A stretch of DNA of 64,000 nucleotides from Candidatus Binatia bacterium. Its GTDB lineage: Bacteria > Desulfobacterota > Binatia > HRBIN30. Of this stretch, positions 1 through 64,000 are shown piece by piece (position 1 is the stretch's first letter; each line of letters starts with the position of its first letter). The stretch covers positions 372,001 to 436,000 of the forward strand of contig JAOAHD010000002.1 of assembly GCA_026415395.1 (NCBI GenBank), in the 5' to 3' direction. A program made the position numbers and the translations under genes. The notes under the pieces are model-generated. The model saw only the letters and a program-made list of their open reading frames with translations, had not been told where the DNA came from and did not search any database.

Positions 1-564
1 GGGCTGTTTACTGCTGCATTGCGCGCGGCGTGGCCGCTGTTGCCTGTGGAAGAAGAGGGGCGGCTGCACGACCCGCGGTTGCGGGAAAATTTCGTTGAAC
101 GAGTGTTTGCCTACCAGCGGCTGCAACGGATGTTTCGCGGCCGTTGGAGCGTAGGGCAGGTGGTGGCGTTCCATACCGCTCACAAACTACAGTTGCTCGC
201 GCACTCGCCGCGACTCTACCGTGAATTGGGCCAATTGGTCGCACATGTTCGCGAGTTCAGCCGCGAGGAGTTCCGTGCGCGCTACGCGGAGCAATTCATG
301 CGCGCGTTGCAAACCTTGGCCACGCCTGCCCGGCACACGAACGTGTTGCAGCACATGATGGGGTATTTGCGCGAGCACATTGATGGCGAAGCGCGCGCAG
401 AGCTTGTACAGCTGATCGGCGAATATCGGCGTGGTTTGGTTCCTCTAGTCGTGCCGCTTACCCTCCTCAATCATTTCGTTCGCCGGCATCGAATCGCTTA
501 CCTGCTCGGGCAAACGTACCTCGAGCCGCACCCACGCGAGCTGATGCTGCGCAATCACGTGTAG
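1..564 (+). CDS. DUF1722 (YbgA-like) protein, 5' end outside window
   Basis: The frame is open to the window edge, so the N-terminus is missing; 187 residues are visible. The segment LPVEEEGRLHDPRLRENF followed by the FHTAHKLQLLAHSP core is what I recognise from proteins joining DUF523 (N-terminal) to DUF1722 (C-terminal), so the visible part is probably the DUF1722 half of such a fusion. The core is rich in His, Arg and aromatic residues, followed by a helical tail with FVRRHRIAYLLGQTYLEP near the end. Molecular function is unknown; DUF1722 proteins are often found near photolyase or stress genes, but no such neighbour is visible. It converges on the cytochrome gene on the opposite strand. 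Confidence 0.75.
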   Translation, partial: GLFTAALRAAWPLLPVEEEGRLHDPRLRENFVERVFAYQRLQRMFRGRWSVGQVVAFHTAHKLQLLAHSPRLYRELGQLVAHVREFSREEFRARYAEQFMRALQTLATPARHTNVLQHMMGYLREHIDGEARAELVQLIGEYRRGLVPLVVPLTLLNHFVRRHRIAYLLGQTYLEPHPRELMLRNHV

Positions 565-621
565 GCGCGGCGCCGGCCAGAGCCGCGGACGGCTCTTTGG
601 CAATGTGGGGGATCACCCGGC

Positions 622-1413
622 TTATTTGGGAGCGTCCGTATTGACCCAGCGGATGTAGGCGATGAGCGCATCCACCTGCTCGTCGGTGAGGAAGTCGTAG
701 GCTGGCATGTACACACGCTGCCGTTCCAAAAAGAAGCGAGCGATCGGGTGGGTGCGCAACCGCTCGATGCTGCCCTCGCGAATCCACTGGCGCAGCTCGG
801 CATCGCTGCGCACAAGGTCGCGAAAGTCGTGACCCCACCACCCGGGGATGTAGCCTTTGAAGGAGCCAGGATTGGCGGGTCCGCCACTGCCCATGGGGCC
901 GTGGCAGTGAAAGCAGCCGAGTTGCACTGCCAGTTCGTGGCCCTGGGCGGCAACCGGATCGGAGGGAACGACCAAGTCCGAGCGGGCGCGAATGTAGGCA
1001 ACCAGGTCGTCCACTTCGCGCTCGCTCAACATGCCTCGGTACGCCGGCATAACCAGCAGCCACTTGCGCGTCTTCTCACGGTATTCGGGGTCCTGCCGCT
1101 TGCGGGCAGGGGCACCATCTAAAATGTACTCCCGCAGTTCGTGGTCGTCCTTCGCCCACATCATCGGCACGCCGCCGGCAAAACCTGGCACTTCTTCGTC
1201 TTCGCTGCCGGGGTTCTTCACGCCGCCGATGCCGTCCGGACCGTGGCAGGTAAAGCAGCCAGAGCGCAGCGCCACCTCATAGCCGCGACGAGGGGCCGTG
1301 ACCTCCACATTCAGCACCAGCGCGCGCCCGTAAGGATACAAGAGCGCACCCAGGGTGAGGGAAAAGGCAATCGCCCAACCTCGTTTCCGTAACGATTCCA
1401 CCAACCGCTGCAC
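622..1413 (-). CDS. Di-haem class I cytochrome c, membrane-anchored or secreted
   Basis: This 263-residue protein begins with a basic stretch and a hydrophobic segment (about residues 13-36), a signal anchor or uncleaved signal. Two cytochrome c domains follow, each with CXXCH (C53/C56/H57 and C167/C170/H171) and each with a later MPAY motif (M122, M236) that probably supplies the axial methionine. The two domains look like an internal duplication. The likely role is periplasmic electron transfer; the partner is unknown. It lies 21 bases downstream of the archease gene on the same strand and may be co-transcribed with it. A role linked to RNA repair is not implied by the sequence. Confidence 0.85.
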   Translation of the reverse strand: MQRLVESLRKRGWAIAFSLTLGALLYPYGRALVLNVEVTAPRRGYEVALRSGCFTCHGPDGIGGVKNPGSEDEEVPGFAGGVPMMWAKDDHELREYILDGAPARKRQDPEYREKTRKWLLVMPAYRGMLSEREVDDLVAYIRARSDLVVPSDPVAAQGHELAVQLGCFHCHGPMGSGGPANPGSFKGYIPGWWGHDFRDLVRSDAELRQWIREGSIERLRTHPIARFFLERQRVYMPAYDFLTDEQVDALIAYIRWVNTDAPK

Positions 1414-1434
1414 CTGCCCACCTCGTCGATTCGT

Positions 1435-1866
1435 TCAGAGATCCACCACCACCGTGGCAACCCACCGCCCGTCCTCTTGGTGCACCGACAGGCGGTGCAA
1501 GGTGACCGCTTTCACGTCGGCACTCAACAGATGCCGCTCGCGATCTGCCCGTTCGCCCGCGAGTTCAGCCGAGGCTCGCCGCGGGATGGCGTCAGCAGCG
1601 ACGGCGCAGCGGACGACCCTCAGGAGCAACTGCTCGGCATCTTTGTAGTACAGAATCTCTTCGAGGAAGCGGACGAGCAACAAATCCAGGTCGTCGTGCT
1701 CGACGGTGAATGCGCGCGTTTCCCGAGGCTCGACCGCCTCCGGGTTTGCCACCATTAGGGCGAGTAACGCGTCAGCGGCGCTGTGGAAGCATTCGTCTAG
1801 CGTCGTACCCCACGCCTCAAAACCGGCGTCGGAGATGGGCGCGTCTTCCAGCCAACGAAAGGGCAC
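1435..1866 (-). CDS. Archease (RtcB activator)
   Basis: This 143-residue protein has the archease layout: an opening FRWLEDAPISDAGFEAWG segment, a central LLLVRFLEEILYY motif, and the VKAVTLH and VVVDL motifs at the C-terminus. Archease speeds guanylylation of the RNA ligase RtcB and allows multiple turnover. The rtcB gene lies directly upstream with a 10-base gap, which strongly supports the call. The usual HTAD motif near the N-terminus reads EDAPISD here, so the first metal-binding position appears altered, although the aspartate is kept. Length matches the family. Confidence 0.88.
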   Translation of the reverse strand: MPFRWLEDAPISDAGFEAWGTTLDECFHSAADALLALMVANPEAVEPRETRAFTVEHDDLDLLLVRFLEEILYYKDAEQLLLRVVRCAVAADAIPRRASAELAGERADRERHLLSADVKAVTLHRLSVHQEDGRWVATVVVDL

Positions 1867-1876
1867 AAACGACCTC

Positions 1877-3358
1877 TCAGCCCTTCACGTTGCCGACCGG
1901 CGTGAACCGCACCACGGGCAAGCTCAGCCCCGCCTCCGTTGTCGCCGCGACCACCGCATCGATGTTCTTGTACGCCGCACCCGCTTCTTCGGCTAAGCCG
2001 CCGTAAGACACACTGCGGACGTAAATGCCGCGCGCGGCTAACTGCTGTTCCAGTTCTTTGCCGCGAAACTGCTTCTTGGCGGCATGGCGGCTCATCGTAC
2101 GGCCACTACCGTGCGCGGTGGTGAAAAACGCTTGCTTCCCGGTGGGCACGCCGCGCAGCAGGTAGGATCCGGTTTCCATACTGCCGCCAATGATCACTGG
2201 CTGGCCGATCTCGCGATACATTGCCGGTACGTCAGGCATGCCGGGAGCGAAGGCACGTGTGGCTCCTTTGCGGTGCACCAGGAGCTTGCGGCGCTGACCG
2301 CCGACTTCGTGTTCCTCGAGTTTGGCCGTGTTGTGACACACGTCGTACACCATCTCGAGTCCGAGTTCACGAGCGTCGCGATGCAGCACCTCGGAAAACA
2401 CCTCACGCACCCGATGCAGGATCATTTGCCGGTTGGCGAAGGACATGTTGATTCCGCACTTCATCGCGGCGAAGTACGCTTGGCCCTCCGGCGAGCGGAA
2501 GGGAGCGCAGGCCAAATCGCGGTCGGGCAAGACGATGCCCCATTTCTTCTCCATGAGTGGGGCGAACTGCTGGACGTAGTCGCTCGCAATTTGGTGGCCG
2601 AAGCCGCGGCTGCCGCAGTGAAACATGATGACCACTTGGTAAGGCTTGGTGATACCCATGACTGCTGCAGCGTGTGGATCGAAGATGTGCTCGGGCTTGA
2701 CAATTTGGATTTCCAGGTAGTGGTTACCCGATCCTAACGTGCCCACTTGAGTGCGGCCGCGTTCCAGCGCGCGGCGGCTCACCTTGCTCGGATCGGCGCC
2801 GGCAATCGCGCCGCCTTCTTCGGTGCGCTCGAGATCCTCTGGCCAGCCGTAACCGCGGGCAACGCACCAGCGCGCCCCTTGTACCGCGACTTCGGCGAAT
2901 TCATCGTCGCTCAGCTTCAAAAAGCCGTGCGCACCGACGCCAGCGGGAACTCGCCGATACAAAGCGTCGACCAAGTCGCGAATGTGCTCGCGAATCTCGT
3001 CGTATACCAAATTGGTTCGCACCAAGCGCATCCCGCAGTTGATGTCGAAACCTATGCCACCTGGCGAAATCACCCCGTGATCGGGGTCCATCGCCGCCAT
3101 GCCGCCGATGGGAAAGCCGTAACCCCAATGGCCATCGGGCATACAGAAAGCGCGATCGACGATGCCCGGGAGCATGGCGACATTCGTCACCTGTTCGAAC
3201 ACGCCATCATCCATTTGCGCGAGCAAGTCGGGGGTGGCGTAAATCCGTGCGGGCACGCGCATGCCCGGTTTCGCATCGGGAGGGATCTCCCAGGTTGCCG
3301 GACCAACTTGGACGCACTTCTTGCGCAGCTCGGAGCCCTTCGTCGCTGGAACGGCCAT
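1877..3358 (-). CDS. rtcB: RNA-splicing ligase RtcB
   Basis: RtcB joins 2',3'-cyclic phosphate or 3'-phosphate RNA ends to 5'-OH ends using GTP and Mn2+. The protein shows the family signatures in order: GGIGFDINCGMRLV with the metal-binding Cys at residue 108, GSGNHYLEIQ, HCGSRGFGHQ, the VCHNTAK motif and TAHGSGRTMSRHAAK near the C-terminus, which fits the active-site region that carries the guanylylated His. The frame stays open about 135 bases further upstream, but I chose the ATG beginning MAVPATKG because the upstream residues are low-complexity and unlike the family. The resulting 493 residues fit archaeal-type RtcB (about 480). It forms a two-gene unit with archease. Confidence 0.95.
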   Translation of the reverse strand: MAVPATKGSELRKKCVQVGPATWEIPPDAKPGMRVPARIYATPDLLAQMDDGVFEQVTNVAMLPGIVDRAFCMPDGHWGYGFPIGGMAAMDPDHGVISPGGIGFDINCGMRLVRTNLVYDEIREHIRDLVDALYRRVPAGVGAHGFLKLSDDEFAEVAVQGARWCVARGYGWPEDLERTEEGGAIAGADPSKVSRRALERGRTQVGTLGSGNHYLEIQIVKPEHIFDPHAAAVMGITKPYQVVIMFHCGSRGFGHQIASDYVQQFAPLMEKKWGIVLPDRDLACAPFRSPEGQAYFAAMKCGINMSFANRQMILHRVREVFSEVLHRDARELGLEMVYDVCHNTAKLEEHEVGGQRRKLLVHRKGATRAFAPGMPDVPAMYREIGQPVIIGGSMETGSYLLRGVPTGKQAFFTTAHGSGRTMSRHAAKKQFRGKELEQQLAARGIYVRSVSYGGLAEEAGAAYKNIDAVVAATTEAGLSLPVVRFTPVGNVKG

Positions 3359-3456
3359 GGGTCCTAAACTACTCGCACGGGGCCTTCCTGGCAACGGTGC
3401 GCGGCGATCCACAGTGCTTGCAAGCACGGCCAGAGAGGGCGAATAGGAGGCGGCGC

Positions 3457-4287
3457 ATGCGGTATGTCCTGGAGCAATGCGTGTCGCACGCACAGGTCGA
3501 TTTTATCGGGGAGCAAAAGCTGTCCGACTTGCTCAGCTGGTTCGAGCAGGCGGCGGTGGAGGCTTCGCAGGCATGCGGGTGGGGTCCCGCGGAGTACAGC
3601 CTCGCTGGGTGCGTATGGATCATCCGGCGCACCCGAGTGTGGCGCTTTGCCCCGGTGGGCGGGTTGGATCACCTGCGGGTAGAAACCCGCGTGGCCGATG
3701 TGCGGCGGGCGCGCTCGCTGCGCGAGTACTGCGTGTGGCGCGGGACAACGAAAGTGGCTGAAGGCGTCAGCGACTGGGTGTATTACGATCTCGAGCGCCG
3801 CCGGCCGGCGCGGGTGCCAGCCGAACTCAGCAGCGCTTTGTACGGATCGGAGCCGGTGCCCAGCTTGGAGCGCAGCCCACATCCGTGGTCGGAGCGGCCG
3901 GAGCCCGCGGATCGGCTGCGAGTTGCCGTGCGGCCGTCGGATCTCGACCACTTGCAGCACGTGAACAATGCCACCTACGCAGACCTGCTCGACGACGCCG
4001 TCCTGGCCTGGTGTGCGGCGCACGGTTGGCCGCTGCCGCGCATGCTGGCCCACGGAGGAGCCCTGCGCCCTGTGGGCCTCGACGTGGAGTACCTGGACGA
4101 TGCGGGCAGCGGCACCGAACTGTTGATTGACACCTGGGGCTCATGGTCCGACGGCCCCGGCAGCGCGCCCGAGCAGGCAGAGTTTGTGCAGTCCGTGCGG
4201 GCGAATTCGGGGGTGGTGGTAGCCCGCGCCGTTAGCCACTACGTATGGCGGACTTGCGCCCCAGTGCTCGGTCGGCCACCACGCTAG
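3457..4287 (+). CDS. Acyl-ACP/acyl-CoA thioesterase, double hotdog
   Basis: The protein has 276 residues. Its N-terminal hotdog contains GEQKLSDLLSWFEQAA and the C-terminal hotdog contains DLDHLQHVNNATYADLLDDA, the typical HxVNNxxY signature of 4HBT/acyl-ACP thioesterases. Two fused hotdog domains of this length match bacterial relatives of FatA/FatB-type acyl-ACP thioesterases (PF01643). The ATG at the chosen start is preceded by an AGGAGG ribosome-binding site; the longer frame upstream overlaps the rtcB start on the other strand and is rejected. The substrate chain cannot be told from sequence. It diverges from rtcB across about 98 bases. Confidence 0.8.
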   Translation: MRYVLEQCVSHAQVDFIGEQKLSDLLSWFEQAAVEASQACGWGPAEYSLAGCVWIIRRTRVWRFAPVGGLDHLRVETRVADVRRARSLREYCVWRGTTKVAEGVSDWVYYDLERRRPARVPAELSSALYGSEPVPSLERSPHPWSERPEPADRLRVAVRPSDLDHLQHVNNATYADLLDDAVLAWCAAHGWPLPRMLAHGGALRPVGLDVEYLDDAGSGTELLIDTWGSWSDGPGSAPEQAEFVQSVRANSGVVVARAVSHYVWRTCAPVLGRPPR

Positions 4288-4414
4288 CCTGAGGTTGGCG
4301 GTGTCGCTGGGCTTCGCAGTTTCGACCCCTCCCAGAACTCAATCGGCCACTGCGCCCCCAAGTGAATCGCCAGTGGGCGGGGAACAGCTTGCGCTGATCC
4401 CCGCCCACGCAGCG

Positions 4415-5419
4415 TTACTGGGGAAGTTGGGGTTGCGCAATATACGCTTGATCGATGCGGCCAGTGAGCGAGTCAAGAAAGGCGATGATCTCGTCGACGT
4501 CTTGGTCGCTCAACGTGCGTCCGAGTTGGTATTCCGCCATGATGCGCACCATCTCGGGCAAGGTGGCTACGCTACCGTCGTGCAAGTACGGCGCTGTTTT
4601 GGTGACGTTGCGTAACGAGGGTACCTTGAAAAACCCGCGCTCCAGTTCGTTACCGGTCACTTTCGCCCTCCCGGGGTCCTGGGTGGGATACAGCTTCACG
4701 AGGCCGAGTTTTTGGAACATCGTGCCCCCCACCAGCGCACCGTTGTGGCAGGTAATGCAGCCGGTATCCATGAACTTGGCTAAGCCCTTCCGCTCTTTTT
4801 CGTTCAGGGCATTGTCGTTCCCCGCCAGGAAGTCATCGAAGCGCGACGGAGTCACGAGCTTGCGCTCGAACGCGCCGATCGCGCGCGCGATGTTATCGTA
4901 AGTGATCGGCTGATCCTGGCCTGGGAATGCCGCGCGGAACAACGGGAGATAGCCTGGAATGCTCGTGAGCTTGCGCACCACTGCCTCCTCCGAGGGCATG
5001 CCCATTTCGACAGGATTGAGGATCGGCCCTTTGGCTTGCTCCTCTACGTTCGGGGCGCGCCCGTCCCAGAACTGCGCAATCTGAAACGCGGCGTTGTATA
5101 CCGTGGGCGAGTTACGATCTCCGCGACGGCCGTCGTGCCCCGGGGAGGTTTTTTCGTTGTCCACTCCGAAGCGGTCGAGCTGGTGGCAACTGTTGCAGGA
5201 GATCCGGTCGTTTACGGACAGTCGCGCATCGTAGTACAGTATGCGCCCGAGCCGCACTTTTTCTTCGGTGAGGGGATTATCTTTGCTCTCGGCTACCGGC
5301 GGTAGGGGAGCAAAAAGCGCTAAAGCACGTTGGCGCAGCTCTCCAGCCGATTGCGCTTGCGCCGCAGAGGCTCCGAGCAGGCCAAGAATGGCAAGGAAAG
5401 AACCCAGAGAACGCCTCAT
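4415..5419 (-). CDS. Di-haem cytochrome c peroxidase, CcpA/MauG family
   Basis: A 334-residue periplasmic protein with a clear signal peptide (MRRSLGSFLAILGLLGASAAQA). Two haem motifs, CNSCH (C75/C78/H79) and CITCH (C221/C224/H225), plus the motif DRNSPTVYNAAF and the C-terminal VPSLRNVTKTAPYLHDGS segment identify the bacterial di-haem cytochrome c peroxidase/MauG family. Canonical members reduce H2O2 with electrons from small cytochromes; MauG-like members oxidise protein substrates, and I cannot separate these here. The start is supported by an AAGGAGG site just upstream. The frame runs 177 bases further, but that portion lacks family similarity. Confidence 0.9.
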   Translation of the reverse strand: MRRSLGSFLAILGLLGASAAQAQSAGELRQRALALFAPLPPVAESKDNPLTEEKVRLGRILYYDARLSVNDRISCNSCHQLDRFGVDNEKTSPGHDGRRGDRNSPTVYNAAFQIAQFWDGRAPNVEEQAKGPILNPVEMGMPSEEAVVRKLTSIPGYLPLFRAAFPGQDQPITYDNIARAIGAFERKLVTPSRFDDFLAGNDNALNEKERKGLAKFMDTGCITCHNGALVGGTMFQKLGLVKLYPTQDPGRAKVTGNELERGFFKVPSLRNVTKTAPYLHDGSVATLPEMVRIMAEYQLGRTLSDQDVDEIIAFLDSLTGRIDQAYIAQPQLPQ

Positions 5420-5556
5420 ACGCACCAACAACCTCCTTGAACTGATGAAGTCGTGCCCGCCAGGACGATTCGCAGGCGACAACGTTTCATAACGCAGCGC
5501 GTTGTTGAGTCCAGCCCCCATTGCGTGGCTTGGTTGCAAACCTATACGTGCGGCGC

Positions 5557-6318
5557 ATGCAGCGTTCGTGGTTCGACTTGGAGGGACGGGTCGCACTGGT
5601 CACGGGTGCCAGCCGTGGCTTGGGGCGCACCATGGCCTTGGCACTCGCGCGTGCGGGGGCGGACGTCGTTGTGGTTGCCCGGACCGAACCCGCTCTGCAC
5701 GAGGTGGCCCACGAAATTCAAGCGCTAGGCCGGCGGGCGCTGCCTGTGGTGGTGGACGTGACGGCGGAGGACGATGTGCGCCGCATGGTGCGCGAGAGTG
5801 TGGCCACGTTTGGGCGCCTCGACATCCTCGTGAACAATGCGGGCGTCGGGGAGAGCCGCTCCCTTGTGGAGATGGAGGCCAGCGAGTGGGACCGCACCAT
5901 GGCAGTCAATGTGCGCGGCCCCATGTTGTGCTGCAAACACGTAGGACCGGTGATGATCGAGCAGCGCCGCGGCAAAATCATCAACGTTGCTTCTGTTCTG
6001 GCCACCCGCGTCGCCCGCTACATGTCGCTCTACTGTGCGAGTAAGGCTGCCTTGGTGCAGTTCACCCGTGCTCTGGCCTTGGAATGGGTGCGGTACAACA
6101 TTCAAATTAACGCCTTGTGTCCGGGCTATTTTCTTACAGACATCAATCGCGACTTCTTTGCGAGCGAGCGGGGCCAGCAGTTTATCCGCGAGCTGCCCAT
6201 GAAGCGCTTGGGCGAGGCGCAGGAACTCGAGGGAGCCGTCGTATTCCTCGCCTCGGACGCGACCAGTTACATCACCGGCACCTGCCTGTACGTAGACGGT
6301 GGTCATAGCCTCCTTTGA
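5557..6318 (+). CDS. Short-chain dehydrogenase/reductase (SDR)
   Basis: Classical SDR of 253 residues. The cofactor-binding TGASRGLG sits at residues 16-23, NNAG at about 93-96, and the catalytic Ser-Tyr-Lys set at S146, Y159 and K163; it ends with the usual YVDGGHSLL. The ALxRAGADVVVVARTE region after the first strand, with Arg after the Rossmann beta2 strand, suggests NADP(H) preference, which is inference. The likely activity is a keto/hydroxy oxidoreduction resembling 3-oxoacyl-ACP reductase or gluconate 5-dehydrogenase; substrate unknown. I prefer the ATG beginning MQRSWF over an upstream TTG. It diverges from the peroxidase gene. Confidence 0.85.
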   Translation: MQRSWFDLEGRVALVTGASRGLGRTMALALARAGADVVVVARTEPALHEVAHEIQALGRRALPVVVDVTAEDDVRRMVRESVATFGRLDILVNNAGVGESRSLVEMEASEWDRTMAVNVRGPMLCCKHVGPVMIEQRRGKIINVASVLATRVARYMSLYCASKAALVQFTRALALEWVRYNIQINALCPGYFLTDINRDFFASERGQQFIRELPMKRLGEAQELEGAVVFLASDATSYITGTCLYVDGGHSLL

Positions 6319-6448
6319 GGCAGTGGCACGCCAGTGACGGCATGGTCAAAAGTGACCGCGCTGGATCGCCGCGCCTGTCGGCCGCGTGGGGCTGCTTGCA
6401 CGTGTGCCGAGTGCGTTTCCCGGCACGGCATTTGCGGAAGCGGCTTCA

Positions 6449-9034
6449 ATGATGCCTCGTGATGGTGTGGCCCAAGAAGCCGACGCGGCAGTCAACAGTG
6501 CCCGAGTCCGCGAGCGGTTGAGCGAATGGATCGCGCAGCGCATTGAGGTCGCAGCGCCGATTGCTGCGGTTGCCTTGTTGGTCGTCAATGGCCTGGGATT
6601 CCTCTGGGGAACCGGTAAAAGCACGGTCTTCTCGGCGGCGTCGATGGTCTGGCAGAGCGTCTTGCTTCTGATCGAAGCCTGGATCATGCGGCGCCCGAGC
6701 ATCCGCCGCTATGCCCGGGAGGTTGGGCTGATCGTTGCGAGCTTGGTCTTCGCTAGCATGGTTTTGGATGGCTGGGTCCAAGGGGAGCCAACCACGAGTG
6801 CCCTGTTGCTTGCAGCTTTTGTCTTGGTCACTCCTGCCGTGCTGCCATGGGGCTGGAAGAGCCAACTCGCTTTTGCGGCTATGGGGACGGTCGCGTTCTT
6901 AGCGACGCTTGCGCTCACCGTGGGTGTCAGTACCGGCCTGAGCACTCCTTGGGGCTCGGCAATCATCGTGGCAGCGGTGGCATCGCTCGGGATCGCAATG
7001 CAACTGGAGGCGGTGCACACCGCGGCGATTGAGCATGCGCTGAGGCAAGAACGAGAACGTGCATTGTACCAGGAACTGGTCGATCGGGCGGTCGAGGCCA
7101 TTTTGCGCACGGATATCAATGGATCCATCCAATTCGCAAACGACGCCGCTGCCCGGTTGTTTGCTGTAGATCGGCAGGAGCTATTAGGGCAGCGGTTCTT
7201 TGATTTTGTTGCCATCCCCACGCGGGAGGAGGTCGTGCGCTTCTTCGCGGAGCAGTACCGGGGCAATGACGATCGCGCGCTGCGGGAGACGCCAATTGTG
7301 GACGCGAAGGGCAACCGGAAATGGGCTAGCTTGACCGTTCGGACTCTTCGTCGTGGCAGCCAGCGCGACGGCTTCCACATCGTTGCCCGAGACATTACCG
7401 AGCGTGTACGGATCGTGGAGCAACTGCGGCAAAGCGAAGTGCGCTTCCGGAGCACCTTCGAGCGGGCGCCGATTGGCATCGCACTGGTGGCCACCGATGG
7501 GCGATTCCTCCAGGTGAACGGCGCCCTTTGCCAGATGTTGGGCTATTCGGCGCAGGAGTTGTGCCAGCGGGATTTCCAATCGATCACCTTTCCCGCGGAT
7601 TTGGCCGCCGACCTGGCTCTGGTGGGCGAATGTCTGCAAGGGTTGCGGGACACGTATGAGATGGAAAAGCGTTATGTCCGGCGCGACGGCAAGCTTGTGA
7701 CGGCACGTTTGCTGGTAGGGCTCGTGCGCGACTCGCACGGGATTCCCGTGTACTTTGTGTCCCTGATCGAAGACATCACCGAGCGTCGCCGGCTAGAACG
7801 CGAATTGGCACAGGCAAAAGAGGCCGCCGAGGCGGCAAACCGGGCAAAAACCATGTTCCTCGCACGCATGAGCCATGAGATCCGCACTCCGCTGACCGGG
7901 GTGCTCGGCATGTTGGATCTCTTGCGCTCTAGTGCGCTCACGGCGGAACAGTTGGAGTATGTGGAAACCGCCAAAAGCTCCGGGGAAACCTTGCTGGCGT
8001 TGCTGAACGACTTGTTGGAACTCTCGCGTATCGAGTCAGGCAGGATCGACTTTCAGGTGGACACGGTGGACAGCCACCGGCTGATTCACGATGTTTGTCG
8101 AGCGTTCCGAGCACAAGCCGAAACGAAGGGGCTCGGCTTCGAGCTGGCAGTTGCCGCCAATGTGCCGCAATTTGTCCGCATCGATCCCAAAGTGCTCCGC
8201 CAAATCCTCGTCAATCTCGTTGGCAACGCGGTGAAATTCACCACGCAGGGATGTGTGGGTGTGGAAGTCCAATGGCAGGCCAGCGACGACGAACATGCGG
8301 GCACGCTCTGCCTTGTGGTCAGGGACACCGGCCCAGGAATCGCGCCTGGGGAGTTCGAGCATCTGTTTGAACCATTCGCGCAAGGCAGCGCCGGGCGTCG
8401 CACTGGGGGCAGCGGGCTCGGGCTCGCGATTGTCCGCCGTTTTGCGGAAGCGTGCGGCGGTGGAGCCTGGGTGGAAAGCGAGTGGGGAGTGGGGAGTACC
8501 TTTCACGTTCGGCTGCCGTTGGAAGTCGCGGCTCCCAGGCAACCGAGCCAGCAGACGTCAGCAGCCGTGGCTGAAGAGCCCGTACCAGCAGGGGCGCGGA
8601 AACGCAGGAGTCGGCGCGTGCTGGTGGCGGAAGATCATCCCGTGAACCAAATGCTCCTGCGCCGGCTCTTGGAGAAAGGAGGTTATGAGGTGCGCCTCGC
8701 CGGCGACGGGAATGCCGCGTTGGCGTGCTTGGAGGTTGAGCGTTTCGATGCGCTGCTGCTCGACGTGCAAATGCCCGGCGTGGACGGACTGGAGCTGACA
8801 AAAATCGTGCGAGAGCGTGAGGCCCGTGGGGAGTGCTTTTCGCGCAGCGGCGGTACGGTGCCCATCGTCGTGCTCACCGCGCACGCTTGGGCGGAAGATC
8901 GCGAGCGCTGCCTGCAAGCGGGGGCCAATGCTTACCTGGCCAAGCCCGTGCATGCCGCCGTGCTGTATGCCAGCTTGAATCAGTGCTTGCCTGCCGAACA
9001 AGAGATGGAAGGGGAGCCGGCACGAGTGGCGTAG
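6449..9034 (+). CDS. Hybrid sensor histidine kinase (membrane, PAS-PAS-HisKA-HATPase-REC)
   Basis: An 861-residue hybrid kinase. An N-terminal block of hydrophobic segments (about residues 25-190) anchors it in the membrane. Two PAS domains follow, each closing with a PAC-type DITER motif. The HisKA motif SHEIRTPLTGVLGML places the phospho-acceptor at H476; the ATPase has NLVGNAVKF, DTGPGIAP and GGSGLGLAI. A C-terminal receiver carries VAEDHPVNQ, the acceptor D772 in LLLDVQMPG, and the conserved Lys in AYLAKPV. No separate response regulator or DNA-binding output gene is adjacent, so its output is unknown. A GTG 63 bases upstream is an alternative start; I chose the tandem ATGs. Confidence 0.9.
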   Translation: MMPRDGVAQEADAAVNSARVRERLSEWIAQRIEVAAPIAAVALLVVNGLGFLWGTGKSTVFSAASMVWQSVLLLIEAWIMRRPSIRRYAREVGLIVASLVFASMVLDGWVQGEPTTSALLLAAFVLVTPAVLPWGWKSQLAFAAMGTVAFLATLALTVGVSTGLSTPWGSAIIVAAVASLGIAMQLEAVHTAAIEHALRQERERALYQELVDRAVEAILRTDINGSIQFANDAAARLFAVDRQELLGQRFFDFVAIPTREEVVRFFAEQYRGNDDRALRETPIVDAKGNRKWASLTVRTLRRGSQRDGFHIVARDITERVRIVEQLRQSEVRFRSTFERAPIGIALVATDGRFLQVNGALCQMLGYSAQELCQRDFQSITFPADLAADLALVGECLQGLRDTYEMEKRYVRRDGKLVTARLLVGLVRDSHGIPVYFVSLIEDITERRRLERELAQAKEAAEAANRAKTMFLARMSHEIRTPLTGVLGMLDLLRSSALTAEQLEYVETAKSSGETLLALLNDLLELSRIESGRIDFQVDTVDSHRLIHDVCRAFRAQAETKGLGFELAVAANVPQFVRIDPKVLRQILVNLVGNAVKFTTQGCVGVEVQWQASDDEHAGTLCLVVRDTGPGIAPGEFEHLFEPFAQGSAGRRTGGSGLGLAIVRRFAEACGGGAWVESEWGVGSTFHVRLPLEVAAPRQPSQQTSAAVAEEPVPAGARKRRSRRVLVAEDHPVNQMLLRRLLEKGGYEVRLAGDGNAALACLEVERFDALLLDVQMPGVDGLELTKIVREREARGECFSRSGGTVPIVVLTAHAWAEDRERCLQAGANAYLAKPVHAAVLYASLNQCLPAEQEMEGEPARVA

Positions 9035-9177
9035 GGATGCTGATGGGAAGGCCGTTAGGGCGGCGCGCGCTCGATGCCGCGCCAGAGTCTCGACCGCGTT
9101 TGCCCCTGCGGTCGCGATACACAACGGATAATGGTCTGCGCTTGCAACCGGTGTGACCACCGTGGCAAGGTGACTTC

Positions 9178-10872
9178 ATGGCGCATCCTGGCGACGGCGC
9201 GCTCGACCTAGCCGCCCCCGCAGCAGGGCGGCGGCTGCGCGTCGTGCTTCTAACCTTTTACAACTACGAGTCGCACGCGCTGCGGATTTTTCACCCGTTG
9301 CTCCAACAGCGCGGGCACGACGTGCATTCCATCTTCTTTAAGAACTACTTCACGTACGTGCGGCCCACCCCTGAGGAAGAAGACATGGTGGTGGATCTGG
9401 TGGCTCGCCTCCGCCCCGACTTAGTCGCCGTTAGTGTTTGGTCAACGTACTACCGGCTCGCTGCGCGTTTGAGCGAGCGCATTAAGGCTCAAGTCAACCC
9501 AGTGATCATTTGGGGCGGGATTCACGCGCAAACTCGCAGCGAGGAGTGCTTGCAGCATGCGGACATCGTTTGCCGGGGTGAAGGCGAGTATGTGCTTGCC
9601 GAGCTGACGGACCGCTTGGGGCTCGGTGAAGACTACACCGACCTTGCGGGATGCTGGGTACGGCGTGGAAACACGATTGTCCGCAACCCGCCGCGGCCGC
9701 TGATTGCCGATCTCGATGTACTACCGCTGCCCGATTTGTCGCCGGAGAATAAGTACTATCTCGGCAACGGTCGCTGGCGTGACGTCGCACGTTGGGACCG
9801 TGCGGCAGTCAGTTACGATGTCATGGCCGTGCGCGGCTGTCCGTTTCAGTGCACGTTTTGCATCCATAATTTCACGCGCCCGGCCACGCGTGGGTTGGGA
9901 ACCTACATTCGGCGCCGCAGCGTGGAGCATGTGCTTGCCGAGCTGCGCATGGTGAAGGCGAGTCGCCCGCGCCTGGAGGCGATTGCCTTCAGCGACGACA
10001 TCTTTGCTCCGCCGCGGCCGTGGCTGGAAGAATTTTGTGCTCGTTACAAACAAGAAATTGGTCTTCCCTTTGTGATCTTTTCCTTCCCGGGGATGGTGGA
10101 CGAGGCGAAGGTACGCCTCATGCGCGACGCCGGTTTGTGGTGCACGACGATCGGAGTGCAGTCTGGCTCCGAGCGGATCCGGCGGGAATGCTACGAGCGT
10201 GCGACCCCGAACGAGACTATCATCGAAGCCTGTCGCATTTTGGCTAAGCACGGGGTGGTACGAAATCTCGATTTCATCCTCGATAACCCGTACGAAACGG
10301 ACGAGGATCGGCGCGAGACCATCGATTTGCTGTGCCGCTTGCCGAAGCCCTTCTACGCGAACTTCTTCTCGCTCACTTACTTCCCTGGTGTGGATTTGAC
10401 CGAACGCGCTTTGCATGACGGCTTCATCACTCCGGATGACGTCGAGGACCGTGCGGAGAAGGGATACCACTTGTGGGGCGGTGCCTTGATGGAAGCGCGC
10501 GGGCCGGAAGCTTTGTATTGGGACGTGTTATACGCCATGGCAGTGCACGGGGTGCCGCGGTGGGTGATCCTTCGCTTGATGAAAGGAAGCTTGATCCGCC
10601 GCCATCTCCGTCAGTTTGTCCGCTTGGCGCGCTGGGCGGGCTCCCTCGCACAGTGGAAGAAACGGCACGTGGATCGCTGGGTCGGTAGGCCCAATCTCCT
10701 CGATCATTTCTTCATCAACACAAACCGTGAGGATGTCCCAGCGGAGCCCGTGGTGCATCCGAACTTTGGGCAGACGCCGTTCAGTGTTCCGCAGCAAGTA
10801 ACCCCGGCGGCGAAGATGCCTCTCCACCCGGTGTCGTCTGCGCGCGACGTTGCCGCGGTGGATTCGCCCTAG
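9178..10872 (+). CDS. Cobalamin-binding-domain radical SAM protein
   Basis: 564 residues. The N-terminal part (about 20-170) has the layout of a B12-binding Rossmann domain, including IIWGGIHA, but without a clear DxHxxG. The radical SAM domain follows with CX3CX2C at C221, C225 and C228 in AVRGCPFQCTFCIHN. A C-terminal region typical of this BchE/HpnP/HpnJ-like class completes it. Such enzymes perform methylations, cyclisations or hydroxylations on unreactive carbons; lipid (hopanoid) and pigment modifications are common roles, but no pathway neighbours are visible. The start has AAGGTGA upstream. It follows the histidine kinase by 143 bases on the same strand. Confidence 0.85.
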   Translation: MAHPGDGALDLAAPAAGRRLRVVLLTFYNYESHALRIFHPLLQQRGHDVHSIFFKNYFTYVRPTPEEEDMVVDLVARLRPDLVAVSVWSTYYRLAARLSERIKAQVNPVIIWGGIHAQTRSEECLQHADIVCRGEGEYVLAELTDRLGLGEDYTDLAGCWVRRGNTIVRNPPRPLIADLDVLPLPDLSPENKYYLGNGRWRDVARWDRAAVSYDVMAVRGCPFQCTFCIHNFTRPATRGLGTYIRRRSVEHVLAELRMVKASRPRLEAIAFSDDIFAPPRPWLEEFCARYKQEIGLPFVIFSFPGMVDEAKVRLMRDAGLWCTTIGVQSGSERIRRECYERATPNETIIEACRILAKHGVVRNLDFILDNPYETDEDRRETIDLLCRLPKPFYANFFSLTYFPGVDLTERALHDGFITPDDVEDRAEKGYHLWGGALMEARGPEALYWDVLYAMAVHGVPRWVILRLMKGSLIRRHLRQFVRLARWAGSLAQWKKRHVDRWVGRPNLLDHFFINTNREDVPAEPVVHPNFGQTPFSVPQQVTPAAKMPLHPVSSARDVAAVDSP

Positions 10873-11037
10873 CCACCTGAGCTCGGGCTTCTCCCTGCAG
10901 TGTCTGGCAAGAAGGAGCCACTCCGAGAGTTGCCGGGAGAAACGGCGAGGGCACGGTTTCCCGCCGGCCGCAGGCAGAAGCGTTCTGCCGACAGTTACGT
11001 GCGCGCGACGGTAGGACTCGCACCTGGCTCCGGCAAA

Positions 11038-11126
11038 CGGAGAGGGAGGGATTCGAACCCTCGGTAGAGTTTTAGCCCTACACACGCTTAGCAGGCGTGC
11101 GCCTTCGACCTCTCGGCCACCTCTCC
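11038..11126 (-). tRNA. tRNA-Ser (anticodon GCU)
   Basis: On the minus strand the sequence folds as a class II tRNA. The 7-bp acceptor stem GGAGAGG pairs with CCTCTCC; the anticodon loop reads CTGCTAA, giving anticodon GCU (Ser, AGC/AGU). A long variable arm follows, and the T arm is GAGGG-TTCGAAT-CCCTC. The discriminator base is G, normal for serine tRNAs. The 3' CCA is not encoded, since the next bases are TTT. It stands alone between the radical SAM gene and the DUF72 gene. Confidence 0.95.
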
Positions 11127-11148
11127 AAGCGTCGGATTCCGGCTTTGC

Positions 11149-11922
11149 TTACCTTTCCTCGGCTTTATCTGCAACACTGCGCGTCCGCAGCACCAGTTTC
11201 CGCAGGTACAGTGCATCGAAAACCGCAGCAGCTTCCACGTCGTTGTTGAAGTACGCAAAGCAGCGCTTGCCGCGCCGCGCTTGGCTGCGGAGCCACCGCG
11301 CCCAACGCCGCAGCCGCACTCGGCTGTAGCGACCGGCGTAGCCGGTGAGCGGGCCGTGGAAGCGCAGATATACCGCAGGACCGACACTCACGCGTGGCAC
11401 CCGAAGCCCCGGGAAGTCGTGCACTACAAAGGTTGCTCCAACTTCCGCGAGCAGCTGTTGCACCGCAGGGATGAACCAACTGGGATGGCGGAATTCGAAA
11501 GCGTGAATATAGCCTGCGGGCAACTCGGCCAAGAAAGCGGAGAGACGCTCTAGGTCGCAGCTCCAGCGTGGTGGTAGTTGGTACAAAATCGGCCCGAGAT
11601 GGTCGCCCAATTCCGCGAGCGTGTGGCAAAACTGCTCTAGGGTGCGGCTGACTTCACGCAGCTTCTTCCGATGGGTGAAAAAACGGTTGGCCTTGACGGC
11701 AAACAAGAAACCTGGCGGCGCCATTTCTCGCCAGCGGGCCACGACCTCGGGAGTGGGCATTCGGTAAAAAGTGTTGTTGATCTCGACGGTGTCGAAGGTG
11801 CGCGCATAAAAGGAGAACCATTCCGTGGTGGGTAGGGTCTGAGGATAAAAAATCCCTCGCCAACCCGTATACTGCCAACCCGAACAACCGATTCGTATCG
11901 GAGCTAGGGCGCCGGTTGCCAT
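11149..11922 (-). CDS. DUF72 family protein (YecE-like)
   Basis: 257 residues starting MATGALAPIRIGCSGWQY. The IGCSGWQYTGWRG opening, DTVEINNTFYRMP and the YFNNDVEAAAVFDA segment near the C-terminus are hallmarks of DUF72 (TIM-barrel, YecE). Biochemical function is not established for the family. The chosen ATG overlaps the end of the upstream radical SAM gene by 19 bases, so the two are probably translated from one message. The tRNA-Ser gene lies just downstream. Confidence 0.88.
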   Translation of the reverse strand: MATGALAPIRIGCSGWQYTGWRGIFYPQTLPTTEWFSFYARTFDTVEINNTFYRMPTPEVVARWREMAPPGFLFAVKANRFFTHRKKLREVSRTLEQFCHTLAELGDHLGPILYQLPPRWSCDLERLSAFLAELPAGYIHAFEFRHPSWFIPAVQQLLAEVGATFVVHDFPGLRVPRVSVGPAVYLRFHGPLTGYAGRYSRVRLRRWARWLRSQARRGKRCFAYFNNDVEAAAVFDALYLRKLVLRTRSVADKAEER

Positions 11923-13010
11923 ATCCCTGGAATGGCCGTGCCACAATCAGGGCAGCGCCCGGCAGCGATCCGATTGACGAGCAGGGTGAAGCCGTATCGC
12001 CCCACGAGGAGTGCTTTGCACTGGTGGCAGTAAGTGTTTTCGCCTCCTTCCCCTGGCACGTTGCCTTCGTACACGTAATTGAGGCCTGCCGCGAGGCCGA
12101 TTTCCCGTGCCCGGCGGAGTGTGGCCACTGGAGTGCGCGGGCGATCGAGCAGCCGATAGGTGGGGTAAAACTGCGTGACGTGCCAGGGCATGTTCGGATC
12201 GATGCTCGCCAAAAACTCGGCAATCTCGCGCAGCTCGTCATCGCTATCGTTGTGCTGCGGGATCACCAGGGTGGTCACTTCCACCCAGACGCCGAGCTCT
12301 TTGTAGCGGCGAATGTTATCGAGCACGGGAGTAAGCCGGGCACCGGTCATTTGCTTGTGCGCGCTGTCGCGGAAGCTTTTCAGGTCGATGTTGGCGGCAT
12401 CGAGATAAGGGGCGATCGTTTGTAACGCTTCCTTGCCGATGTACCCATTGGTGACGAAGATGTTGCGGAGCCCGCGGCTGCGCGCGAGCCGGGCGGTATC
12501 CAGAGCAAATTCGTAGAAAATCGTCGGCTCGGTGTAGGTGTAAGCGATGCTCGTGCAGCCGCTACGCAAGGCGGCGGTGGCGACCTCTTCTGGACTGACG
12601 TCTTCCCCTGGAATCCGCGCGCCAGCTTCGCGCAAACTCAGGCAAAGCACCTCGGGGTCATGCCCATCGCCGTTGCCATGATTGGGGACGATCACTCCCT
12701 TCTCCTTTGGCTGTTGCGAGATTTCGTAATTCTGGCAGTGCAAACAGCGGAAATTGCATCCGACTGTGGCGATAGAATACGAGAGCGAGCCCGGCAGAAA
12801 ATGGAATAACGGCTTCTTCTCGATGGGATCGATGTGCCGCGCCACCAATCGGCCGTACACCAGCGTGAACAGCTTGCCCTCGACGTTGACACGCACCCCG
12901 CAAGCGCCGCGCCGGCCGCCGGAGATTTTGCAATTCAAGGCGCACAAGGTGCATTCGACTTTGCCGTCCGGAAGGGGGTGCCAAAACAACGCTTCGCGCA
13001 CCGAGCTCAT
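11904..13010 (-). CDS. AmmeMemoRadiSam-type radical SAM enzyme (AmrS-like)
   Basis: 368 residues. An N-terminal cysteine-rich segment (C20, C23, C27, C37) precedes the [4Fe-4S] motif C85-X3-C89-X2-C92 (CNFRCLHC). The segments TYTEPTIFYEFALDTARLA and NIDLKSF match the family formerly annotated as PflA-like activating enzymes and now as AmmeMemoRadiSam system radical SAM (AmrS). A C-terminal rubredoxin-like CX2C pair (CHQC near residue 327 and CPDC near 357) may bind metal. The family's usual partners, AmmeMemoRadiSam A and B, are not in this window. The overlapping DUF72 gene downstream suggests a transcription unit. Confidence 0.85.
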   Translation of the reverse strand: MSSVREALFWHPLPDGKVECTLCALNCKISGGRRGACGVRVNVEGKLFTLVYGRLVARHIDPIEKKPLFHFLPGSLSYSIATVGCNFRCLHCQNYEISQQPKEKGVIVPNHGNGDGHDPEVLCLSLREAGARIPGEDVSPEEVATAALRSGCTSIAYTYTEPTIFYEFALDTARLARSRGLRNIFVTNGYIGKEALQTIAPYLDAANIDLKSFRDSAHKQMTGARLTPVLDNIRRYKELGVWVEVTTLVIPQHNDSDDELREIAEFLASIDPNMPWHVTQFYPTYRLLDRPRTPVATLRRAREIGLAAGLNYVYEGNVPGEGGENTYCHQCKALLVGRYGFTLLVNRIAAGRCPDCGTAIPGIWQPAP

Positions 13011-13020
13011 CGTGACTGCA

Positions 13021-14757
13021 TTATACGGCGCATTCGCGGCACTCGGCTAGAGCGGCGTCGTCGACTAGCGAAAGCACCTGGCCGGGGCGGCTACCGTATC
13101 GGTAAACGGTGATGCCTTTGAGGCGGTATTCGCGGGCCATGAGGTAGATGTCCCGCACCTGCTCCGCCGTGGCATCGGCTGGGAGGTTGATCGTTTTCGA
13201 TACCGCCGCATCGATGTAAGCTTGGAACTGGGACTGCATCCGCAAGTGCCATTCGGGCGCGATGTCGAGCGCGGTGGGAAAACGCTGGCGAATTTCTTCC
13301 GGCAAGGTGGCGAGGTCACGGATGGTTCCGTGCTGCAAAATGTGTTCGCGCACCGCTGCCACTTGGTCTCCCAAGGTTGCCAGCACTTGCTCCACTGCGG
13401 GGTGGATTTCCGTGAAGTGGCGGCCATCGAGCAGGCGGCGGCAAACTGCCAGAGCAAACAGCGGTTCGATACCGCTGGACACGCCGGCAATCAGGCTGAT
13501 CGTGCCTGTTGGGGCAATGCAGGTGACAGTAGCGTTGCGCAGCGTTTTGTATCCGATTCCGGGCCAGATGCTCTCCGGAAAAGCAGGAAAGGAGCCGCGG
13601 CGTTTGCCGAGCTCGAGCGAGGCAATCCGGGCTTCAATGCTGAGGAAGGTGACGATGTCTCCGGCCAGGGACACAGCCTCGATGGAGTCGTAGGGGATGC
13701 CGAGCGCAATCAAGAGGTCGGCAAAGCCCATCACTCCGAGTCCGATTTTCCGCGTGCGCCGAGTTGCTGCGGCAATTTCTGGCGATGGATGGGTGGTCGC
13801 TTCAATCACGTTATCGAGAAAGACCACAGCGTCTTGAATTGCTTCGCGCAGTGCCGGCCAGTCGATATCGTTCGCCCGCAGGAAGCGGGGCAGGCTCAAG
13901 GAGCCGAGCACGCACGACTCGTTGGGCAGCAGTGGCTGCTCCCCACACGGGTTGGTGGCCTCGATGTTGCCAAGGCTCGGCACCGTGTGGTGGCGATTGA
14001 TTTCGTCGAGAAAGATGAGACCGGGGTCGCCGGACTTGCAGGCAGCATCGGCAATGCGGTCGAGCAGCTCACGTGGGTCGACGTGCCGAACGATTTGGCC
14101 GTTGCGCGGGTTCACCAGCGGAAACGGTTCGCGGCGATCGTAGGCATCGAAGAATCTCTCCGTCATGCCCACACTAATGTTGAAGTTCTCCAATCGACCG
14201 GGAGCGAGTTTCGCTTGGATGAAATCCTCGATGTCCGGATGAGACACCCGCAGCACCCCCATGTTTGCACCGCGTCGACGTCCGCCTTCGCGAATCACAG
14301 CCGTGGTGTGGTCGAAAAGCTCCATGAACGAGACTGGTCCCGACGTGACCCCGCCAGTGGAACGCACCCGGTCGCCCCGCGGGCGCAGCGCGCTAAACGA
14401 GAAGCCCGTACCGCCGCCGGTCTGATGGATGCGGGCCATGCGCCACAAGGCGGTAAAAATGGAATCGAGGTTGTCCTCAATCGGCAAGACAAAGCAGGCG
14501 GCCAATTGCGCTTGAGGTAAGCCGGCGTTCATTAACGTGGGTGAGTTCGGCAAGAACTCAAGTTCGATTAACCGGTGGTAAAAACGTTCTTCCCACTCTT
14601 CTGGGGATTCGCCGAAGTCCTTTGCCGGAGCAGCCACCGCGCGGGCGACCCGCCGGAGCATGGCTGGGGGGTCTTCGATCAAGTTGCCCTGCTCGTCGCG
14701 CAAGAGATAGCGTTCCTCCAATACGGCCAGTGCGGCAGGGGAGAGATGCAGTGCCAT
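13021..14757 (-). CDS. nrdJ: Adenosylcobalamin-dependent (class II) ribonucleotide reductase
   Basis: 578 residues. The enzyme reduces ribonucleotides to deoxyribonucleotides using a B12-derived thiyl radical. Visible signatures are LPNSPTLMNAG, the first redox Cys C88 in AACFVLP, the N269-P-C271-G-E273 active-site loop (thiyl radical Cys plus Asn/Glu) and C282 as the partner of C88. The C-terminal pair C573/C576 (ECREC) relays electrons from thioredoxin. There is no N-terminal ATP-cone, so overall activity control through that domain is absent. The frame stays open 252 bases upstream, but MALHLSP is the first start with family-like sequence. No NrdR box or cobalamin riboswitch was recognised upstream. 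Confidence 0.93.
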   Translation of the reverse strand: MALHLSPAALAVLEERYLLRDEQGNLIEDPPAMLRRVARAVAAPAKDFGESPEEWEERFYHRLIELEFLPNSPTLMNAGLPQAQLAACFVLPIEDNLDSIFTALWRMARIHQTGGGTGFSFSALRPRGDRVRSTGGVTSGPVSFMELFDHTTAVIREGGRRRGANMGVLRVSHPDIEDFIQAKLAPGRLENFNISVGMTERFFDAYDRREPFPLVNPRNGQIVRHVDPRELLDRIADAACKSGDPGLIFLDEINRHHTVPSLGNIEATNPCGEQPLLPNESCVLGSLSLPRFLRANDIDWPALREAIQDAVVFLDNVIEATTHPSPEIAAATRRTRKIGLGVMGFADLLIALGIPYDSIEAVSLAGDIVTFLSIEARIASLELGKRRGSFPAFPESIWPGIGYKTLRNATVTCIAPTGTISLIAGVSSGIEPLFALAVCRRLLDGRHFTEIHPAVEQVLATLGDQVAAVREHILQHGTIRDLATLPEEIRQRFPTALDIAPEWHLRMQSQFQAYIDAAVSKTINLPADATAEQVRDIYLMAREYRLKGITVYRYGSRPGQVLSLVDDAALAECRECAV

Positions 14758-15160
14758 CGTGTGCGCCTCGCGACGAACGACCTTGCCACCGTGAGCTACG
14801 GGATTTGTGCGCCCTCTGCAAGACGCCGAAAGGTGCTCGGGCCGTAAGTGTAACCGCCGCGAATGGTGAGGGTCGCTGGCGACCGCAAGTCGGCGTCGCG
14901 GGCCACGCGCAGAGAAGCCGTTGAAGCCGACGGTGTCGATCAAAGAGGCGAGGAGACGGGTTGGCGGAATCGCCGATGCACACCCCATGCGGGCATGGGC
15001 CCGGACCACTGCGAACCACCGTTATGGAGCTGGGGGCAACGGGGGATCGGGACGGTGCAGCAGCCGACACTCAGGCGCTTCTGGAACGGTGCTGATGATC
15101 GGGCTCGAGGACCGCAGAGAATTGCATCGTGGATCACTCCGGCGTACTGTCGCTGGCGTC
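14758..15160. other. 403-base intergenic region between divergent genes
   Basis: It separates nrdJ (minus) from the amidotransferase gene (plus), so both promoters should lie here. I looked for a cobalamin riboswitch (B12 box GCCACTG) and NrdR-type repeats and did not recognise either. Short open frames cross it on both strands, as expected at this GC content. If the amidotransferase starts at an ATG 66 bases earlier, the gap shrinks accordingly. Confidence 0.4.
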
Positions 15161-15937
15161 ATGGTTGCTGCTGCGAGGGCGAGCCGCTCGGTTGTGGCCA
15201 TCCGACACGTGCCGTTCGAGGATCTGGGAATTTGCGAGGCGATTCTCCGGCAGCGCGGTTATGCCGTTTCCTACCGGGATGCGGGGGTGGACGCGCTCAC
15301 GGACGAAACGGTACGCAAGGCCGACCTCCTCGTCGTGTTGGGCGGACCCATCGGCGCTTACGAGGAAGATCGTTATCCCTTCCTTCGTGACGAGCTACGC
15401 TTATTGGAAGAGCGTTGTGCACGCGACCGGCCAACGTTGGGGGTGTGTCTCGGCGCACAGTTGCTCGCGCGGAGTTTGGGCGGCCGCGTGTTTCCCCTGG
15501 GAGCAAAAGAGATCGGTTTTGGGGCGCTGGAACTGACAAGCGAGGGTGAGCGTTCGCCACTGCGTTACTTGAAAGATCAGCCAGTTCTGCACTGGCATGG
15601 CGACACCTACACGTTACCCACCGGTGCCCGACGGCTGGCGTCGACCCGGCTCTGCCGCGAACAAGCCTTCGACTGGGGCAAGAACCTCCTTGCCCTCCAA
15701 TTTCATCTGGAGTGGGATTGGCCGCGTTTCGAACAATGGCTCATCGGGCATGCGGTGGAACTGGCCGCCGCGCAACTGGATTTGCGCGGGCTGCGTGCGC
15801 AAGCCCGCGACTACGCTGCCTCCACCATTGCCGCGCGCCGGCGTTGCGTCGAAGGGTGGCTCCACTCGGTCGAAGAGGCTATGGGGCATGGGAGTAAGGA
15901 AGATGGCCGGCACGCTTCGGGTGAAGAGAGTGTATGA
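15161..15937 (+). CDS. Class I glutamine amidotransferase (GATase1) domain protein
   Basis: 258 residues from the chosen ATG (MVAAARASR). The GATase1 triad is visible: nucleophile C96 in LGVCLGAQ, and His and Glu in FHLEWDW. The opening VVAIRHVPFEDLG and VVLGGPIGAYEEDRYPFL match stand-alone amidotransferases of the GuaA-like/YfeJ type often annotated as glutamine amidotransferase. The acceptor substrate is unknown. An ATG 66 bases upstream in the same frame is an alternative start, but the residues it adds are not family-like. The 3' end overlaps the DUF488 gene by 35 bases, implying coupled translation. Confidence 0.85.
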   Translation: MVAAARASRSVVAIRHVPFEDLGICEAILRQRGYAVSYRDAGVDALTDETVRKADLLVVLGGPIGAYEEDRYPFLRDELRLLEERCARDRPTLGVCLGAQLLARSLGGRVFPLGAKEIGFGALELTSEGERSPLRYLKDQPVLHWHGDTYTLPTGARRLASTRLCREQAFDWGKNLLALQFHLEWDWPRFEQWLIGHAVELAAAQLDLRGLRAQARDYAASTIAARRRCVEGWLHSVEEAMGHGSKEDGRHASGEESV

Positions 15938-16304
15938 CCCCGTGGAACAAAGCGACGGCTTTCGCGTGCTCGTGGATCGGCTGTGGCCCCGCGGGCTGAA
16001 GAAGGAGACGGCTCGCATCGATTTGTGGCTCAAGGATATCGGCCCGAGCGACGCCCTGCGGAAGTGGTTTGGACACAACCCGGAGCGGTTTGCAACATTT
16101 AACGAGCGCTACCGAAAGGAGTTAAAGGTGAACCCTGCCACGTTGGGGCAGTTGCTCGAGGTGGTGCGTCAGCATTCGGTGGTCACGCTGGTGTACGGCG
16201 CTCGGGATCGAGAGTGCAATCACGCTGTGGTGTTGCGAGAGTTTGTGGAAGCACTGCTGCGCGCGCAGATGCCTACCACCCGTCGAAAACACTTGCATCC
16301 ATAG
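15903..16304 (+). CDS. DUF488 family protein
   Basis: 133 residues. The sequence RVYDP, then GFRVLVDRLWPRGLKK, LWLKDIGPSDALRKWFGH and TLVYGARD is a textbook DUF488 (YeaO-like) arrangement. The biochemical role is unknown; some members are linked to nucleic acid or metal stress. A GGAA-containing ribosome-binding site precedes the ATG. It overlaps the preceding amidotransferase gene in a different frame, so the two are very likely co-expressed. Confidence 0.87.
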   Translation: MAGTLRVKRVYDPVEQSDGFRVLVDRLWPRGLKKETARIDLWLKDIGPSDALRKWFGHNPERFATFNERYRKELKVNPATLGQLLEVVRQHSVVTLVYGARDRECNHAVVLREFVEALLRAQMPTTRRKHLHP

Positions 16305-16510
16305 TGTGGGCTTCGGCGATCGCTGTTGTGGCGTCGATTCGGGTGCCTGGGGCATACCCTTCAGGCAAAAAAAATGACCGTTTGCGCGGCGACCGTGTGC
16401 CCTGGCGGTAAAATTTTCACGCCCCCACTTCCTTGTTTGAAAAGCCAGTGCGATGCAGGTAAGACAAATTGTCGCTGCTCGAAGCAGCCGTGAGAGGGAC
16501 AGGAGACGCT

Positions 16511-18505
16511 ATGCGGAGGGAAGGAGTCGGTCGATTAGGCATCGCTCTCGTTGTCTGCTCCCTTCTTGTGTTGGGAGCAAGGCAAATCCGCGCCGAGGAG
16601 TGCTCGAATAGCTTTTCGAGCACGTTTGAGCTGATTCAGCGGGCGATCTTCGAAAACAAGGGATGCACGAATCAGGTTTGTCACGGAGAGGCTCGCGCCG
16701 GCGGATTGGACTTACGAGCCGAGGCGGCGTACCAGAATTTGATCGACGTATCCTCGCCTATCTTGCCAGGGTGGAAACGGGTGGTCCCCGGGCGGCGGGA
16801 TTTGAGCCTGCTCTTTATCAACCTCGCCGCGAAAACGTTGCCGGGACAGTACCAGGCGCCACTGCGTGCCATGCCGCTCGACCCACTTCCTGCGCTGAGC
16901 CGGGATGAGTTGGAGGCCATTCGCCGTTGGGTGGAAGCGGGGGCACCGAAGGATGGCGTGGTGGCAGGCACGGGGGAGCTCCTCGACGCTTGCTTGCCGC
17001 CGCCGGAGCCTATTGCCATCAAGCCGCTCGATCCGCCGCCGCCTGGCACGGGTGTACAGATTCGCATGCCCCCATACACCCTGGCCCCACATTCTGAGCG
17101 CGAAACTTGTTTCGTGAGTTACTACGATGTCAGTGATCAGGTTCCCGAGGAATTCCGCGGGCCGGACGGGAAGACGTTCCGCTACAAGCGCAATGAAATT
17201 CGGCAAGATCCGCTGAGCCACCACTTGATCGTTAGCTTGTACACGGGCAACACGCCGCCCAACGATCCTGCTTGGGGGGAATTTTCTTGCCACGGTGGGG
17301 ACAAAGAGGGTACGCCCTGCGACCCCACGGATTTGACGTTTTGCGGTGAGGGGCTTTGCTCGACGACTCCGGTGAACAGCATCGCCTGTATTGGGTTTGG
17401 CCCGCAGGACTTGAATTTGGGGTTGGCCTCCTCGGGTTTCACGGGAACTCAGGAGACCGCTTCGGAATTTAACTTTCCACCGGGGGTTTATCGCGAGGTG
17501 CCCATCCGGGGCATGATCATTTGGAACTCACACGCCTTTAATTTGACAGACAAGCCGGGCTTACTGCGTGCCTGGCTCAATTTCGAGTTTGCCCCGCGCG
17601 AAGAGCAGATCACCCCCTCGCTGCAGATCTTCGATACGCGGACGATCTTCAAGATGACCCCAGTTCCCCCCTTCCAAACCAAGGAAGTGTGCAGCCACTA
17701 CACGATCCCGCGCTTTGCTCGTCTCTTTGAGTTGAGCTCGCACGCGCACAAGCGTATGAAACGATGGCGCACGTTCGAAGGCGAATTCGCTTGTCAAGGT
17801 GGCCCGGCAAGCGGGCAAGCCTGCAGCCCCCTGGGCTACGACTTCTCTAGCCCCGACGTTTGCCAAGGCTACCCATGCAAGGCATTCAAGCGCCAACGGG
17901 CGGGTGACTGCGATGAAGATGGTCAGGTGGTTGTAAGCGAGCTGGTCAAAGCAGTGCGGATTGCTCTGGGGGACGACAGCGTGCGCGCCTGCGTGGATGC
18001 TGACGTGAACGACGATGCGCAAATCACCGTAGAGGAAATCTTGCGCGGCGTGAACTCCGTGCTTACGGGCGTTCCCGCGCCAGTGGAGCGCGACCCCAAC
18101 GAAAGTCTCCTGTATGTGAGCCTGATTTACAACGACCCCGTTGTCCTACCCTTCAATCCGCCGCGGAAGTACGACGCGGTCTCCGACAGCGAGCGTACGT
18201 TTACCTATTGCGCACTGTACGACAACGGATTCATCGATCCTGAGGAGGTCAAGCGGAAGTCGACCTCCCCTGTGCCGCCCGTCCCCATTCCCGGGGTTGG
18301 CGGCCCCTGTCAGCAGCCGACCCACTGTGTGGCGGGTAAAGTTGGGGCGCCCTGCTCTGGGAACAATCAGCGGCAGCGGAACGCCTCCTGCGACAGTTCG
18401 CCGGGAGCGGGCGACGGGCTTTGTGATGCCTGCCCCCTCACTGGCGGTGTCACCACCGAAGACGAGATGTTCATCTTGATGGGTCAGTACTACATCGCCC
18501 CGTAG
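16511..18505 (+). CDS. Secreted type II copper monooxygenase-like protein with CX4CH region and embedded dockerin-like pair
   Basis: 664 residues with a signal peptide (about 1-28, ending RAEE). Residues 50-160 resemble the planctomycete-type cytochrome c region (LSRDELEAIRRWVEAGAP) but carry C52-X4-C57-H58 instead of CXXCH. Downstream is a full ligand set like that of peptidylglycine/dopamine monooxygenases: adjacent H237/H238, H341 in NSHAF, H411-A-H413, and M653 in TEDEMFILMGQYY. Between the HxH and the Met sits a two-repeat EF-hand/dockerin-like module (from D466, DCDEDG, then DADVNDD). Cysteine-rich inserts of form CxGGxxxGxxC recur near 258 and 432. Start is supported by AGGAG upstream. 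Predicted to oxidise a substrate outside the cytoplasm using copper; substrate unknown. Confidence 0.7.
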   Translation: MRREGVGRLGIALVVCSLLVLGARQIRAEECSNSFSSTFELIQRAIFENKGCTNQVCHGEARAGGLDLRAEAAYQNLIDVSSPILPGWKRVVPGRRDLSLLFINLAAKTLPGQYQAPLRAMPLDPLPALSRDELEAIRRWVEAGAPKDGVVAGTGELLDACLPPPEPIAIKPLDPPPPGTGVQIRMPPYTLAPHSERETCFVSYYDVSDQVPEEFRGPDGKTFRYKRNEIRQDPLSHHLIVSLYTGNTPPNDPAWGEFSCHGGDKEGTPCDPTDLTFCGEGLCSTTPVNSIACIGFGPQDLNLGLASSGFTGTQETASEFNFPPGVYREVPIRGMIIWNSHAFNLTDKPGLLRAWLNFEFAPREEQITPSLQIFDTRTIFKMTPVPPFQTKEVCSHYTIPRFARLFELSSHAHKRMKRWRTFEGEFACQGGPASGQACSPLGYDFSSPDVCQGYPCKAFKRQRAGDCDEDGQVVVSELVKAVRIALGDDSVRACVDADVNDDAQITVEEILRGVNSVLTGVPAPVERDPNESLLYVSLIYNDPVVLPFNPPRKYDAVSDSERTFTYCALYDNGFIDPEEVKRKSTSPVPPVPIPGVGGPCQQPTHCVAGKVGAPCSGNNQRQRNASCDSSPGAGDGLCDACPLTGGVTTEDEMFILMGQYYIAP

Positions 18506-18537
18506 CCCAAAAGGTACAGGCACCAGGTTCAGCAATG

Positions 18538-18576
18538 GGGAGCCGCGATCCCGCCGGATCGTGGCTCCCTTTACTT
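18538..18576 (+). terminator. Intrinsic terminator after the copper monooxygenase-like gene
   Basis: A 13-bp stem (arms 18538-18550 and 18557-18569, one G:U wobble) closes a 6-base loop CCGCCG and is followed by TTTACTTT. It lies 33 bases after the upstream stop codon and isolates that gene from the next one. Confidence 0.7.
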
Positions 18577-18679
18577 TAAGCGGGCGCTCGCGCCAATTGT
18601 TGGCGGCAATGTTGCCCCGGTTCGGTAGCTTCCGTCAACCCCTTGCTTCCAAGCGCGGCTCCGGGATAGCCTTGCGACG

Positions 18680-18907
18680 ATGACAATGGTAAGGCGGAAA
18701 GCGTTTCGAGTGAAACGGCGTAAGGACCTGAAGGTGTGTCGCCTTTGTGGTCAACGCGCGGCAAAGTATCGGTACCGTGGTCGGGTGCGGTGGGATTCGC
18801 GCCACGACCTGTGCTGGGCATGCTGGCGGGCTTGGCAAGACCGGTGCCGACCCTTGGCGCCGCGGCGTGATCGCGAGATCGCCGTCAGTGCCTTAGTCGT
18901 CGCGTAA
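18680..18907 (+). CDS. Small basic zinc-ribbon protein, function unknown
   Basis: 75 residues (73 from the second start, MVRR). Two cysteine pairs, CRLC (C20/C23 counted from the first Met) and CWAC (about C45/C48), flank an Arg/Tyr-rich strand (KYRYRGRVRWDSRHD), a likely zinc knuckle. The N-terminus is strongly basic (RRKAFRVKRRKDLK), suggesting nucleic-acid or ribosome binding, which is inference. The ribosome-binding site is weak. Terminators on both sides make it a stand-alone transcription unit, which supports it as a real gene. I do not recognise a named family. Confidence 0.55.
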   Translation: MTMVRRKAFRVKRRKDLKVCRLCGQRAAKYRYRGRVRWDSRHDLCWACWRAWQDRCRPLAPRRDREIAVSALVVA

Positions 18908-18961
18908 AGGGCTCGGGGAGGATCTGTTTTCGCCTGAGATAACGCCGGGTAAGCTCGACGA

Positions 18962-19005
18962 GCGCGGTGCCACGGAGGTGAACGCGTGGCACCGCGCGTT
19001 TTTTT
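18962..19005 (+). terminator. Strong intrinsic terminator
   Basis: A perfect 12-bp GC-rich stem (GCGCGGTGCCAC with GTGGCACCGCGC), a 12-base loop, then G and seven T residues. It ends the transcript of the small zinc-ribbon gene and lies just before the converging icd gene. Confidence 0.85.
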
Positions 19006-19053
19006 GCTCGAACGCGAACGACAGGCGGGGCCGCAACCCAGTGCGGACCGGGC

Positions 19054-20442
19054 TTACATGTGGTCGATGACCGCTTGCCCAAACTCAGAGCACTTGACCA
19101 GCTTGGCGCCCTCCATCAGGCGGTGGAAGTCGTACGTCACTGTTTTAGCCGCAATCGCTCCCTCCATTCCTCGAATGATAAGGTCGGCCGCTTCGTTCCA
19201 CCCTAAATGGCGGAACATCATTTCACCGGAGAGAATCACGGAACCGGGGTTGACCTTATCGAGATTCGCGTACTTGGGAGCGGTGCCGTGGGTAGCCTCG
19301 AAGATGGCGTGACCGGTGACATAGTTGATGTTGCCTCCGGGCGCGATGCCAATGCCTCCGACCTGCGCGGCCAGAGCATCCGACAGGTAATCGCCGTTGA
19401 GGTTGAGGGTGGCGATGATGTCGAAGTCGCGCGGCCGGGTGAGCACCTGTTGCAGGGTAATGTCCGCAATCGTGTCGCGAATTAGGAGCTTCTTCTTCCA
19501 CTGGCCGTTTCCGTGCGTATCCCATAGGGCCAAGCCGGCTTCCACCTCGGCGCGAATCTTGGCTTGTTGTTCGGCCGTCATCATGTCATATCCGGGCTCA
19601 ATCAAGCGCGCGTTTTCCTCCACCGAGAGGGCGGGGTTCTCTTCTTTGTTCCCTAGGATCCAGCTTTCGCGCTCAGTGACCACCTGTTGGCGGAACTCCC
19701 GCTTTGCCAGCGCGTAGCCCCAGTCGCGGAAGCCGCCCTCGGTGAACTTCATAATGTTGCCTTTGTGCACCAAGGTGACGCTACGCCGCCGGTAACGGAG
19801 TGCATACTCGATGGCCGCACGGACGAGCCGCTCTGTCCCTTGGACGGACACGGGCTTCACCCCGATAGCGCTCGTTTCCGGGAAGCGGATCTTTTTGACC
19901 CCCATTTCGTTTTGCAGAAAGGCGATGACCTTGCGCACCTCGGGGGAGCCAGCCGGCCACTCAATGCCCGCGTAGATGTCCTCGGTGTTTTCGCGGAAGA
20001 TGACCATGTCCACGAGTTCGGGTTGCTTCACCGGGCTGGGCACTCCGGGGAAGTAACGAACAGGTCGAAGGCAGACGTACAAGTCGAGCAACTGGCGGAG
20101 CGCCACGTTCAGGGAGCGGATCCCACCCCCCACGGGCGTGGTGAGCGGCCCTTTGATGCCGACGATGTACTCTTGAAACGCCCCCACAGTTTCATCCGGC
20201 AGCCACGTGCCGAGCCGGTTGAAAGATTTCTCCCCGGCCAGCACCTCCATCCATGCAATTCTTCGTTTGCCTCCGTAAGCCTTTGCGACGGCTGCATCGA
20301 ACACCCGTTGGGCCGCCCGCCAGATGTCGGGGCCAGTGCCGTCGCCCTCGATGAAGGGGATAATGGGCTGATCAGGAACTTCGAGCTTGCCGTCGACACA
20401 GCGAATCTTTTCTCCGGGCGGAACTACGAGCCAGCTAGCCAT
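19054..20442 (-). CDS. icd: Isocitrate dehydrogenase, NADP-dependent
   Basis: 462 residues. The TCA enzyme converts isocitrate to 2-oxoglutarate and CO2. Signatures include [14 protein letters not shown], the substrate-binding [13 protein letters not shown] (Ser and Asn), [14 protein letters not shown], and [20 protein letters not shown] near the C-terminus. The Lys-Tyr after THGTAP matches NADP-using E. coli-type enzymes rather than NAD types. I chose the ATG starting [10 protein letters not shown] over one two codons earlier. It is last in a same-strand series after the haem genes, separated from hemY by about 97 bases. Confidence 0.95.
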
Positions 20443-20539
20443 GCACAATCACCTCTCCGAGTTCGAAATGGTTGAGCGTGCGGCCGGTATATCAACGGTC
20501 ACCGTAGCTGTCGACCGATTGCTTGGTCCCCCGGACACC

Positions 20540-21985
20540 TCAGCGCCCAGCCACCACGAAGTCGTCCCTCCGGGCACGAGCACTGAGCGCGTGCCATACT
20601 CGATCAGCGGCTTGATGGCCGGAGTGGATGCAATCCGGGAGGCCAACGCCGCGGTACGAGTTGCCCGCCAGTGCGAGCGTGGGCTCGCGGGCAATCAACT
20701 CCTCGATCGCTCGAACCTTTTCCAGATGGCCCACCTCGTACAACGGCATCGTTTCCGGGTACCGGTGGATTCTCGCCAGCAGCGGCGGCGCGTCGATGCC
20801 CAACAGCGGTTCAAGTTCTTGCCGCACGCAACGCACGAGCTGCTCATCTTCCCAATCCATGAGCGGGCGCTCCTCGCTACCACCCAAGAATGCGCGGATG
20901 AGGATCGTGCCGTCCGGCGCACGATACGGGTACTTGAGGTGACTCAACGTGCACGCCCAGGTGTGCAACCTTTCGGTGCGCGGAATCACGACGCCAAAAC
21001 CGCTGACAGCCGTTTGCAACGCTCCCGCAGGGTAGGCCAGGTTCACGGTGAGGGAGGGAATGGTTTCGATGCGGGAGAGCCGCTGCGCCAAGGCGGGAGC
21101 GGCTGTGTCGAGAAGGGCCGCCGCCCGGGGCGCAGGCACGGCGAGAATGACGGCGTCCGCCTCGAGCACTTCACCGTCGCGAGTAAGGACACGCCACAGC
21201 TCTCGTTGGCGCTCAATGCGCGCCACTGTGGTGGAGCACCGCACCTCCGCCTTGCTCAGGCGCTGCGCCAGGGTGTCGACGAAAAGCTGCAGCCCTTGAT
21301 CAAAGGAGGCAAACAAACTCCATCGAGCACCGGAACCCGTGGTGCGCCCCGCGCGTGCTTGGGCGCGCATGGCGAGAATGACACTCCGCTGCTGTTCCTC
21401 CATGGCGAGAAACCGGGGCATGGTTGCCCGCAAACTGAGCCGGCGAGCATCGGCGAGGTAAATGCCTCCAACCAGCGGTTGGGCAATCCGCTCCACTGCT
21501 TCGCGCCCAAAACGCCGCTCAACAAACGAAGCCAAGCTCTCGTCCGCACCAGATCCTCCGCGTGGCAACAACACCTCTGCCGCCATTCGCAACTTGCCCC
21601 ACCAGGAGAACAACCCTGAGGTCGCAAATGGCCAGAACTTGGTGGGGGCGAGAAGCAAAAATCCGTCGGGCAGCGGGTGAAGCTTGCCTCCCCGAGCCAC
21701 GTAGGTGCGGCGGAATGCGTCGTTGGTTCCCACGAGGTGCCGCTCGAGTCCCAGGGCGCGCGCGAGCTCCAACGCCCACGGCTTCTCGGTCAGAAAAGAG
21801 TCCGGCCCACCTTCGAGGAGAAACCCCTGCACATGTTCGGTGCGAATCGCACCGCCGAGCCGCGGCGTAGCCTCTAACAAGGTCACACCCGGACGTACGC
21901 CTCCCTTCTCTGCGCAAACAAGCAGGCGGTGCGCGGCGGCCAGCCCTGCAATGCCTCCCCCGATCACGACAATCCGGGGTGTCAT
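20540..21985 (-). CDS. hemY: Protoporphyrinogen oxidase, oxygen-dependent (HemY/PPOX)
   Basis: 481 residues. It oxidises protoporphyrinogen IX to protoporphyrin IX with FAD and O2. The N-terminal dinucleotide fold IVVIGGGIAGLAAAHRL and the second motif ATPRLGGAI are clear. EGGPDSFLTEKPWALELARALGLE and GGIYLADARRLSLRATMP are typical PPOX segments, and the end has LALAGNSYRGVGLPDCIHSG. Its ATG overlaps the stop of hemH in an ATGA, so it is translationally coupled to ferrochelatase, the next enzyme in the pathway. This form implies an aerobic lifestyle. Confidence 0.93.
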   Translation of the reverse strand: MTPRIVVIGGGIAGLAAAHRLLVCAEKGGVRPGVTLLEATPRLGGAIRTEHVQGFLLEGGPDSFLTEKPWALELARALGLERHLVGTNDAFRRTYVARGGKLHPLPDGFLLLAPTKFWPFATSGLFSWWGKLRMAAEVLLPRGGSGADESLASFVERRFGREAVERIAQPLVGGIYLADARRLSLRATMPRFLAMEEQQRSVILAMRAQARAGRTTGSGARWSLFASFDQGLQLFVDTLAQRLSKAEVRCSTTVARIERQRELWRVLTRDGEVLEADAVILAVPAPRAAALLDTAAPALAQRLSRIETIPSLTVNLAYPAGALQTAVSGFGVVIPRTERLHTWACTLSHLKYPYRAPDGTILIRAFLGGSEERPLMDWEDEQLVRCVRQELEPLLGIDAPPLLARIHRYPETMPLYEVGHLEKVRAIEELIAREPTLALAGNSYRGVGLPDCIHSGHQAADRVWHALSARARRDDFVVAGR

Positions 21986-22911
21986 GTCGATCCTGCCTCC
22001 ACGTGCTCGCAGACGATATCCGCGAGCATCCGGATGAATGCTGAATGCTCGCCTACCGTGCGCGCACGGATAAAGCGCAGCCCGCTAGATTCGGCAGTTT
22101 TCCGGGCCACCATGTCTAGGTCATACAGGACCTCGACATGGTCGCATACAAAGCCCAGGGGCGCAACCACAACGGCCTGGGTGCCCTCACGGGCAAGACG
22201 CAGCAGGCATTCAGAAATATCCGGCTCGAGCCAAGGTTCCGTCGGCGGCCCACTGCGGCTTTGGAAAGCAAGCTCCCATCTGTCGTGCGCCAGCCGTCGA
22301 CAAACCGCTGCGGCGGTCTCCTCGAGCTGGGCAACGTAAGGGGAACCGGCTGCCATCCGTTGCGGCAGGCTGTGAGCGGTAAACACCACGGGTACCGTCG
22401 GCCGTTGCGGTTCGGGAAACTCTCCGAGTGCTTGGGCGACATTACACGCCACTGCTTCCCGGAAGCCAGGGCGATCATACCAGCAGGGGCCGATGTCCAC
22501 TTGCGGTGCCGTCTCGCCAAGTTCGGCACGGGCATCGGCGACGTCGGCGACGTAACGATCCCATCCTGCCTCGGACCTTTGCGGCGACAAGATGATGCCT
22601 ACGGCACGTTTGTGCCCCCGCTTGTACATCGCAGCCAAAGTTTCGCTCAGAAATGGATGCCAATTCCGCATGCCGATGTAGACCGGCAACTCCAAGCCGC
22701 GGAACCACAACTCGGCCTGCAAGCGTTTGGCTTGGCGCTCGGTGATTTCCGGTAGCGGCGAGCGCCCGCCCACCGCGAGGTAGTTGTTGCGGACCTCGGC
22801 GAGCCGATGCGCGGGCACGTTGCGGCCGCGGACGACGCGGGCAAGAAACGGGTCGATTTCTTCCGGGGCACGAGGGCCGCCAAACGCGATCAACAGGACT
22901 GCATCGTACAT
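21982..22911 (-). CDS. hemH: Ferrochelatase
   Basis: 309 residues, compact compared with many family members (320-360). It inserts Fe2+ into protoporphyrin IX. Visible features: LLIAFGGP opening, NNYLAVGGRSPLPEIT, the YIGMRNWHPF segment with the His of the active site, VVFTAHSLPQRM, and AFQSRSGPPTEPWLEPDI with the conserved Gln-Ser-Arg. The open frame continues far upstream through hemE sequence, so I set the ATG at MYDAVLLIAFG. It lies 32 bases after hemE and overlaps hemY by 4 bases. Confidence 0.93.
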   Translation of the reverse strand: MYDAVLLIAFGGPRAPEEIDPFLARVVRGRNVPAHRLAEVRNNYLAVGGRSPLPEITERQAKRLQAELWFRGLELPVYIGMRNWHPFLSETLAAMYKRGHKRAVGIILSPQRSEAGWDRYVADVADARAELGETAPQVDIGPCWYDRPGFREAVACNVAQALGEFPEPQRPTVPVVFTAHSLPQRMAAGSPYVAQLEETAAAVCRRLAHDRWELAFQSRSGPPTEPWLEPDISECLLRLAREGTQAVVVAPLGFVCDHVEVLYDLDMVARKTAESSGLRFIRARTVGEHSAFIRMLADIVCEHVEAGST

Positions 22912-22943
22912 AGTGCCGAGCGTACCTGTGTTTGTGTGGGAGT

Positions 22944-23981
22944 CTAGGCGTGGCTGCGTGTTGCGCGGCTGTACTCGTGCACGAAGTCCACCAGCGCCCG
23001 CACGTTGTCCACTGGGGTTGGCGGCAAGACGCCGTGACCAAGGTTGAAGATGTGTCCCGGCCGGGTGCCCACGCGATCGAGGATGTGGCGGGCTTGGCTG
23101 AGCAACGCCTCCCGTGGCCCCAGCAAAGCGACCGGGTCGAGGTTGCCCTGCACCGCCCGATCGAAGCCCACGCGCTGCCACCCGTCGGCAAGGTCGACGC
23201 GCCAGTCGAGCCCGATCACGGTGCCCCCCGCCTCGCGGAGGAGCTCGAGGAGGCCCGCGGTGCCCGTGCCGAAATGAATGACAGGAACTTCCGCAGGCAG
23301 TGCCGCAAATAGTCTTTGCATGTGCGGTAGAACGAAGCGGCGATAATCCTGCGGCGACAGGCAGCCCACCCAACTGTCGAACACCTGCACAGCATCTGCT
23401 CCGGCAGCGATTTGCCGCCGCAAGTACGAAGCCACATTGTCCACCAGCAACTCCATTAACGTCTGCCACGCCTTGGGTGCCCGGTACATCAGAGTTTTCG
23501 TGTGCGCGTAGTGTCGCGAGCCACCACCCTCGATGAGATACGATGCGAGTGTGAACGGTGCGCCGGAGAAGCCAATCAACGGTACCCGAAGGCTGGCCCG
23601 CGCTAGTCGCACCGCTTCGTACACGTAAGGGAGTTCCGCTGCCGCATCGATGCGGGGAAGCCTTTGGACATCTTCTGGGCTGCGCACCGGGCGGTGGATG
23701 ATCGGCCCATCGTTGCGGGAGTATTCCAAACTGATTCCGAGCGGATCTAACAGCAGCAGGATGTCGGCAAAGAGGATGGCTGCATCCACCCCGAGCTGGT
23801 GGACGGCGGTAACCGTCACTTCAGCCGCAGCAGCGGGAGTTCGGCAGAGTTCCAGAAAGCTGTAGCGCCCACGTATCTGCCGGTACTCCGGCATGTAACG
23901 GCCGGCTTGCCGCATAAGCCAAATTGGGGTGTAGGCTACGGGCAAACGCCGGCAGGCGGCGAGGAATGTCGAATTGCTCAC
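22944..23981 (-). CDS. hemE: Uroporphyrinogen decarboxylase
   Basis: 345 residues from a GTG start (VSNSTFLAACRR), matching the family N-terminus. It removes four carboxyl groups from uroporphyrinogen III. The substrate-binding motif TPIWLMRQAGRYMPEY with the conserved Arg pair is near residue 25, and the second signature GFSGAPFTLASYLIEG is present. An in-frame TTG 42 bases upstream is possible but adds residues unlike the family. It sits between hemD and hemH in the pathway order. Confidence 0.94.
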   Translation of the reverse strand: MSNSTFLAACRRLPVAYTPIWLMRQAGRYMPEYRQIRGRYSFLELCRTPAAAAEVTVTAVHQLGVDAAILFADILLLLDPLGISLEYSRNDGPIIHRPVRSPEDVQRLPRIDAAAELPYVYEAVRLARASLRVPLIGFSGAPFTLASYLIEGGGSRHYAHTKTLMYRAPKAWQTLMELLVDNVASYLRRQIAAGADAVQVFDSWVGCLSPQDYRRFVLPHMQRLFAALPAEVPVIHFGTGTAGLLELLREAGGTVIGLDWRVDLADGWQRVGFDRAVQGNLDPVALLGPREALLSQARHILDRVGTRPGHIFNLGHGVLPPTPVDNVRALVDFVHEYSRATRSHA

Positions 23982-24092
23982 AGTGCGGGTTGTGTAGAGC
24001 GAAATGCTGCCTAGGTAAAGCAAGCCGCGCGCGTTGCTGTCGGGGATGGCCGCAAGCTGGTAGACTGCAGGTTTGCGTGTAGCGCCGCCGCC

Positions 24093-24971
24093 TTACGCCG
24101 CCCGTTTGTGGGCGAGGCAGGCCCGCGCCCGGCGCGCCAGTAGATGCGCGAGCACGCCCATTTTCGGCGGTGCAGCCTCTAAATCAGGCTCGACGCCATG
24201 ATGCCGCAAAGCTTGCGAGCAAACCGGACCGACAGATGCCACCACCATGCGCCGCAATTGCTCCTGCCAGCGTTGGAGCTCGGGTTCGAACTCGCCTTCT
24301 ACGAACGCCCACACGTTGTGCACTTGGTTCGCGCTGGTGAACACCGCCACCGCGGCCTTGCCCTCGAGGATCGTGCGAATGCCTTGGCGGAGCGGCAATA
24401 GATCTTGCGGGTACTCCCAGCGGTAAATGGCAATGCTGTGTACTGCGGCGCCGCGTCGTCCCAGCTCCCGAAGCAGCTCGTCGTTCGGCAACCCGTATTC
24501 GTGCACGGCCACCGTTTTGCCGGCAACGGGCAGCTCGCGGTCAACCAGCGCCAAGATTTCGCGCCAGGTGTACGGTTCCGGCACGACCTTGTCCGGTAGA
24601 AGGCCGAGCTCGCGCAGCGCAGCCACGGGCTTCGGCCCGCGGGCGAGCAGCGTGGCTCGGCGCAGGGCCTCAGCCACCTCTGGCGCAGAAAGCTGGTCGC
24701 TCACTTGTCGCACCAGCGTTCGCAACCCCACCCCCGTGAGTAAGATGACAACGTCGAAATGGCCTTGCCGGAGCTGCTCCACGTAAGCAATCAATTCGTC
24801 GCGATTGTCCCGAGGGAGCTCGCGCATCGCCGGAGCCGAAACGGGGATGCCGCCGTGGCGGCGAATCATCTCAGCCAGTTCTGCCGCACGGCGGCTCTCG
24901 AATGCGACCACCACGAGCTCGTGCAAACCGCCAGTGCTTGGATTGCCGTCGTGCAAATTTTCAACGGACAT
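24093..24971 (-). CDS. hemD: Uroporphyrinogen-III synthase
   Basis: 292 residues. HemD cyclises hydroxymethylbilane with inversion of ring D. The family is poorly conserved, but the bilobed architecture is clear: FESRRAAELAEMIRRHGG, VILLTGVGLRTLV, ARGPKPVAALRELGL, VAVHEYG and the C-terminal VFTSANQVHNV and VASVGPVCSQALRHHGVEP. These phrases match the GxGPxTaxALxxxGxxP pattern of the family twice, as expected for the pseudo-duplicated fold. It lies 11 bases after the TPR gene and upstream of hemE, which supports the call. Confidence 0.87.
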   Translation of the reverse strand: MSVENLHDGNPSTGGLHELVVVAFESRRAAELAEMIRRHGGIPVSAPAMRELPRDNRDELIAYVEQLRQGHFDVVILLTGVGLRTLVRQVSDQLSAPEVAEALRRATLLARGPKPVAALRELGLLPDKVVPEPYTWREILALVDRELPVAGKTVAVHEYGLPNDELLRELGRRGAAVHSIAIYRWEYPQDLLPLRQGIRTILEGKAAVAVFTSANQVHNVWAFVEGEFEPELQRWQEQLRRMVVASVGPVCSQALRHHGVEPDLEAAPPKMGVLAHLLARRARACLAHKRAA

Positions 24972-24982
24972 CGACTTAACCG

Positions 24983-26116
24983 TTACTCCGCAAGTGTTTC
25001 CATCACCCGGCCGCTGTCGCTGTCCACCACATCAAAGCGCACCGCTCGGGCGATTTGAAACCGCCCCTTTTGCTCGCGTATGCGGCTGAGCATGCGCTCG
25101 CGGAAGAGGTTGCGCATTTCGGAACCCATTTGCTCCATGGGGAAGTCACGCACGTAAACTTTGGCCGCCCCGTCACTCACCCACTCAATACGGTCCACTT
25201 TCGGGCCCATGACGGGATTTTGCCGAAAGAGATTCTCTGCCGCGGTGCGAAACGTGGTCTCTCCCTCGGCGCCTGCGGGCCCTTGCGTTGCGGAAGTACC
25301 GGGTGCCTCTTCGCCACTCAGCCGAGCGATGAGCTGATCGACCTGCGCGCGAATGCCCTCGTCCGGGGCGGTCTCGCGGGCGCGCGCAAAAGCAGCTTTG
25401 GCCTCTTCTTCCTTGCCGAGGCCGTGGTATGCGACTCCAAGATTAAAGTGCGCCTGAAAGAAGTTCGGGTTCTCGCGGAGCACGGCGCGGTACGTTTCCA
25501 GCGCCTTCTCCGATTGGCCGAGGGCGAGCAACATCGTGCCCAGATCGGTACGAACTTCGAGATCGTCGGGTTTTTTGGCGAGGTATTGTTCGTAGTAATT
25601 CACCGCCACGCTGGGTTGGCGTTGCTCGTACGCAATATTGCCGAGGGCGCGGAGAGCCTCGAGATCGCCGGGGACTCGCTCGGCGATGTGTTCATACGCG
25701 TTGCGGGCTTCCGGCAAGTAGGTGGGGTCGAACATGGCGGCTCGATACTGCGCTTGTGCCGCTTGTCGCCACAATTCCAGGTCGTCCGGTGCAGCCTTGG
25801 CGCGTTCTACCAATTCGCGGATTGCGTCTTTGACTTGCTGTGGAAGCTCGATCGGCGGATGGTCGGCGGGAAGATCCGCCTTAGCGCTCGCCTCCCCGCG
25901 TTTGATCCCTCCTTTTGGGGCGGGAAACAGGAGCCCGTGCACAATGCCCACGGAAGAAATGGCCAGTACCGAACCGAGTACGAACAGCGGTGCCCAGCGT
26001 GCCGGGATCTTGAAGCGGAGCCGTTTTGACTCGTGGAACGGCCGCCCGCAGTGGGTACAATAACGGCCGCCAGGATGCCGAGCGGCCCCGCAAAATGCGC
26101 AGAAGCGAGCTTCCAT
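24983..26116 (-). CDS. Zinc-ribbon, single-span membrane TPR protein
   Basis: 377 residues. An N-terminal zinc ribbon (C6/C9 and C20/C23) precedes a basic stretch and one transmembrane helix (about 41-64), so the ribbon is predicted cytoplasmic and the rest outside the membrane. About four TPR units follow (about 105-270; for example NAYEHIAERVPGDLEALRALG and YRAVLRENPNFFQAHFNLG), then a low-complexity linker and a C-terminal domain of about 90 residues. It heads the haem gene series, 11 bases before hemD. A scaffold role in haem or cytochrome maturation (compare CcmH/CcmI-type TPR proteins) is speculative. Confidence 0.75.
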   Translation of the reverse strand: MEARFCAFCGAARHPGGRYCTHCGRPFHESKRLRFKIPARWAPLFVLGSVLAISSVGIVHGLLFPAPKGGIKRGEASAKADLPADHPPIELPQQVKDAIRELVERAKAAPDDLELWRQAAQAQYRAAMFDPTYLPEARNAYEHIAERVPGDLEALRALGNIAYEQRQPSVAVNYYEQYLAKKPDDLEVRTDLGTMLLALGQSEKALETYRAVLRENPNFFQAHFNLGVAYHGLGKEEEAKAAFARARETAPDEGIRAQVDQLIARLSGEEAPGTSATQGPAGAEGETTFRTAAENLFRQNPVMGPKVDRIEWVSDGAAKVYVRDFPMEQMGSEMRNLFRERMLSRIREQKGRFQIARAVRFDVVDSDSGRVMETLAE

Positions 26117-26239
26117 GCGGGAAAACGCTAACGACTCTGAGTAACTGCCGCAATGACGCGCGGCTCATGGTCAGGGTTACGCGGCGGCGAGGCTCCGCTA
26201 TATTGGCCGCCGCCAACGACGACGAGGAGGAGTGCCGCG

Positions 26240-26794
26240 ATGAGACGGATGCAGCGATGGGTGGTGTTTGGATTGGCGCTAGGGATGGCGATGTCGTCGT
26301 GTACTTGCGAGAGGGCCCTACCCCCGGCTCCGCAGCCCCCAGCGGCAGGCTTCTCCGAGCGCGCGGCGAGCCTTTCGACGCCGAGTCCTTCTCCTCAACT
26401 CGCTAAGGCAACCCCGACCCCCAAAGCCGAGCAAGCAGCCGAGCTCCCCACCCCCGCGGCGGTGAGCCTCCCTGAGGACTTTCCTGCCGACGTGCCGATT
26501 TACGCCGGCGCACAGCTCGAACAAGTGCACGACCTTCCGAACAATGCCCACAACGTGATCTTTCGGGCGGAGGGAAGTGTGGAGGACATCAACCGCTTTT
26601 ACCACGAAAAGCTCGCCGCGGCCGGTTGGAACGTGACCCAACAGTTTGCGCGTCCGAACCACGCGTTCATGACCTACAAGAAGGGCAACTTGATCGCCAA
26701 CGTCACGATTGCTGAGGATGCGAGGGATCCGAGCAAGCGCGTCATTGCGATTATGTACGAAGAAGAACAGCCGCTACCGTTCGAGGAGTTCTAG
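26240..26794 (+). CDS. Probable lipoprotein with a C-terminal VPIYxGA-type domain
   Basis: 184 residues. A signal peptide ends in a lipobox-like AMSSC (Cys21), followed by a Pro/Ser/Thr-rich linker and a domain from about residue 80: FPADVPIYAGAQLEQVH, then INRFYHEKLAAAGWNV. I recognise this domain layout from many uncharacterised bacterial lipoproteins in which a peptide like FYxxxLxxxGW recurs; function unknown. AGGAGG stands 8 bases before the ATG, so the longer upstream frame is rejected. It diverges from the TPR gene across about 123 bases. Confidence 0.7.
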   Translation: MRRMQRWVVFGLALGMAMSSCTCERALPPAPQPPAAGFSERAASLSTPSPSPQLAKATPTPKAEQAAELPTPAAVSLPEDFPADVPIYAGAQLEQVHDLPNNAHNVIFRAEGSVEDINRFYHEKLAAAGWNVTQQFARPNHAFMTYKKGNLIANVTIAEDARDPSKRVIAIMYEEEQPLPFEEF

Positions 26795-27217
26795 GGCACG
26801 GAAGCGCGTGCCCGATTACCTCGCTCCTGGTTCGGCTGCGCAGACTTCGGGAGAGGGCTGGTCCGCTGGCTGATCACGCACAGGGCCACTGAGGCAGTAG
26901 AGGTGGGCGGGTTCTTGGGTGTGGCGAGCGTGTCGCTGCGACCGGCCTGGGCGCCATGGAGCGCCCGGTTTGGCACAGGTCAGTGAATTGCATTTCCGGT
27001 CGTGTTAGCCGGCGACCGTTGGCACCTAGCTCGCGGCATTGGTCTTGGGTGACGAGGCTCTCGGTTGTTTTTCGGTTGCGCACGAGACAGGCAACTTGGT
27101 TGCAGGTCTCGCCGTAGGAGCGCTGTCTGGATTGCGAGGTGGCTAGGTTACCGTGGGCGGCGAAAACGCGGGCACCGGCTGTGGCGTCTCCGCGGGCAAG
27201 GTCAGCGCACTCTTACA
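26795..27217. other. Intergenic region without recognised genes
   Basis: About 420 bases between the lipoprotein gene and the promoter of the ATPase gene. Open frames cross it on both strands but none has a ribosome-binding site or recognisable protein. No hairpin with a T tract was seen. Confidence 0.4.
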
Positions 27218-27246
27218 TTGCCCGTGCGCGGTTTGGCCCGTATAAT
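27218..27246 (+). promoter_or_regulatory. Sigma-70-type promoter for the ATPase-VWA pair
   Basis: TTGCCC (four of six consensus bases at -35) and a perfect TATAAT are separated by exactly 17 bases. The -10 box lies 43 bases before the ATG of the ATPase gene, giving a short leader. This is the clearest vegetative promoter I found in the window. Confidence 0.7.
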
Positions 27247-27289
27247 CGAGGGAACCACTGCAAGTGGTGGCCGGAGCAAAGGCATTTTT

Positions 27290-28687
27290 ATGGAGAACAT
27301 TCGAACCTTAGGGGAACTGCGCGCGAGTGGCTACGAGGTCGTATCGGTGCGCGAGGAGATGCGCCGCAACCTGGTGGCGATTTTGGAACGTGGCGAGCCG
27401 CTATTGCCGGGAATAATCGGTTTCAAAGACACAGTGATCCCGGAGATCGAAAACGCGATTCTCGCTGGGCACCACATGGTGTTTCTTGGCGAGCGTGGCC
27501 AGGCAAAATCGCGCATTATTCGCTCGCTGGTGCGCCTTCTCGATCCACTCGTGCCAGCAGTGGCCGGGTGCCCCATCCACGACAACCCTTACGCTCCGAT
27601 TTGTAAGCGTTGCCGCGAGGCGTACGCCGAGTTGGGCGATGCCCTGCCGATTGTGTGGATTGCGCGAGAACAGCGTTACGGCGAGAAGCTGGCAACGCCC
27701 GATGTTTCCATTGCGGACCTCATTGGAGAAATCGATCCGGTCAAGGTGGCGGAGGGACGTTATCTCGCGGATGAGGACACTATCCACTTCGGCATCATTC
27801 CGCGCACCAACCGGGGAATCTTTGCGATTAACGAGCTTCCCGACCTGACCGAGAAGGTCCAGGTGGGGTTGTTCAATTTGATGGAGGAAAAAGACGTACA
27901 GATCAAAGGCTACAAAATCCGCCTCCCGCTCGACATCGTCATTGTCGCCAGCGCGAACCCGGAGGACTACACCAATCGCGGCCGGATCATCACGCCGTTG
28001 AAAGATCGCTTTGACGTGCAAATTCGCACCCACTATCCGCGGCGGCTGGAGGACGAAATTGCCATTATGGAGCAAGAAGCCACGCTGCCCCGCTCGGTAA
28101 GTCGGCCACTCCTGGTGCCACAGTTCATGAAAGAAATCGTAGCGCAGTTCACGTTCGAGGCGCGTGCCAGCAACGAAATCAACCAAGCTTCCGGGGTGAG
28201 CGTGCGCACCACCATCAACAACTACGAGAGTTTGCTGAGCAACGCGGAAAAGCGTGCGATTCGCAATCAAGAACCGGAAATCGTTCCTCGCATTAGCGAC
28301 CTGCACGCCATGCTCGCATCGACGGCGGGCAAGCTCGAAATCGAGTATTTGGGCGAGGAAAAGACGCCGGTCGATCTCTTCGATCGGTTACTCGATCGGG
28401 CGGTACTCAAGGTGTTCGACCGTTGGTGCAAGCTGGAAGATTTGCGCCCTATTTTGACCTACTTCGAAGGTGGTGGCGGTGTGGAGGTGTCGGATATGAT
28501 GCCCTCGGAGGAGTATCTCGAGGGCGTGCACGCCATCCCTGGGCTCGAGCGTGCGGTACGCAGTTTCGGCAGCATCGAGAGCCCAGCGTTCATTGCCTCG
28601 GTCACTGAGTTCCTTTTCGAAGGCCTCCACCAGCACCAAAAGCTGAATAAGGAGCGGCAAGGCGGCCGGCTGACCTACCGACAGTAG
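27290..28687 (+). CDS. MoxR/ChlI-like AAA+ ATPase (magnesium-chelatase-like)
   Basis: 465 residues. The nucleotide-binding loop reads GERGQAKSR (G67-K73-S74), where the second Gly of the Walker A is Ala. IFAINELPDL fits the Walker B region, and VIVASANPEDYTNRGRIITP contains sensor I. A small cysteine-rich insert after the P-loop (C94, C105, C108) may bind a metal. Such ATPases remodel or insert cofactors with a VWA partner, and the VWA gene follows 39 bases downstream. The ATG is set at MENIRTL; the frame is open earlier, but that part lies across the promoter. Target unknown. Confidence 0.85.
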   Translation: MENIRTLGELRASGYEVVSVREEMRRNLVAILERGEPLLPGIIGFKDTVIPEIENAILAGHHMVFLGERGQAKSRIIRSLVRLLDPLVPAVAGCPIHDNPYAPICKRCREAYAELGDALPIVWIAREQRYGEKLATPDVSIADLIGEIDPVKVAEGRYLADEDTIHFGIIPRTNRGIFAINELPDLTEKVQVGLFNLMEEKDVQIKGYKIRLPLDIVIVASANPEDYTNRGRIITPLKDRFDVQIRTHYPRRLEDEIAIMEQEATLPRSVSRPLLVPQFMKEIVAQFTFEARASNEINQASGVSVRTTINNYESLLSNAEKRAIRNQEPEIVPRISDLHAMLASTAGKLEIEYLGEEKTPVDLFDRLLDRAVLKVFDRWCKLEDLRPILTYFEGGGGVEVSDMMPSEEYLEGVHAIPGLERAVRSFGSIESPAFIASVTEFLFEGLHQHQKLNKERQGGRLTYRQ

Positions 28688-28726
28688 GAGGGCACGCTCA
28701 GAGATCGTGGCCAGGTAGAGGGTGCA

Positions 28727-30328
28727 ATGTTGGTCACTCGGTACACCGCTTGGGATGGTCGCCAGCGCAAGCCACTGGAGCCGGACCGAGTGTTTCAAGA
28801 GTTGCGCCGGTATCTCGAACACACAGACAACTTAGTTCAAGCACTCGACTGGCTTTTGCGTCACGGCATCGAATGGGAAGACGTGCGCGTGATGGGGGTG
28901 GACGAGCTTCTCGAGGAGGCCCGTCGCAAGATCCAAGAGCAGTTCGAGCGCTACAACCTCGATCGCGCCCTCGATCGCTTGCGCGAGCGCCTGGAGGAAA
29001 TCCTCGAACTCGAGCGCGACACCCTGCGCGATCGGCTTTCCGGAAACCCCGCCTTACAACAGAAGTTGGACTTTCTCGACCAGCTCCCGCCCAGCCCAGG
29101 GCGCCGCATGCGCGCGTTGCGAGACTATGAGTTTGCCGATCCTGACGCGGCTCGCGAGTTTGCGCACGCGGCCGATGAATTCGAAGATGCCGAGGAACTC
29201 GACGCCTTTATCGCTCAGTACGGGCGGCTGTTTCGCGGGCAGGAATCGCTGGATTACGAAGATGCCGTCGAGGTGATGCATTTGCTCGAGCGGCTCAAGC
29301 GGTTGGAACGAGCGCTCGCCGAACAAGACCTCGACGACATCGATCTCGACGACCTCGAGGAACTGTTGGGCGTCGAGGCCGTGGTTTCCGTCGAGCAACT
29401 GCGTGCAATCACGACGATGCTGGAAGATGCAGGTTATCTCGTGCGGAGCGGTGATCGCCTACGGCTTTCGCCCAAAGGGGTGCGTCGTCTGGGCCAACTT
29501 GCCTTGCAAGACATTTATCGCGGGTTGCTGCGCGACCGGTTTGGCGGACACGCCACGGACCATCGTGGCCTGACGCAAGTGCGCTTTGAAGGAAGTAAAC
29601 CGCTGCGCTTTGGCGAGCCCATCCATCTGGACCTGGTGCAAACCCTGAAAAATGCGCTGTGGCGAGGCAGCGGTACCCCCATCGAGTTGGAGCCTAGCGA
29701 CTTTGTCGTATACGAGACCGATCACTCCACCACGACCTCGACGGTCTTGCTCCTGGACATGAGTTGGTCGATGAGTTGGGAGGGGCGCTTCCCAGCAGCA
29801 AAGCGGGTTGCGCTCGCATTGGAAACGCTCATTCGGAGCCGTTTTCCCCGCGACTACTTTGGTCTGGTGGGCTTTTACACCCGGGCGCGCGAACTGCGGG
29901 TGCAAGACTTGCCAGAGGTGACCTGGAACATGGGTGATCCGTTTACGAACTTGCAAGAGGGACTGCGCTTGGCCAGCGAGCTGCTCGATCGCCACCCGGC
30001 CAGCAACCGGCACATCATCGTGATTACCGATGGTCAACCCACAGCGTACTTCTCTCGCGGCCGCTTGTACTGTGAGTGGCCCCTCTCGTTTGGCGGCATC
30101 AGTATGCGCGCAGCGCAAGAGACCTTGCGCGAGGTCGAGCGCATCACCCGTAAAGGCATCGTGATCAATACCTTCATGCTCGACGATAGCCCTGCCTTGC
30201 GTGCGTTCGTGGAAAAGATGACGCGCATCAACAAAGGCCGCGCCTTGTACACCGACCCGCAAGATCTCGGCCGCTACTTGCTGGTCGACTATTTGGGCCG
30301 AAAGCGCACGGTGCGCGCTCGCCGATGA
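28727..30328 (+). CDS. VWA-domain protein, partner of the AAA+ ATPase
   Basis: 533 residues. The first ~320 residues are charged and helical, rich in Asp/Glu and Arg (for example DLDDIDLDDLEELL), probably a coiled or acidic linker. The C-terminal VWA domain has a MIDAS motif with D344, S346 and S348 (LLLDMSWSMS), a conserved Thr in PFTNLQEGLRLA, and IIVITDGQPTA supplying the second Asp. The layout resembles CoxE/ChlD-like partners of MoxR ATPases. Together with the upstream ATPase it should form a metal-dependent remodelling pair; substrate unknown. Confidence 0.85.
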   Translation: MLVTRYTAWDGRQRKPLEPDRVFQELRRYLEHTDNLVQALDWLLRHGIEWEDVRVMGVDELLEEARRKIQEQFERYNLDRALDRLRERLEEILELERDTLRDRLSGNPALQQKLDFLDQLPPSPGRRMRALRDYEFADPDAAREFAHAADEFEDAEELDAFIAQYGRLFRGQESLDYEDAVEVMHLLERLKRLERALAEQDLDDIDLDDLEELLGVEAVVSVEQLRAITTMLEDAGYLVRSGDRLRLSPKGVRRLGQLALQDIYRGLLRDRFGGHATDHRGLTQVRFEGSKPLRFGEPIHLDLVQTLKNALWRGSGTPIELEPSDFVVYETDHSTTTSTVLLLDMSWSMSWEGRFPAAKRVALALETLIRSRFPRDYFGLVGFYTRARELRVQDLPEVTWNMGDPFTNLQEGLRLASELLDRHPASNRHIIVITDGQPTAYFSRGRLYCEWPLSFGGISMRAAQETLREVERITRKGIVINTFMLDDSPALRAFVEKMTRINKGRALYTDPQDLGRYLLVDYLGRKRTVRARR

Positions 30329-30657
30329 GCGGCGTGCTCCGTGCACAGGTCTGGACGACTCTTGGGACAGAGCCGCCTTCGCGGCGGATTTGGTACCGGG
30401 GGCTACGTGCGCGGGCGGCAAGAAAACTCGCGACGCGGCTCGCTACCCACATTGCCGCGTCGTAGAGAAGGGGAACGCCCGCACCGGTGCCCATGCGTTG
30501 GCTCTGATCTGCGTCGGCCAACACCCGGTGTCTACTGGGCAGGGCGGTCGACGTACAGCGATAGCAGCTTGTTTGCAGACTGATGGAGCAGCTGAGGGCG
30601 CGCAGCGTCTCTCGGCCCAGTGAGGCTGTGGGCACACAGCCGGAAGGAGTGTTGTCT
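30329..30657. other. Intergenic region, nothing recognised
   Basis: About 330 bases after the VWA gene. It holds short overlapping open frames only; no terminator, repeat or RNA gene was recognised. The last bases contain GGAAGGAG, the likely ribosome-binding site of the next gene. Confidence 0.4.
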
Positions 30658-31388
30658 GTGATTGCGAACCCGGAGTCCGGCACCAACGTCGAGGAAATTG
30701 CTGTAGGAATCTACCGAATCAGCACGCCAGTTGCTCTAAGCGGCGTACCGCAAGGCTTTTCGTTCAATCAGTTTTTGATTGTCGACGAGCGATCGTTGTT
30801 GTTTCATTCCGGACCACGCGGTTTGTTTCCGTTGGTGTACGAGGCCGTAGCGGCGGTCCTGCCGCCGCAGCGGCTGCGCTTCGTTGGACTTTCCCACGTA
30901 GAAGCGGACGAGTGCGGTGCGCTCAACCACTGGCTCGCTGCCGCGCCTGAGGCCGTCCCTTTGTGCGGAGTGGTTGCGGCTGAGGTTTCCATTCTGGACC
31001 TGGCCGATCGGCCTCCGCGCGCTCTTGCTGATGGTGAAAGCTTGACTCTCGGCGCCCATACGGTCCGGTGGCTCGACGCGCCCCATCTGCCTCACGCTTG
31101 GGAGTGTGGTTTTTGTTCGAGGAGCAGACACGAACGTTACTCTGTGGCGATTTGTTTACGCAGGCGGGACCGGGGCTTCCAGCGCTGACACAAGCCGACA
31201 TTTTGGCTCCGAGCGAGAGCTTTCGTGCGGCGTTTGACTACTTTTCTCACACGCGGCGGGCACGGGCGCTCCTCGATCGGCTGGCGGCCGTGAACCCTAC
31301 CACACTAGCCTGTGTGCACGGGAGTGCGTGGTCGGGAAACGGCGCCGAGCTTTTGCGTAGCTTGGCGGATCTTTTGGAGGCCGGCTGA
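30658..31388 (+). pseudogene. Frameshifted ODP-type metallo-beta-lactamase fold protein
   Basis: Two adjacent frames together encode one MBL-fold protein of about 243 residues. The first ends ...DAPHLPHAWECG and the second continues FEEQTRTLLCGDLFTQAG. They meet at a run of five T residues (31110-31114); one more T would restore GFLFEEQ. Ligand motifs are HVEADE, H in the LPHAWE region, D in CGDLF, and H in ACVHGS, as in the oxygen-binding di-iron (ODP/flavodiiron) class. The GTG start has GGAAGGAG 8 bases upstream. It may be truly broken, phase-variable, or a base-calling error in the homopolymer. Confidence 0.75.
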
Positions 31389-31449
31389 GCGCGCCGCCCG
31401 TACTGTGAGCGGAGATTGACGGCACACTCATCCCACGAGGACACTCTTG

Positions 31450-32118
31450 GTGAACGCGCGAGAAGCCACATTGCGCACACGCCGCCTCCTGTTGCAGCCA
31501 ATGACGGCTTCCGACGCGACTGTCGTTCATTGCATCTGGACGACGCCGGGTGTTCGGCGGTTCTTGTTCGATGGAGAAGTGCTGACCTGGGCGAAGACCA
31601 CGGCCATGCTCGAGCTCAGCATGGACCTGTTTTGCCGCGAAGGGACGGGTTTGTGGCTCGGGCGCGGCAACGATGGCGAGGCGATTGCGTTTTGCGGCTA
31701 CTGGTATTTCCACCAGCCCCCTCAATTGGAGCTGGTGTACGGGGTGGCCGAGGAGTACTGGGGTAATGGCTATGCCACCGAGGCAGCGCGGGCTTTGGCG
31801 GAATACGGCCAGCGGCGGCTCGGGTTACGCACCATCCGCGCAAGCACCGACGCCGCAAATGCGCCCTCGCTGTGGGTCATGGACAAGCTCGGGATGCGCT
31901 TGGCTAGGGCCGGCCCGAAGGGGAAACAAATCGTTTGCGCGGTACTCGCACCGTCTTGTGACTCTTTCCACGCGAAAGGGCGTCGTCCCGATTCCGTTCC
32001 GTTGACGCAATTTCGTTCAGCGACGGTGGCACTAGACGCGGCTTCAGGGAGGCGGCGCACGGTCTGCCGTTGGCACGGCGCACGGGTCCATGCGGCTCGA
32101 ACGGTGGCAAAGCGCTGA
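31450..32118 (+). CDS. GNAT acetyltransferase, RimJ/RimL-like
   Basis: 222 residues from GTG (a TTG one codon earlier is also possible; GAGG lies upstream). The N-terminal ATLRTRRLLLQPMTASD and the acetyl-CoA-binding region VYGVAEEYWGNGYATEAARALAEYG match the RimJ/RimL-type GNAT fold, and ASTDAANAPSLWVMDKLGM closes the domain at about residue 155. The last ~60 residues are Arg/Ala-rich and unlike any GNAT tail, so the natural end may have been lost and the frame extended into non-coding DNA. It sits inside a block of broken genes. Confidence 0.75.
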   Translation: MNAREATLRTRRLLLQPMTASDATVVHCIWTTPGVRRFLFDGEVLTWAKTTAMLELSMDLFCREGTGLWLGRGNDGEAIAFCGYWYFHQPPQLELVYGVAEEYWGNGYATEAARALAEYGQRRLGLRTIRASTDAANAPSLWVMDKLGMRLARAGPKGKQIVCAVLAPSCDSFHAKGRRPDSVPLTQFRSATVALDAASGRRRTVCRWHGARVHAARTVAKR

Positions 32119-32875
32119 CGGGGTGGACCGAGGTGATCCGCGACTCCACCCGACACAATTCGCTGAGGCGAAGACCTGCCATGCGTAAGTGTGCCCACAA
32201 GGCCTCTTGATAACGTCTGCCGGAGGGGGGTGTAGGCGTAAGAAACGCTTAGTGGAGTATTAGCCATGATACCCACAGGCTGCCGGCGCAAGGAAGCTTG
32301 CTCTGTCCCACCATGCTCGCTTGTGCGAGCCCTTTCGGCGCGCGGTGTCCGACAAAGCCGAGCGGCGCTCTGGCATTCAGGACGTGTTTCTGCAGAACAA
32401 GCGGCGCATCCCGCCTTGCGGCCAGGGAAAAGTCGCCTAACGTGGAAAGAGTGCGCGCGTTCGCGGCCCGTGGAATTTTGCTCGTACGGACACTCGACGG
32501 GAGAGCGACGTGGGCTTCCGACCCACATGCCGCGGTCCGGAGTTGTCCTCGTCGCGTTCTTCATTAGGGGCGCGTCGGCCATTGGCCGCAGGCGGCCGCC
32601 TCCACGAAACCACGGTCCGCCGTGGGCTGGGGGTGTCATCCTTCTTGGCTTGGAGCACACCGTCCCGTTTCAGCGGGGCGGACATGACTCTCTAAGCGGG
32701 GTTTTTGGGGGCGGGAGAGGTGGCAAAGATGAAGTGACACAAAGAGGCGAACTTTAGGAGGCGTTCATGAAAGCAGACAGCGAGGGAATCAAGCGTGAGA
32801 GTACGAGCGTTGAGTCGAGGGAGGCACGTGGTGTGATGCTTGGGGGGTAGACACGTTCTACTTCTGCGACTAGGA
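32119..32875. other. Gene-poor stretch within the decayed block
   Basis: About 760 bases with several overlapping frames on both strands (up to about 160 codons on plus; a longer one on minus overlaps the GNAT gene antisense). None has family similarity I recognise, and composition of the products (Arg/Ser/Pro-rich) is that of noncoding GC-rich DNA. It may be the remains of a gene too decayed to identify. Confidence 0.4.
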
Positions 32876-33598
32876 GTGCGAATTCTGCTGGCGGCTGCGC
32901 TTGTGTCCAACGGGCGGGGGCTTACGTTGCGCTGCTCGGGCGAACCCGGGGAAGGCAGCTGGGGTAAGGGAACCTAGGAGGGCACCTTCGAAGTAGACGT
33001 AGGCGCGCGGCGGTGGCACGGCAACGTTCTGCTGAAGGAGGGACGCACCGATGGGCTGGCAGAGCTTAGCATGGAAGGTGCATTGCACGGCCCGCAACTC
33101 AGTGGGACTGTCAAGAGCGGTTCTGGGGATCAGCCGCCACTCGAGGTTGCCGCTTGGTGGAGCGGGGACCGAATGCGGGGCACGCTTGCCACGCCTGGCG
33201 GCAAGCAGCCACTGTGGGCGAAGTGTGAAGCTGCGGGAGATAGCACCACGGGGGCATTGGGTACCTTCTCGGGCGAGCTGCCACCCGAGGAGCCATGGCC
33301 GGAGAAGTATCGGCAACCGAGCGCAAAGGCGCCCTCGGATGACAGCGTGAAAGATCCGCGGGCGTTTTACTGCGCCCTGCGTCACTCGCGAGCCGCAGAG
33401 GTTGGGAGCTTGGGTCTGCTGCAAGCCATCGAGGCGAATTGCCCGAACGATTTCTCGGTGGCGGGTGGGGGCGGCAGCGGCGCATGCCATGTCGGGCCTC
33501 CAGAATTCAACCCCCCGGGTACCGGCTACGGTGGCGGGCGCTTTGGTCAATGTCGTTTCGCGAACCTTGCAGCACTGGCCGCACATAACGTAGAGTGA
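32876..33598 (+). pseudogene. Secreted hypothetical protein with an in-frame amber codon
   Basis: From a GTG start the frame begins VRILLAAALVSNGRG, resembling a signal peptide, runs to a TAG at 32975-32977, and continues in the same frame for about 206 residues to a TGA. The part after the TAG is Gly/Ser/Thr-rich with a repeated pattern (LHGPQLSGTVKSG, MRGTLATPGGKQ, TGALGTFSGELP) suggesting a beta-rich repeat, and has scattered Cys. CAG-to-TAG would explain the stop. I do not recognise the family. The alternative is that only the second part is a real gene starting at an internal ATG (33071). Confidence 0.45.
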
Positions 33599-33599
33599 A

Positions 33600-35190
33600 C
33601 CCAGCGTTGCCGTGCGGCCCGCGACGGGCGGGGACTCGGGGGTCGTGGTCCTGGGATTCAACGATCTCACAACTTTTTTTCTCCACTCCTGCCGGGGGAA
33701 CTCCGAGGTGGTGTGGGCTTTGGCTGGTCCACGGAGGGCGCGCAAAGTTTCCAGCAAAATCCTGAACAGCTTGCGCTGACCCTTCCGCAAGTTAGTGCAC
33801 CACCCCCTATAGTGGTGGCGGAAACCTGGAGGCTTGCCGACGTCAGTTTCGACCGAAACGCGCAACCGGACCGTTCCGAAGGAGCAGCGATGAACCTGAC
33901 GGCCTTCGTTATTCCCCCTGGCGTCGTGTTCTTCGGCCACGGATTAATGGTTGCCAGGGAGGAGCAGCGGCCCGGGGCCCCCGGTGTTCTTCCAGGGTGG
34001 AGGGATCGCGCGCAGCGCTCGTTACGACAAACCGTGGTTCGCGGCTCGCAAATTTGCGCGCGTGCCGGGAGAGGATCGGGCATTTGTTTGCGCCACGCAA
34101 ATTCAGTGTGACCCACCGGCAACTTATGAGATACAGCTCCTCGAGGTGCGCACGGACTGGGTCCAGCAAGAGGAAATTTCTACGCTGACTCGCGTTGTGG
34201 CGTCGGGTACGTTGACGGACCTCGACATTGTGCAGGGTTGCCAAGTGAAGCAGGCGCCCGACGGTGGGGTGTGGGTGAGTTGGTGGGAAGGAGTCGGTGG
34301 GGTGAGTCGGATCAAGGCAAGGCGCTACGACCTCACCAGCAGAGACTTCGGGCCGGTGACCGACGCCAGCGGACCTTTTGTCGCCCCGAAGGACGCCGTC
34401 GCTTCGGCCGACTGTGGCCGCAGAGCGCTGAAGGGGCACATCCGATACTCGCCATTCCCCAGTATGGACCTCGATCCTGTCGACGGGCGCATTTACATCG
34501 CTTACGCAGCGGCCGACACCGTCTCTCCATATCGGTCGCGATCGGTCGCGCATTTACGTTGCCCGCTCCACGGATGGCGGAGCGACCTGAACCCGATGGC
34601 TGGTAGACGATTAAGGCCCGGGCGACCGTTTCATGCCGGCACTGGCCGTCAGCGCTTTCCGCACCGTGCGGGTGATGTGGTACGATCGGCGTAACGACCC
34701 GAACAACTTGAACATCGACGTGTACTACGACACGGGAGTAGGCTGGAGTACCGATCAAAGGTTGACCACGGCGCCGTTCGGCGTTCCCAGAACACTGCCA
34801 AACTTTGATTGTTCGAGCAGGTCTATCTTCGCCGTGCCGAACTGCTAGATGGGCGATTACAACGCGATGAGCGCGGGCCCCTTCGATTCGACGTCCGCGC
34901 ATGATTTCGTTCAGGCCTGGGGTGACAACTCGCTCAAGTTCTATGATCCGGACATGCAGTTAGATGTCCCGGATCCGGACGTTCGGGCGACGCGAACTGC
35001 TGGGTGTCAAATACACGCGGGCCCCGCCGGGCGCCTGAGCTTGCTTCCACTCATCGCAGGGGTTGTTCTGGTACGGTTGGCCAGGAGGGGGTTACGGAAG
35101 AGCCGGCCAAGGCTCGCATGGCGCGGAGGGCGGCTGTGGGCTGCCGCCGCACTGGCCACTCGGTCTGCCATCGACCATCTTCGCCAGTGA
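33600..35190 (+). pseudogene. BNR/sialidase-like repeat protein, multiply disrupted
   Basis: Pieces in three frames reconstruct one secreted repeat protein: VVVLGFNDLTT, STPAGGTPR, VGFGWSTEGAQSF, ARSARYDKPWFAARKF, DLDPVDGRIYIAYA, IYVARSTDGGAT, GPGDRFMPALAVS, VMWYDRRNDPNNLNIDVYY and MGDYNAMSAG. This order is the one I recognise from exo-alpha-sialidase/BNR-repeat-like secreted proteins. Lesions include indels near a T7 run (33674-33680), a 10-bp tandem duplication, and in-frame stops TGA (34588), TAA (34612) and TAG (34846), which in an intact homologue would probably read Trp, Gln and Tyr. The end has a hydrophobic segment and basic tail, perhaps a C-terminal anchor. Start is uncertain. Confidence 0.7.
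34531..34550 (+). repeat. Perfect 10-bp tandem duplication causing a frameshift
   Basis: ATCGGTCGCG occurs twice back to back. Removing one copy restores SPYRSRIYVARSTDGG in one frame; with both copies the frame shifts by one base. It is thus the precise cause of one lesion in the BNR-like pseudogene. Confidence 0.9.
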
Positions 35191-35198
35191 GGTTTCAC

Positions 35199-38161
35199 AT
35201 GGTCTCGAACGCGCGGGGACTTCGTGGTTCTTTGGTCGTGTGCTTTGCGCTTTGCTTTGTTTTCTGGGCTAGCCTGGTGCGGCCAGCGACCGCTGGCCGC
35301 ACCAGGGCTTTCCCTTACACAGCAGGGATTCTGGTTCCCGTAGCTGAGCATCGAAGAGACGCCGTGGATTTGGGTGACTTTGATGGAGATGGCAACCTCG
35401 ATATGGCTTTTGGTGAGGTAGCCGTGGGTCTGGTCTGGCGCCCTGGGCTCGGCGATGGCAACTCGGGCCTCTACGGTACGTCGAAAGGGGTGTACATCCG
35501 GCGTGGCTTCAGACGATTGACTGGGCCGCGATGGAAACATGGACCCGCTGGCTAGTTACTACGAGGTAGGTAAGGTGGCGGTTTTCGCAGGCGATGGAAG
35601 ATGGGGGTTTTCGAAACTTGAAGAATACTCGCCTGGCGGTGGGGTTCATGGAATGGCCGTGGCGGACTTCGACCACGATGGGGGATTGGATATTGCCGTA
35701 CTTTATCAGCGCGGGGTTCGCTACTTTGCGAGGGTTCTTTGGTCCCGCGGTGCCGGTGCCGAGCGTGAGGTGGGCAGCGAGTTCGAGGGGCTCGGAGCAG
35801 TCGGGGGCATATCGGCAGGGGATTTCGACGGCGACGGCTGGTTCGACTTAGCCGTGAGCCACTCGTTCGATCCCTCCGGCAACCCCTGGTCCACCGTGTC
35901 TTTTTATTGCAATGACGGGGGTGTCCTAAAAATTGACGAGCCTTACAACCTCGTGGCGGATTATCCTGGGAACCCGCTGTGGTTCAGTGATGGTTTCGCG
36001 CAAATCCTACCGCGCGCTAACGGCGACTTCGACGGCGACGGGATTGACGACCTCGCGGTCGGCGCGACTTGCTTTTTTCCCCGCGCGACCGCGACTTGGA
36101 TCCCATGCAATTGGGAGCGGATCATGCAGGTGCCCGAAGGCCTCGGATGCGGATAGAGGGAGCGGCCGTTGACGAGGCGGGCTTGAATTTAGCCGCATTA
36201 CCGCCTGCTCTCGTTTGGTCCGAGAGAAGTTCGATTGATATATGCGGTTATGTCATGATCGTCCGACGAGCGCGCGACCGGATCTTGGCGGAGAAGTACC
36301 GGGTGCCAAGCGGTCAGTACCCCCGCTCTGTGCACGTGTGCGACCTGGACGGAGATGGGCGACTGGACATTGCGGTGGGAGGGATTAACGCGTTGGGTGT
36401 TCTCTATGGGCAGGGCGGTTTTCTGTTTGAACCGCACTTTTATCCACGCGTGGGGAACTTGCCCAACGCTCCGGTGGTGAACGGCGACGTGAACCGTGAC
36501 GGGTTGATCGACCTAGTTCAAGGGGCGACCACGTAATGCTGGTGTTACCCGCCATTGCACCGCGCCGGTATCCTTCCCGTTCGAACCTACGAGTGGTTTC
36601 GGGGGCCCGGGAAACGTCTACATTTCAACATTTGGTTTGCGACGTGGATCGGGATGGCAATAACGATGTGATAGTGACCGACGGTTTCGACCGTGTCTTC
36701 ACGTTTTTCAATCGGCCATCGCAGAGGAATTTTGTCGGCCCGGTCGTTTCGCAGTTGGCTCTTCCCGCGTGGCATACCGGTTTTCAGGCTCTTCTGGCGA
36801 TGGATGCGGATCGCGATGGCGATTGCGACATCGTGGTTCAGTCGGACTTTCCTGATGAATCCGGATATAACTTTTCACCGGGGCCGCTGGGGGGTATTCT
36901 TCGGTGACACCACCGGCTCGTTTACGCAGCGTGAGCCCGTTTGCGGCGAGGTTCCGGAGGACAGTGAAGGCGAGCGCCCGGTGCCACTCAGGCAGTCGAC
37001 TTTGATCCCAATCGCGTTGGGGAACGAGAACGTGTTCCTCAGTACTGTGGACACCATCCGCGCGAATTGGCGGTTTGGCGAGGACTTTTCTCCTCAGCTT
37101 GCTCAGATTTTTGATATATCGGCGTCGGATGATTCCGGCCCTTGGTTTCGCGGGGTCGGGCTGAGGGACAATACCCTTTGGGATATTGATCATGATGGCG
37201 ACTTAGACATCGTTTCCTTTTTTGCCCAGTATACTCAGCAATTCGGCCCCGCGGCCTTCCGTGTGGGCGTTTACCTTCGTGAGGGTGATAGCTTTGACTT
37301 CAAGCCGCTCCTCACCCCCACACAGATAGCGAGCAATATAACGGTCGATGGGAACACAAGGGCGAAACTTGTGCCTCTCGGATTGGCCGATGTCGACGAG
37401 GATGGGCTGCTGGATATCGTTTGGAGTATGAGCGGCCGGTCCGACGAGGGCTGTATTGGGTGGTCGCGCGGTCTACCTGGCTTGCACTTTGGCGAGCCAG
37501 TTGCGTTTGCACCGCCCTGGTCGGCCGGTCTGTCCCAGAATCCTTTTACCTAGGTGCAGGTTCGCGATATGACTGGGGATGGAGTCGCTGACTTGGTTCT
37601 TTTTCGCCAGACGACCGGACTTGCGGTCATGGAGGGTCTCGGAAACGCGCAATTCGGTTATCGAACCCTCTATACTCTGGTCGATGCCGACGCCGACGTC
37701 ATCTGCTGCTCAGAATTGCTTGACCTTGACTCCGATGGCCGGCCAGACGCGTTGACCTCGTATGACCTGGAAGCCTTTGATACAGCGGCTGCGATCTTTG
37801 ATGACAAAGGAAACGTCGTGCAAGGGACTGCAACTGGAGGGGTCGTTATCTTGTACAACCAGGCGGAGGCGCCACCGTTGTTCACCCCCACGCCCACTCG
37901 CACCCCGGGGGTAACCTCTACATGGACTCCATACCGGATCGTAGCGCCCACCCCACGCCTCATTGCCGCGGTGACTGCAACGGTGATGGCCCCGTGACCG
38001 TGGACGAGGTGGTGGTAGCGGTTCGTCTCCTGCTGGGAACCAAGCGGCCCGGCTACGAGTTGACGCAGGACTACTGTGGCCTAGACCGCAATCTGGACAA
38101 GCGTGTCACGGTGGACGAGGTGGTGGAAGCAGTGAACTCGTTGATCTCGGGCTGCAGGTAA
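35199..38161 (+). pseudogene. FG-GAP/VCBS repeat surface protein with C-terminal dockerin-like pair, disrupted
   Basis: A signal peptide (SLVVCFALCFVFWASLVRPATAG) starts the gene. Six successive frame segments then carry about twelve calcium-binding FG-GAP motifs: DFDGDGNLD, DFDHDGGLD, DFDGDGWFD, DFDGDGIDD, DLDGDGRLD, DVNRDGLID, DVDRDGNND, DADRDGDCD, DIDHDGDLD, DVDEDGLLD, DMTGDGVAD and DLDSDGRPD. A Thr-Pro linker (FTPTPTRTPG) and two EF-hand dockerin-like repeats (GDCNGDGPVTVDEVV; DRNLDKRVTVDEVV) finish it. At least five frame changes and an in-frame TAG (37551) break it; one lies in a G6 run (36889-36894). Intact, it would be a beta-propeller surface or adhesion protein of about 980 residues. 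Confidence 0.8.
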
Positions 38162-38531
38162 GTTCGATGGTTGGTGGTCGGTCACGCAGCGAGGCGCCTG
38201 CCAACCTGGTTCGGGGCGGCTACCTTGCTCGACACTGTGCCTGGTCGAGGGTACGCACATGGGCGGCAGTCCCCCAGTTGTCGCTCAGCGAGATCGAAGC
38301 AGCGAGAGCGGCGTCGTAGCATCGTTGGATGCGAGGGGAGTTCCGTCACCTTACTTGGAAGGGCGCCATGTACGCAGGTGCTGCATCTGATGCTGGGGCT
38401 CGGGGGAATGCGGACCGGTGCTTGGCGAACCCAGGGGCCCAAGTTGCGAGGGTGGATATCGCCTCGTTCGTCGCAGGGGCGCCTAGTGTTATCGAGGGCG
38501 GTTTTCCACCTCTCGACCTCTCGAGCTTGTG
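38162..38531. other. Intergenic region between convergent pseudogenes
   Basis: About 370 bases with only short overlapping frames. No terminator hairpin with T tract, repeat or RNA was recognised. Confidence 0.4.
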
Positions 38532-40195
38532 TCACTCGGAGCGAGCTGCGCTTGCGGTTAGCCCCGTATTTTCTGCTTCGCGCTTGAGCGTCCTCGCTGC
38601 CGAGGAGCCGCATCCCTGTCGGAGAATCTCCAACCCGCCGTATGCCTCGGGCGCAATGAACGCCGTGAGCCGCATCCCTGCCGCGAGGCGGGTATCCGCC
38701 CGAGGTACCCACTCATGTTTGCCATCGACGCAACGCACAAGAATGCAACCCGTCGGAAGCCCCAGGTTGCGCACCTGTTGGCCGACGAATGGCTCATTGG
38801 GTTCGACGACGAACTCGACAATTGGGTTCTCGGGAGCGCGCGCCGGCGCGTCCAGTCGAAGATCGCGCTCGAGTAAAGCTTCGTAAATTGGGAGATCTTG
38901 GAAGAACTCCATGACAACGTACGCGCAAAAGCAGCTTACCAGCAGCGGGAGCTTTTGGTCGTAGTTGCCCGTCATCTCCACAATCAGCATGATGCCCGTG
39001 AGCGGTGCCCGGACAATAGCGGAAAGGTACGCAGCCATTCCTACCACGGCAAAGGCCTCCGCAGTCGGCACCGCAGCCGGGAAGACAATTCGGAAACACT
39101 CCTCGTGTGTCCGCCCCAGTAGGGCTCCGAGAACGAGCAAAGGGGCGAAAATGCCCCCGGGAACCCCCTTTCCATAGCTGGCCATGGTGAGTGCAAAGCG
39201 GAGGGCAAACAGCCCGACGAGGCTGGGCAGCGAAAAGCCCCCGCGCAGCACCGCTTCGGCAAGCGCATGCCCGTTACCTGGGACGTGTGGGAGATGATAG
39301 CCAATGAGGCCAACGGCGGATCCCACTAGGGCTGCGGCCAGTATTGCAAACGAAGGGGGAACGCGCCCGAAGAGCTCGAGCGTTTTCAGAAGCCCGCGGT
39401 TGAAGGCTCTTCCAAGCAAGCCGGCGGCAAGTCCGAGCACTGCAAAAAGAGGAAGTGACGCCAGCGGTGGCGTTGCATATGCGGGAATCTCGAACACTGG
39501 GTGCGACCCGAACGCAATCCGGGCATAACGTCGGCGATTACGCACGCGATAAAGGCTGCACCGAACACGATGGGTTGAAAGTCGCGACGCACCTCTTCGA
39601 GCACAAAAACAAGACCAGCCAGCCGCGCATTGAATGCTGCAGCCAGCCTTGCACCGGCTCCGGCCGTAATCAGAGTAAGACGCTTTGTCTCGGACACCTT
39701 CAGCCAATGCGCTACGGCAGCTCCCGTTGCCCCTCCCATTTGCACCGTTGGCCCCTCGCGTCCGAGCACCAAGCCGCTTCCGATTGCCAGCACACCGCCA
39801 AAAAACTTCACCGGCAGCAGTCGCTGCCAGCAAAGGTTACGATAGCGGCGCAAGACAGCCTCGAGGTGAGGAATGCCACTGCCCGCGGCCTCGGGCGCAA
39901 AGCGGCGGGTGAGGTCTGCCGTAAGGGCCGCGCCGCAAGTAGACCCGAACACGGGTGCCATCCATCCCCACGTCGGAACCGAGTGGCTCCATGCAGTAAG
40001 TGCCAGGCGCACCGTGTCCGCTCCCATCAGCACGCTACGGAAAAGCACGGCGACGGCCCCGGCCAAAAGGCCAACAAGTGCAGCGCGCGGAAAAATCCAG
40101 CGGCGCTGTTGCCGCACAGAGAGGTACGCTTCGAGCTCCGACTCGGCTGAGACCGCTTGCGCGGCAGCGCTGGAGGAGTTGAGCGGCAGACCCAT
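38532..40195 (-). pseudogene. ClC chloride channel/transporter with RCK_C-like tail, one frameshift
   Basis: Two minus-strand frames together encode a full ClC protein of about 550 residues. The first part begins MGLPLNSSSA and contains the chloride-path motifs GSGIPHLEAVL and GREGPTVQMGG; it breaks after FIACVIADV (about 39520-39530). The second part continues ARIAFGSHPVFEIP and contains GKGVPGGIFAPLLVLG and YLSAIVRAPLTG. A TrkA-C/RCK_C-like domain follows (from about EFVVEPNEPFVGQQVRNLGL). A single missing base, not in a homopolymer, explains the break. The filter residues are intact, so decay is recent or the base was miscalled. Confidence 0.8.
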
Positions 40196-40554
40196 ATGCG
40201 TGCCGTATCGATTCTCTTCCGTCGAGACCAGGGGATCGCCAGGAGCCAAGCAGCTCGCGACGGACTGATTTGAACGCTGACAGCTCAACGAGCAAGGCAG
40301 GAAAAACACTGGCCAACAGACGGCCCATTGATCCAGAGGAAGAGTGCACCTGGTTCCAGCCGGCTTCGAACTTGCACAGGAAGGAACGTTGGGCAAACGC
40401 GCGGGCTCGATCTGCCGGGGTCGTCGGGGAAGCGGCGCAACCAGCGCCGGAGCGGCTGTGTTTTCACGCCTCGCAATCCACGATCGGCTCCGCATGCGCT
40501 CCTGCGCATTCTCATGTGGGAGGAAAGACAACAGGCGTGCTATGCAACGCCAAC
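40196..40554. other. Intergenic region between the ClC gene and a GNAT gene
   Basis: About 360 bases separating divergent genes, so promoters for both are expected. I could not identify convincing -35/-10 pairs. The open frame of the downstream GNAT gene extends across it, but without family-like residues. Confidence 0.4.
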
Positions 40555-41037
40555 ATGAACGCTCCAGCACCGGAAATCCGGATCCGCCGAGCACGTTGGC
40601 GTGATTTCCAAGCCGTGGCCGACTTGGTTGCGCAGTGTGCAGCTGGGGAGCTCCAGGCCGAGCGGCGGACCATTCGGCGGTTTCGTCACATTGTGCATGA
40701 CCTCGGAAACGACCTTTACCTCGCGTTTGTCGAGGACGTGCTGGCCGGGTTAATTCACCTCGTCTATGTGCGCGAGCTCGTCGCGCCGCGAAGGGCAGAG
40801 ATCTGCACGATCCTGGTGTCGCCCATCGTCGAAGCCGGTGGCATCGCCGACTCCTTGCTCGCACTCGCCTGCAAACGGGCGCAAAAACGGGATTGCGGTT
40901 TGATTGTCATTCGTAGCAGTGCAGCACCCCCAAACCTTTCCCCTTCGCTGGCTGCCGCTGGATTCCGCTCTGCCGGGGAGTGGTATAAAGCCGCCGTACC
41001 GCCCCTACACGCTGGCAGCGCGAAACAGGAGGATTGA
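40555..41037 (+). CDS. GNAT family N-acetyltransferase
   Basis: 160 residues from MNAPAPEIRIRRARWRDFQAV, a typical GNAT opening. The core includes YLAFVEDVLAGLIHLVYV, then ICTILVSPIVEAGGIADSLLALACKRAQ for the acetyl-CoA-binding loop and helix, and SLAAAGFRSAGEWYKA near the end. The usual QxxGxG/A signature is degenerate (EAGGIA). Substrate unknown. The frame is open upstream, but the residues there are not GNAT-like. The gene ends 3 bases before the glutamate dehydrogenase start, so the two are likely co-transcribed. Confidence 0.7.
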   Translation: MNAPAPEIRIRRARWRDFQAVADLVAQCAAGELQAERRTIRRFRHIVHDLGNDLYLAFVEDVLAGLIHLVYVRELVAPRRAEICTILVSPIVEAGGIADSLLALACKRAQKRDCGLIVIRSSAAPPNLSPSLAAAGFRSAGEWYKAAVPPLHAGSAKQED

Positions 41038-41040
41038 GCC

Positions 41041-44000
41041 GTGGCGGAACTGTCCAAAGCCATCGCACGGTTGATGGCTGAGCGGGTCCAACAGCAAAAA
41101 GAAGTGCAGGCACCGGCTGGTGAGCCCCAGTCCCCGGTGGATACCGAGTCTTCCAAACTCAAGCGGGTGATCGAGTTATTGCGCAACCGCGTCGCGCCCG
41201 GAGAACGGATATTAGTGGAAGGGTTGGCGCGACAGTGGCTGGAACGCGCGGGCGCTGATTTGCTGATGGAAGGCGAGGCGGAGGAGCTGGCCGAGCTGGT
41301 GCACGATGTTTTCCGCTTTCTTCACGGACCAGCCAAGGCAGAACCGCGTGTGGAGGCACGTCCGGATCCGCAGCGGTTACGTGCCTTCGTGGTGTACACC
41401 TGGCTACGGGATCGACCGTTTATTGTCGATACCGTGCAGGAGACCCTGCGCGCGACCGGGGTACGCATCCGCCGGCTGCTGCACCCGATCTTCGTTGTCG
41501 AGCGGGATGAATCGGGGGACCTCCGCGCGATCACTGCCCGCGGTGAATTTGGCCAGCGAGAGTCGGTTTTGCGGATCGAAATCGATAACGTGGCCGATCC
41601 CGTGCAATTGGTTGCCGTACTGCGCGAGCGACTGACTGCAGTTGTGTGGGCTACAGGAGACTATCCTGCCATGCGCAATAAGGCCGCTGAAATTGCCGAC
41701 GAGCTGCGCACACATACCCTGCCGCGCCCGTGGTCGGCCGATACTGACGAGTTCGCAGCCTTTTTAGACTGGCTTGCCGAGAAAAACTTTGTATTCCTCG
41801 GTTACCGGGAGTACGAATTTCAGGGTCACGGACGCGAGCGTTTCGCCCAGGTGCGGCGCGGGTCAGGGCTGGGCATTTTGCGCGACGAGCAACGCTCGCA
41901 GTACTTCCAGGCGCAACCTCTGCCCGATGGGTTGCGCCGCCGACTGAACGAGCCGCCCTTGTGGCTGATCTCCAAAACGAACGCGCAAAGTCCTGTCCAT
42001 CGCTCCGGGCACATGGACTACATCGGCGTGAAACAAGTAGATGCCGCGGGCGTGGTGGTGGGCGAACGCCGCTTTCTCGGTTTGTTTACCGCAAGGGCCT
42101 ACGCCGAGGAGCCGATGCGCGTGCCGCTCCTGCGCCTAAAGCTCGCTTACATTCTCGAAGCCGAGGGGGCAGAGGAGGGCACGCACTCGTACAAGGAAAT
42201 TGTCGCTTTGTTCAACAGCCTCTCGCGTACGCAGTTGTTAGCATTATCGCCCGAACAGCTTCGCGAAACGATCAAAGCGCTGCGAGCTGCTGAAGAAACA
42301 GACGACGTTGACATGATTGCCCACTTGGACCCGATCGAGCGGGGTGTGTTCGTCACGGTGTCGATTCCGCAGAATCGGTTTTCGCACGATTTAGAGCAGC
42401 GAGTGGAGGAGGGGTTGCTCACGCAGTTCGAGAACAGCGCAATTTTGGAAAGCCGGGTGGCGTTGGACGAACGGCGGCACGTGCGTTTGCACTTCTACAT
42501 CGCCCCGCGAACGGGAACTGTGAAAAGAGTCCCCGTTGAGGAACTCAAGCGCAGTGTCCGCTCGCTTCTGCAAACTTGGGAGGATCGCTTTCGCGCCGCG
42601 CTGGAGGAACAGTACTCGCGCGAGATTGCCCACACCCTCGCGCAACGATACGCGTCGATTTTCGACGACGCATATCGTGCGGTTACCGATGTGCGCACTG
42701 CCGTCGTCGACGTGGCCAACTTGGAGACCGTGTTGGCGTCCAAAGCGCCGCAGGTGGATTTGTTACCGGCCGGACTCGTGCGGGCTTACCCCGGTGAGGT
42801 GGTCCTTAAGTTGTACCTTCCCGGCGCACCGCTGGTGCTGAGTGATTTTCTGCCTTTCCTCGAAGACCTTGGCTTTCAAGTCATCGCTCAAGACGTCCAC
42901 GAGCTGCAAATCGCGGGTCTTGGCCGCGTGGGCATTCACTCGTTTCCCGTGCGCGATCGGCGCGGGTTGCCCATCGACACCGAGCAGGTGGGAAGGGCGG
43001 TGTGCGAGGCGCTAGGCTTGCTGCAAGCGGGTAAGCTCGAAAGCGATCCTTTGAACAGTCTGATCCTCCGTGCGGGCTTGAGGTGGCGCGAAGTGCAATT
43101 GCTGCGGGCGTATGCCCACTACGCGCTGCAACTGCGCTTGGCGCCAAGCCGCGAAACCGTGGTGCGTACGCTCGCCGAGTCCCCAGCCTGCGCACGGGCG
43201 CTGTGGAATTACTTTGCCGCAAAGTTCGACCCTGAGCGCAAGGAGTCTGCTCGAGACCGCGAGGAGCGGGTTTTGCCAACCTTACAGCGCGAGTTCGAAG
43301 CTGCCCTCGAGGGAGTGGGCTCGATCGAAGAGGATCGGCTGCTCCGCGCCCTGTTTGCACTGGTGCAAGCGACGGTACGCACCTCGTATTTTTGCCCAGG
43401 GGAGGATCCGCGCGAGCCAGTGACGATGGCGTTGAAGTTCGATGGCACAGCCTTACCAGGCTCGGGTCCCAAGCCTCTGCTCGAAACTTACGTTCACGGC
43501 CCCTCGGTAGAAGGTGTGCACTTGCGCGCCGCGCGGGTGGCGCGGGGAGGCGTGCGACAAACTGATCGCTCGGATTTCCGCAGCGAGGTGCTGGCACTGA
43601 TGCTCACGCAAGACGTGAAGAACGTGGTCATCGTGCCTGGTGGGGCCAAGGGTGGCTTCGTGGTGCGCCGGGCGAGAACCTACCCGGTGCCCGTGACAGA
43701 AGCGGCCGCCGCGTACCGGGCGTACATCAGCGCGCTGCTCGACGTGACAGACAATGTGGTCCGGGGGCGCGTCGACACGCCGCCTCGAGTGCTCGCCTAC
43801 GATCAGCCGGACCCGTATCTGGTCGTGGCCGCCGACAAGGGCACGGCGACGTTCTCCGACCTGGCGAATGACATCTCCGTGCAACGGGGCTTTTGGCTCG
43901 GCGATGCGTTCGCTTCTGGCGGAAAACACGGGTACGACCACAAAAAGCAAGGCATTACCGCCAAGGGCGTGTGGGAGTGCGTGCGGCGACATTTTTACGA

Positions 44001-45939
44001 TCGCGGACGCAACATCGATGAGGAAATCCTCGACGTCGTCGGCATCGGCGACATGAGCGGCGATGTGTTTGGCAATGGGATGTTGTGGTCGCGCCGGTTA
44101 CGCTTGCGGGCTGCCTTTGACCACCGGCACGTCTTCATTGATCCAGAGCCGGACCCGCTGCGCTCTTACAACGAGCGGGAGCGCCTGTTTCGGCTGCCGC
44201 AATCGAGCTGGGCGGACTACAACCCAGAGCTCCTGAGCAAGGGCGGAGGGGTGTACCCGCGCCAGGCCAAGCGCGTGCAATTAACGCCCGAGGCCAGGGC
44301 ATTACTCAGGCTCGAGCCGGGCGAATATTCGGGCGAGGAACTGGTGCGCGCAGTGTTGCGCATGCCAGCGGACTTGTTGTGGAACGGTGGCGTGGGCACC
44401 TACGTGAAAGCGAGCGACGAGTCGCATGCCGAGGCGAATGACCCGCCGAATGATCCTGTGCGGGTGGATGCACGCGAGCTGCGCGTGCAGGTTGTGGCCG
44501 AGGGGGGCAATCTCGGGTTTACCCAGCGGGCGAGGGTGGAATATGCCGTTCATGGCGGTAGCATTGACACGGACGCCATCGACAACTCCGCGGGTGTCGA
44601 CATGTCCGACCACGAAGTGAACCTCAAAATTTGCTTGGCGGCAGCGATGGAAGCTGGGCAACTCACGTGGGAGGAGCGCAATCGTTTGTTGGCCGCCGTG
44701 GAGCCGGAAGTCATCCAACGCGTGCTCGATCATAACCGCCGACAGGCCCGTGTGCTGACGCTCGATCATTGGCGCAGCCGCACCCGTTTGCACGAGTTTC
44801 GCGAGCTCATGACGGAATTGGAAGGGCAAGGCCTGCTCGATCGCCGTGCGGAGCACTTGCCCGACCGTGATCAATTGCGCGCGCGGCGACCAGTATTTTT
44901 GGGGCTGACGCGGCCGGAGTTGGCGCTCGTTTTGGCTCATACGAAGCGCTGGTTGCAACGCGAATTGTTGGCGAGCGGCTTGCCGGACGACGGCTTTTTT
45001 GAATCGTTCCTCCGTGGCTACTTTCCTCAAGAAATTTGTCAACGCTTCGGGTTGGCGGTGCGCAGCCATCCGCTGCGGCGCGAGATCATTGCAGTGGAGG
45101 TAGCCAACCTGGTCATCGATCGCCTCGGTATGGGCTTTGTGGCTCGTTTATGTCGCGACACCGGTGCAAAGCCTGCCGAGGTCGTGCGCGCCACCTGCCT
45201 CATTGGGGCGGTGTTCCAGTGGGATGGCATTTGGAGTGACCTTGATGCCCTTGGCACTGCGCTTTCGCCCGAAGGGGAGCGGGAGGCGTTGCTACTGATC
45301 GAGCGTGGGCTCGGGCGAGCAGTGGCGTGGTACTTGGAAACGCAGCCGCGGGAGGTCTCGGCGGCGGCCATGTACGAGGCCCTACAGCGTGCTACCCATG
45401 ACCTGTGGGGTGCAATTCCTGAGGCCTTGGAGGGTGAAGTACGTCGTGAGTGGGACGGCGTGGTGGAACGCCTTGCCGGTTTCGGCTTCCCCAGGGAACT
45501 TGCGGGACGCATCGCATTGCTTCTGCAAGCGGCCGAGTTGTTGGAAGTGGCGGAAATCGCGGCCGGAATCGAGAAAAGTCCCGCTCAGGTCCTGCATGTT
45601 TACTTTGGGCTTGCCGACTTGCTGTCGTTGGCTTGGTTGCGGCGCAGTGTGGAGGAGATGGATAGTGACGACCGCTGGGAGCAGCGGGCCTTGAACGAGG
45701 TCGTCCACGATCTCACGACGGCACACCGCAAGTTGACCGAGCGGGTGTTGGCCTGCGGGCAACGCGGGAAGGACCTTGAACAGTGCTTGTTGCACGAGGC
45801 GAAGTGGCAAGAGGGGCAACTCGAAGCGCTTCGAGCCTTGGTACGCGACGCTCAGTCAGGGCGGCAGTTAACTTTGGCCCAAGCATTGGTGGTTGCCCGC
45901 GAGCTCCTGCGGTTTGCAGAGCGGCCCCAGGGATCGTAG
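41041..45939 (+). CDS. NAD-dependent glutamate dehydrogenase, large (~180 kDa) class
   Basis: 1632 residues, the expected size for the large GDH class. It deaminates glutamate to 2-oxoglutarate with NAD+. Long N-terminal regulatory domains (about 1-750) precede the catalytic core. There RGGVRQTDRSDFRSEV and VPGGAKGGF (catalytic-type Lys at residue 870) are clear, followed by VVAEGGNLGFTQRARVEYA and IDNSAGVDMSDHEVNLKI in the NAD domain, and a helical C-terminal domain with LTRPELALVLAHTKRWL. The GTG start is preceded by AGGAGG. It links amino-acid catabolism to the TCA cycle, and icd in this window produces the same keto acid. Confidence 0.95.
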   Translation: MAELSKAIARLMAERVQQQKEVQAPAGEPQSPVDTESSKLKRVIELLRNRVAPGERILVEGLARQWLERAGADLLMEGEAEELAELVHDVFRFLHGPAKAEPRVEARPDPQRLRAFVVYTWLRDRPFIVDTVQETLRATGVRIRRLLHPIFVVERDESGDLRAITARGEFGQRESVLRIEIDNVADPVQLVAVLRERLTAVVWATGDYPAMRNKAAEIADELRTHTLPRPWSADTDEFAAFLDWLAEKNFVFLGYREYEFQGHGRERFAQVRRGSGLGILRDEQRSQYFQAQPLPDGLRRRLNEPPLWLISKTNAQSPVHRSGHMDYIGVKQVDAAGVVVGERRFLGLFTARAYAEEPMRVPLLRLKLAYILEAEGAEEGTHSYKEIVALFNSLSRTQLLALSPEQLRETIKALRAAEETDDVDMIAHLDPIERGVFVTVSIPQNRFSHDLEQRVEEGLLTQFENSAILESRVALDERRHVRLHFYIAPRTGTVKRVPVEELKRSVRSLLQTWEDRFRAALEEQYSREIAHTLAQRYASIFDDAYRAVTDVRTAVVDVANLETVLASKAPQVDLLPAGLVRAYPGEVVLKLYLPGAPLVLSDFLPFLEDLGFQVIAQDVHELQIAGLGRVGIHSFPVRDRRGLPIDTEQVGRAVCEALGLLQAGKLESDPLNSLILRAGLRWREVQLLRAYAHYALQLRLAPSRETVVRTLAESPACARALWNYFAAKFDPERKESARDREERVLPTLQREFEAALEGVGSIEEDRLLRALFALVQATVRTSYFCPGEDPREPVTMALKFDGTALPGSGPKPLLETYVHGPSVEGVHLRAARVARGGVRQTDRSDFRSEVLALMLTQDVKNVVIVPGGAKGGFVVRRARTYPVPVTEAAAAYRAYISALLDVTDNVVRGRVDTPPRVLAYDQPDPYLVVAADKGTATFSDLANDISVQRGFWLGDAFASGGKHGYDHKKQGITAKGVWECVRRHFYDRGRNIDEEILDVVGIGDMSGDVFGNGMLWSRRLRLRAAFDHRHVFIDPEPDPLRSYNERERLFRLPQSSWADYNPELLSKGGGVYPRQAKRVQLTPEARALLRLEPGEYSGEELVRAVLRMPADLLWNGGVGTYVKASDESHAEANDPPNDPVRVDARELRVQVVAEGGNLGFTQRARVEYAVHGGSIDTDAIDNSAGVDMSDHEVNLKICLAAAMEAGQLTWEERNRLLAAVEPEVIQRVLDHNRRQARVLTLDHWRSRTRLHEFRELMTELEGQGLLDRRAEHLPDRDQLRARRPVFLGLTRPELALVLAHTKRWLQRELLASGLPDDGFFESFLRGYFPQEICQRFGLAVRSHPLRREIIAVEVANLVIDRLGMGFVARLCRDTGAKPAEVVRATCLIGAVFQWDGIWSDLDALGTALSPEGEREALLLIERGLGRAVAWYLETQPREVSAAAMYEALQRATHDLWGAIPEALEGEVRREWDGVVERLAGFGFPRELAGRIALLLQAAELLEVAEIAAGIEKSPAQVLHVYFGLADLLSLAWLRRSVEEMDSDDRWEQRALNEVVHDLTTAHRKLTERVLACGQRGKDLEQCLLHEAKWQEGQLEALRALVRDAQSGRQLTLAQALVVARELLRFAERPQGS

Positions 45940-45959
45940 CCGTAGCTTTTGAGAGGCGG

Positions 45960-46709
45960 ATGAACATGGGCGTCGTGGAAGTCTTGTTTCTCGGGGCCGG
46001 TGATGCCTTTTGTTCGGGCGGCCAACATCAGGCCGGCTACTTGGTGACCAGTCGCAGGGGCGTGCTCCTGCTCGACTGTGGCGCCACCACCCTTGCGTCC
46101 TTGAAGCGCCACGAGGCGAACATTGCCGCAATTGATGACGTGTTCCTTAGTCATTTGCACGGCGATCACTTTGGTGGCCTCCCGTTTCTCTTCTTGGAGT
46201 GGATTTACCAGAGCCCTCGCCAGCGGCCATTGAACGTGGTTGGGCCGCCAGGAACGGCCGAGCGCGTTACCACGTTGTTTCGAATGCTCTACCGCGATGT
46301 CGGGAGCCGCCCTCTTCCCTTTGAACTGTGCTTCCGCGAGGTGCAACCTGGAGAAGAGGTCACGCTAAGTAGCGGCACGCTCCTGCCGTTCCGCGTGCCG
46401 CACCAGCAGGAAGAAGTTTCGTTAGGGGTACAGGTCACTGTCGAGGGAAGACGCGTTGTCTACTCGGGCGACACGGGTTGGACGGACGACCTCATCCACC
46501 ACTCCAGCGGTGCTGACCTCTTTATTTGCGAGTGTTCGTTTTTCGATACGCTGGTGTCGAATCACTTGGCTTATCGTACGCTGGAGCAGGCGCGAGGGCG
46601 CTTTCGTTGCCAGCGATTGGTTCTCACGCACCTCGGACGCGAGGTGCTGGCACGGCGCAACGAGGTGACGCTCGAGTTGGCCTACGACGGTCTCCTTGTG
46701 CAAATGTGA
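45960..46709 (+). CDS. Metallo-beta-lactamase-fold hydrolase, RNase Z-like
   Basis: 249 residues. The metal-binding HLHGDH lies in FLSHLHGDHFGGLPFLF, and VVYSGDTGWTDDL supplies the next ligand Asp. The later His is in RLVLTHLG, giving a nearly full ligand set of the ElaC/RNase Z-like class (short form). It might process RNA, or act on a small molecule; the sequence does not tell. It starts about 20 bases after the dehydrogenase gene on the same strand. Confidence 0.85.
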   Translation: MNMGVVEVLFLGAGDAFCSGGQHQAGYLVTSRRGVLLLDCGATTLASLKRHEANIAAIDDVFLSHLHGDHFGGLPFLFLEWIYQSPRQRPLNVVGPPGTAERVTTLFRMLYRDVGSRPLPFELCFREVQPGEEVTLSSGTLLPFRVPHQQEEVSLGVQVTVEGRRVVYSGDTGWTDDLIHHSSGADLFICECSFFDTLVSNHLAYRTLEQARGRFRCQRLVLTHLGREVLARRNEVTLELAYDGLLVQM

Positions 46710-46782
46710 GGGCGCGCAGCTGGCAGCCTTGGTTCCAGCCGGGCCTAACCGCGCGCCCATGGAGATTTGCCTTTCGCCACGC

Positions 46783-48213
46783 TCAAGGTACGCAAGGAAA
46801 GTCGGCGGTTGGATTGATGCCGGCTTTTATAAGCCATTCCTTGAGTCGCGGGTCACGCGTGCCACTGGCGATCTCTGCAAGACACCGCAGGTCCGGAAGC
46901 GCGCAGTAGGCCAGAGTGTTGAGGTCGGAAGCGAAGTGGCAACCGCCAAACGCGTTACTGAACCCGAGCCCGCCAACAAAAGAGCGCACCTGGTTAAAGT
47001 CGAGCAGCGTGCACGGCGTCAGTGGAGTGGTGATTTTCGTCACCCCAGTGGCGACCTTATTGTCGATTGCAGCATCGATGGTAGAGCAGGGAGTTGAGTA
47101 CGAAGGAGTGCAAGTCCCGGCGCCGTCGATTTCGTTCGCAAGCTCGCACTTGGCGACTTTGCCTCCGCAGGCGTCCAACTTGTTCGGAGCGAATACCGCC
47201 AGCGCCTTACCCGCTCCGGTGATCCGCTTGCTGCACGCGAGCACTTTGCTCACCGGTTGCACCGTGGGCGGCGGGGTACCGTCGGGGGTTACATCGATGT
47301 TGCCGAACACCGAGGAACCTTGGCCGGTCGTACACCCCCCGCCGCCTGGATCTTTCCAGGTGATGCAGTATTGCAGGTCCTGATCGAACGGACCGAGGGC
47401 ACTGAAGTCGAGGTATTGCTCGTTTAGCGTGAGCGTTTGGCTGGCGATCAAGTCATTGCAACTGGTTCCGGTACCGACCCGGATGTCCACCTTCCCGTTG
47501 TTGGGGTTGGACCCGCAGGCCAGCGCCGACGCATCGAAGTGGAGACGGTTTTGGAGCGGCAGCGTAATCGTGCCGGGGTTGGCCAAAACGCCGGGCGACG
47601 CCTGGGTTAACGTGACGGTTGTGTGGCTCGGTCGCGGCAATGCGCCGAAGAATGTTCCTAATGGCTGCGCGTTATCGAACAACGTCCCTACGCGGGGAGC
47701 AACGCGGACGATGTCGGTGTCAACGACGTTCTCGATCACGCCGCGGATGCATACGACCAAGTCTTGTAAGTTCGTGCCGCCACAACCGTTGGGATTCCAC
47801 GTACCGCAAGCTCCGGAGCTGCCGAAGTTCAAACCTCCGGGGGGGTTGGAGCACATGGCGGTGATCCCCATTGGTGTACAGGCGGTGACCACGTCCGTCA
47901 CAAACTTGTCCTGCGCTTTTTTGAGCCCTTTGCCCACGGTAATGAGTTTAGCGGTGCAAGACGCGATGGCAGTGTCGCGACAGGTCTTCACGTCCTGCTG
48001 CTGGAGTTCTTCTAGCAAGGCGCACTTCAGCAACTTGTTGTAGCAAGAGAGAATGAGGTTCCTGCGCGTCTTCGCATACGCTTTTCCCTTGGCTGTAAGC
48101 TTCGTGTGGCAAAGGCGCGCGGCCTCCGCCTGCGGCGACAATGCATACGCCCCCGGGGTCGCGACCAGTGCGATTCCGAGAGCAAGTGCAACACTGAGCT
48201 TGAGCTGACGCAC
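46783..48213 (-). CDS. Cysteine-rich secreted protein with internal duplication, family unknown
   Basis: 476 residues from a GTG with GGGAGG upstream. The signal peptide is about residues 1-24 (ends GAYA). A Cys-rich unit at about 35-112 (LCHTKLTAKGKAYAKT, LLKCALLEEL, ASCTAKL) recurs at about 327-402 (ACSKRITGAGKALAVF, VAKCELANEI, TPCSTIDAAI), separated by a Gly/Thr/Pro-rich middle portion with more Cys, probably beta-structured. The C-terminal 70 residues have GGLGFSNAFGGCHFASDLN. I recognise no characterised family. The Cys pattern suggests disulfides in an oxidising compartment, so export is likely. It converges on the RNase Z-like gene. Confidence 0.65.
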   Translation of the reverse strand: MRQLKLSVALALGIALVATPGAYALSPQAEAARLCHTKLTAKGKAYAKTRRNLILSCYNKLLKCALLEELQQQDVKTCRDTAIASCTAKLITVGKGLKKAQDKFVTDVVTACTPMGITAMCSNPPGGLNFGSSGACGTWNPNGCGGTNLQDLVVCIRGVIENVVDTDIVRVAPRVGTLFDNAQPLGTFFGALPRPSHTTVTLTQASPGVLANPGTITLPLQNRLHFDASALACGSNPNNGKVDIRVGTGTSCNDLIASQTLTLNEQYLDFSALGPFDQDLQYCITWKDPGGGGCTTGQGSSVFGNIDVTPDGTPPPTVQPVSKVLACSKRITGAGKALAVFAPNKLDACGGKVAKCELANEIDGAGTCTPSYSTPCSTIDAAIDNKVATGVTKITTPLTPCTLLDFNQVRSFVGGLGFSNAFGGCHFASDLNTLAYCALPDLRCLAEIASGTRDPRLKEWLIKAGINPTADFPCVP

Positions 48214-48356
48214 GGTACACCTCCCACTCACGAACTTCGAGATAATTTTCTTCCTGAGACAGCCGCTGCAGTCAAGATAAAGTGAGTTAGACGGTGCTTC
48301 GGCCGTGAATCGCTGAGTTGACGAGCTCGCGTTGTCGTTGAGAGGCGTCGCTCGGG

Positions 48357-48569
48357 TCAGCGACGAAAGAGGTACAGGATCAAGGTTAGGATGATGCTGA
48401 TAAGCAGGCTCGTCATGATGGGGAAGTAGATCGTTACATGGTCCGTCTTGTAAAAGATGTCGCCTGGGAGCCGGCCGAGCCACGGTACCTTCCCGGCCAG
48501 GGTGAGCACAAGCCCCAAAAGCACGAGCATCACACCAACGAGAATGAAAAATCGACCAAGTTCCGGCAC
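48357..48569 (-). CDS. DUF2905 small membrane protein
   Basis: 70 residues with two transmembrane helices (about 8-27 and 48-68). The LAGKVPWLGRLPGDIFYKTDHVTIYFP segment between the helices, abbreviated here as GRLPGDI, is the DUF2905 signature. Function unknown. It follows ruvB by 20 bases, a neighbour arrangement seen in other bacteria, and may share its transcript. Confidence 0.85.
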   Translation of the reverse strand: MPELGRFFILVGVMLVLLGLVLTLAGKVPWLGRLPGDIFYKTDHVTIYFPIMTSLLISIILTLILYLFRR

Positions 48570-48589
48570 GGTTCCACCTCTGGTCTCGA

Positions 48590-49687
48590 CTACCGCTTCG
48601 GTAATTTAGCGAACAGATCCGCTTGGCGTGTGTGCGAGGGTGGGGTGCGGCCTAGGGCTTCGTAAGCGAGGCGTGTCGCCACACGGCCACGCGGGGTGCG
48701 AGCCAGGTAGCCCTGTTGGATGAGGAACGGCTCGTACACGTCTTCGATGGTCCCCTGCTCTTCACCGACTGCTGCGGAAAGCGTGCCCAAGCCGACTGGG
48801 CCGCCATCGAACTTGTCGATGATCGTGGCGAGCAGGGTGCGATCCATGGCGTCAAAGCCGAACTCGTCAACCCCCAGGAGCCGCAAGGCTTCGTCGGCCA
48901 CCGTGCCCGTGATCTTGCCGCCGGCCCGCACCTGGGCGAAGTCGCGCACGCGGCGAAGCAAGCGGTTGGCGATGCGCGGCGTACCGCGGGAGCGGCGTGC
49001 GATTTCCTCTGCTCCCGATGGATCGATGGGAACGGCGAGAATGTGGGCGGCACGGTAAACGATTTCGCAAAGCTCCTGGGGGGTGTAAAAGTCGAGGCGT
49101 AAGCTCACGCCAAAGCGGTCGCGCAGCGGTGAGGTGAGCAAGCCTGCGCGCGTGGTAGCGCCAATGAGCGTGAAGCGTTGCAAGTCGAGGCGGAGGGAGC
49201 GCGCGCTCGGCCCCTGTCCGATCAGCACATCGATTTTGTAGTCCTCCATTGCCGGGTACAAAATTTCCTCGACCACTCGACTCAGACGGTGGATCTCGTC
49301 GATGAACAACACGTCGCCCGCTTGCAAGTTCGTCAGGATGGCCGCGAGATCTCCGGGGCGTTCGATCACCGGGCCTGAGGTTGTGTGGATGTTCACCCCC
49401 ATCTCGCGGGCAACAATATGGGCAAGGGAAGTTTTCCCTAACCCCGGGGGCCCCGAAAGCAGCACATGTTCTAGGCTCTCGCCTCGTTGCTTGGCCGCCT
49501 CGATCGCGACCCGCAGATTTGCCTTCACCGCCTCTTGGCCAATGTATTCGCTAAGCCGCTGGGGACGCAGGTTGGCCTCGAGGAGCAAGTCATCATCGCC
49601 CGGAGTAGCTTGCAAAACCGGCGCGCGAGTGCCGGGAGCCGTGTCTTTCGGCACGGTCGGGCGTGCGGAGGCGTGAAACTCGCTCAT
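48590..49687 (-). CDS. ruvB: Holliday junction helicase motor subunit RuvB
   Basis: 365 residues. AAA+ ATPase that drives branch migration with RuvA. A non-conserved ~35-residue N-terminus precedes [12 protein letters not shown]. Walker A GPPGLGKT is at 79-86 and Walker [10 protein letters not shown] follows; the sensor GATTRAGLL and the C-terminal winged helix with [10 protein letters not shown] match the family. The start overlaps the end of ruvA by 4 bases. Confidence 0.97.
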
Positions 49688-50280
49688 GCCGCCGCCCTCC
49701 GCAGGGCGTCACGAATGAGCGCTTCGAGCTCATGGTTGCCTGCCGAGCGAGCCTGCCGCACCGCTTCCGCCGCAACCGCCGGTTTGAAACCAAAGTTGAC
49801 CAGCGCTGAGATCGCTTGCTCTTCAATTGGTGCGGGGAGTTCAGGGGCGGAGTTCGTCGTAGCGAAGTCGGCGTCCGGGGGAGTGACGCGCTCCCGCAAC
49901 TCGACCACGAGCCGGGCAGCCATTTTCTTTCCCACACCCGGGATTGCCACCAGGCGGGCGACGTCCCCACTCGCGAGCGCGGCGCGTAGCTCGCTCAACG
50001 AGCAGCCCGACAAAATCGTCAGCGCCAAACGTGGACCGATGCCCGACACATTCAGCAGCTCGAGAAACAAATCGCGCTCCTCGGCGTCGACAAAGCCATA
50101 CAGTTGTAGAGAATCTGCACGGACGTGGGTATGTATGTGGAGTCGCACGGGTGCGCCGACGTCGGGAAGAGCGCAAAAGCCATTCAACGAGAGGAACACT
50201 TGGTAGCCGACGCCGTGGACGTCGACGATGCACTGTGCAGGCGATTTGAATGCTAACCTACCCGCCAACCACGCGATCAT
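49684..50280 (-). CDS. ruvA: Holliday junction helicase RuvA
   Basis: 198 residues. RuvA forms tetramers that hold the four-way junction open. [28 protein letters not shown] is the OB-fold start (family form MIxxLxGxl...vdvnGVGYxV), then [19 protein letters not shown] and [18 protein letters not shown] give the two helix-hairpin-helix motifs, and the C-terminal domain III for RuvB contact is present. Its stop overlaps the ruvB start, an ATGA coupling. A 144-base gap separates it from ruvC. Confidence 0.96.
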
Positions 50281-50424
50281 GACGCCCGCCTTTTACCGTA
50301 GCCTCGGCTGCAGGGGAAGATCGCAGCCGCCAAGTCGCGGTAATGCTCGCTCCACTCGAGCAGCAATTTTATCGGCGGGAGGAGCACAGTCCTTGTTACG
50401 GGCCCCCTTATGCGGCCGCCGCGC

Positions 50425-50919
50425 TTACCTCTTGTGTCGGGTACGCACGAGGCTGCGGCTTGGCTGGATTTGCAAATGGCACACAGCGGCAGCGAGGGCA
50501 TCGGCGGCGTCTTCCGCCGGCGGTTCTGGCAAGCCGAGAAGGCGCTGGATCATAAACTGCACTTGCGCCTTCGTTGCCCGGCCGTCGCCCGTGACTGCCA
50601 GCTTAATCGTGGCAGGCGCATATTCGGCGACAGGAATTCCGAAGCCACCGGCCGCCGCCAGTACCACGCCCCGTGCTTCTCCGAGACGAAGCGCCGCCTG
50701 CACGTTATTGCCAGCGAAGCCTTGTTCAAGACTCAGCTCTTGCGGGCGATACTTGCGCAAAAGCCGTACGAGTTCGGCGTGCAGTTTGGCCAGCCGCGTG
50801 CCCATCCCACCGCGGCACCGCACGACACCGCTGGCCACCCACAGTGGACGGCGTGGGTCACCGTCGACCACCCCCCAGCCGGTTGCCACCGTGCTGGGAT
50901 CCACACCAAAGACACGCAT
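50425..50919 (-). CDS. ruvC: Crossover junction endodeoxyribonuclease RuvC
   Basis: 164 residues from the ATG beginning MRVFGVDPST. RuvC resolves Holliday junctions. The first catalytic Asp is in VFGVDPS, the Glu in SLEQGFAGNNVQAALRLGEARG, and the C-terminal Asp cluster in EDAADALAAAVCH. An in-frame start 24 bases upstream would add eight unconserved residues. It follows yebC on the same strand in the order yebC-ruvC-ruvA-ruvB seen in many bacteria. Confidence 0.95.
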   Translation of the reverse strand: MRVFGVDPSTVATGWGVVDGDPRRPLWVASGVVRCRGGMGTRLAKLHAELVRLLRKYRPQELSLEQGFAGNNVQAALRLGEARGVVLAAAGGFGIPVAEYAPATIKLAVTGDGRATKAQVQFMIQRLLGLPEPPAEDAADALAAAVCHLQIQPSRSLVRTRHKR

Positions 50920-50951
50920 ACACGCCCGCGGGAAGCGCCGCATCTTAGCGG

Positions 50952-51701
50952 TCAGGCGCTCAGGCGTTGGAGTTCATCCTCGTCGAAGTCGGCGTTCGAG
51001 GCGACGCTTTGCACGTCATCATGGTCTTCCAAAGCCTCGAGCAGTTTCATCGCTTGCAAAGCGTCTTGCCCAGTGACCCGTACGGTGTTCTCCGCCACCA
51101 TCGACACCTCGGCGTTAGCAATCGGTATGTTGGCCTGTTGCAATGCTGCCTTCACCGTCTCGAAGTTTTCTGGCGAGGTGAGGATTTCGAAGGTACCGTC
51201 CGTGTCGCTTACATCATCGGCGCCGGCTTCGAGAGCAATTTCCATGAGCCGTTCTTCGTCAACGGCGCCCTTGGCCACCGTGATCACCCCACGCTTCTTG
51301 AACATCCAAGCCACACACCCACTAGCGCCTAAGTTGCCGCCGGCCTTTTCGAACAAACGCCGAATTTCCGCCACGGTGCGGTTGCGATTGTCGGTCATCG
51401 CTTGCACCAAAATGGCCACGCCGCCGGGACCGTAGCCTTCGTACTGAACTTCCTCGTAAGTTGCGCCCTCGATTTCGCCGGTACCCCGTTTGATTGCCCG
51501 CTCGATGTTTTCCATCGGCATGCTGTGCTCCCGCGCAGTTTGCACCGCAGTCCGCAAGCGTGGATTGGCGTTGACGTCCCCGCCCCCGAGGCGGGCGGCC
51601 ACCGTGATCTCCTTGATCAATTTGGTAAACAGCTTGCCCCGCTTAGCGTCCTTCGCTGCCTTCTTGTGGCGAATGGAATGCCATTTGGAATGCCCGGACA
51701 T
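50952..51701 (-). CDS. yebC: YebC/TACO1 family protein
   Basis: 249 residues opening MSGHSKWHSIRHKKAAKDAK, the exact family N-terminus. LTAAR-like RLGGGDVNANPRLRTAV and NIERAIKRGTGE follow. Members are translation factors that relieve stalling or DNA-binding regulators (PmpR); the sequence alone does not separate the two. It lies directly upstream of the ruv genes. Confidence 0.95.
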   Translation of the reverse strand: MSGHSKWHSIRHKKAAKDAKRGKLFTKLIKEITVAARLGGGDVNANPRLRTAVQTAREHSMPMENIERAIKRGTGEIEGATYEEVQYEGYGPGGVAILVQAMTDNRNRTVAEIRRLFEKAGGNLGASGCVAWMFKKRGVITVAKGAVDEERLMEIALEAGADDVSDTDGTFEILTSPENFETVKAALQQANIPIANAEVSMVAENTVRVTGQDALQAMKLLEALEDHDDVQSVASNADFDEDELQRLSA

Positions 51702-51802
51702 GACTCTGTGACCCTCCTCTGTGGGCGCGAACTCGAGGCGTTGCGCACCTCTGCCGCTAGCACACGCGACCGGCGGAGTAAACGGAAGCGGCAGTTCCAG
51801 AA

Positions 51803-52687
51803 CTAGTCGCTCAGAACCAAATCCACCCAGTCCTCGGGGGCTTCCATTTGTGGATAGTGGCCGACGTTGGGCATGAGCGTGCAGCGCGTGCGCGCTAGCT
51901 GCGCCAATTTCTCCCCGATGGCGAGCACAGCGATGGGATCGAAGTCGCCCCAGACGACCCGGAATGGAACTCGGCTGCGCGCGAAGATGTCACGCCAGCG
52001 CTTAGCGTAGGTGCGCCGCTCTACGTTGTAGCGGGCAATCCGCCCGATGACGTCCAAGCCATGGTTCCACGGGATCCAGTAAGCGATTGCGCGGATGTCC
52101 ACTTCGGGAGTTCGGCTCGGATCCGCCCACAGAAATTTGAAGCCTTGAGCAAACCGTTCAGGGTCGTAGGTGCGGGCGAACTCGGCAGCGCCCTCGTCCG
52201 TCATGAGCGCATATTGGATGGGGGTGAGGCGGGCGAGCTCGATGAGATGGCTCCCGTTACACATGACCAATGCGTCGATCTCGAAGGGGAGCTTGCCCTC
52301 CTCTTGCAGGCACAGCATTTCTACCGCCACCGTCAGGCCCATGTCGTGGCCGATCACCCGCGCGCGTCGCACGCCGTGTGCCGCGACAATCTCGCCTGCT
52401 CGACGAGCCTGGTCGAGCAGCGAGTAAGAAACCTCTGGCGCAGAGGGCTTGTCGGAGAACCCGAAGCCAAGGTGATCCCACGCGAGCACTCTGTGCCCGC
52501 GGGCCAAAATTTCGGGCAGGGCGGCAGCAAAGTCGTGGCTGCTCGAGGGGAAGCCGTGTACAAGCACGACATCCGGCCCTGATCCCTCCTGAACAACGAA
52601 AATATTATGGCCCTCGGGAAGCTGGAAGAAATGGCCGCGTTTTTGCCACTGCTCGAACACCAGGCTTACGTCGGGCGGCAGGTTCAT
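51803..52687 (-). CDS. Alpha/beta hydrolase, haloalkane dehalogenase/epoxide hydrolase-like
   Basis: 294 residues. The oxyanion motif VLVHGFPSSSHDF, the nucleophile elbow GHDMG (D115) and the C-terminal GHYPQMEAPEDW with the catalytic His define the alpha/beta hydrolase fold. An Asp nucleophile points to haloalkane dehalogenase or epoxide hydrolase chemistry rather than esterase. The cap region has no diagnostic Trp pair that I can assign, so substrate is undetermined. It stands alone between yebC and pssA. Confidence 0.82.
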   Translation of the reverse strand: MNLPPDVSLVFEQWQKRGHFFQLPEGHNIFVVQEGSGPDVVLVHGFPSSSHDFAAALPEILARGHRVLAWDHLGFGFSDKPSAPEVSYSLLDQARRAGEIVAAHGVRRARVIGHDMGLTVAVEMLCLQEEGKLPFEIDALVMCNGSHLIELARLTPIQYALMTDEGAAEFARTYDPERFAQGFKFLWADPSRTPEVDIRAIAYWIPWNHGLDVIGRIARYNVERRTYAKRWRDIFARSRVPFRVVWGDFDPIAVLAIGEKLAQLARTRCTLMPNVGHYPQMEAPEDWVDLVLSD

Positions 52688-52721
52688 AGTCGCTCTCTCT
52701 TTCGGCGCTTTTGGTCGGAGC

Positions 52722-53561
52722 TTAGCACTGCTCCGTCGAAGTCGAGTGAGCGGCTGCTGGGGGTTGGCTGCTCCCGTCTGCGTGGGAGCGCCGCCGTGAG
52801 GCGAAGCGCCGACTCATGACCCAAAGGAAGCGAGCGGGGCCAAAGAGTGCATATCCGTAAAAACTAACGAACAAAAATACTTGCGGCTCGGCAATCAGCA
52901 GCTTGATTAGCAGGATGGCAACCAGCAGGGTCCAGAATGGTTGTCGGCGCAGCAAGTCTGTTTCCTTGAAGCTGAAGTACGGCAGCGTGCTAACCATCAA
53001 GGCCGCCAGCCCGTACGTTACGAGCAACAGCAGCAGGTGTTTGTCCGTAGGACCGTAAGCCCCGAATCGGTAGAAGAGCAGGACAGTGGCGGCGATCGCC
53101 TCCGCTGCGGCGGGGCTTGGCAGCCCGAGGAAGTGACGCTTCTCGACCGAATCGAACTGCACGTTAAAGCGGGCGAGGCGAAGCGCCGCGCAGGTGAGAT
53201 ACAGTGCTGCAGCAAGCCAGCCCCAGCTACCCCACGGTTCCAAAGCCCAGCAATAAATGAGCATGGCCGGGGCAACGCCAAAGGCTACAAGATCGGCCAG
53301 CGAATCGTATTCGATCCCGAAGCGGGTCGAGGTTCGGGTCAGTCGCGCCACCCGGCCGTCGAGGGCATCAAAGATGTTGGCAATGAGGATGGCAACCGCG
53401 GCCACTTGGAACTCCCCATGAAGGCTGGCCACGATGGAATAGAACCCCGCAAACAAGCCACCGGTGGTGAGCAAGTTGGGGAGGAGGTAGACGCCTTTCC
53501 GCAGCGGTGAGCCGTTTTCCAGCGCGTGCAGCAGCGTGGTGCGGGAGCGCTCTATCGCCAT
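52722..53561 (-). CDS. pssA: CDP-diacylglycerol-serine O-phosphatidyltransferase
   Basis: 279 residues, multi-span membrane enzyme forming phosphatidylserine. The CDP-alcohol phosphotransferase motif DGx2ARx8Gx3Dx3D is complete: D68-G69, A72-R73, G82, D86 and D90. About six to eight hydrophobic helices follow. The C-terminal tail is basic and Ser-rich. Its start overlaps the end of psd by 10 bases, so the two enzymes of phosphatidylethanolamine synthesis are expressed together, with psd first. Confidence 0.93.
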   Translation of the reverse strand: MAIERSRTTLLHALENGSPLRKGVYLLPNLLTTGGLFAGFYSIVASLHGEFQVAAVAILIANIFDALDGRVARLTRTSTRFGIEYDSLADLVAFGVAPAMLIYCWALEPWGSWGWLAAALYLTCAALRLARFNVQFDSVEKRHFLGLPSPAAAEAIAATVLLFYRFGAYGPTDKHLLLLLVTYGLAALMVSTLPYFSFKETDLLRRQPFWTLLVAILLIKLLIAEPQVFLFVSFYGYALFGPARFLWVMSRRFASRRRSHADGSSQPPAAAHSTSTEQC

Positions 53562-54241
53562 TGCGCGACCACCGTTTCTCCCGCCCGCGTGCGATCGCCG
53601 GCTCGCACCGTGATCTCTGCGGTGCCTGCAGGGAAGTACAGGTCAGCGCGAGAGCCGAACAAAATCATCCCGTAGCGTTGGCCACGCACGACCTCATCGC
53701 CGGGCTCGACCCGGCACACGATTCGCCGCGCGATGAAGCCAGCAATCTGCACGAACCAGAGCTCATGGCCATCGGTATCCACCACATGCACAGCTGTCTG
53801 TTCGTTGTCTAGGGAAGCCTTGTCCGCAAAAGCGCGAAAGAATTTCCCAGGATTGTAATGAACGTCCACCACGCGGCCACCCCAGGGAATCCGGTTGACG
53901 TGCACGTCGAGCGGGGACATGAAGATGCTCACCCGCGTGGCTGGGGCGCGTAAGAAACGTTGATCTTCGATGTCCGCCACTTGAATTACCTTGCCATCGG
54001 CTGGTGCAACCACGGCGGTCGGGTCGTCCGGCGGCGTTCGTTCCGGATCGCGAAAAAAATTCACCACTCCAGCAAGCAGGAGGAGACCGAAAAGCGTGCC
54101 GAGGGTCCCAAAGAAGAGGCCGAGCACGATGGTCAACAACGTCGTGGCGAGAATATGAGGGATGCCCTCGCGCGCGAGCGGCAATCCTAAGATGCGCAAC
54201 GGTTTCCAGGGGGCGGTATCGTTTGCGAAAACTTGGCCCAC
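53552..54241 (-). CDS. psd: Phosphatidylserine decarboxylase proenzyme (short form)
   Basis: 229 residues with an N-terminal hydrophobic segment (about 30-62). NFFRDPERTPPDDPTAVVAPADGKV is the family core, and the self-cleavage site that makes the pyruvoyl cofactor is GS at G196-S197 in LFGSRADLYFP. The short archaeal-type form is typical of many bacteria. It converts phosphatidylserine to phosphatidylethanolamine and overlaps pssA. Confidence 0.92.
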   Translation of the reverse strand: MGQVFANDTAPWKPLRILGLPLAREGIPHILATTLLTIVLGLFFGTLGTLFGLLLLAGVVNFFRDPERTPPDDPTAVVAPADGKVIQVADIEDQRFLRAPATRVSIFMSPLDVHVNRIPWGGRVVDVHYNPGKFFRAFADKASLDNEQTAVHVVDTDGHELWFVQIAGFIARRIVCRVEPGDEVVRGQRYGMILFGSRADLYFPAGTAEITVRAGDRTRAGETVVAQWR

Positions 54242-54267
54242 GTTGCGCCCCGTTAGCTCCGGGCGAG

Positions 54268-55287
54268 TTAGTTTTTGCTCTTATCGACGAGTCGGTTGCT
54301 CGCCAACCACGGCATGAGCGCCCTAAGCCGTGCACCGACCTCTTCGATGGGGTGTTTTGCCGCCGCCTTCCGCAGCTCGTTGAAATGCGGCATCCCGCAT
54401 TCGTACTCGGTAATCCACTCTTTGGCGAAGGCTCCGCTTTGAATGTCGGCGAGGATTTGCTTCATCGCCGCTCGGCTCTCAGCGGTAATCACCCGTGGTC
54501 CCCGGGTCATGTCCCCATATTCTGCGGTGTTTGAAATCGAGTAGCGCATATTGGCAATGCCACCCTCGTAAATCAGGTCGACGATCAGTTTGACTTCATG
54601 CACGCACTCGAAATAGGCCATCTCCTCCGGGTAGCCCGCTTCCACGAGGGTTTCGTAGCCAGCGCGGATGAGCTCCGTCAGCCCTCCGCACAGCACGGCT
54701 TGCTCCCCAAAGAGGTCGGTTTCCGTTTCGTCCTTGAAGGTCGTCTCCAACACCCCAGCCCGCGTGCCCCCAATGGCTTGGGCATAAGCAAGGCCGACTT
54801 GTTTGGTGTCTCCACCGGGGTCTTGGTGCACCGCGAGCAAGCACGGCACTCCACGTCCCTTTTGGAATTCGCTCCGCACCAGGTGACCGGGCCCTTTAGG
54901 CGCCACCATAAACACGTTGATCGTCGGTTCGGGCACGATCCGCTTGAAGTGGATATTGAAGCCGTGCCCGAAGGCTAGATACTTTCCAGGCGTTAGGCCC
55001 GGCGCAATTTCGTTGGCATAAAGGGTCCCGGCAACTTCATCGGGAACCAGCACCATCACGATATCGCCCCAGCGCGCCGCTTCTGCGGTTTCCATGACCG
55101 GGAAGCCGGCCGCTTCCGCCTTGGGCCATGAACTACCACCGCGATGAAGCCCTACGGCGACTTCAATGCCGCTGTCCCGCAGGTTCTGAGCGTGGGCGTG
55201 GCCTTGGCTTCCGTAGCCGATAACGGCGACTTTTTTCCCTTTGAGGAATTCCGGGTTGGCGTCTGAGTCTTTGTAAACCTTCATCAT
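54268..55287 (-). CDS. ilvC: Ketol-acid reductoisomerase
   Basis: 339 residues (338 from the second Met). Class I enzyme of the valine/isoleucine pathway. The NADP-binding [19 protein letters not shown] and the following HRGGSSW loop are intact; FGHGFNIHF and the metal-binding [12 protein letters not shown] (Asp, Glu) and ECVHEVK are present. The ATG overlaps the ilvN stop by 4 bases (ATGA coupling). Confidence 0.97.
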
Positions 55288-55817
55288 GCGATGCTTTCTT
55301 CCTTTTCTCGTTGACTGTTCTCCGCAGGAGGGTGCAGTAAGCGTGCCCCGCGATGCATTGCGACTTTGCCGGTGCGGACAATTTCCAAAATCCCTAACGG
55401 GCGCAAGAGATTGATAAATGCGCTGAGCTTTTCCTCGTCGCCAGTGACTTCAACAATAAATGACTTGGGCCCCACATCGATCACTTTTCCCCGGAAAATG
55501 TCGACGATATTCATCACTTCGGCGCGTGTACTTTCATCTGCCCGGACTTTAATCAGCGCCATCTCCCGCTCAACATGTGCCGTCCCTGTGAAGTCACTGA
55601 CGTAAATGACGCCAATGAGCTTGTTCAGTTGCTTTTCGATTTGCTCGACCACTCGGTCATCGCCGCGCGTGACTAACGTGATGCGGGACACGGTAGGGTC
55701 GAGGGTTTCGGCTACCGTCAGGCTTTCGATGTTGAAAGCCCGCGCGCTAAAGAGTCCAGCAACTCGGGAAAGCACCCCAAATTCGTTTTCGACGAGAACA
55801 GAAATCGTATGCCTCAC
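55284..55817 (-). CDS. ilvN: Acetolactate synthase small (regulatory) subunit
   Basis: 177 residues from a [32 protein letters not shown], shortened as [20 protein letters not shown], is the ACT domain for valine binding. [21 protein letters not shown] and the C-terminal ACT-like half complete it. The frame stays open to an ATG 54 bases earlier, but those residues are not family-like. The catalytic partner ilvB/ilvI is not adjacent, unlike in many operons, so it must lie elsewhere. Confidence 0.93.
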
Positions 55818-55909
55818 GCTAAACCTACCCTTCGCGGCTACCCTGCAGGTGCAGCCGCGAACAATCGCCACCGCAGTGGGTCACGGGACGTTGACCGTAG
55901 CGGTGAAAA

Positions 55910-56152
55910 CTACGCGCTCAAGGGTCGCGCACTTTGGCGGTAGCGCGCAAGGATTTCCATGATTTTATCCTTGCCCGCTAGCTTGAGCTTTTGCAGGCGC
56001 TTTTTTTCCACCTCTTGCTGCGGGGTCAGGTACAGCCGGCGGTTCAGCTCTGCCAGTTGGCGCTCGAGCTCCAGGTGCTCCTCGTAATAGCGCCGAAGTT
56101 CCTCGTCCTGGCCGATGAGCTGCTGGATCAACTCTTCGTCTTTCCGTTCCAT
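55910..56152 (-). CDS. DUF465/YdcH-like small coiled-coil protein
   Basis: 80 residues, almost wholly helical and charged: EELIQQLIGQDEELRRYYEE, LELERQLAELNRRLYL, TPQQEVEKKRLQKLKLAGKD. The layout H-x-x-Lxx-L-x-E-pattern, ending KLAGKDKIMEIL, fits DUF465 (YdcH), whose role is unknown. The ATG has GGGGAG upstream; the frame extends further but without support. It lies between tsaB and ilvN on the same strand. Confidence 0.8.
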   Translation of the reverse strand: MERKDEELIQQLIGQDEELRRYYEEHLELERQLAELNRRLYLTPQQEVEKKRLQKLKLAGKDKIMEILARYRQSARPLSA

Positions 56153-56261
56153 GACAAGCTCCCCTTTCCAGCCAGCGAACGCCGCGCGTTCGATAGCCCA
56201 GACCGTGGAGACTGTCAAACCAACGGCGGGGATTGTTTGCTGGAGAGCAAGCGCCGCACAC

Positions 56262-56951
56262 CTACGCGGTACGGCCTTGTTTCACTTGCGCTTCGGCCGG
56301 CCGCAGGTAGTGCGGCTCTTCGGGTGGGTCGCCGAGCGCGTGCCCCTGGCGTAACCGTTCTCCGGCCAGGCTGGCAACGATCCGGGCGCGCGGGGCCCAT
56401 TCGGGAAAGGGGAGCACGCGGACCTGGTCTCCGAGTCGTTCTCGAAAGAGGGCTCCGTAAGCCTCTACGGCATCACCGATCACAACGCACGGATGAGTAA
56501 CCTTGCTCACCAGCTCTTCGAAGGGCAGGAGTACTTCCGGCAACCAGGGTTGCAAAACCTTGCCTGCTGGGTGGTAGCCAGCCGCGTACACTTCCCCTTT
56601 GCGTGCATCGAGCACCGTCAAAATCGGTTCCTCTGCTGGCAGGGCAGCATAGGCTAGGGCCTCGAGCGTGGGAACTGCAACGACCGGGATTTTGCGGGCG
56701 AAAGCCAAACCCTTGGCCACGCTGAGCCCCACGCGCAAACCCGTGAAGGAGCCGGGTCCAACGGAAACCGCCACGGCATCGATGTCTGCGAGCGTGACGC
56801 TCGCATCTTTCAGAAGCGCGCGGATTGCCGGTAACAACACAGCCGCGTGCTGGCCTCGCGTCAGGCTCTCCCACTCAGCGATAACGCTTTCGTCTTTGCT
56901 CAGCGCCACGCTGGCAAGCCAGGTGGCTGTCTCCATTGCGAGGATGCGCAC
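56262..56951 (-). CDS. tsaB: tRNA t6A37 biosynthesis protein TsaB
   Basis: 229 residues. TsaB is the non-catalytic partner of TsaD in making N6-threonylcarbamoyladenosine in tRNAs reading ANN codons. MRILAMETATWLASVALSKDE and SVGPGSFTGLRVGLSVAKGLA are diagnostic, as is ILTVLDARKGEVYAAGY. It begins 2 bases after the rseP stop, so the two are co-transcribed at the end of the rpsB unit. Confidence 0.93.
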   Translation of the reverse strand: MRILAMETATWLASVALSKDESVIAEWESLTRGQHAAVLLPAIRALLKDASVTLADIDAVAVSVGPGSFTGLRVGLSVAKGLAFARKIPVVAVPTLEALAYAALPAEEPILTVLDARKGEVYAAGYHPAGKVLQPWLPEVLLPFEELVSKVTHPCVVIGDAVEAYGALFRERLGDQVRVLPFPEWAPRARIVASLAGERLRQGHALGDPPEEPHYLRPAEAQVKQGRTA

Positions 56952-56953
56952 TT

Positions 56954-58036
56954 CTAACCCCAGCGTTGCAGCACGCGCGCGATATCGTTGTAGAACGCAA
57001 ACACCATGAGGGCGAGCAACAAGATTAAGCCAACCTGTTGGGCAAGCTCGCGGTAGCGTGTGTCTAGCGGGCGACGGCGCACCGCTTCAATGAGGAAAAA
57101 GAGCAAGTGGCCGCCATCCAGAATCGGGACGGGCAGCAAGTTCAACACGCCCAAATTCACGCTGATTACGGCCATGAAGTTCAGCAAATACTCTAGGCCG
57201 AGCCGCGCTTGTTCCCCGGCAGCCTGAGCGATGAGGATCGGGCCGCCAATCTCGCTAGCCGGAATTTTGCCTTGGACCATCTTCGCCAAGCTCGCGAAGA
57301 TGGTTGCCACCCACCAAGCTGTCTGCTGCGCACCCATGCGAATTGCACCGAGCGGACTGACTTCGATTTGGTCGAGGCCGCGTTCGATGCCGATCAAGTA
57401 CGCTTTTCCCGTGACCTCACCGAACAAGTTCTTCTCTTCGCGTTCTTTCGGGGTGACGACGATTTCGAACGTCTCACGGTTCCGTTCAATGAGTAAGGTC
57501 AGCGCCTTGGCCCCGCTCTCCCGAATGGTTCGGGAAAGTTCTTCCCAGGTGGCGATGGGCTTACCATCAACCGCTTTGACCAAGTCTCCCGGGCGAATCC
57601 CGGCGGTTGCCGCGGGCATGTCCGGAACCACGTTCCCAACCTTAGGCGCCTCGGTGGGTACACGAGCTCCATAAACGGAGAACACGACGCTGAAGGCAAC
57701 AAAAGCAAACAACAAGTTGGCAAATGGCCCGGCGAACACGATCGCGAAGCGCTTCCACAGGGGCTGGTGTTGGAAGGCAATGGAGCGCTCCGCCGCCGCA
57801 AGCTCCTCGTCAGGGTCCTCGCCCACCATTTTCACGAAGCCGCCGAGCGGGATGGCGCTGATTGCGTATTCGGTAGACCCAATTCGCTTGCCGATCAGAA
57901 CCGGCCCAAAACCGATGGAAAATTTCACCACCCCCACCCCGCACCACTTGGCAACCAGGAAGTGCCCGAGTTCGTGAAACAGGATCAGTAAGCCCAACAC
58001 AACGATGGCAGCAACAATGGTAGTGAGCATCGGCAA
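56954..58036 (-). CDS. rseP: Site-2 intramembrane zinc protease RseP
   Basis: 360 residues. The HExxH site is H21-E22-L-G-H25 in the first transmembrane helix, and the LDG motif is in PVPILDGGHLLFFL near residue 300, giving the third ligand Asp. A PDZ domain (about 120-210) starts at IRPGDLVKAVDGKPI. RseP cleaves anti-sigma factors and signal-peptide remnants. It follows cdsA by 13 bases with no dxr between them. Confidence 0.94.
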   Translation of the reverse strand: MPMLTTIVAAIVVLGLLILFHELGHFLVAKWCGVGVVKFSIGFGPVLIGKRIGSTEYAISAIPLGGFVKMVGEDPDEELAAAERSIAFQHQPLWKRFAIVFAGPFANLLFAFVAFSVVFSVYGARVPTEAPKVGNVVPDMPAATAGIRPGDLVKAVDGKPIATWEELSRTIRESGAKALTLLIERNRETFEIVVTPKEREEKNLFGEVTGKAYLIGIERGLDQIEVSPLGAIRMGAQQTAWWVATIFASLAKMVQGKIPASEIGGPILIAQAAGEQARLGLEYLLNFMAVISVNLGVLNLLPVPILDGGHLLFFLIEAVRRRPLDTRYRELAQQVGLILLLALMVFAFYNDIARVLQRWG

Positions 58037-58049
58037 ACTCTTTTAGCGT

Positions 58050-58856
58050 CTACGCCCCGCGTAACAAAACCTGATAGTAGTATACCAAGGCGGCGGGAAA
58101 AAGCAGGCTATCGATGCGATCCAGCACGCCGCCGTGCCCGGGGAAAATCCAACCCGAATCTTTGACGCCAAAGGCGCGTTTGAACAACGATTCGCAAAGG
58201 TCGCCGATCTGGCCGATCACGCCAATCGTCGTGGAGAGAAAGAGAATGTGGTTGAGGGGGACGTCACGCAAAATCAGGTAGTGGCAGGCGATCCCGGTAA
58301 GAATACTGGCTGCAACGATTCCCACGGCGCCTTCGATGGTTTTCTTCGGGCTCACCAGGGGAGCGAGCTGATGGCGGCCTAGGTACTTGCCGACAAAGTA
58401 ACCGGCGGTGTCGCCGACCATGCCGAGCGCAAGGACGAAGACCACCCAATACGCGCCGTTTCCGGGCAGCCGGTGCAGCCAAAGGAAATGCGGAAGCAAA
58501 AGGCCGACGTAGAGAGCGCCCAAAATCGCCAAACCCAGATCCCGTAGGCCGGGCTCGAAATCGGAACGGCGAAACAGCACCCAGGTGAGTCCACTGCATA
58601 AAGCAGTGGTCACTGCGAGCGCGAGCCATGGGCTGGCCGGACCGCCCAACGCGCCGGCAAGAATGAGGCCGGTTAGGGCCACCACGAGGATTTGTTCCGC
58701 AGGCTGCCGAGCAAAGGCCATGTTGGCGATTTCCGCTGCCCCTAAGAGGCCGGCCACGAACACCAGCGTGGCCATCGGCCACGACACGGGAGCAAAGATC
58801 ACTAGCAGCAGTAGTGGAATCGCGACGGCGGCGGTTGCCAGCCTAGCGCGCAGCAC
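58050..58856 (-). CDS. cdsA: Phosphatidate cytidylyltransferase
   Basis: 268 residues from a GTG that overlaps the uppS end by 14 bases. CdsA makes CDP-diacylglycerol, the substrate of pssA also in this window. The C-terminal signature SLFKRAFGVKDSGWIFPGHG followed by GVLDRIDSLLF is complete. About eight hydrophobic segments precede it. The frame extends about 180 bases upstream through uppS sequence and that part is rejected. Confidence 0.93.
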   Translation of the reverse strand: MLRARLATAAVAIPLLLLVIFAPVSWPMATLVFVAGLLGAAEIANMAFARQPAEQILVVALTGLILAGALGGPASPWLALAVTTALCSGLTWVLFRRSDFEPGLRDLGLAILGALYVGLLLPHFLWLHRLPGNGAYWVVFVLALGMVGDTAGYFVGKYLGRHQLAPLVSPKKTIEGAVGIVAASILTGIACHYLILRDVPLNHILFLSTTIGVIGQIGDLCESLFKRAFGVKDSGWIFPGHGGVLDRIDSLLFPAALVYYYQVLLRGA

Positions 58857-59616
58857 GCAAGCGCTCCCGTTGGGGTTCTGCGGGCACCCGGCCGAACCGG
58901 CGCTCGCGTTGCTGGTAGGCGATGAGCGCTTGGTAAAAATCGGCTTCGCGGAAGTCGGGCCAAAGTGTTTCCGTGACGTAAATTTCGCTGTACGCGAGAG
59001 GCCAGAGAAAGAAGTTGGAGATTCGCAGCTCACCACTGGTGCGGATGAGAAGATCTGGGTCGGGGATTCCCGAAGTGCTTAGGTAGTTCGCAAACGTCCC
59101 CGCATCGATTTGTTCTGGGTCGATCTCTCCCGCACGTGCAGCGCGAGCGATGGCGCGTGCCGCCTGCACGATATCCTCGCGACCTCCGTAGCTAACAGCG
59201 AGGACCACAGTCATGTCGCGGTTGTTGCGGGTAGCATCGACGGTCGCGCGCAGGTCGGCCTGCAAGCCTTCTGGAAGTCGCTGCAAATCGCCTACGGCCA
59301 AAAGCCGAATGCCGTTCTTCATCATGCGGTGCAGCTCGGTGCGCAAGTACCGGCGCAAGAGCCGCATCAACGCATCTACCTCTCGGCGAGGTCGTTCCCA
59401 ATTCTCGGTCGAGAACGCAAACAAACTGAGGTACTCAATGCCGATCCGGCGGCTGGCCTCGACCACTGCGCGGACCGAATCTTTCCCCCGTTTGTGGCCT
59501 TCGATCCGGCTCAAGCCGCGCCGCTGAGCCCAGCGGCCGTTCCCATCCATGATGATGGCCACATGACGCGGTAAACGGTTGAGATCGAGGTTTTCAGGGA
59601 GCGGCCGAGAAGGCAC
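58843..59616 (-). CDS. uppS: Isoprenyl transferase (undecaprenyl diphosphate synthase)
   Basis: 257 residues. UppS condenses isopentenyl units onto farnesyl-PP to make the lipid carrier for cell-wall synthesis. VAIIMDGNGRWAQRRGLSR (catalytic Asp at residue 24) and GHKRGKDSVRAVVE, the SLFAFSTENWERP region and LIRTSGELRISNFFLWPLAY are signature segments. It sits 5 bases after frr, the standard order. Confidence 0.96.
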   Translation of the reverse strand: MPSRPLPENLDLNRLPRHVAIIMDGNGRWAQRRGLSRIEGHKRGKDSVRAVVEASRRIGIEYLSLFAFSTENWERPRREVDALMRLLRRYLRTELHRMMKNGIRLLAVGDLQRLPEGLQADLRATVDATRNNRDMTVVLAVSYGGREDIVQAARAIARAARAGEIDPEQIDAGTFANYLSTSGIPDPDLLIRTSGELRISNFFLWPLAYSEIYVTETLWPDFREADFYQALIAYQQRERRFGRVPAEPQRERLRAAR

Positions 59617-59621
59617 CGAAA

Positions 59622-60185
59622 TTACACCTCCATGATTTCGGCTTCCTTGTGTTTGAGCGCCTGGTCGATCCGCTCGATGTACGACTTGGTGAGCGCCTCT
59701 ACCTTTTCAAGGGCCTTACGCTCATCGTCTTCCGCAATCTCCTTGTTCTTCAGCATCGACCGTAACCGCTCCACTGCGTCGCGGCGGTGATTTCGGGCGG
59801 AGACACGATACTCCTCGCATACCTTGCGCACGTGCCGCACAAGCTCTTTGCGCCGCTCTTCAGTGAGCTCGGGAATGGGAACACGGATAAGCTTTCCATC
59901 ATTGACGGGATTCAAGCCCAGGTCCGATTGCTGGATGGCCCGTTCGATCTCGGAAAGGAGAGAGCGATCGAAAGGCTGGATAACCAACAAGCGCGGTTCG
60001 GGTGCCGAGAGGGTGGCAACCTGATTGAGCGGAGTGCGGGCGCCGTAGTAGTCAACACTGATACCGTCCAACAACGCTGTGGTCGCCCTCCCAGTGCGCA
60101 AACGTGCCAACTCTCGCCGCAGGGCTTGGACCGTTCCTTCTAACTCTTGTTTCAACTTGTCGAGAACCGCTTCGACTTCCGGCAT
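59622..60185 (-). CDS. frr: Ribosome recycling factor
   Basis: 187 residues. RRF splits the post-termination ribosome with EF-G. LRRELARLRTGRATTALLDG and YYGARTPLNQVATLSAPEPR are the classical motifs, and the C-terminal helix ends KVEALTKSYIERIDQALKHK, matching the family length (about 185). It begins 9 bases after pyrH. Confidence 0.97.
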   Translation of the reverse strand: MPEVEAVLDKLKQELEGTVQALRRELARLRTGRATTALLDGISVDYYGARTPLNQVATLSAPEPRLLVIQPFDRSLLSEIERAIQQSDLGLNPVNDGKLIRVPIPELTEERRKELVRHVRKVCEEYRVSARNHRRDAVERLRSMLKNKEIAEDDERKALEKVEALTKSYIERIDQALKHKEAEIMEV

Positions 60186-60194
60186 GACCCCACC

Positions 60195-60956
<762 letters not shown>

Positions 60957-61580
60957 TCACCCTGCCGCCGGCGACGACTCCGAAAGCTCGCCTAACTGGA
61001 AGCGAGCAAAACGGCGCACAACAATGTTCTCGCCAATGCGGGCGATGGCATCCGTCACCAGTTGGCCAACGGTTCGATCGGGATCCTTGATGAATGGCTG
61101 CTCGAGAAGGCAGGTGTCGGCAAAGAATTTCTCCAACTTTCCTTCGACAATTTTCTCGATTACCTGTGGAGGCTTTCCCGATCCAGTAGCTTGTGCGCGG
61201 TAAATGTTTCGCTCCGCCTCTATGACCTCGCCCGGCACCTCCTCGCGCCGCACCCAACGTGGGTTTGCGGCCGCCACTTGCATGGCCAAGTCGCGCACGA
61301 GATCCTGAAACTCGCTCGTGCGAGCGACAAAATCCGTCTCACAGTTGACCTCGATCAACACGCCGATTTTGCCTCCGGCGTGAATGTAGGAGCCCACCAT
61401 CCCTTGGCTGGCGGTTCGCCCTGCCTTCTTTTGGGCAGTGGCCAAACCTTTTTCCCGCAGGATTTGAATGGCCTTATCCATGTCGCCGCCTGCTTCGGTG
61501 AGCGCTTTTTTGCAATCCAGCATGCCGGCGCCGGTGCGCTCGCGTAATTCGCGCACCTGTGCAGCACTGATTTCGCTCAT
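60957..61580 (-). CDS. tsf: Elongation factor Ts (short form)
   Basis: 207 residues, shorter than E. coli EF-Ts (about 283) and typical of forms lacking part of the second core domain. [19 protein letters not shown] and the [19 protein letters not shown] segment are diagnostic, and the end [20 protein letters not shown] is the coiled-coil/C-terminal region. The start overlaps the rpsB stop (ATGA). Confidence 0.96.
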
Positions 61581-62365
61581 CCCACCACCCCCTCGGATGC
61601 GGCTTCCTCTGCTGGGCCGCTTTCTTCCTCGCCGCTTGCCGTCGGCGTTTCCATCTCGCTTGCCTTGGCTTGCTCTTCGCGAATTTGCTTGCCCTCGATT
61701 ACCGCATCCGCAATTGCGGCACAGAAAAGCCGGATGGCTCGAATCGCATCGTCGTTCCCTGGGATCTTGTAGTCCACCATGTCGGGGTCGCAGTTGGTGT
61801 CGATCACCGCCACCACGGGGATGCGCAGCTTGTTTGCCTCGCGTACGGCAATCTCTTCCTTTTTCGGATCGATGACAAACAACGCATCGGGCAGTTTACG
61901 CATGTTTTTGATCCCGCCCAAAGCAGCGAGCAACTTATCGCGCTCGCGCTGGATGCGCAGCATTTCGCGTTTGGTCAGAGCTTGCACCATGTTCTCGTCG
62001 GCGAGAATTTCCTCACACTTTTTTAACCGGTCTATGCTCTGCTTGATGGTTTGGAAGTTGGTCAACGTCCCCCCGAGCCAGCGGTTGTTGACGTAGAACA
62101 TGCCACAGCGCTCGGCTTCTTCGCGCACTGCGTCCTGCGCTTGCTTTTTCGTGCCGACGAACAGAATCGTACCGCCGCGCGCTGCCACGTCGCGCACAAA
62201 GGCATAGGCTTGTTGGAAGAGCTGCACGGTTTTCTGCAAATCGATGATGTGGATGCCATTGCGCGCTCCGAAAATGTACGGTTTCATTTTCGGGTTCCAG
62301 CGACTGGTTTGATGGCCAAAGTGCACTCCGGCCTCGAGCAAGCTTTTCATGCTGACGTCCGCCAT
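61577..62365 (-). CDS. rpsB: 30S ribosomal protein S2
   Basis: 262 residues. [23 protein letters not shown] is the family opening (shown in part as [19 protein letters not shown]), and [13 protein letters not shown] and [18 protein letters not shown] follow. The C-terminus carries an acidic Glu/Ala/Gly-rich extension. It heads the rpsB-tsf-pyrH-frr-uppS-cdsA-rseP-tsaB unit. I chose MADVSMK over an in-frame ATG 36 bases upstream. Confidence 0.97.
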
Positions 62366-62721
62366 ACCCTCAAGTCTCCATTCGTTCCGTGAACCGAGCA
62401 TGCGTATCAGAAACGGCTCCTAGCGTGCAACCCGAGCCGCGCGTTTCTGCCCCTGCCGGTCGTGTTCGCGATAGACCGGGCATTGCCAGATCGGTGACGC
62501 GCCTAAGTGGGGAATCGAGCAACGTCCTACTCGTGCTGGAGCGAGCGGTCGCTGCTTTGCAATCGGGCTCGGCGTACCTTCCAGGGCATTGCGCGGCGTC
62601 CTGCTCTCTCGCGGGCCGTTTTCTTGTGTCCGGGTGCTCGAGCGGAGCAAGCGCCGCGGGAGCGCTGGGAAACTTTTGTATTGCTTAACGTATCTGGTAG
62701 ATATATGGAGCGATTCGATTT
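62366..62721. other. Intergenic region between rpsB and the PadR gene
   Basis: About 355 bases between divergent genes, so it should hold the rpsB leader and promoter and the PadR control region. No clear autoregulatory S2-binding structure was recognised in the rpsB leader. The short palindrome before the PadR gene is listed separately. Confidence 0.4.
62691..62703 (+). promoter_or_regulatory. Palindrome before the PadR gene, candidate operator
   Basis: TATCT and AGATA form a perfect inverted repeat around GGT, 18 bases before the PadR ATG and overlapping the AT-rich region that could be a -10. PadR proteins often bind short AT-rich palindromes near their own promoter; binding here is inference. 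Confidence 0.4.
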
Positions 62722-63372
62722 ATGGCCGCACGTTCCAATAAGACCCGTCTGGCTGTTCTCGGCTTCCTCACCTGGGGGCCGATGAGCGGGTATGACATAC
62801 GGAAGGCGATCAGTCAAAGTACCCGGTTCTTTTGGTCGGAAAGCTACGGCCAAATTTATCCGGTTCTGCAGCAGCTTGCCCGCGAAGGGTTAGCGCGGGC
62901 ACGGGTGGCCAGGCAGGGCCGGCGCCAGCGGGTGGTATACGAGATCACGCCAACGGGCCGTGCGTTTTTGCAGTCGTGGCTCGCGGAGGCTCCGGAGGAA
63001 GCCCCGGTACGTAACGAGCTCTTGCTGAAAACCTTTTTTGGTCGCCATGGCATTCAGGCTCGGCTCCGCCAACACGTCGAGGCGCTACTGCATCGCATGG
63101 CAGCCGTAGAGCAGGAGCTGGCAGGAATTCGCAGCCGTATCGAGGCGGTCGATCACCCTGACGCGCCCTATTGGCTCCTCACGCTGCGCTTCGGGGAGTT
63201 ACAGCTGGACGCGCAACTTGCCTGGTGCCGGGAAGCGTTGCGAATGCTCGATTCAGTGGTCCCGAAGGAGGCAAACGCCACGGGTCGCCGGGGCCGCTCC
63301 TCTGCACATGTTCCGGGGGATCAAAGCCCGAGTGAGCCCGTAAGAAAAATCAAGTTGGGAGGGCAGAGATGA
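62722..63372 (+). CDS. PadR family transcriptional regulator
   Basis: 216 residues. The N-terminal winged helix has the PadR hallmarks AVLGFLTWGPMSGYDIRKAI, SYGQIYPVLQQLAREGLARA and YEITPTGRAFLQSWLAE. A C-terminal coiled domain (about 90-185; RHGIQARLRQHVEALLHRM) is of the Vir-family type used for dimerisation and ligand sensing. The stop overlaps the next gene's ATG (ATGA), so it is translationally coupled to the carotenoid oxygenase and likely regulates it. Confidence 0.9.
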   Translation: MAARSNKTRLAVLGFLTWGPMSGYDIRKAISQSTRFFWSESYGQIYPVLQQLAREGLARARVARQGRRQRVVYEITPTGRAFLQSWLAEAPEEAPVRNELLLKTFFGRHGIQARLRQHVEALLHRMAAVEQELAGIRSRIEAVDHPDAPYWLLTLRFGELQLDAQLAWCREALRMLDSVVPKEANATGRRGRSSAHVPGDQSPSEPVRKIKLGGQR

Positions 63373-64000
63373 AGAAACTTTGGGGAGCCCTGCACGCTGA
63401 AGTGACACGGCGGAGCTTCTTGCGCCTTTCGGCAGCAACAGCGGCGGTGGTCACCGCCGGGGGATTCGGTTGCGGGAACGATGGCGAGGGGGCGGTTGAA
63501 GGACCGCCACTCGTTGTGGATCCCAACCAGCCGTGGTGGTTGCAGAATAACTTCGCGCCGGTGTTCGACGAGCGCGACGCGTACGATCTCCCGGTGCGCG
63601 GCGCTTTGCCTCCAGAGTTGAACGGAACCTACATCCGCAATGGCTCGAACCCTCAGAAAGCGGACTCTCCCCATTGGTTTTTCGGCGATGGGATGCTGCA
63701 CGGCGTGCGTATCGAGAACGGCCGAGCCGTTTGGTACCGCAATCGTTGGGTGCGCACCCCGTTGTTCGAGAAGGGAATCTCGTTTGGCGACCCCTCCGTT
63801 CCCCCAATCGGGCCAAATAACCAAAGCAACGTGAGTTGCGTGTACCATGCAGGAAAGCTGCTCACCTCGGGGGAGGTCGGCTATCCGTTCCTCATCGATC
63901 CCAACGATTTGTCGACCTTGGGCAGTTACAACTTCGGAGGCCGCCTGCCCACTTCGTTTACTGCGCACCCGAAAATCGATCCAGCAACCGGGTGGATGCA
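63369..64000 (+). CDS. Carotenoid oxygenase family protein, Tat-exported, 3' end outside window
   Basis: 210 residues are visible before the window edge. The N-terminus has a twin-arginine signal (TRRSFLRLSAATAAV) and a lipobox-like GFGC, so it may be a Tat lipoprotein. The mature part shows family motifs: PPELNGTYIRNGSNP, HWFFGDGMLHGVRI, WYRNRWVRTPLF and TAHPKIDPATG with the first iron-ligand His. The remaining three His ligands lie outside the window. These enzymes cleave carotenoids or stilbenes with O2 and Fe2+. It is coupled to the PadR gene. Confidence 0.88.
   Translation, partial: MKKLWGALHAEVTRRSFLRLSAATAAVVTAGGFGCGNDGEGAVEGPPLVVDPNQPWWLQNNFAPVFDERDAYDLPVRGALPPELNGTYIRNGSNPQKADSPHWFFGDGMLHGVRIENGRAVWYRNRWVRTPLFEKGISFGDPSVPPIGPNNQSNVSCVYHAGKLLTSGEVGYPFLIDPNDLSTLGSYNFGGRLPTSFTAHPKIDPATGWM

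Follow-up and report, generated by a model that had tools for sequence, protein, structure and literature searches.

The gene at positions 16511 to 18505 of the window, i.e. the whole 64,000-nucleotide stretch of Binatia DNA analysed here, probably encodes an exported, divergent type II dicopper monooxygenase of the PHM/DBM fold. A c-type cytochrome-like domain is fused to its N terminus, with the heme as likely electron donor. The assignment draws on computed homology, a modelled fold, conservation of the ligands and a relation of the heme domain to cytochromes, with an insertion in the core that is optional within the family; metal binding, electron path and hydroxylation are predicted from these features.

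The ATG of the ORF is also the start used by the two closest homologues, L021 and L022. The closest relatives of the protein share 88 and 89% identity with it (Candidatus Binatia bacterium, Bacterium HR30), and its own genome contains one full-length paralogue of 59% identity. A signal peptide, as read from the sequence, marks the product as an exported protein. The first-pass annotation had laid out C52-X4-C57-H58, H237/H238, H341, H411-x-H413, an EF-hand pair at about residues 463-523 and M653 in this order, and every one of them is found in place in the ORF; the context of M653 reads TTEDEMFILMGQYY. The features are as follows.

16511..18505, + strand: whole gene of the exported heme-copper protein, an open ORF of 664 aa
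16511..16594, + strand: signal peptide, residues ~1-28, read from the sequence
16616..16954, + strand: c-type cytochrome-like (PSCyt1-related) domain, residues ~36-148, from profile alignment
16664..16684, + strand: putative CX4CH heme motif, C52-H58, kept in 113 of 116 ORFs, the remainder being gaps
16871..16873, + strand: M121, presumed distal heme ligand, in 113 of 116 ORFs; MP invariant in 24 of 24
17015..17785, + strand: first part of the PHM-like core, residues 169-425, from the predicted model and structure comparison
17219..17224, + strand: H237-H238, putative CuH ligands, from sequence bridge and census
17531..17533, + strand: H341, putative CuH ligand, from sequence bridge and census
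17741..17749, + strand: H411-x-H413, putative CuM ligands, from sequence bridge and census
17786..18103, + strand: insertion, residues ~426-531, with the second CxGG unit and the dockerin-like pair, delimited against dockerin-free homologues
17897..18079, + strand: dockerin-like EF-hand pair, residues 463-523, from sub-threshold Pfam matches and many similar copies in the genome
18104..18502, + strand: last part of the PHM-like core, residues 532-664, from VIA structure alignment
18467..18469, + strand: M653, putative CuM ligand, from sequence bridge and census
18537..18570, + strand: terminator-like hairpin of 15 pairs 3' of the gene; such hairpins total 3 in the region, not above the shuffled mean of 3.4

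The ligand pattern of type II copper monooxygenases (HH and H for CuH, HxH and M for CuM) is present in the required order. Alignment A2 comprises 23 divergent members with and without the dockerin-like pair, the earlier alignment having comprised 16 close members. Exactly six His are invariant in it, one in the heme motif and five proposed as copper ligands, and exactly two Met, those of the MP and DEM motifs. At each of C52, C57, H58, M121, H237, H238 and M653 the residue is retained in 113 of the 116 distinct ORFs of the family census, at H341, H411 and H413 in 112. Wherever it is missing there is a gap, in six truncated, fragmentary or heme-only ORFs, and with 112-113 ORFs covered per site not a single ligand is substituted. 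This agrees with the earlier judgement that six ligands in order are more than chance. M382 is invariant among the 16 close members, yet is M in only 43 of 112 census ORFs, and was dropped as a candidate for a further ligand.

The census was counted after leaving out 29 loci (L093-L111, L114-L119, L121, L123, L059 and L068), most of which came from the searches of other families, but L111 belongs to the family of the window protein; where an organism has two records, nearly identical copies may still be among the ORFs counted. Subtraction of L003, the second ORF of L112, L034 and L036 from the 116 ORFs gives the 112 used for the tree and the CX4CH count. Rows of alignments A2, A5 and A6 were chosen by eye.

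The AlphaFold2 model, built from 16 sequences, has a mean pLDDT of 69.3, with residues 1-163 below 50 and 401 of 664 residues at 70 or above. All 20 best Foldseek matches of the model in the PDB are DBH or PHM, the best being DBH (4zel, E 1.5e-7). The structure prediction and alignment proposed in the first-pass annotation come out in favour of its assignment: modelled residues 169-664 superpose on the whole PHM core, with a VIA Z of 12.6-16.4 and an rmsd of 3.4-4.3 over 241-270 aligned residues in 26 PHM/DBH entries (for 4zel Z 16.4 over 270 residues, rmsd 3.8). Rat PHM (1phm, 1opm, 1sdw) shares with the window protein the complete two-domain core and the six copper ligands in order. The next-best unrelated VIA entry is a PNGase (Z 7.9). 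PMC8812541 describes the fold of PHM as a double jelly-roll, which PNGase, capsid proteins and DUF2961 also have, so structure matches to these are to be expected. A double jelly-roll core of the PHM type is thus present in the predicted model of the window protein.

Sequence searches with the window protein itself are nearly silent. It lies below the curated cut-off of PF03712, which is a detection threshold and not a biochemical trait, and gives no match to that family; Pfam and NCBIfam return nothing except a weak EF-hand match, and a direct PDB search provides no useful match and none to PHM. Profile searches of the PDB with A1, A4 and A5 reach neither PHM nor a confident cytochrome. L094 alone finds no PHM in the PDB, and aligns weakly with A5 (probability 77). 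In NCBIfam the relatives have only sub-threshold matches, including those of the L121 and L103 heme domains to a diheme cytochrome family, the exception being one repeat over cut-off in L039.

The bridge to PHM leads through PF03712-positive relatives of the same class. Six of 19 dockerin-free cores match PF03712 below its cut-off (best E 0.0028), and a PF03712 search of 145 class genomes yields matches in 20 at E 0.01 or better, 16 of them over cut-off. Alignment A6 combines 17 of the 30 PF03712 loci; among the 13 left out, five are members of the window's family. The BLASTP alignment of the window protein with L121 (E 1e-28) extends over both the heme domain and the core; HH, H, HxH and EDEM are matched, the Met in a short segment of its own. 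The A2 profile aligns with nearly the whole length of L121 (E 3.5e-38), DEM included. The profile of A5, i.e. of dockerin-free cores, matches A6 with a probability of 99.2 (E 1.3e-19), in an alignment that ends before the Met. A6 in turn, as the only profile to reach PHM, matches rat PHM at E 5.9e-18 with the HH, H, HxH and Met columns aligned. Ligand conservation, model fold and this sequence bridge together point to a divergent type II copper monooxygenase that the Pfam cut-off misses, and the PHM/DBM-type assignment of the earlier annotation is supported on the latter two counts. A chance likeness to PHM ligands in an unrelated protein would fit the absence of a direct Pfam or PDB sequence match, but is contradicted by fold, bridge and conservation and is hardly credible.

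In the 17 aligned PF03712-positive relatives, which stand outside the census, all five copper His are invariant, whereas the position of the Met ligand is occupied by His in 14. Sequences of L094-L098, L101-L104, L106-L108, L116 and L117 show NEHC or QEHC in place of DEMC, and KEHC in one case. Such a His would create an all-His CuM site, and the CuM site therefore varies among relatives. Homologues that lose ligands while keeping the rest, named earlier as grounds for rejection, are absent from the family census and present among these distant relatives as the exchange of Met for His. The relatives with a CX4CH domain in front of the core have no dockerin-like insertion between HxH and this position.

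It is unlikely that the PHM-like fold and its ligands serve to bind or store copper, or have a structural role, instead of supporting monooxygenation: the six ligands of both sites remain unsubstituted even between members with identities of about 50% or below, a constancy that storage would not require. Such a role would agree with the lack of PHM substrate residues and with the neighbouring genes, in whose ORFs, read by eye, no substrate clue was seen. As both copper sites are complete, the protein most likely performs chemistry of the PHM type.

The N-terminal CX4CH region is part of a domain that resembles c-type cytochromes and is related to PSCyt1 (PF07635), a context that the first-pass annotation, which had correctly recorded the motif, did not give. 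Both Cys, the His and the M-P motif are invariant in 24 of 24 sequences, and CX4CH occurs in 111 of 112 members, the remaining one being without its N terminus. The hhalign probability of the heme-domain profile is 97.1 against the CXXCH domain of L093, which exceeds the PSCyt1 cut-off, and 99.1 against the CX4CH sister domain of L093. In the former alignment the two residues missing from CXXCH relative to CX4CH fall inside the heme motif. The window heme domain is thus homologous to PSCyt1 by hhalign and shares with it the Met-Pro and a Trp-Ile near the end, but has CX4CH for CXXCH and remains under the Pfam cut-off: PSCyt1 has no match over cut-off for the window protein or its own genome, and matches one of 12 relatives. 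By computation the domain is related to c-type cytochromes, and it is predicted to bind heme. Modelled alone it is poorly predicted (mean pLDDT 49.6), and VIA gives no match of note. Three PF01578 matches (cytochrome c assembly, heme attachment) exceed the cut-off in the own genome.

The family does not possess the canonical CXXCH; it has CX4CH instead, a known variant spacing. It is very unlikely that the domain no longer binds heme, with its two Cys forming a disulfide in a purely structural module. The non-canonical spacing and the lack of a confident model would suit that explanation, but neither the heme His nor the presumed distal Met varies, CXXCH and CX4CH sisters occur side by side in L093, and CX4CH is counted as a c-type heme-binding motif in PMC10734462 and PMC5566968, both on iron oxidisers.

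Further arrangements of the module are found in the class. L093:586-1758 (-) contains a canonical CXXCH PSCyt1 domain and the homologous CX4CH domain, i.e. both spacings in one protein. L059:220-2690 (+) has two CX4CH modules in alternation with lysyl-oxidase domains (two stretches matching PF01186, E 1.6e-12). Two small proteins of the own genome lack a copper core: L003:1501-2253 (+) has two tandem CX4CH domains, L012:1504-1836 (-) a dockerin-like pair with one CX4CH domain.

The heme domain precedes the copper core across the family, and the architecture, described earlier as a novel domain chimera, is a recurring one. The same order of CX4CH heme domain and PHM-like core occurs in the PF03712 proteins L121, L115, L101-L104, L106, L097 and L098 of the class, i.e. 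in nine of the 17 A6 proteins. The other eight are without a CX4CH domain, one of them (L095) being cut at the contig end. Together with the mobility of the module, which is combined with lysyl-oxidase domains in L059 and stands alone in tandem in L003, this gives some weight to another explanation. Here the protein is a copper monooxygenase whose heme domain serves sensing, binding or structure, with a diffusible reductant as in PHM. This is rather unlikely, though less so than the other alternatives, and the constancy of the heme-copper fusion within the family (every member with an intact N terminus) speaks against it.

The dockerin-like insertion is confined to part of the family. In dockerin-free homologues the HxH strand leads over a short turn to the strand before YNDP, and in the window protein residues ~426-531 stand in place of this turn. 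Counted from the second His of HxH, the Met is 225-242 residues away in the 36 rows that have the pair, and 128-181 in the 55 that lack it. The pair was found in 42 of 112 homologues, 36 of them by a pattern located between HxH and DEM and six by a profile match anywhere in the ORF; homologues with the same insertion, as sought in the first-pass annotation, thus exist, with the insertion being optional and not constant in the family. Its distribution needs two changes on a tree of the 112 members, calculated with the insertion excluded by a quick method that carries a long-branch warning. The insertion had been placed between the two copper sites. This position has to be corrected, because H413 and M653, which flank it, are presumably both CuM ligands by PHM numbering, and the insertion falls inside the CuM ligand set.

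Type I dockerin (PF00404) possesses two EF-hand-like loops, as does the insertion, which differs in being placed inside an enzyme core. Among close members four of 16 match PF00404 (best E 0.0054) and the type I cut-off is not reached. Dozens of ORFs in the own genome contain dockerin-like pairs, and 49 of 55 matches in the own-genome search concern the dockerin-like part alone. Against these 49 places stands one cohesin match over cut-off (L184); its open frame has 774 aa, exactly as many as that of a nearby dockerin-like match. A cellulosome role of the insertion is not favoured, as 49 of the 55 matches are dockerin-like only, even though the one cohesin match exists. The insertion is probably an accessory element, stabilised by calcium, for structure or docking.

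In the proposed mechanism H237, H238 and H341 would bind CuH, and H411, H413 and M653 CuM, where activation of O2 would result in hydroxylation of an organic substrate. The CX4CH/Met heme domain would receive electrons from a donor in the periplasm or outside the cell and hand them on to the copper core, most likely in place of free ascorbate as reductant. Compared with PHM, the window family has the additional heme domain and, between HxH and Met, a long Cys-rich stretch besides the optional dockerin-like insertion. DBH has a DOMON domain in front of its core, the window family a c-type cytochrome-like one. In PHM, R240, N316 and Y318 are the residues of the substrate peptide carboxylate. At the corresponding places the family has R in 0 of 91, N in 6 of 93 and Y in 0 of 93 sequences. 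The family is therefore distinct from PHM proper (peptide amidation), and since these residues are not kept, a glycine-extended peptide is not the expected substrate of the window protein.

The family is multicopy in Binatia. At 1e-60 or better it is present in 39 of 145 class genomes (at most eight candidates per genome scored), and matches at 1e-20 occur in 44; among the five weaker ones, G208 has a protein of heme and lysyl-oxidase domains. In the order, 12 of 15 genomes match at 1e-20, that protein of G208 included. G199 contains 13 distinct members (15 match rows). An even sample of the phylum gives matches in four of 198 genomes, all in the class Binatia, and beyond the phylum the coverage consists of one peptide-pattern scan with the window protein. 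The gene neighbourhood is conserved in two close relatives. Downstream, at window positions 20540-24971 (-), follow ORFs that resemble heme-biosynthesis genes, by eye protoporphyrinogen oxidase, ferrochelatase, and uroporphyrinogen decarboxylase and synthase.

A search of the open-access literature found no paper on a heme-fused copper hydroxylase family, which does not show absence from print. The main text of the Binatota genome paper (PMC8262859) contains none of the terms peptidylglycine, dopamine, ascorbate and dockerin. Ordinary annotation would miss the family, because the scanned members fall below the Pfam cut-off; it is a large family of mostly uncultured bacteria not yet recognised by protein databases.

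A wider reading, which we offer tentatively, is that the family represents a lineage-expanded set of heme-wired, ascorbate-independent dicopper hydroxylases. These would be exported with their own c-type donor and would oxidise environmental small molecules, some of them with calcium-binding pairs in the copper core.

The classic two-copper enzymes PHM and DBM have been described mostly from animals, and it has long been asked how electrons travel from one of their widely separated coppers to the other. Because such a core is here fused by nature to a c-type cytochrome-like domain, the protein would provide a spectroscopic handle on electron delivery. The findings suggest bacterial PHM/DBM-type chemistry independent of ascorbate. 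If this is true, Binatia hold a bacterial PHM/DBM branch with a built-in reductase. The family may extend what is known of their oxidation capacity.
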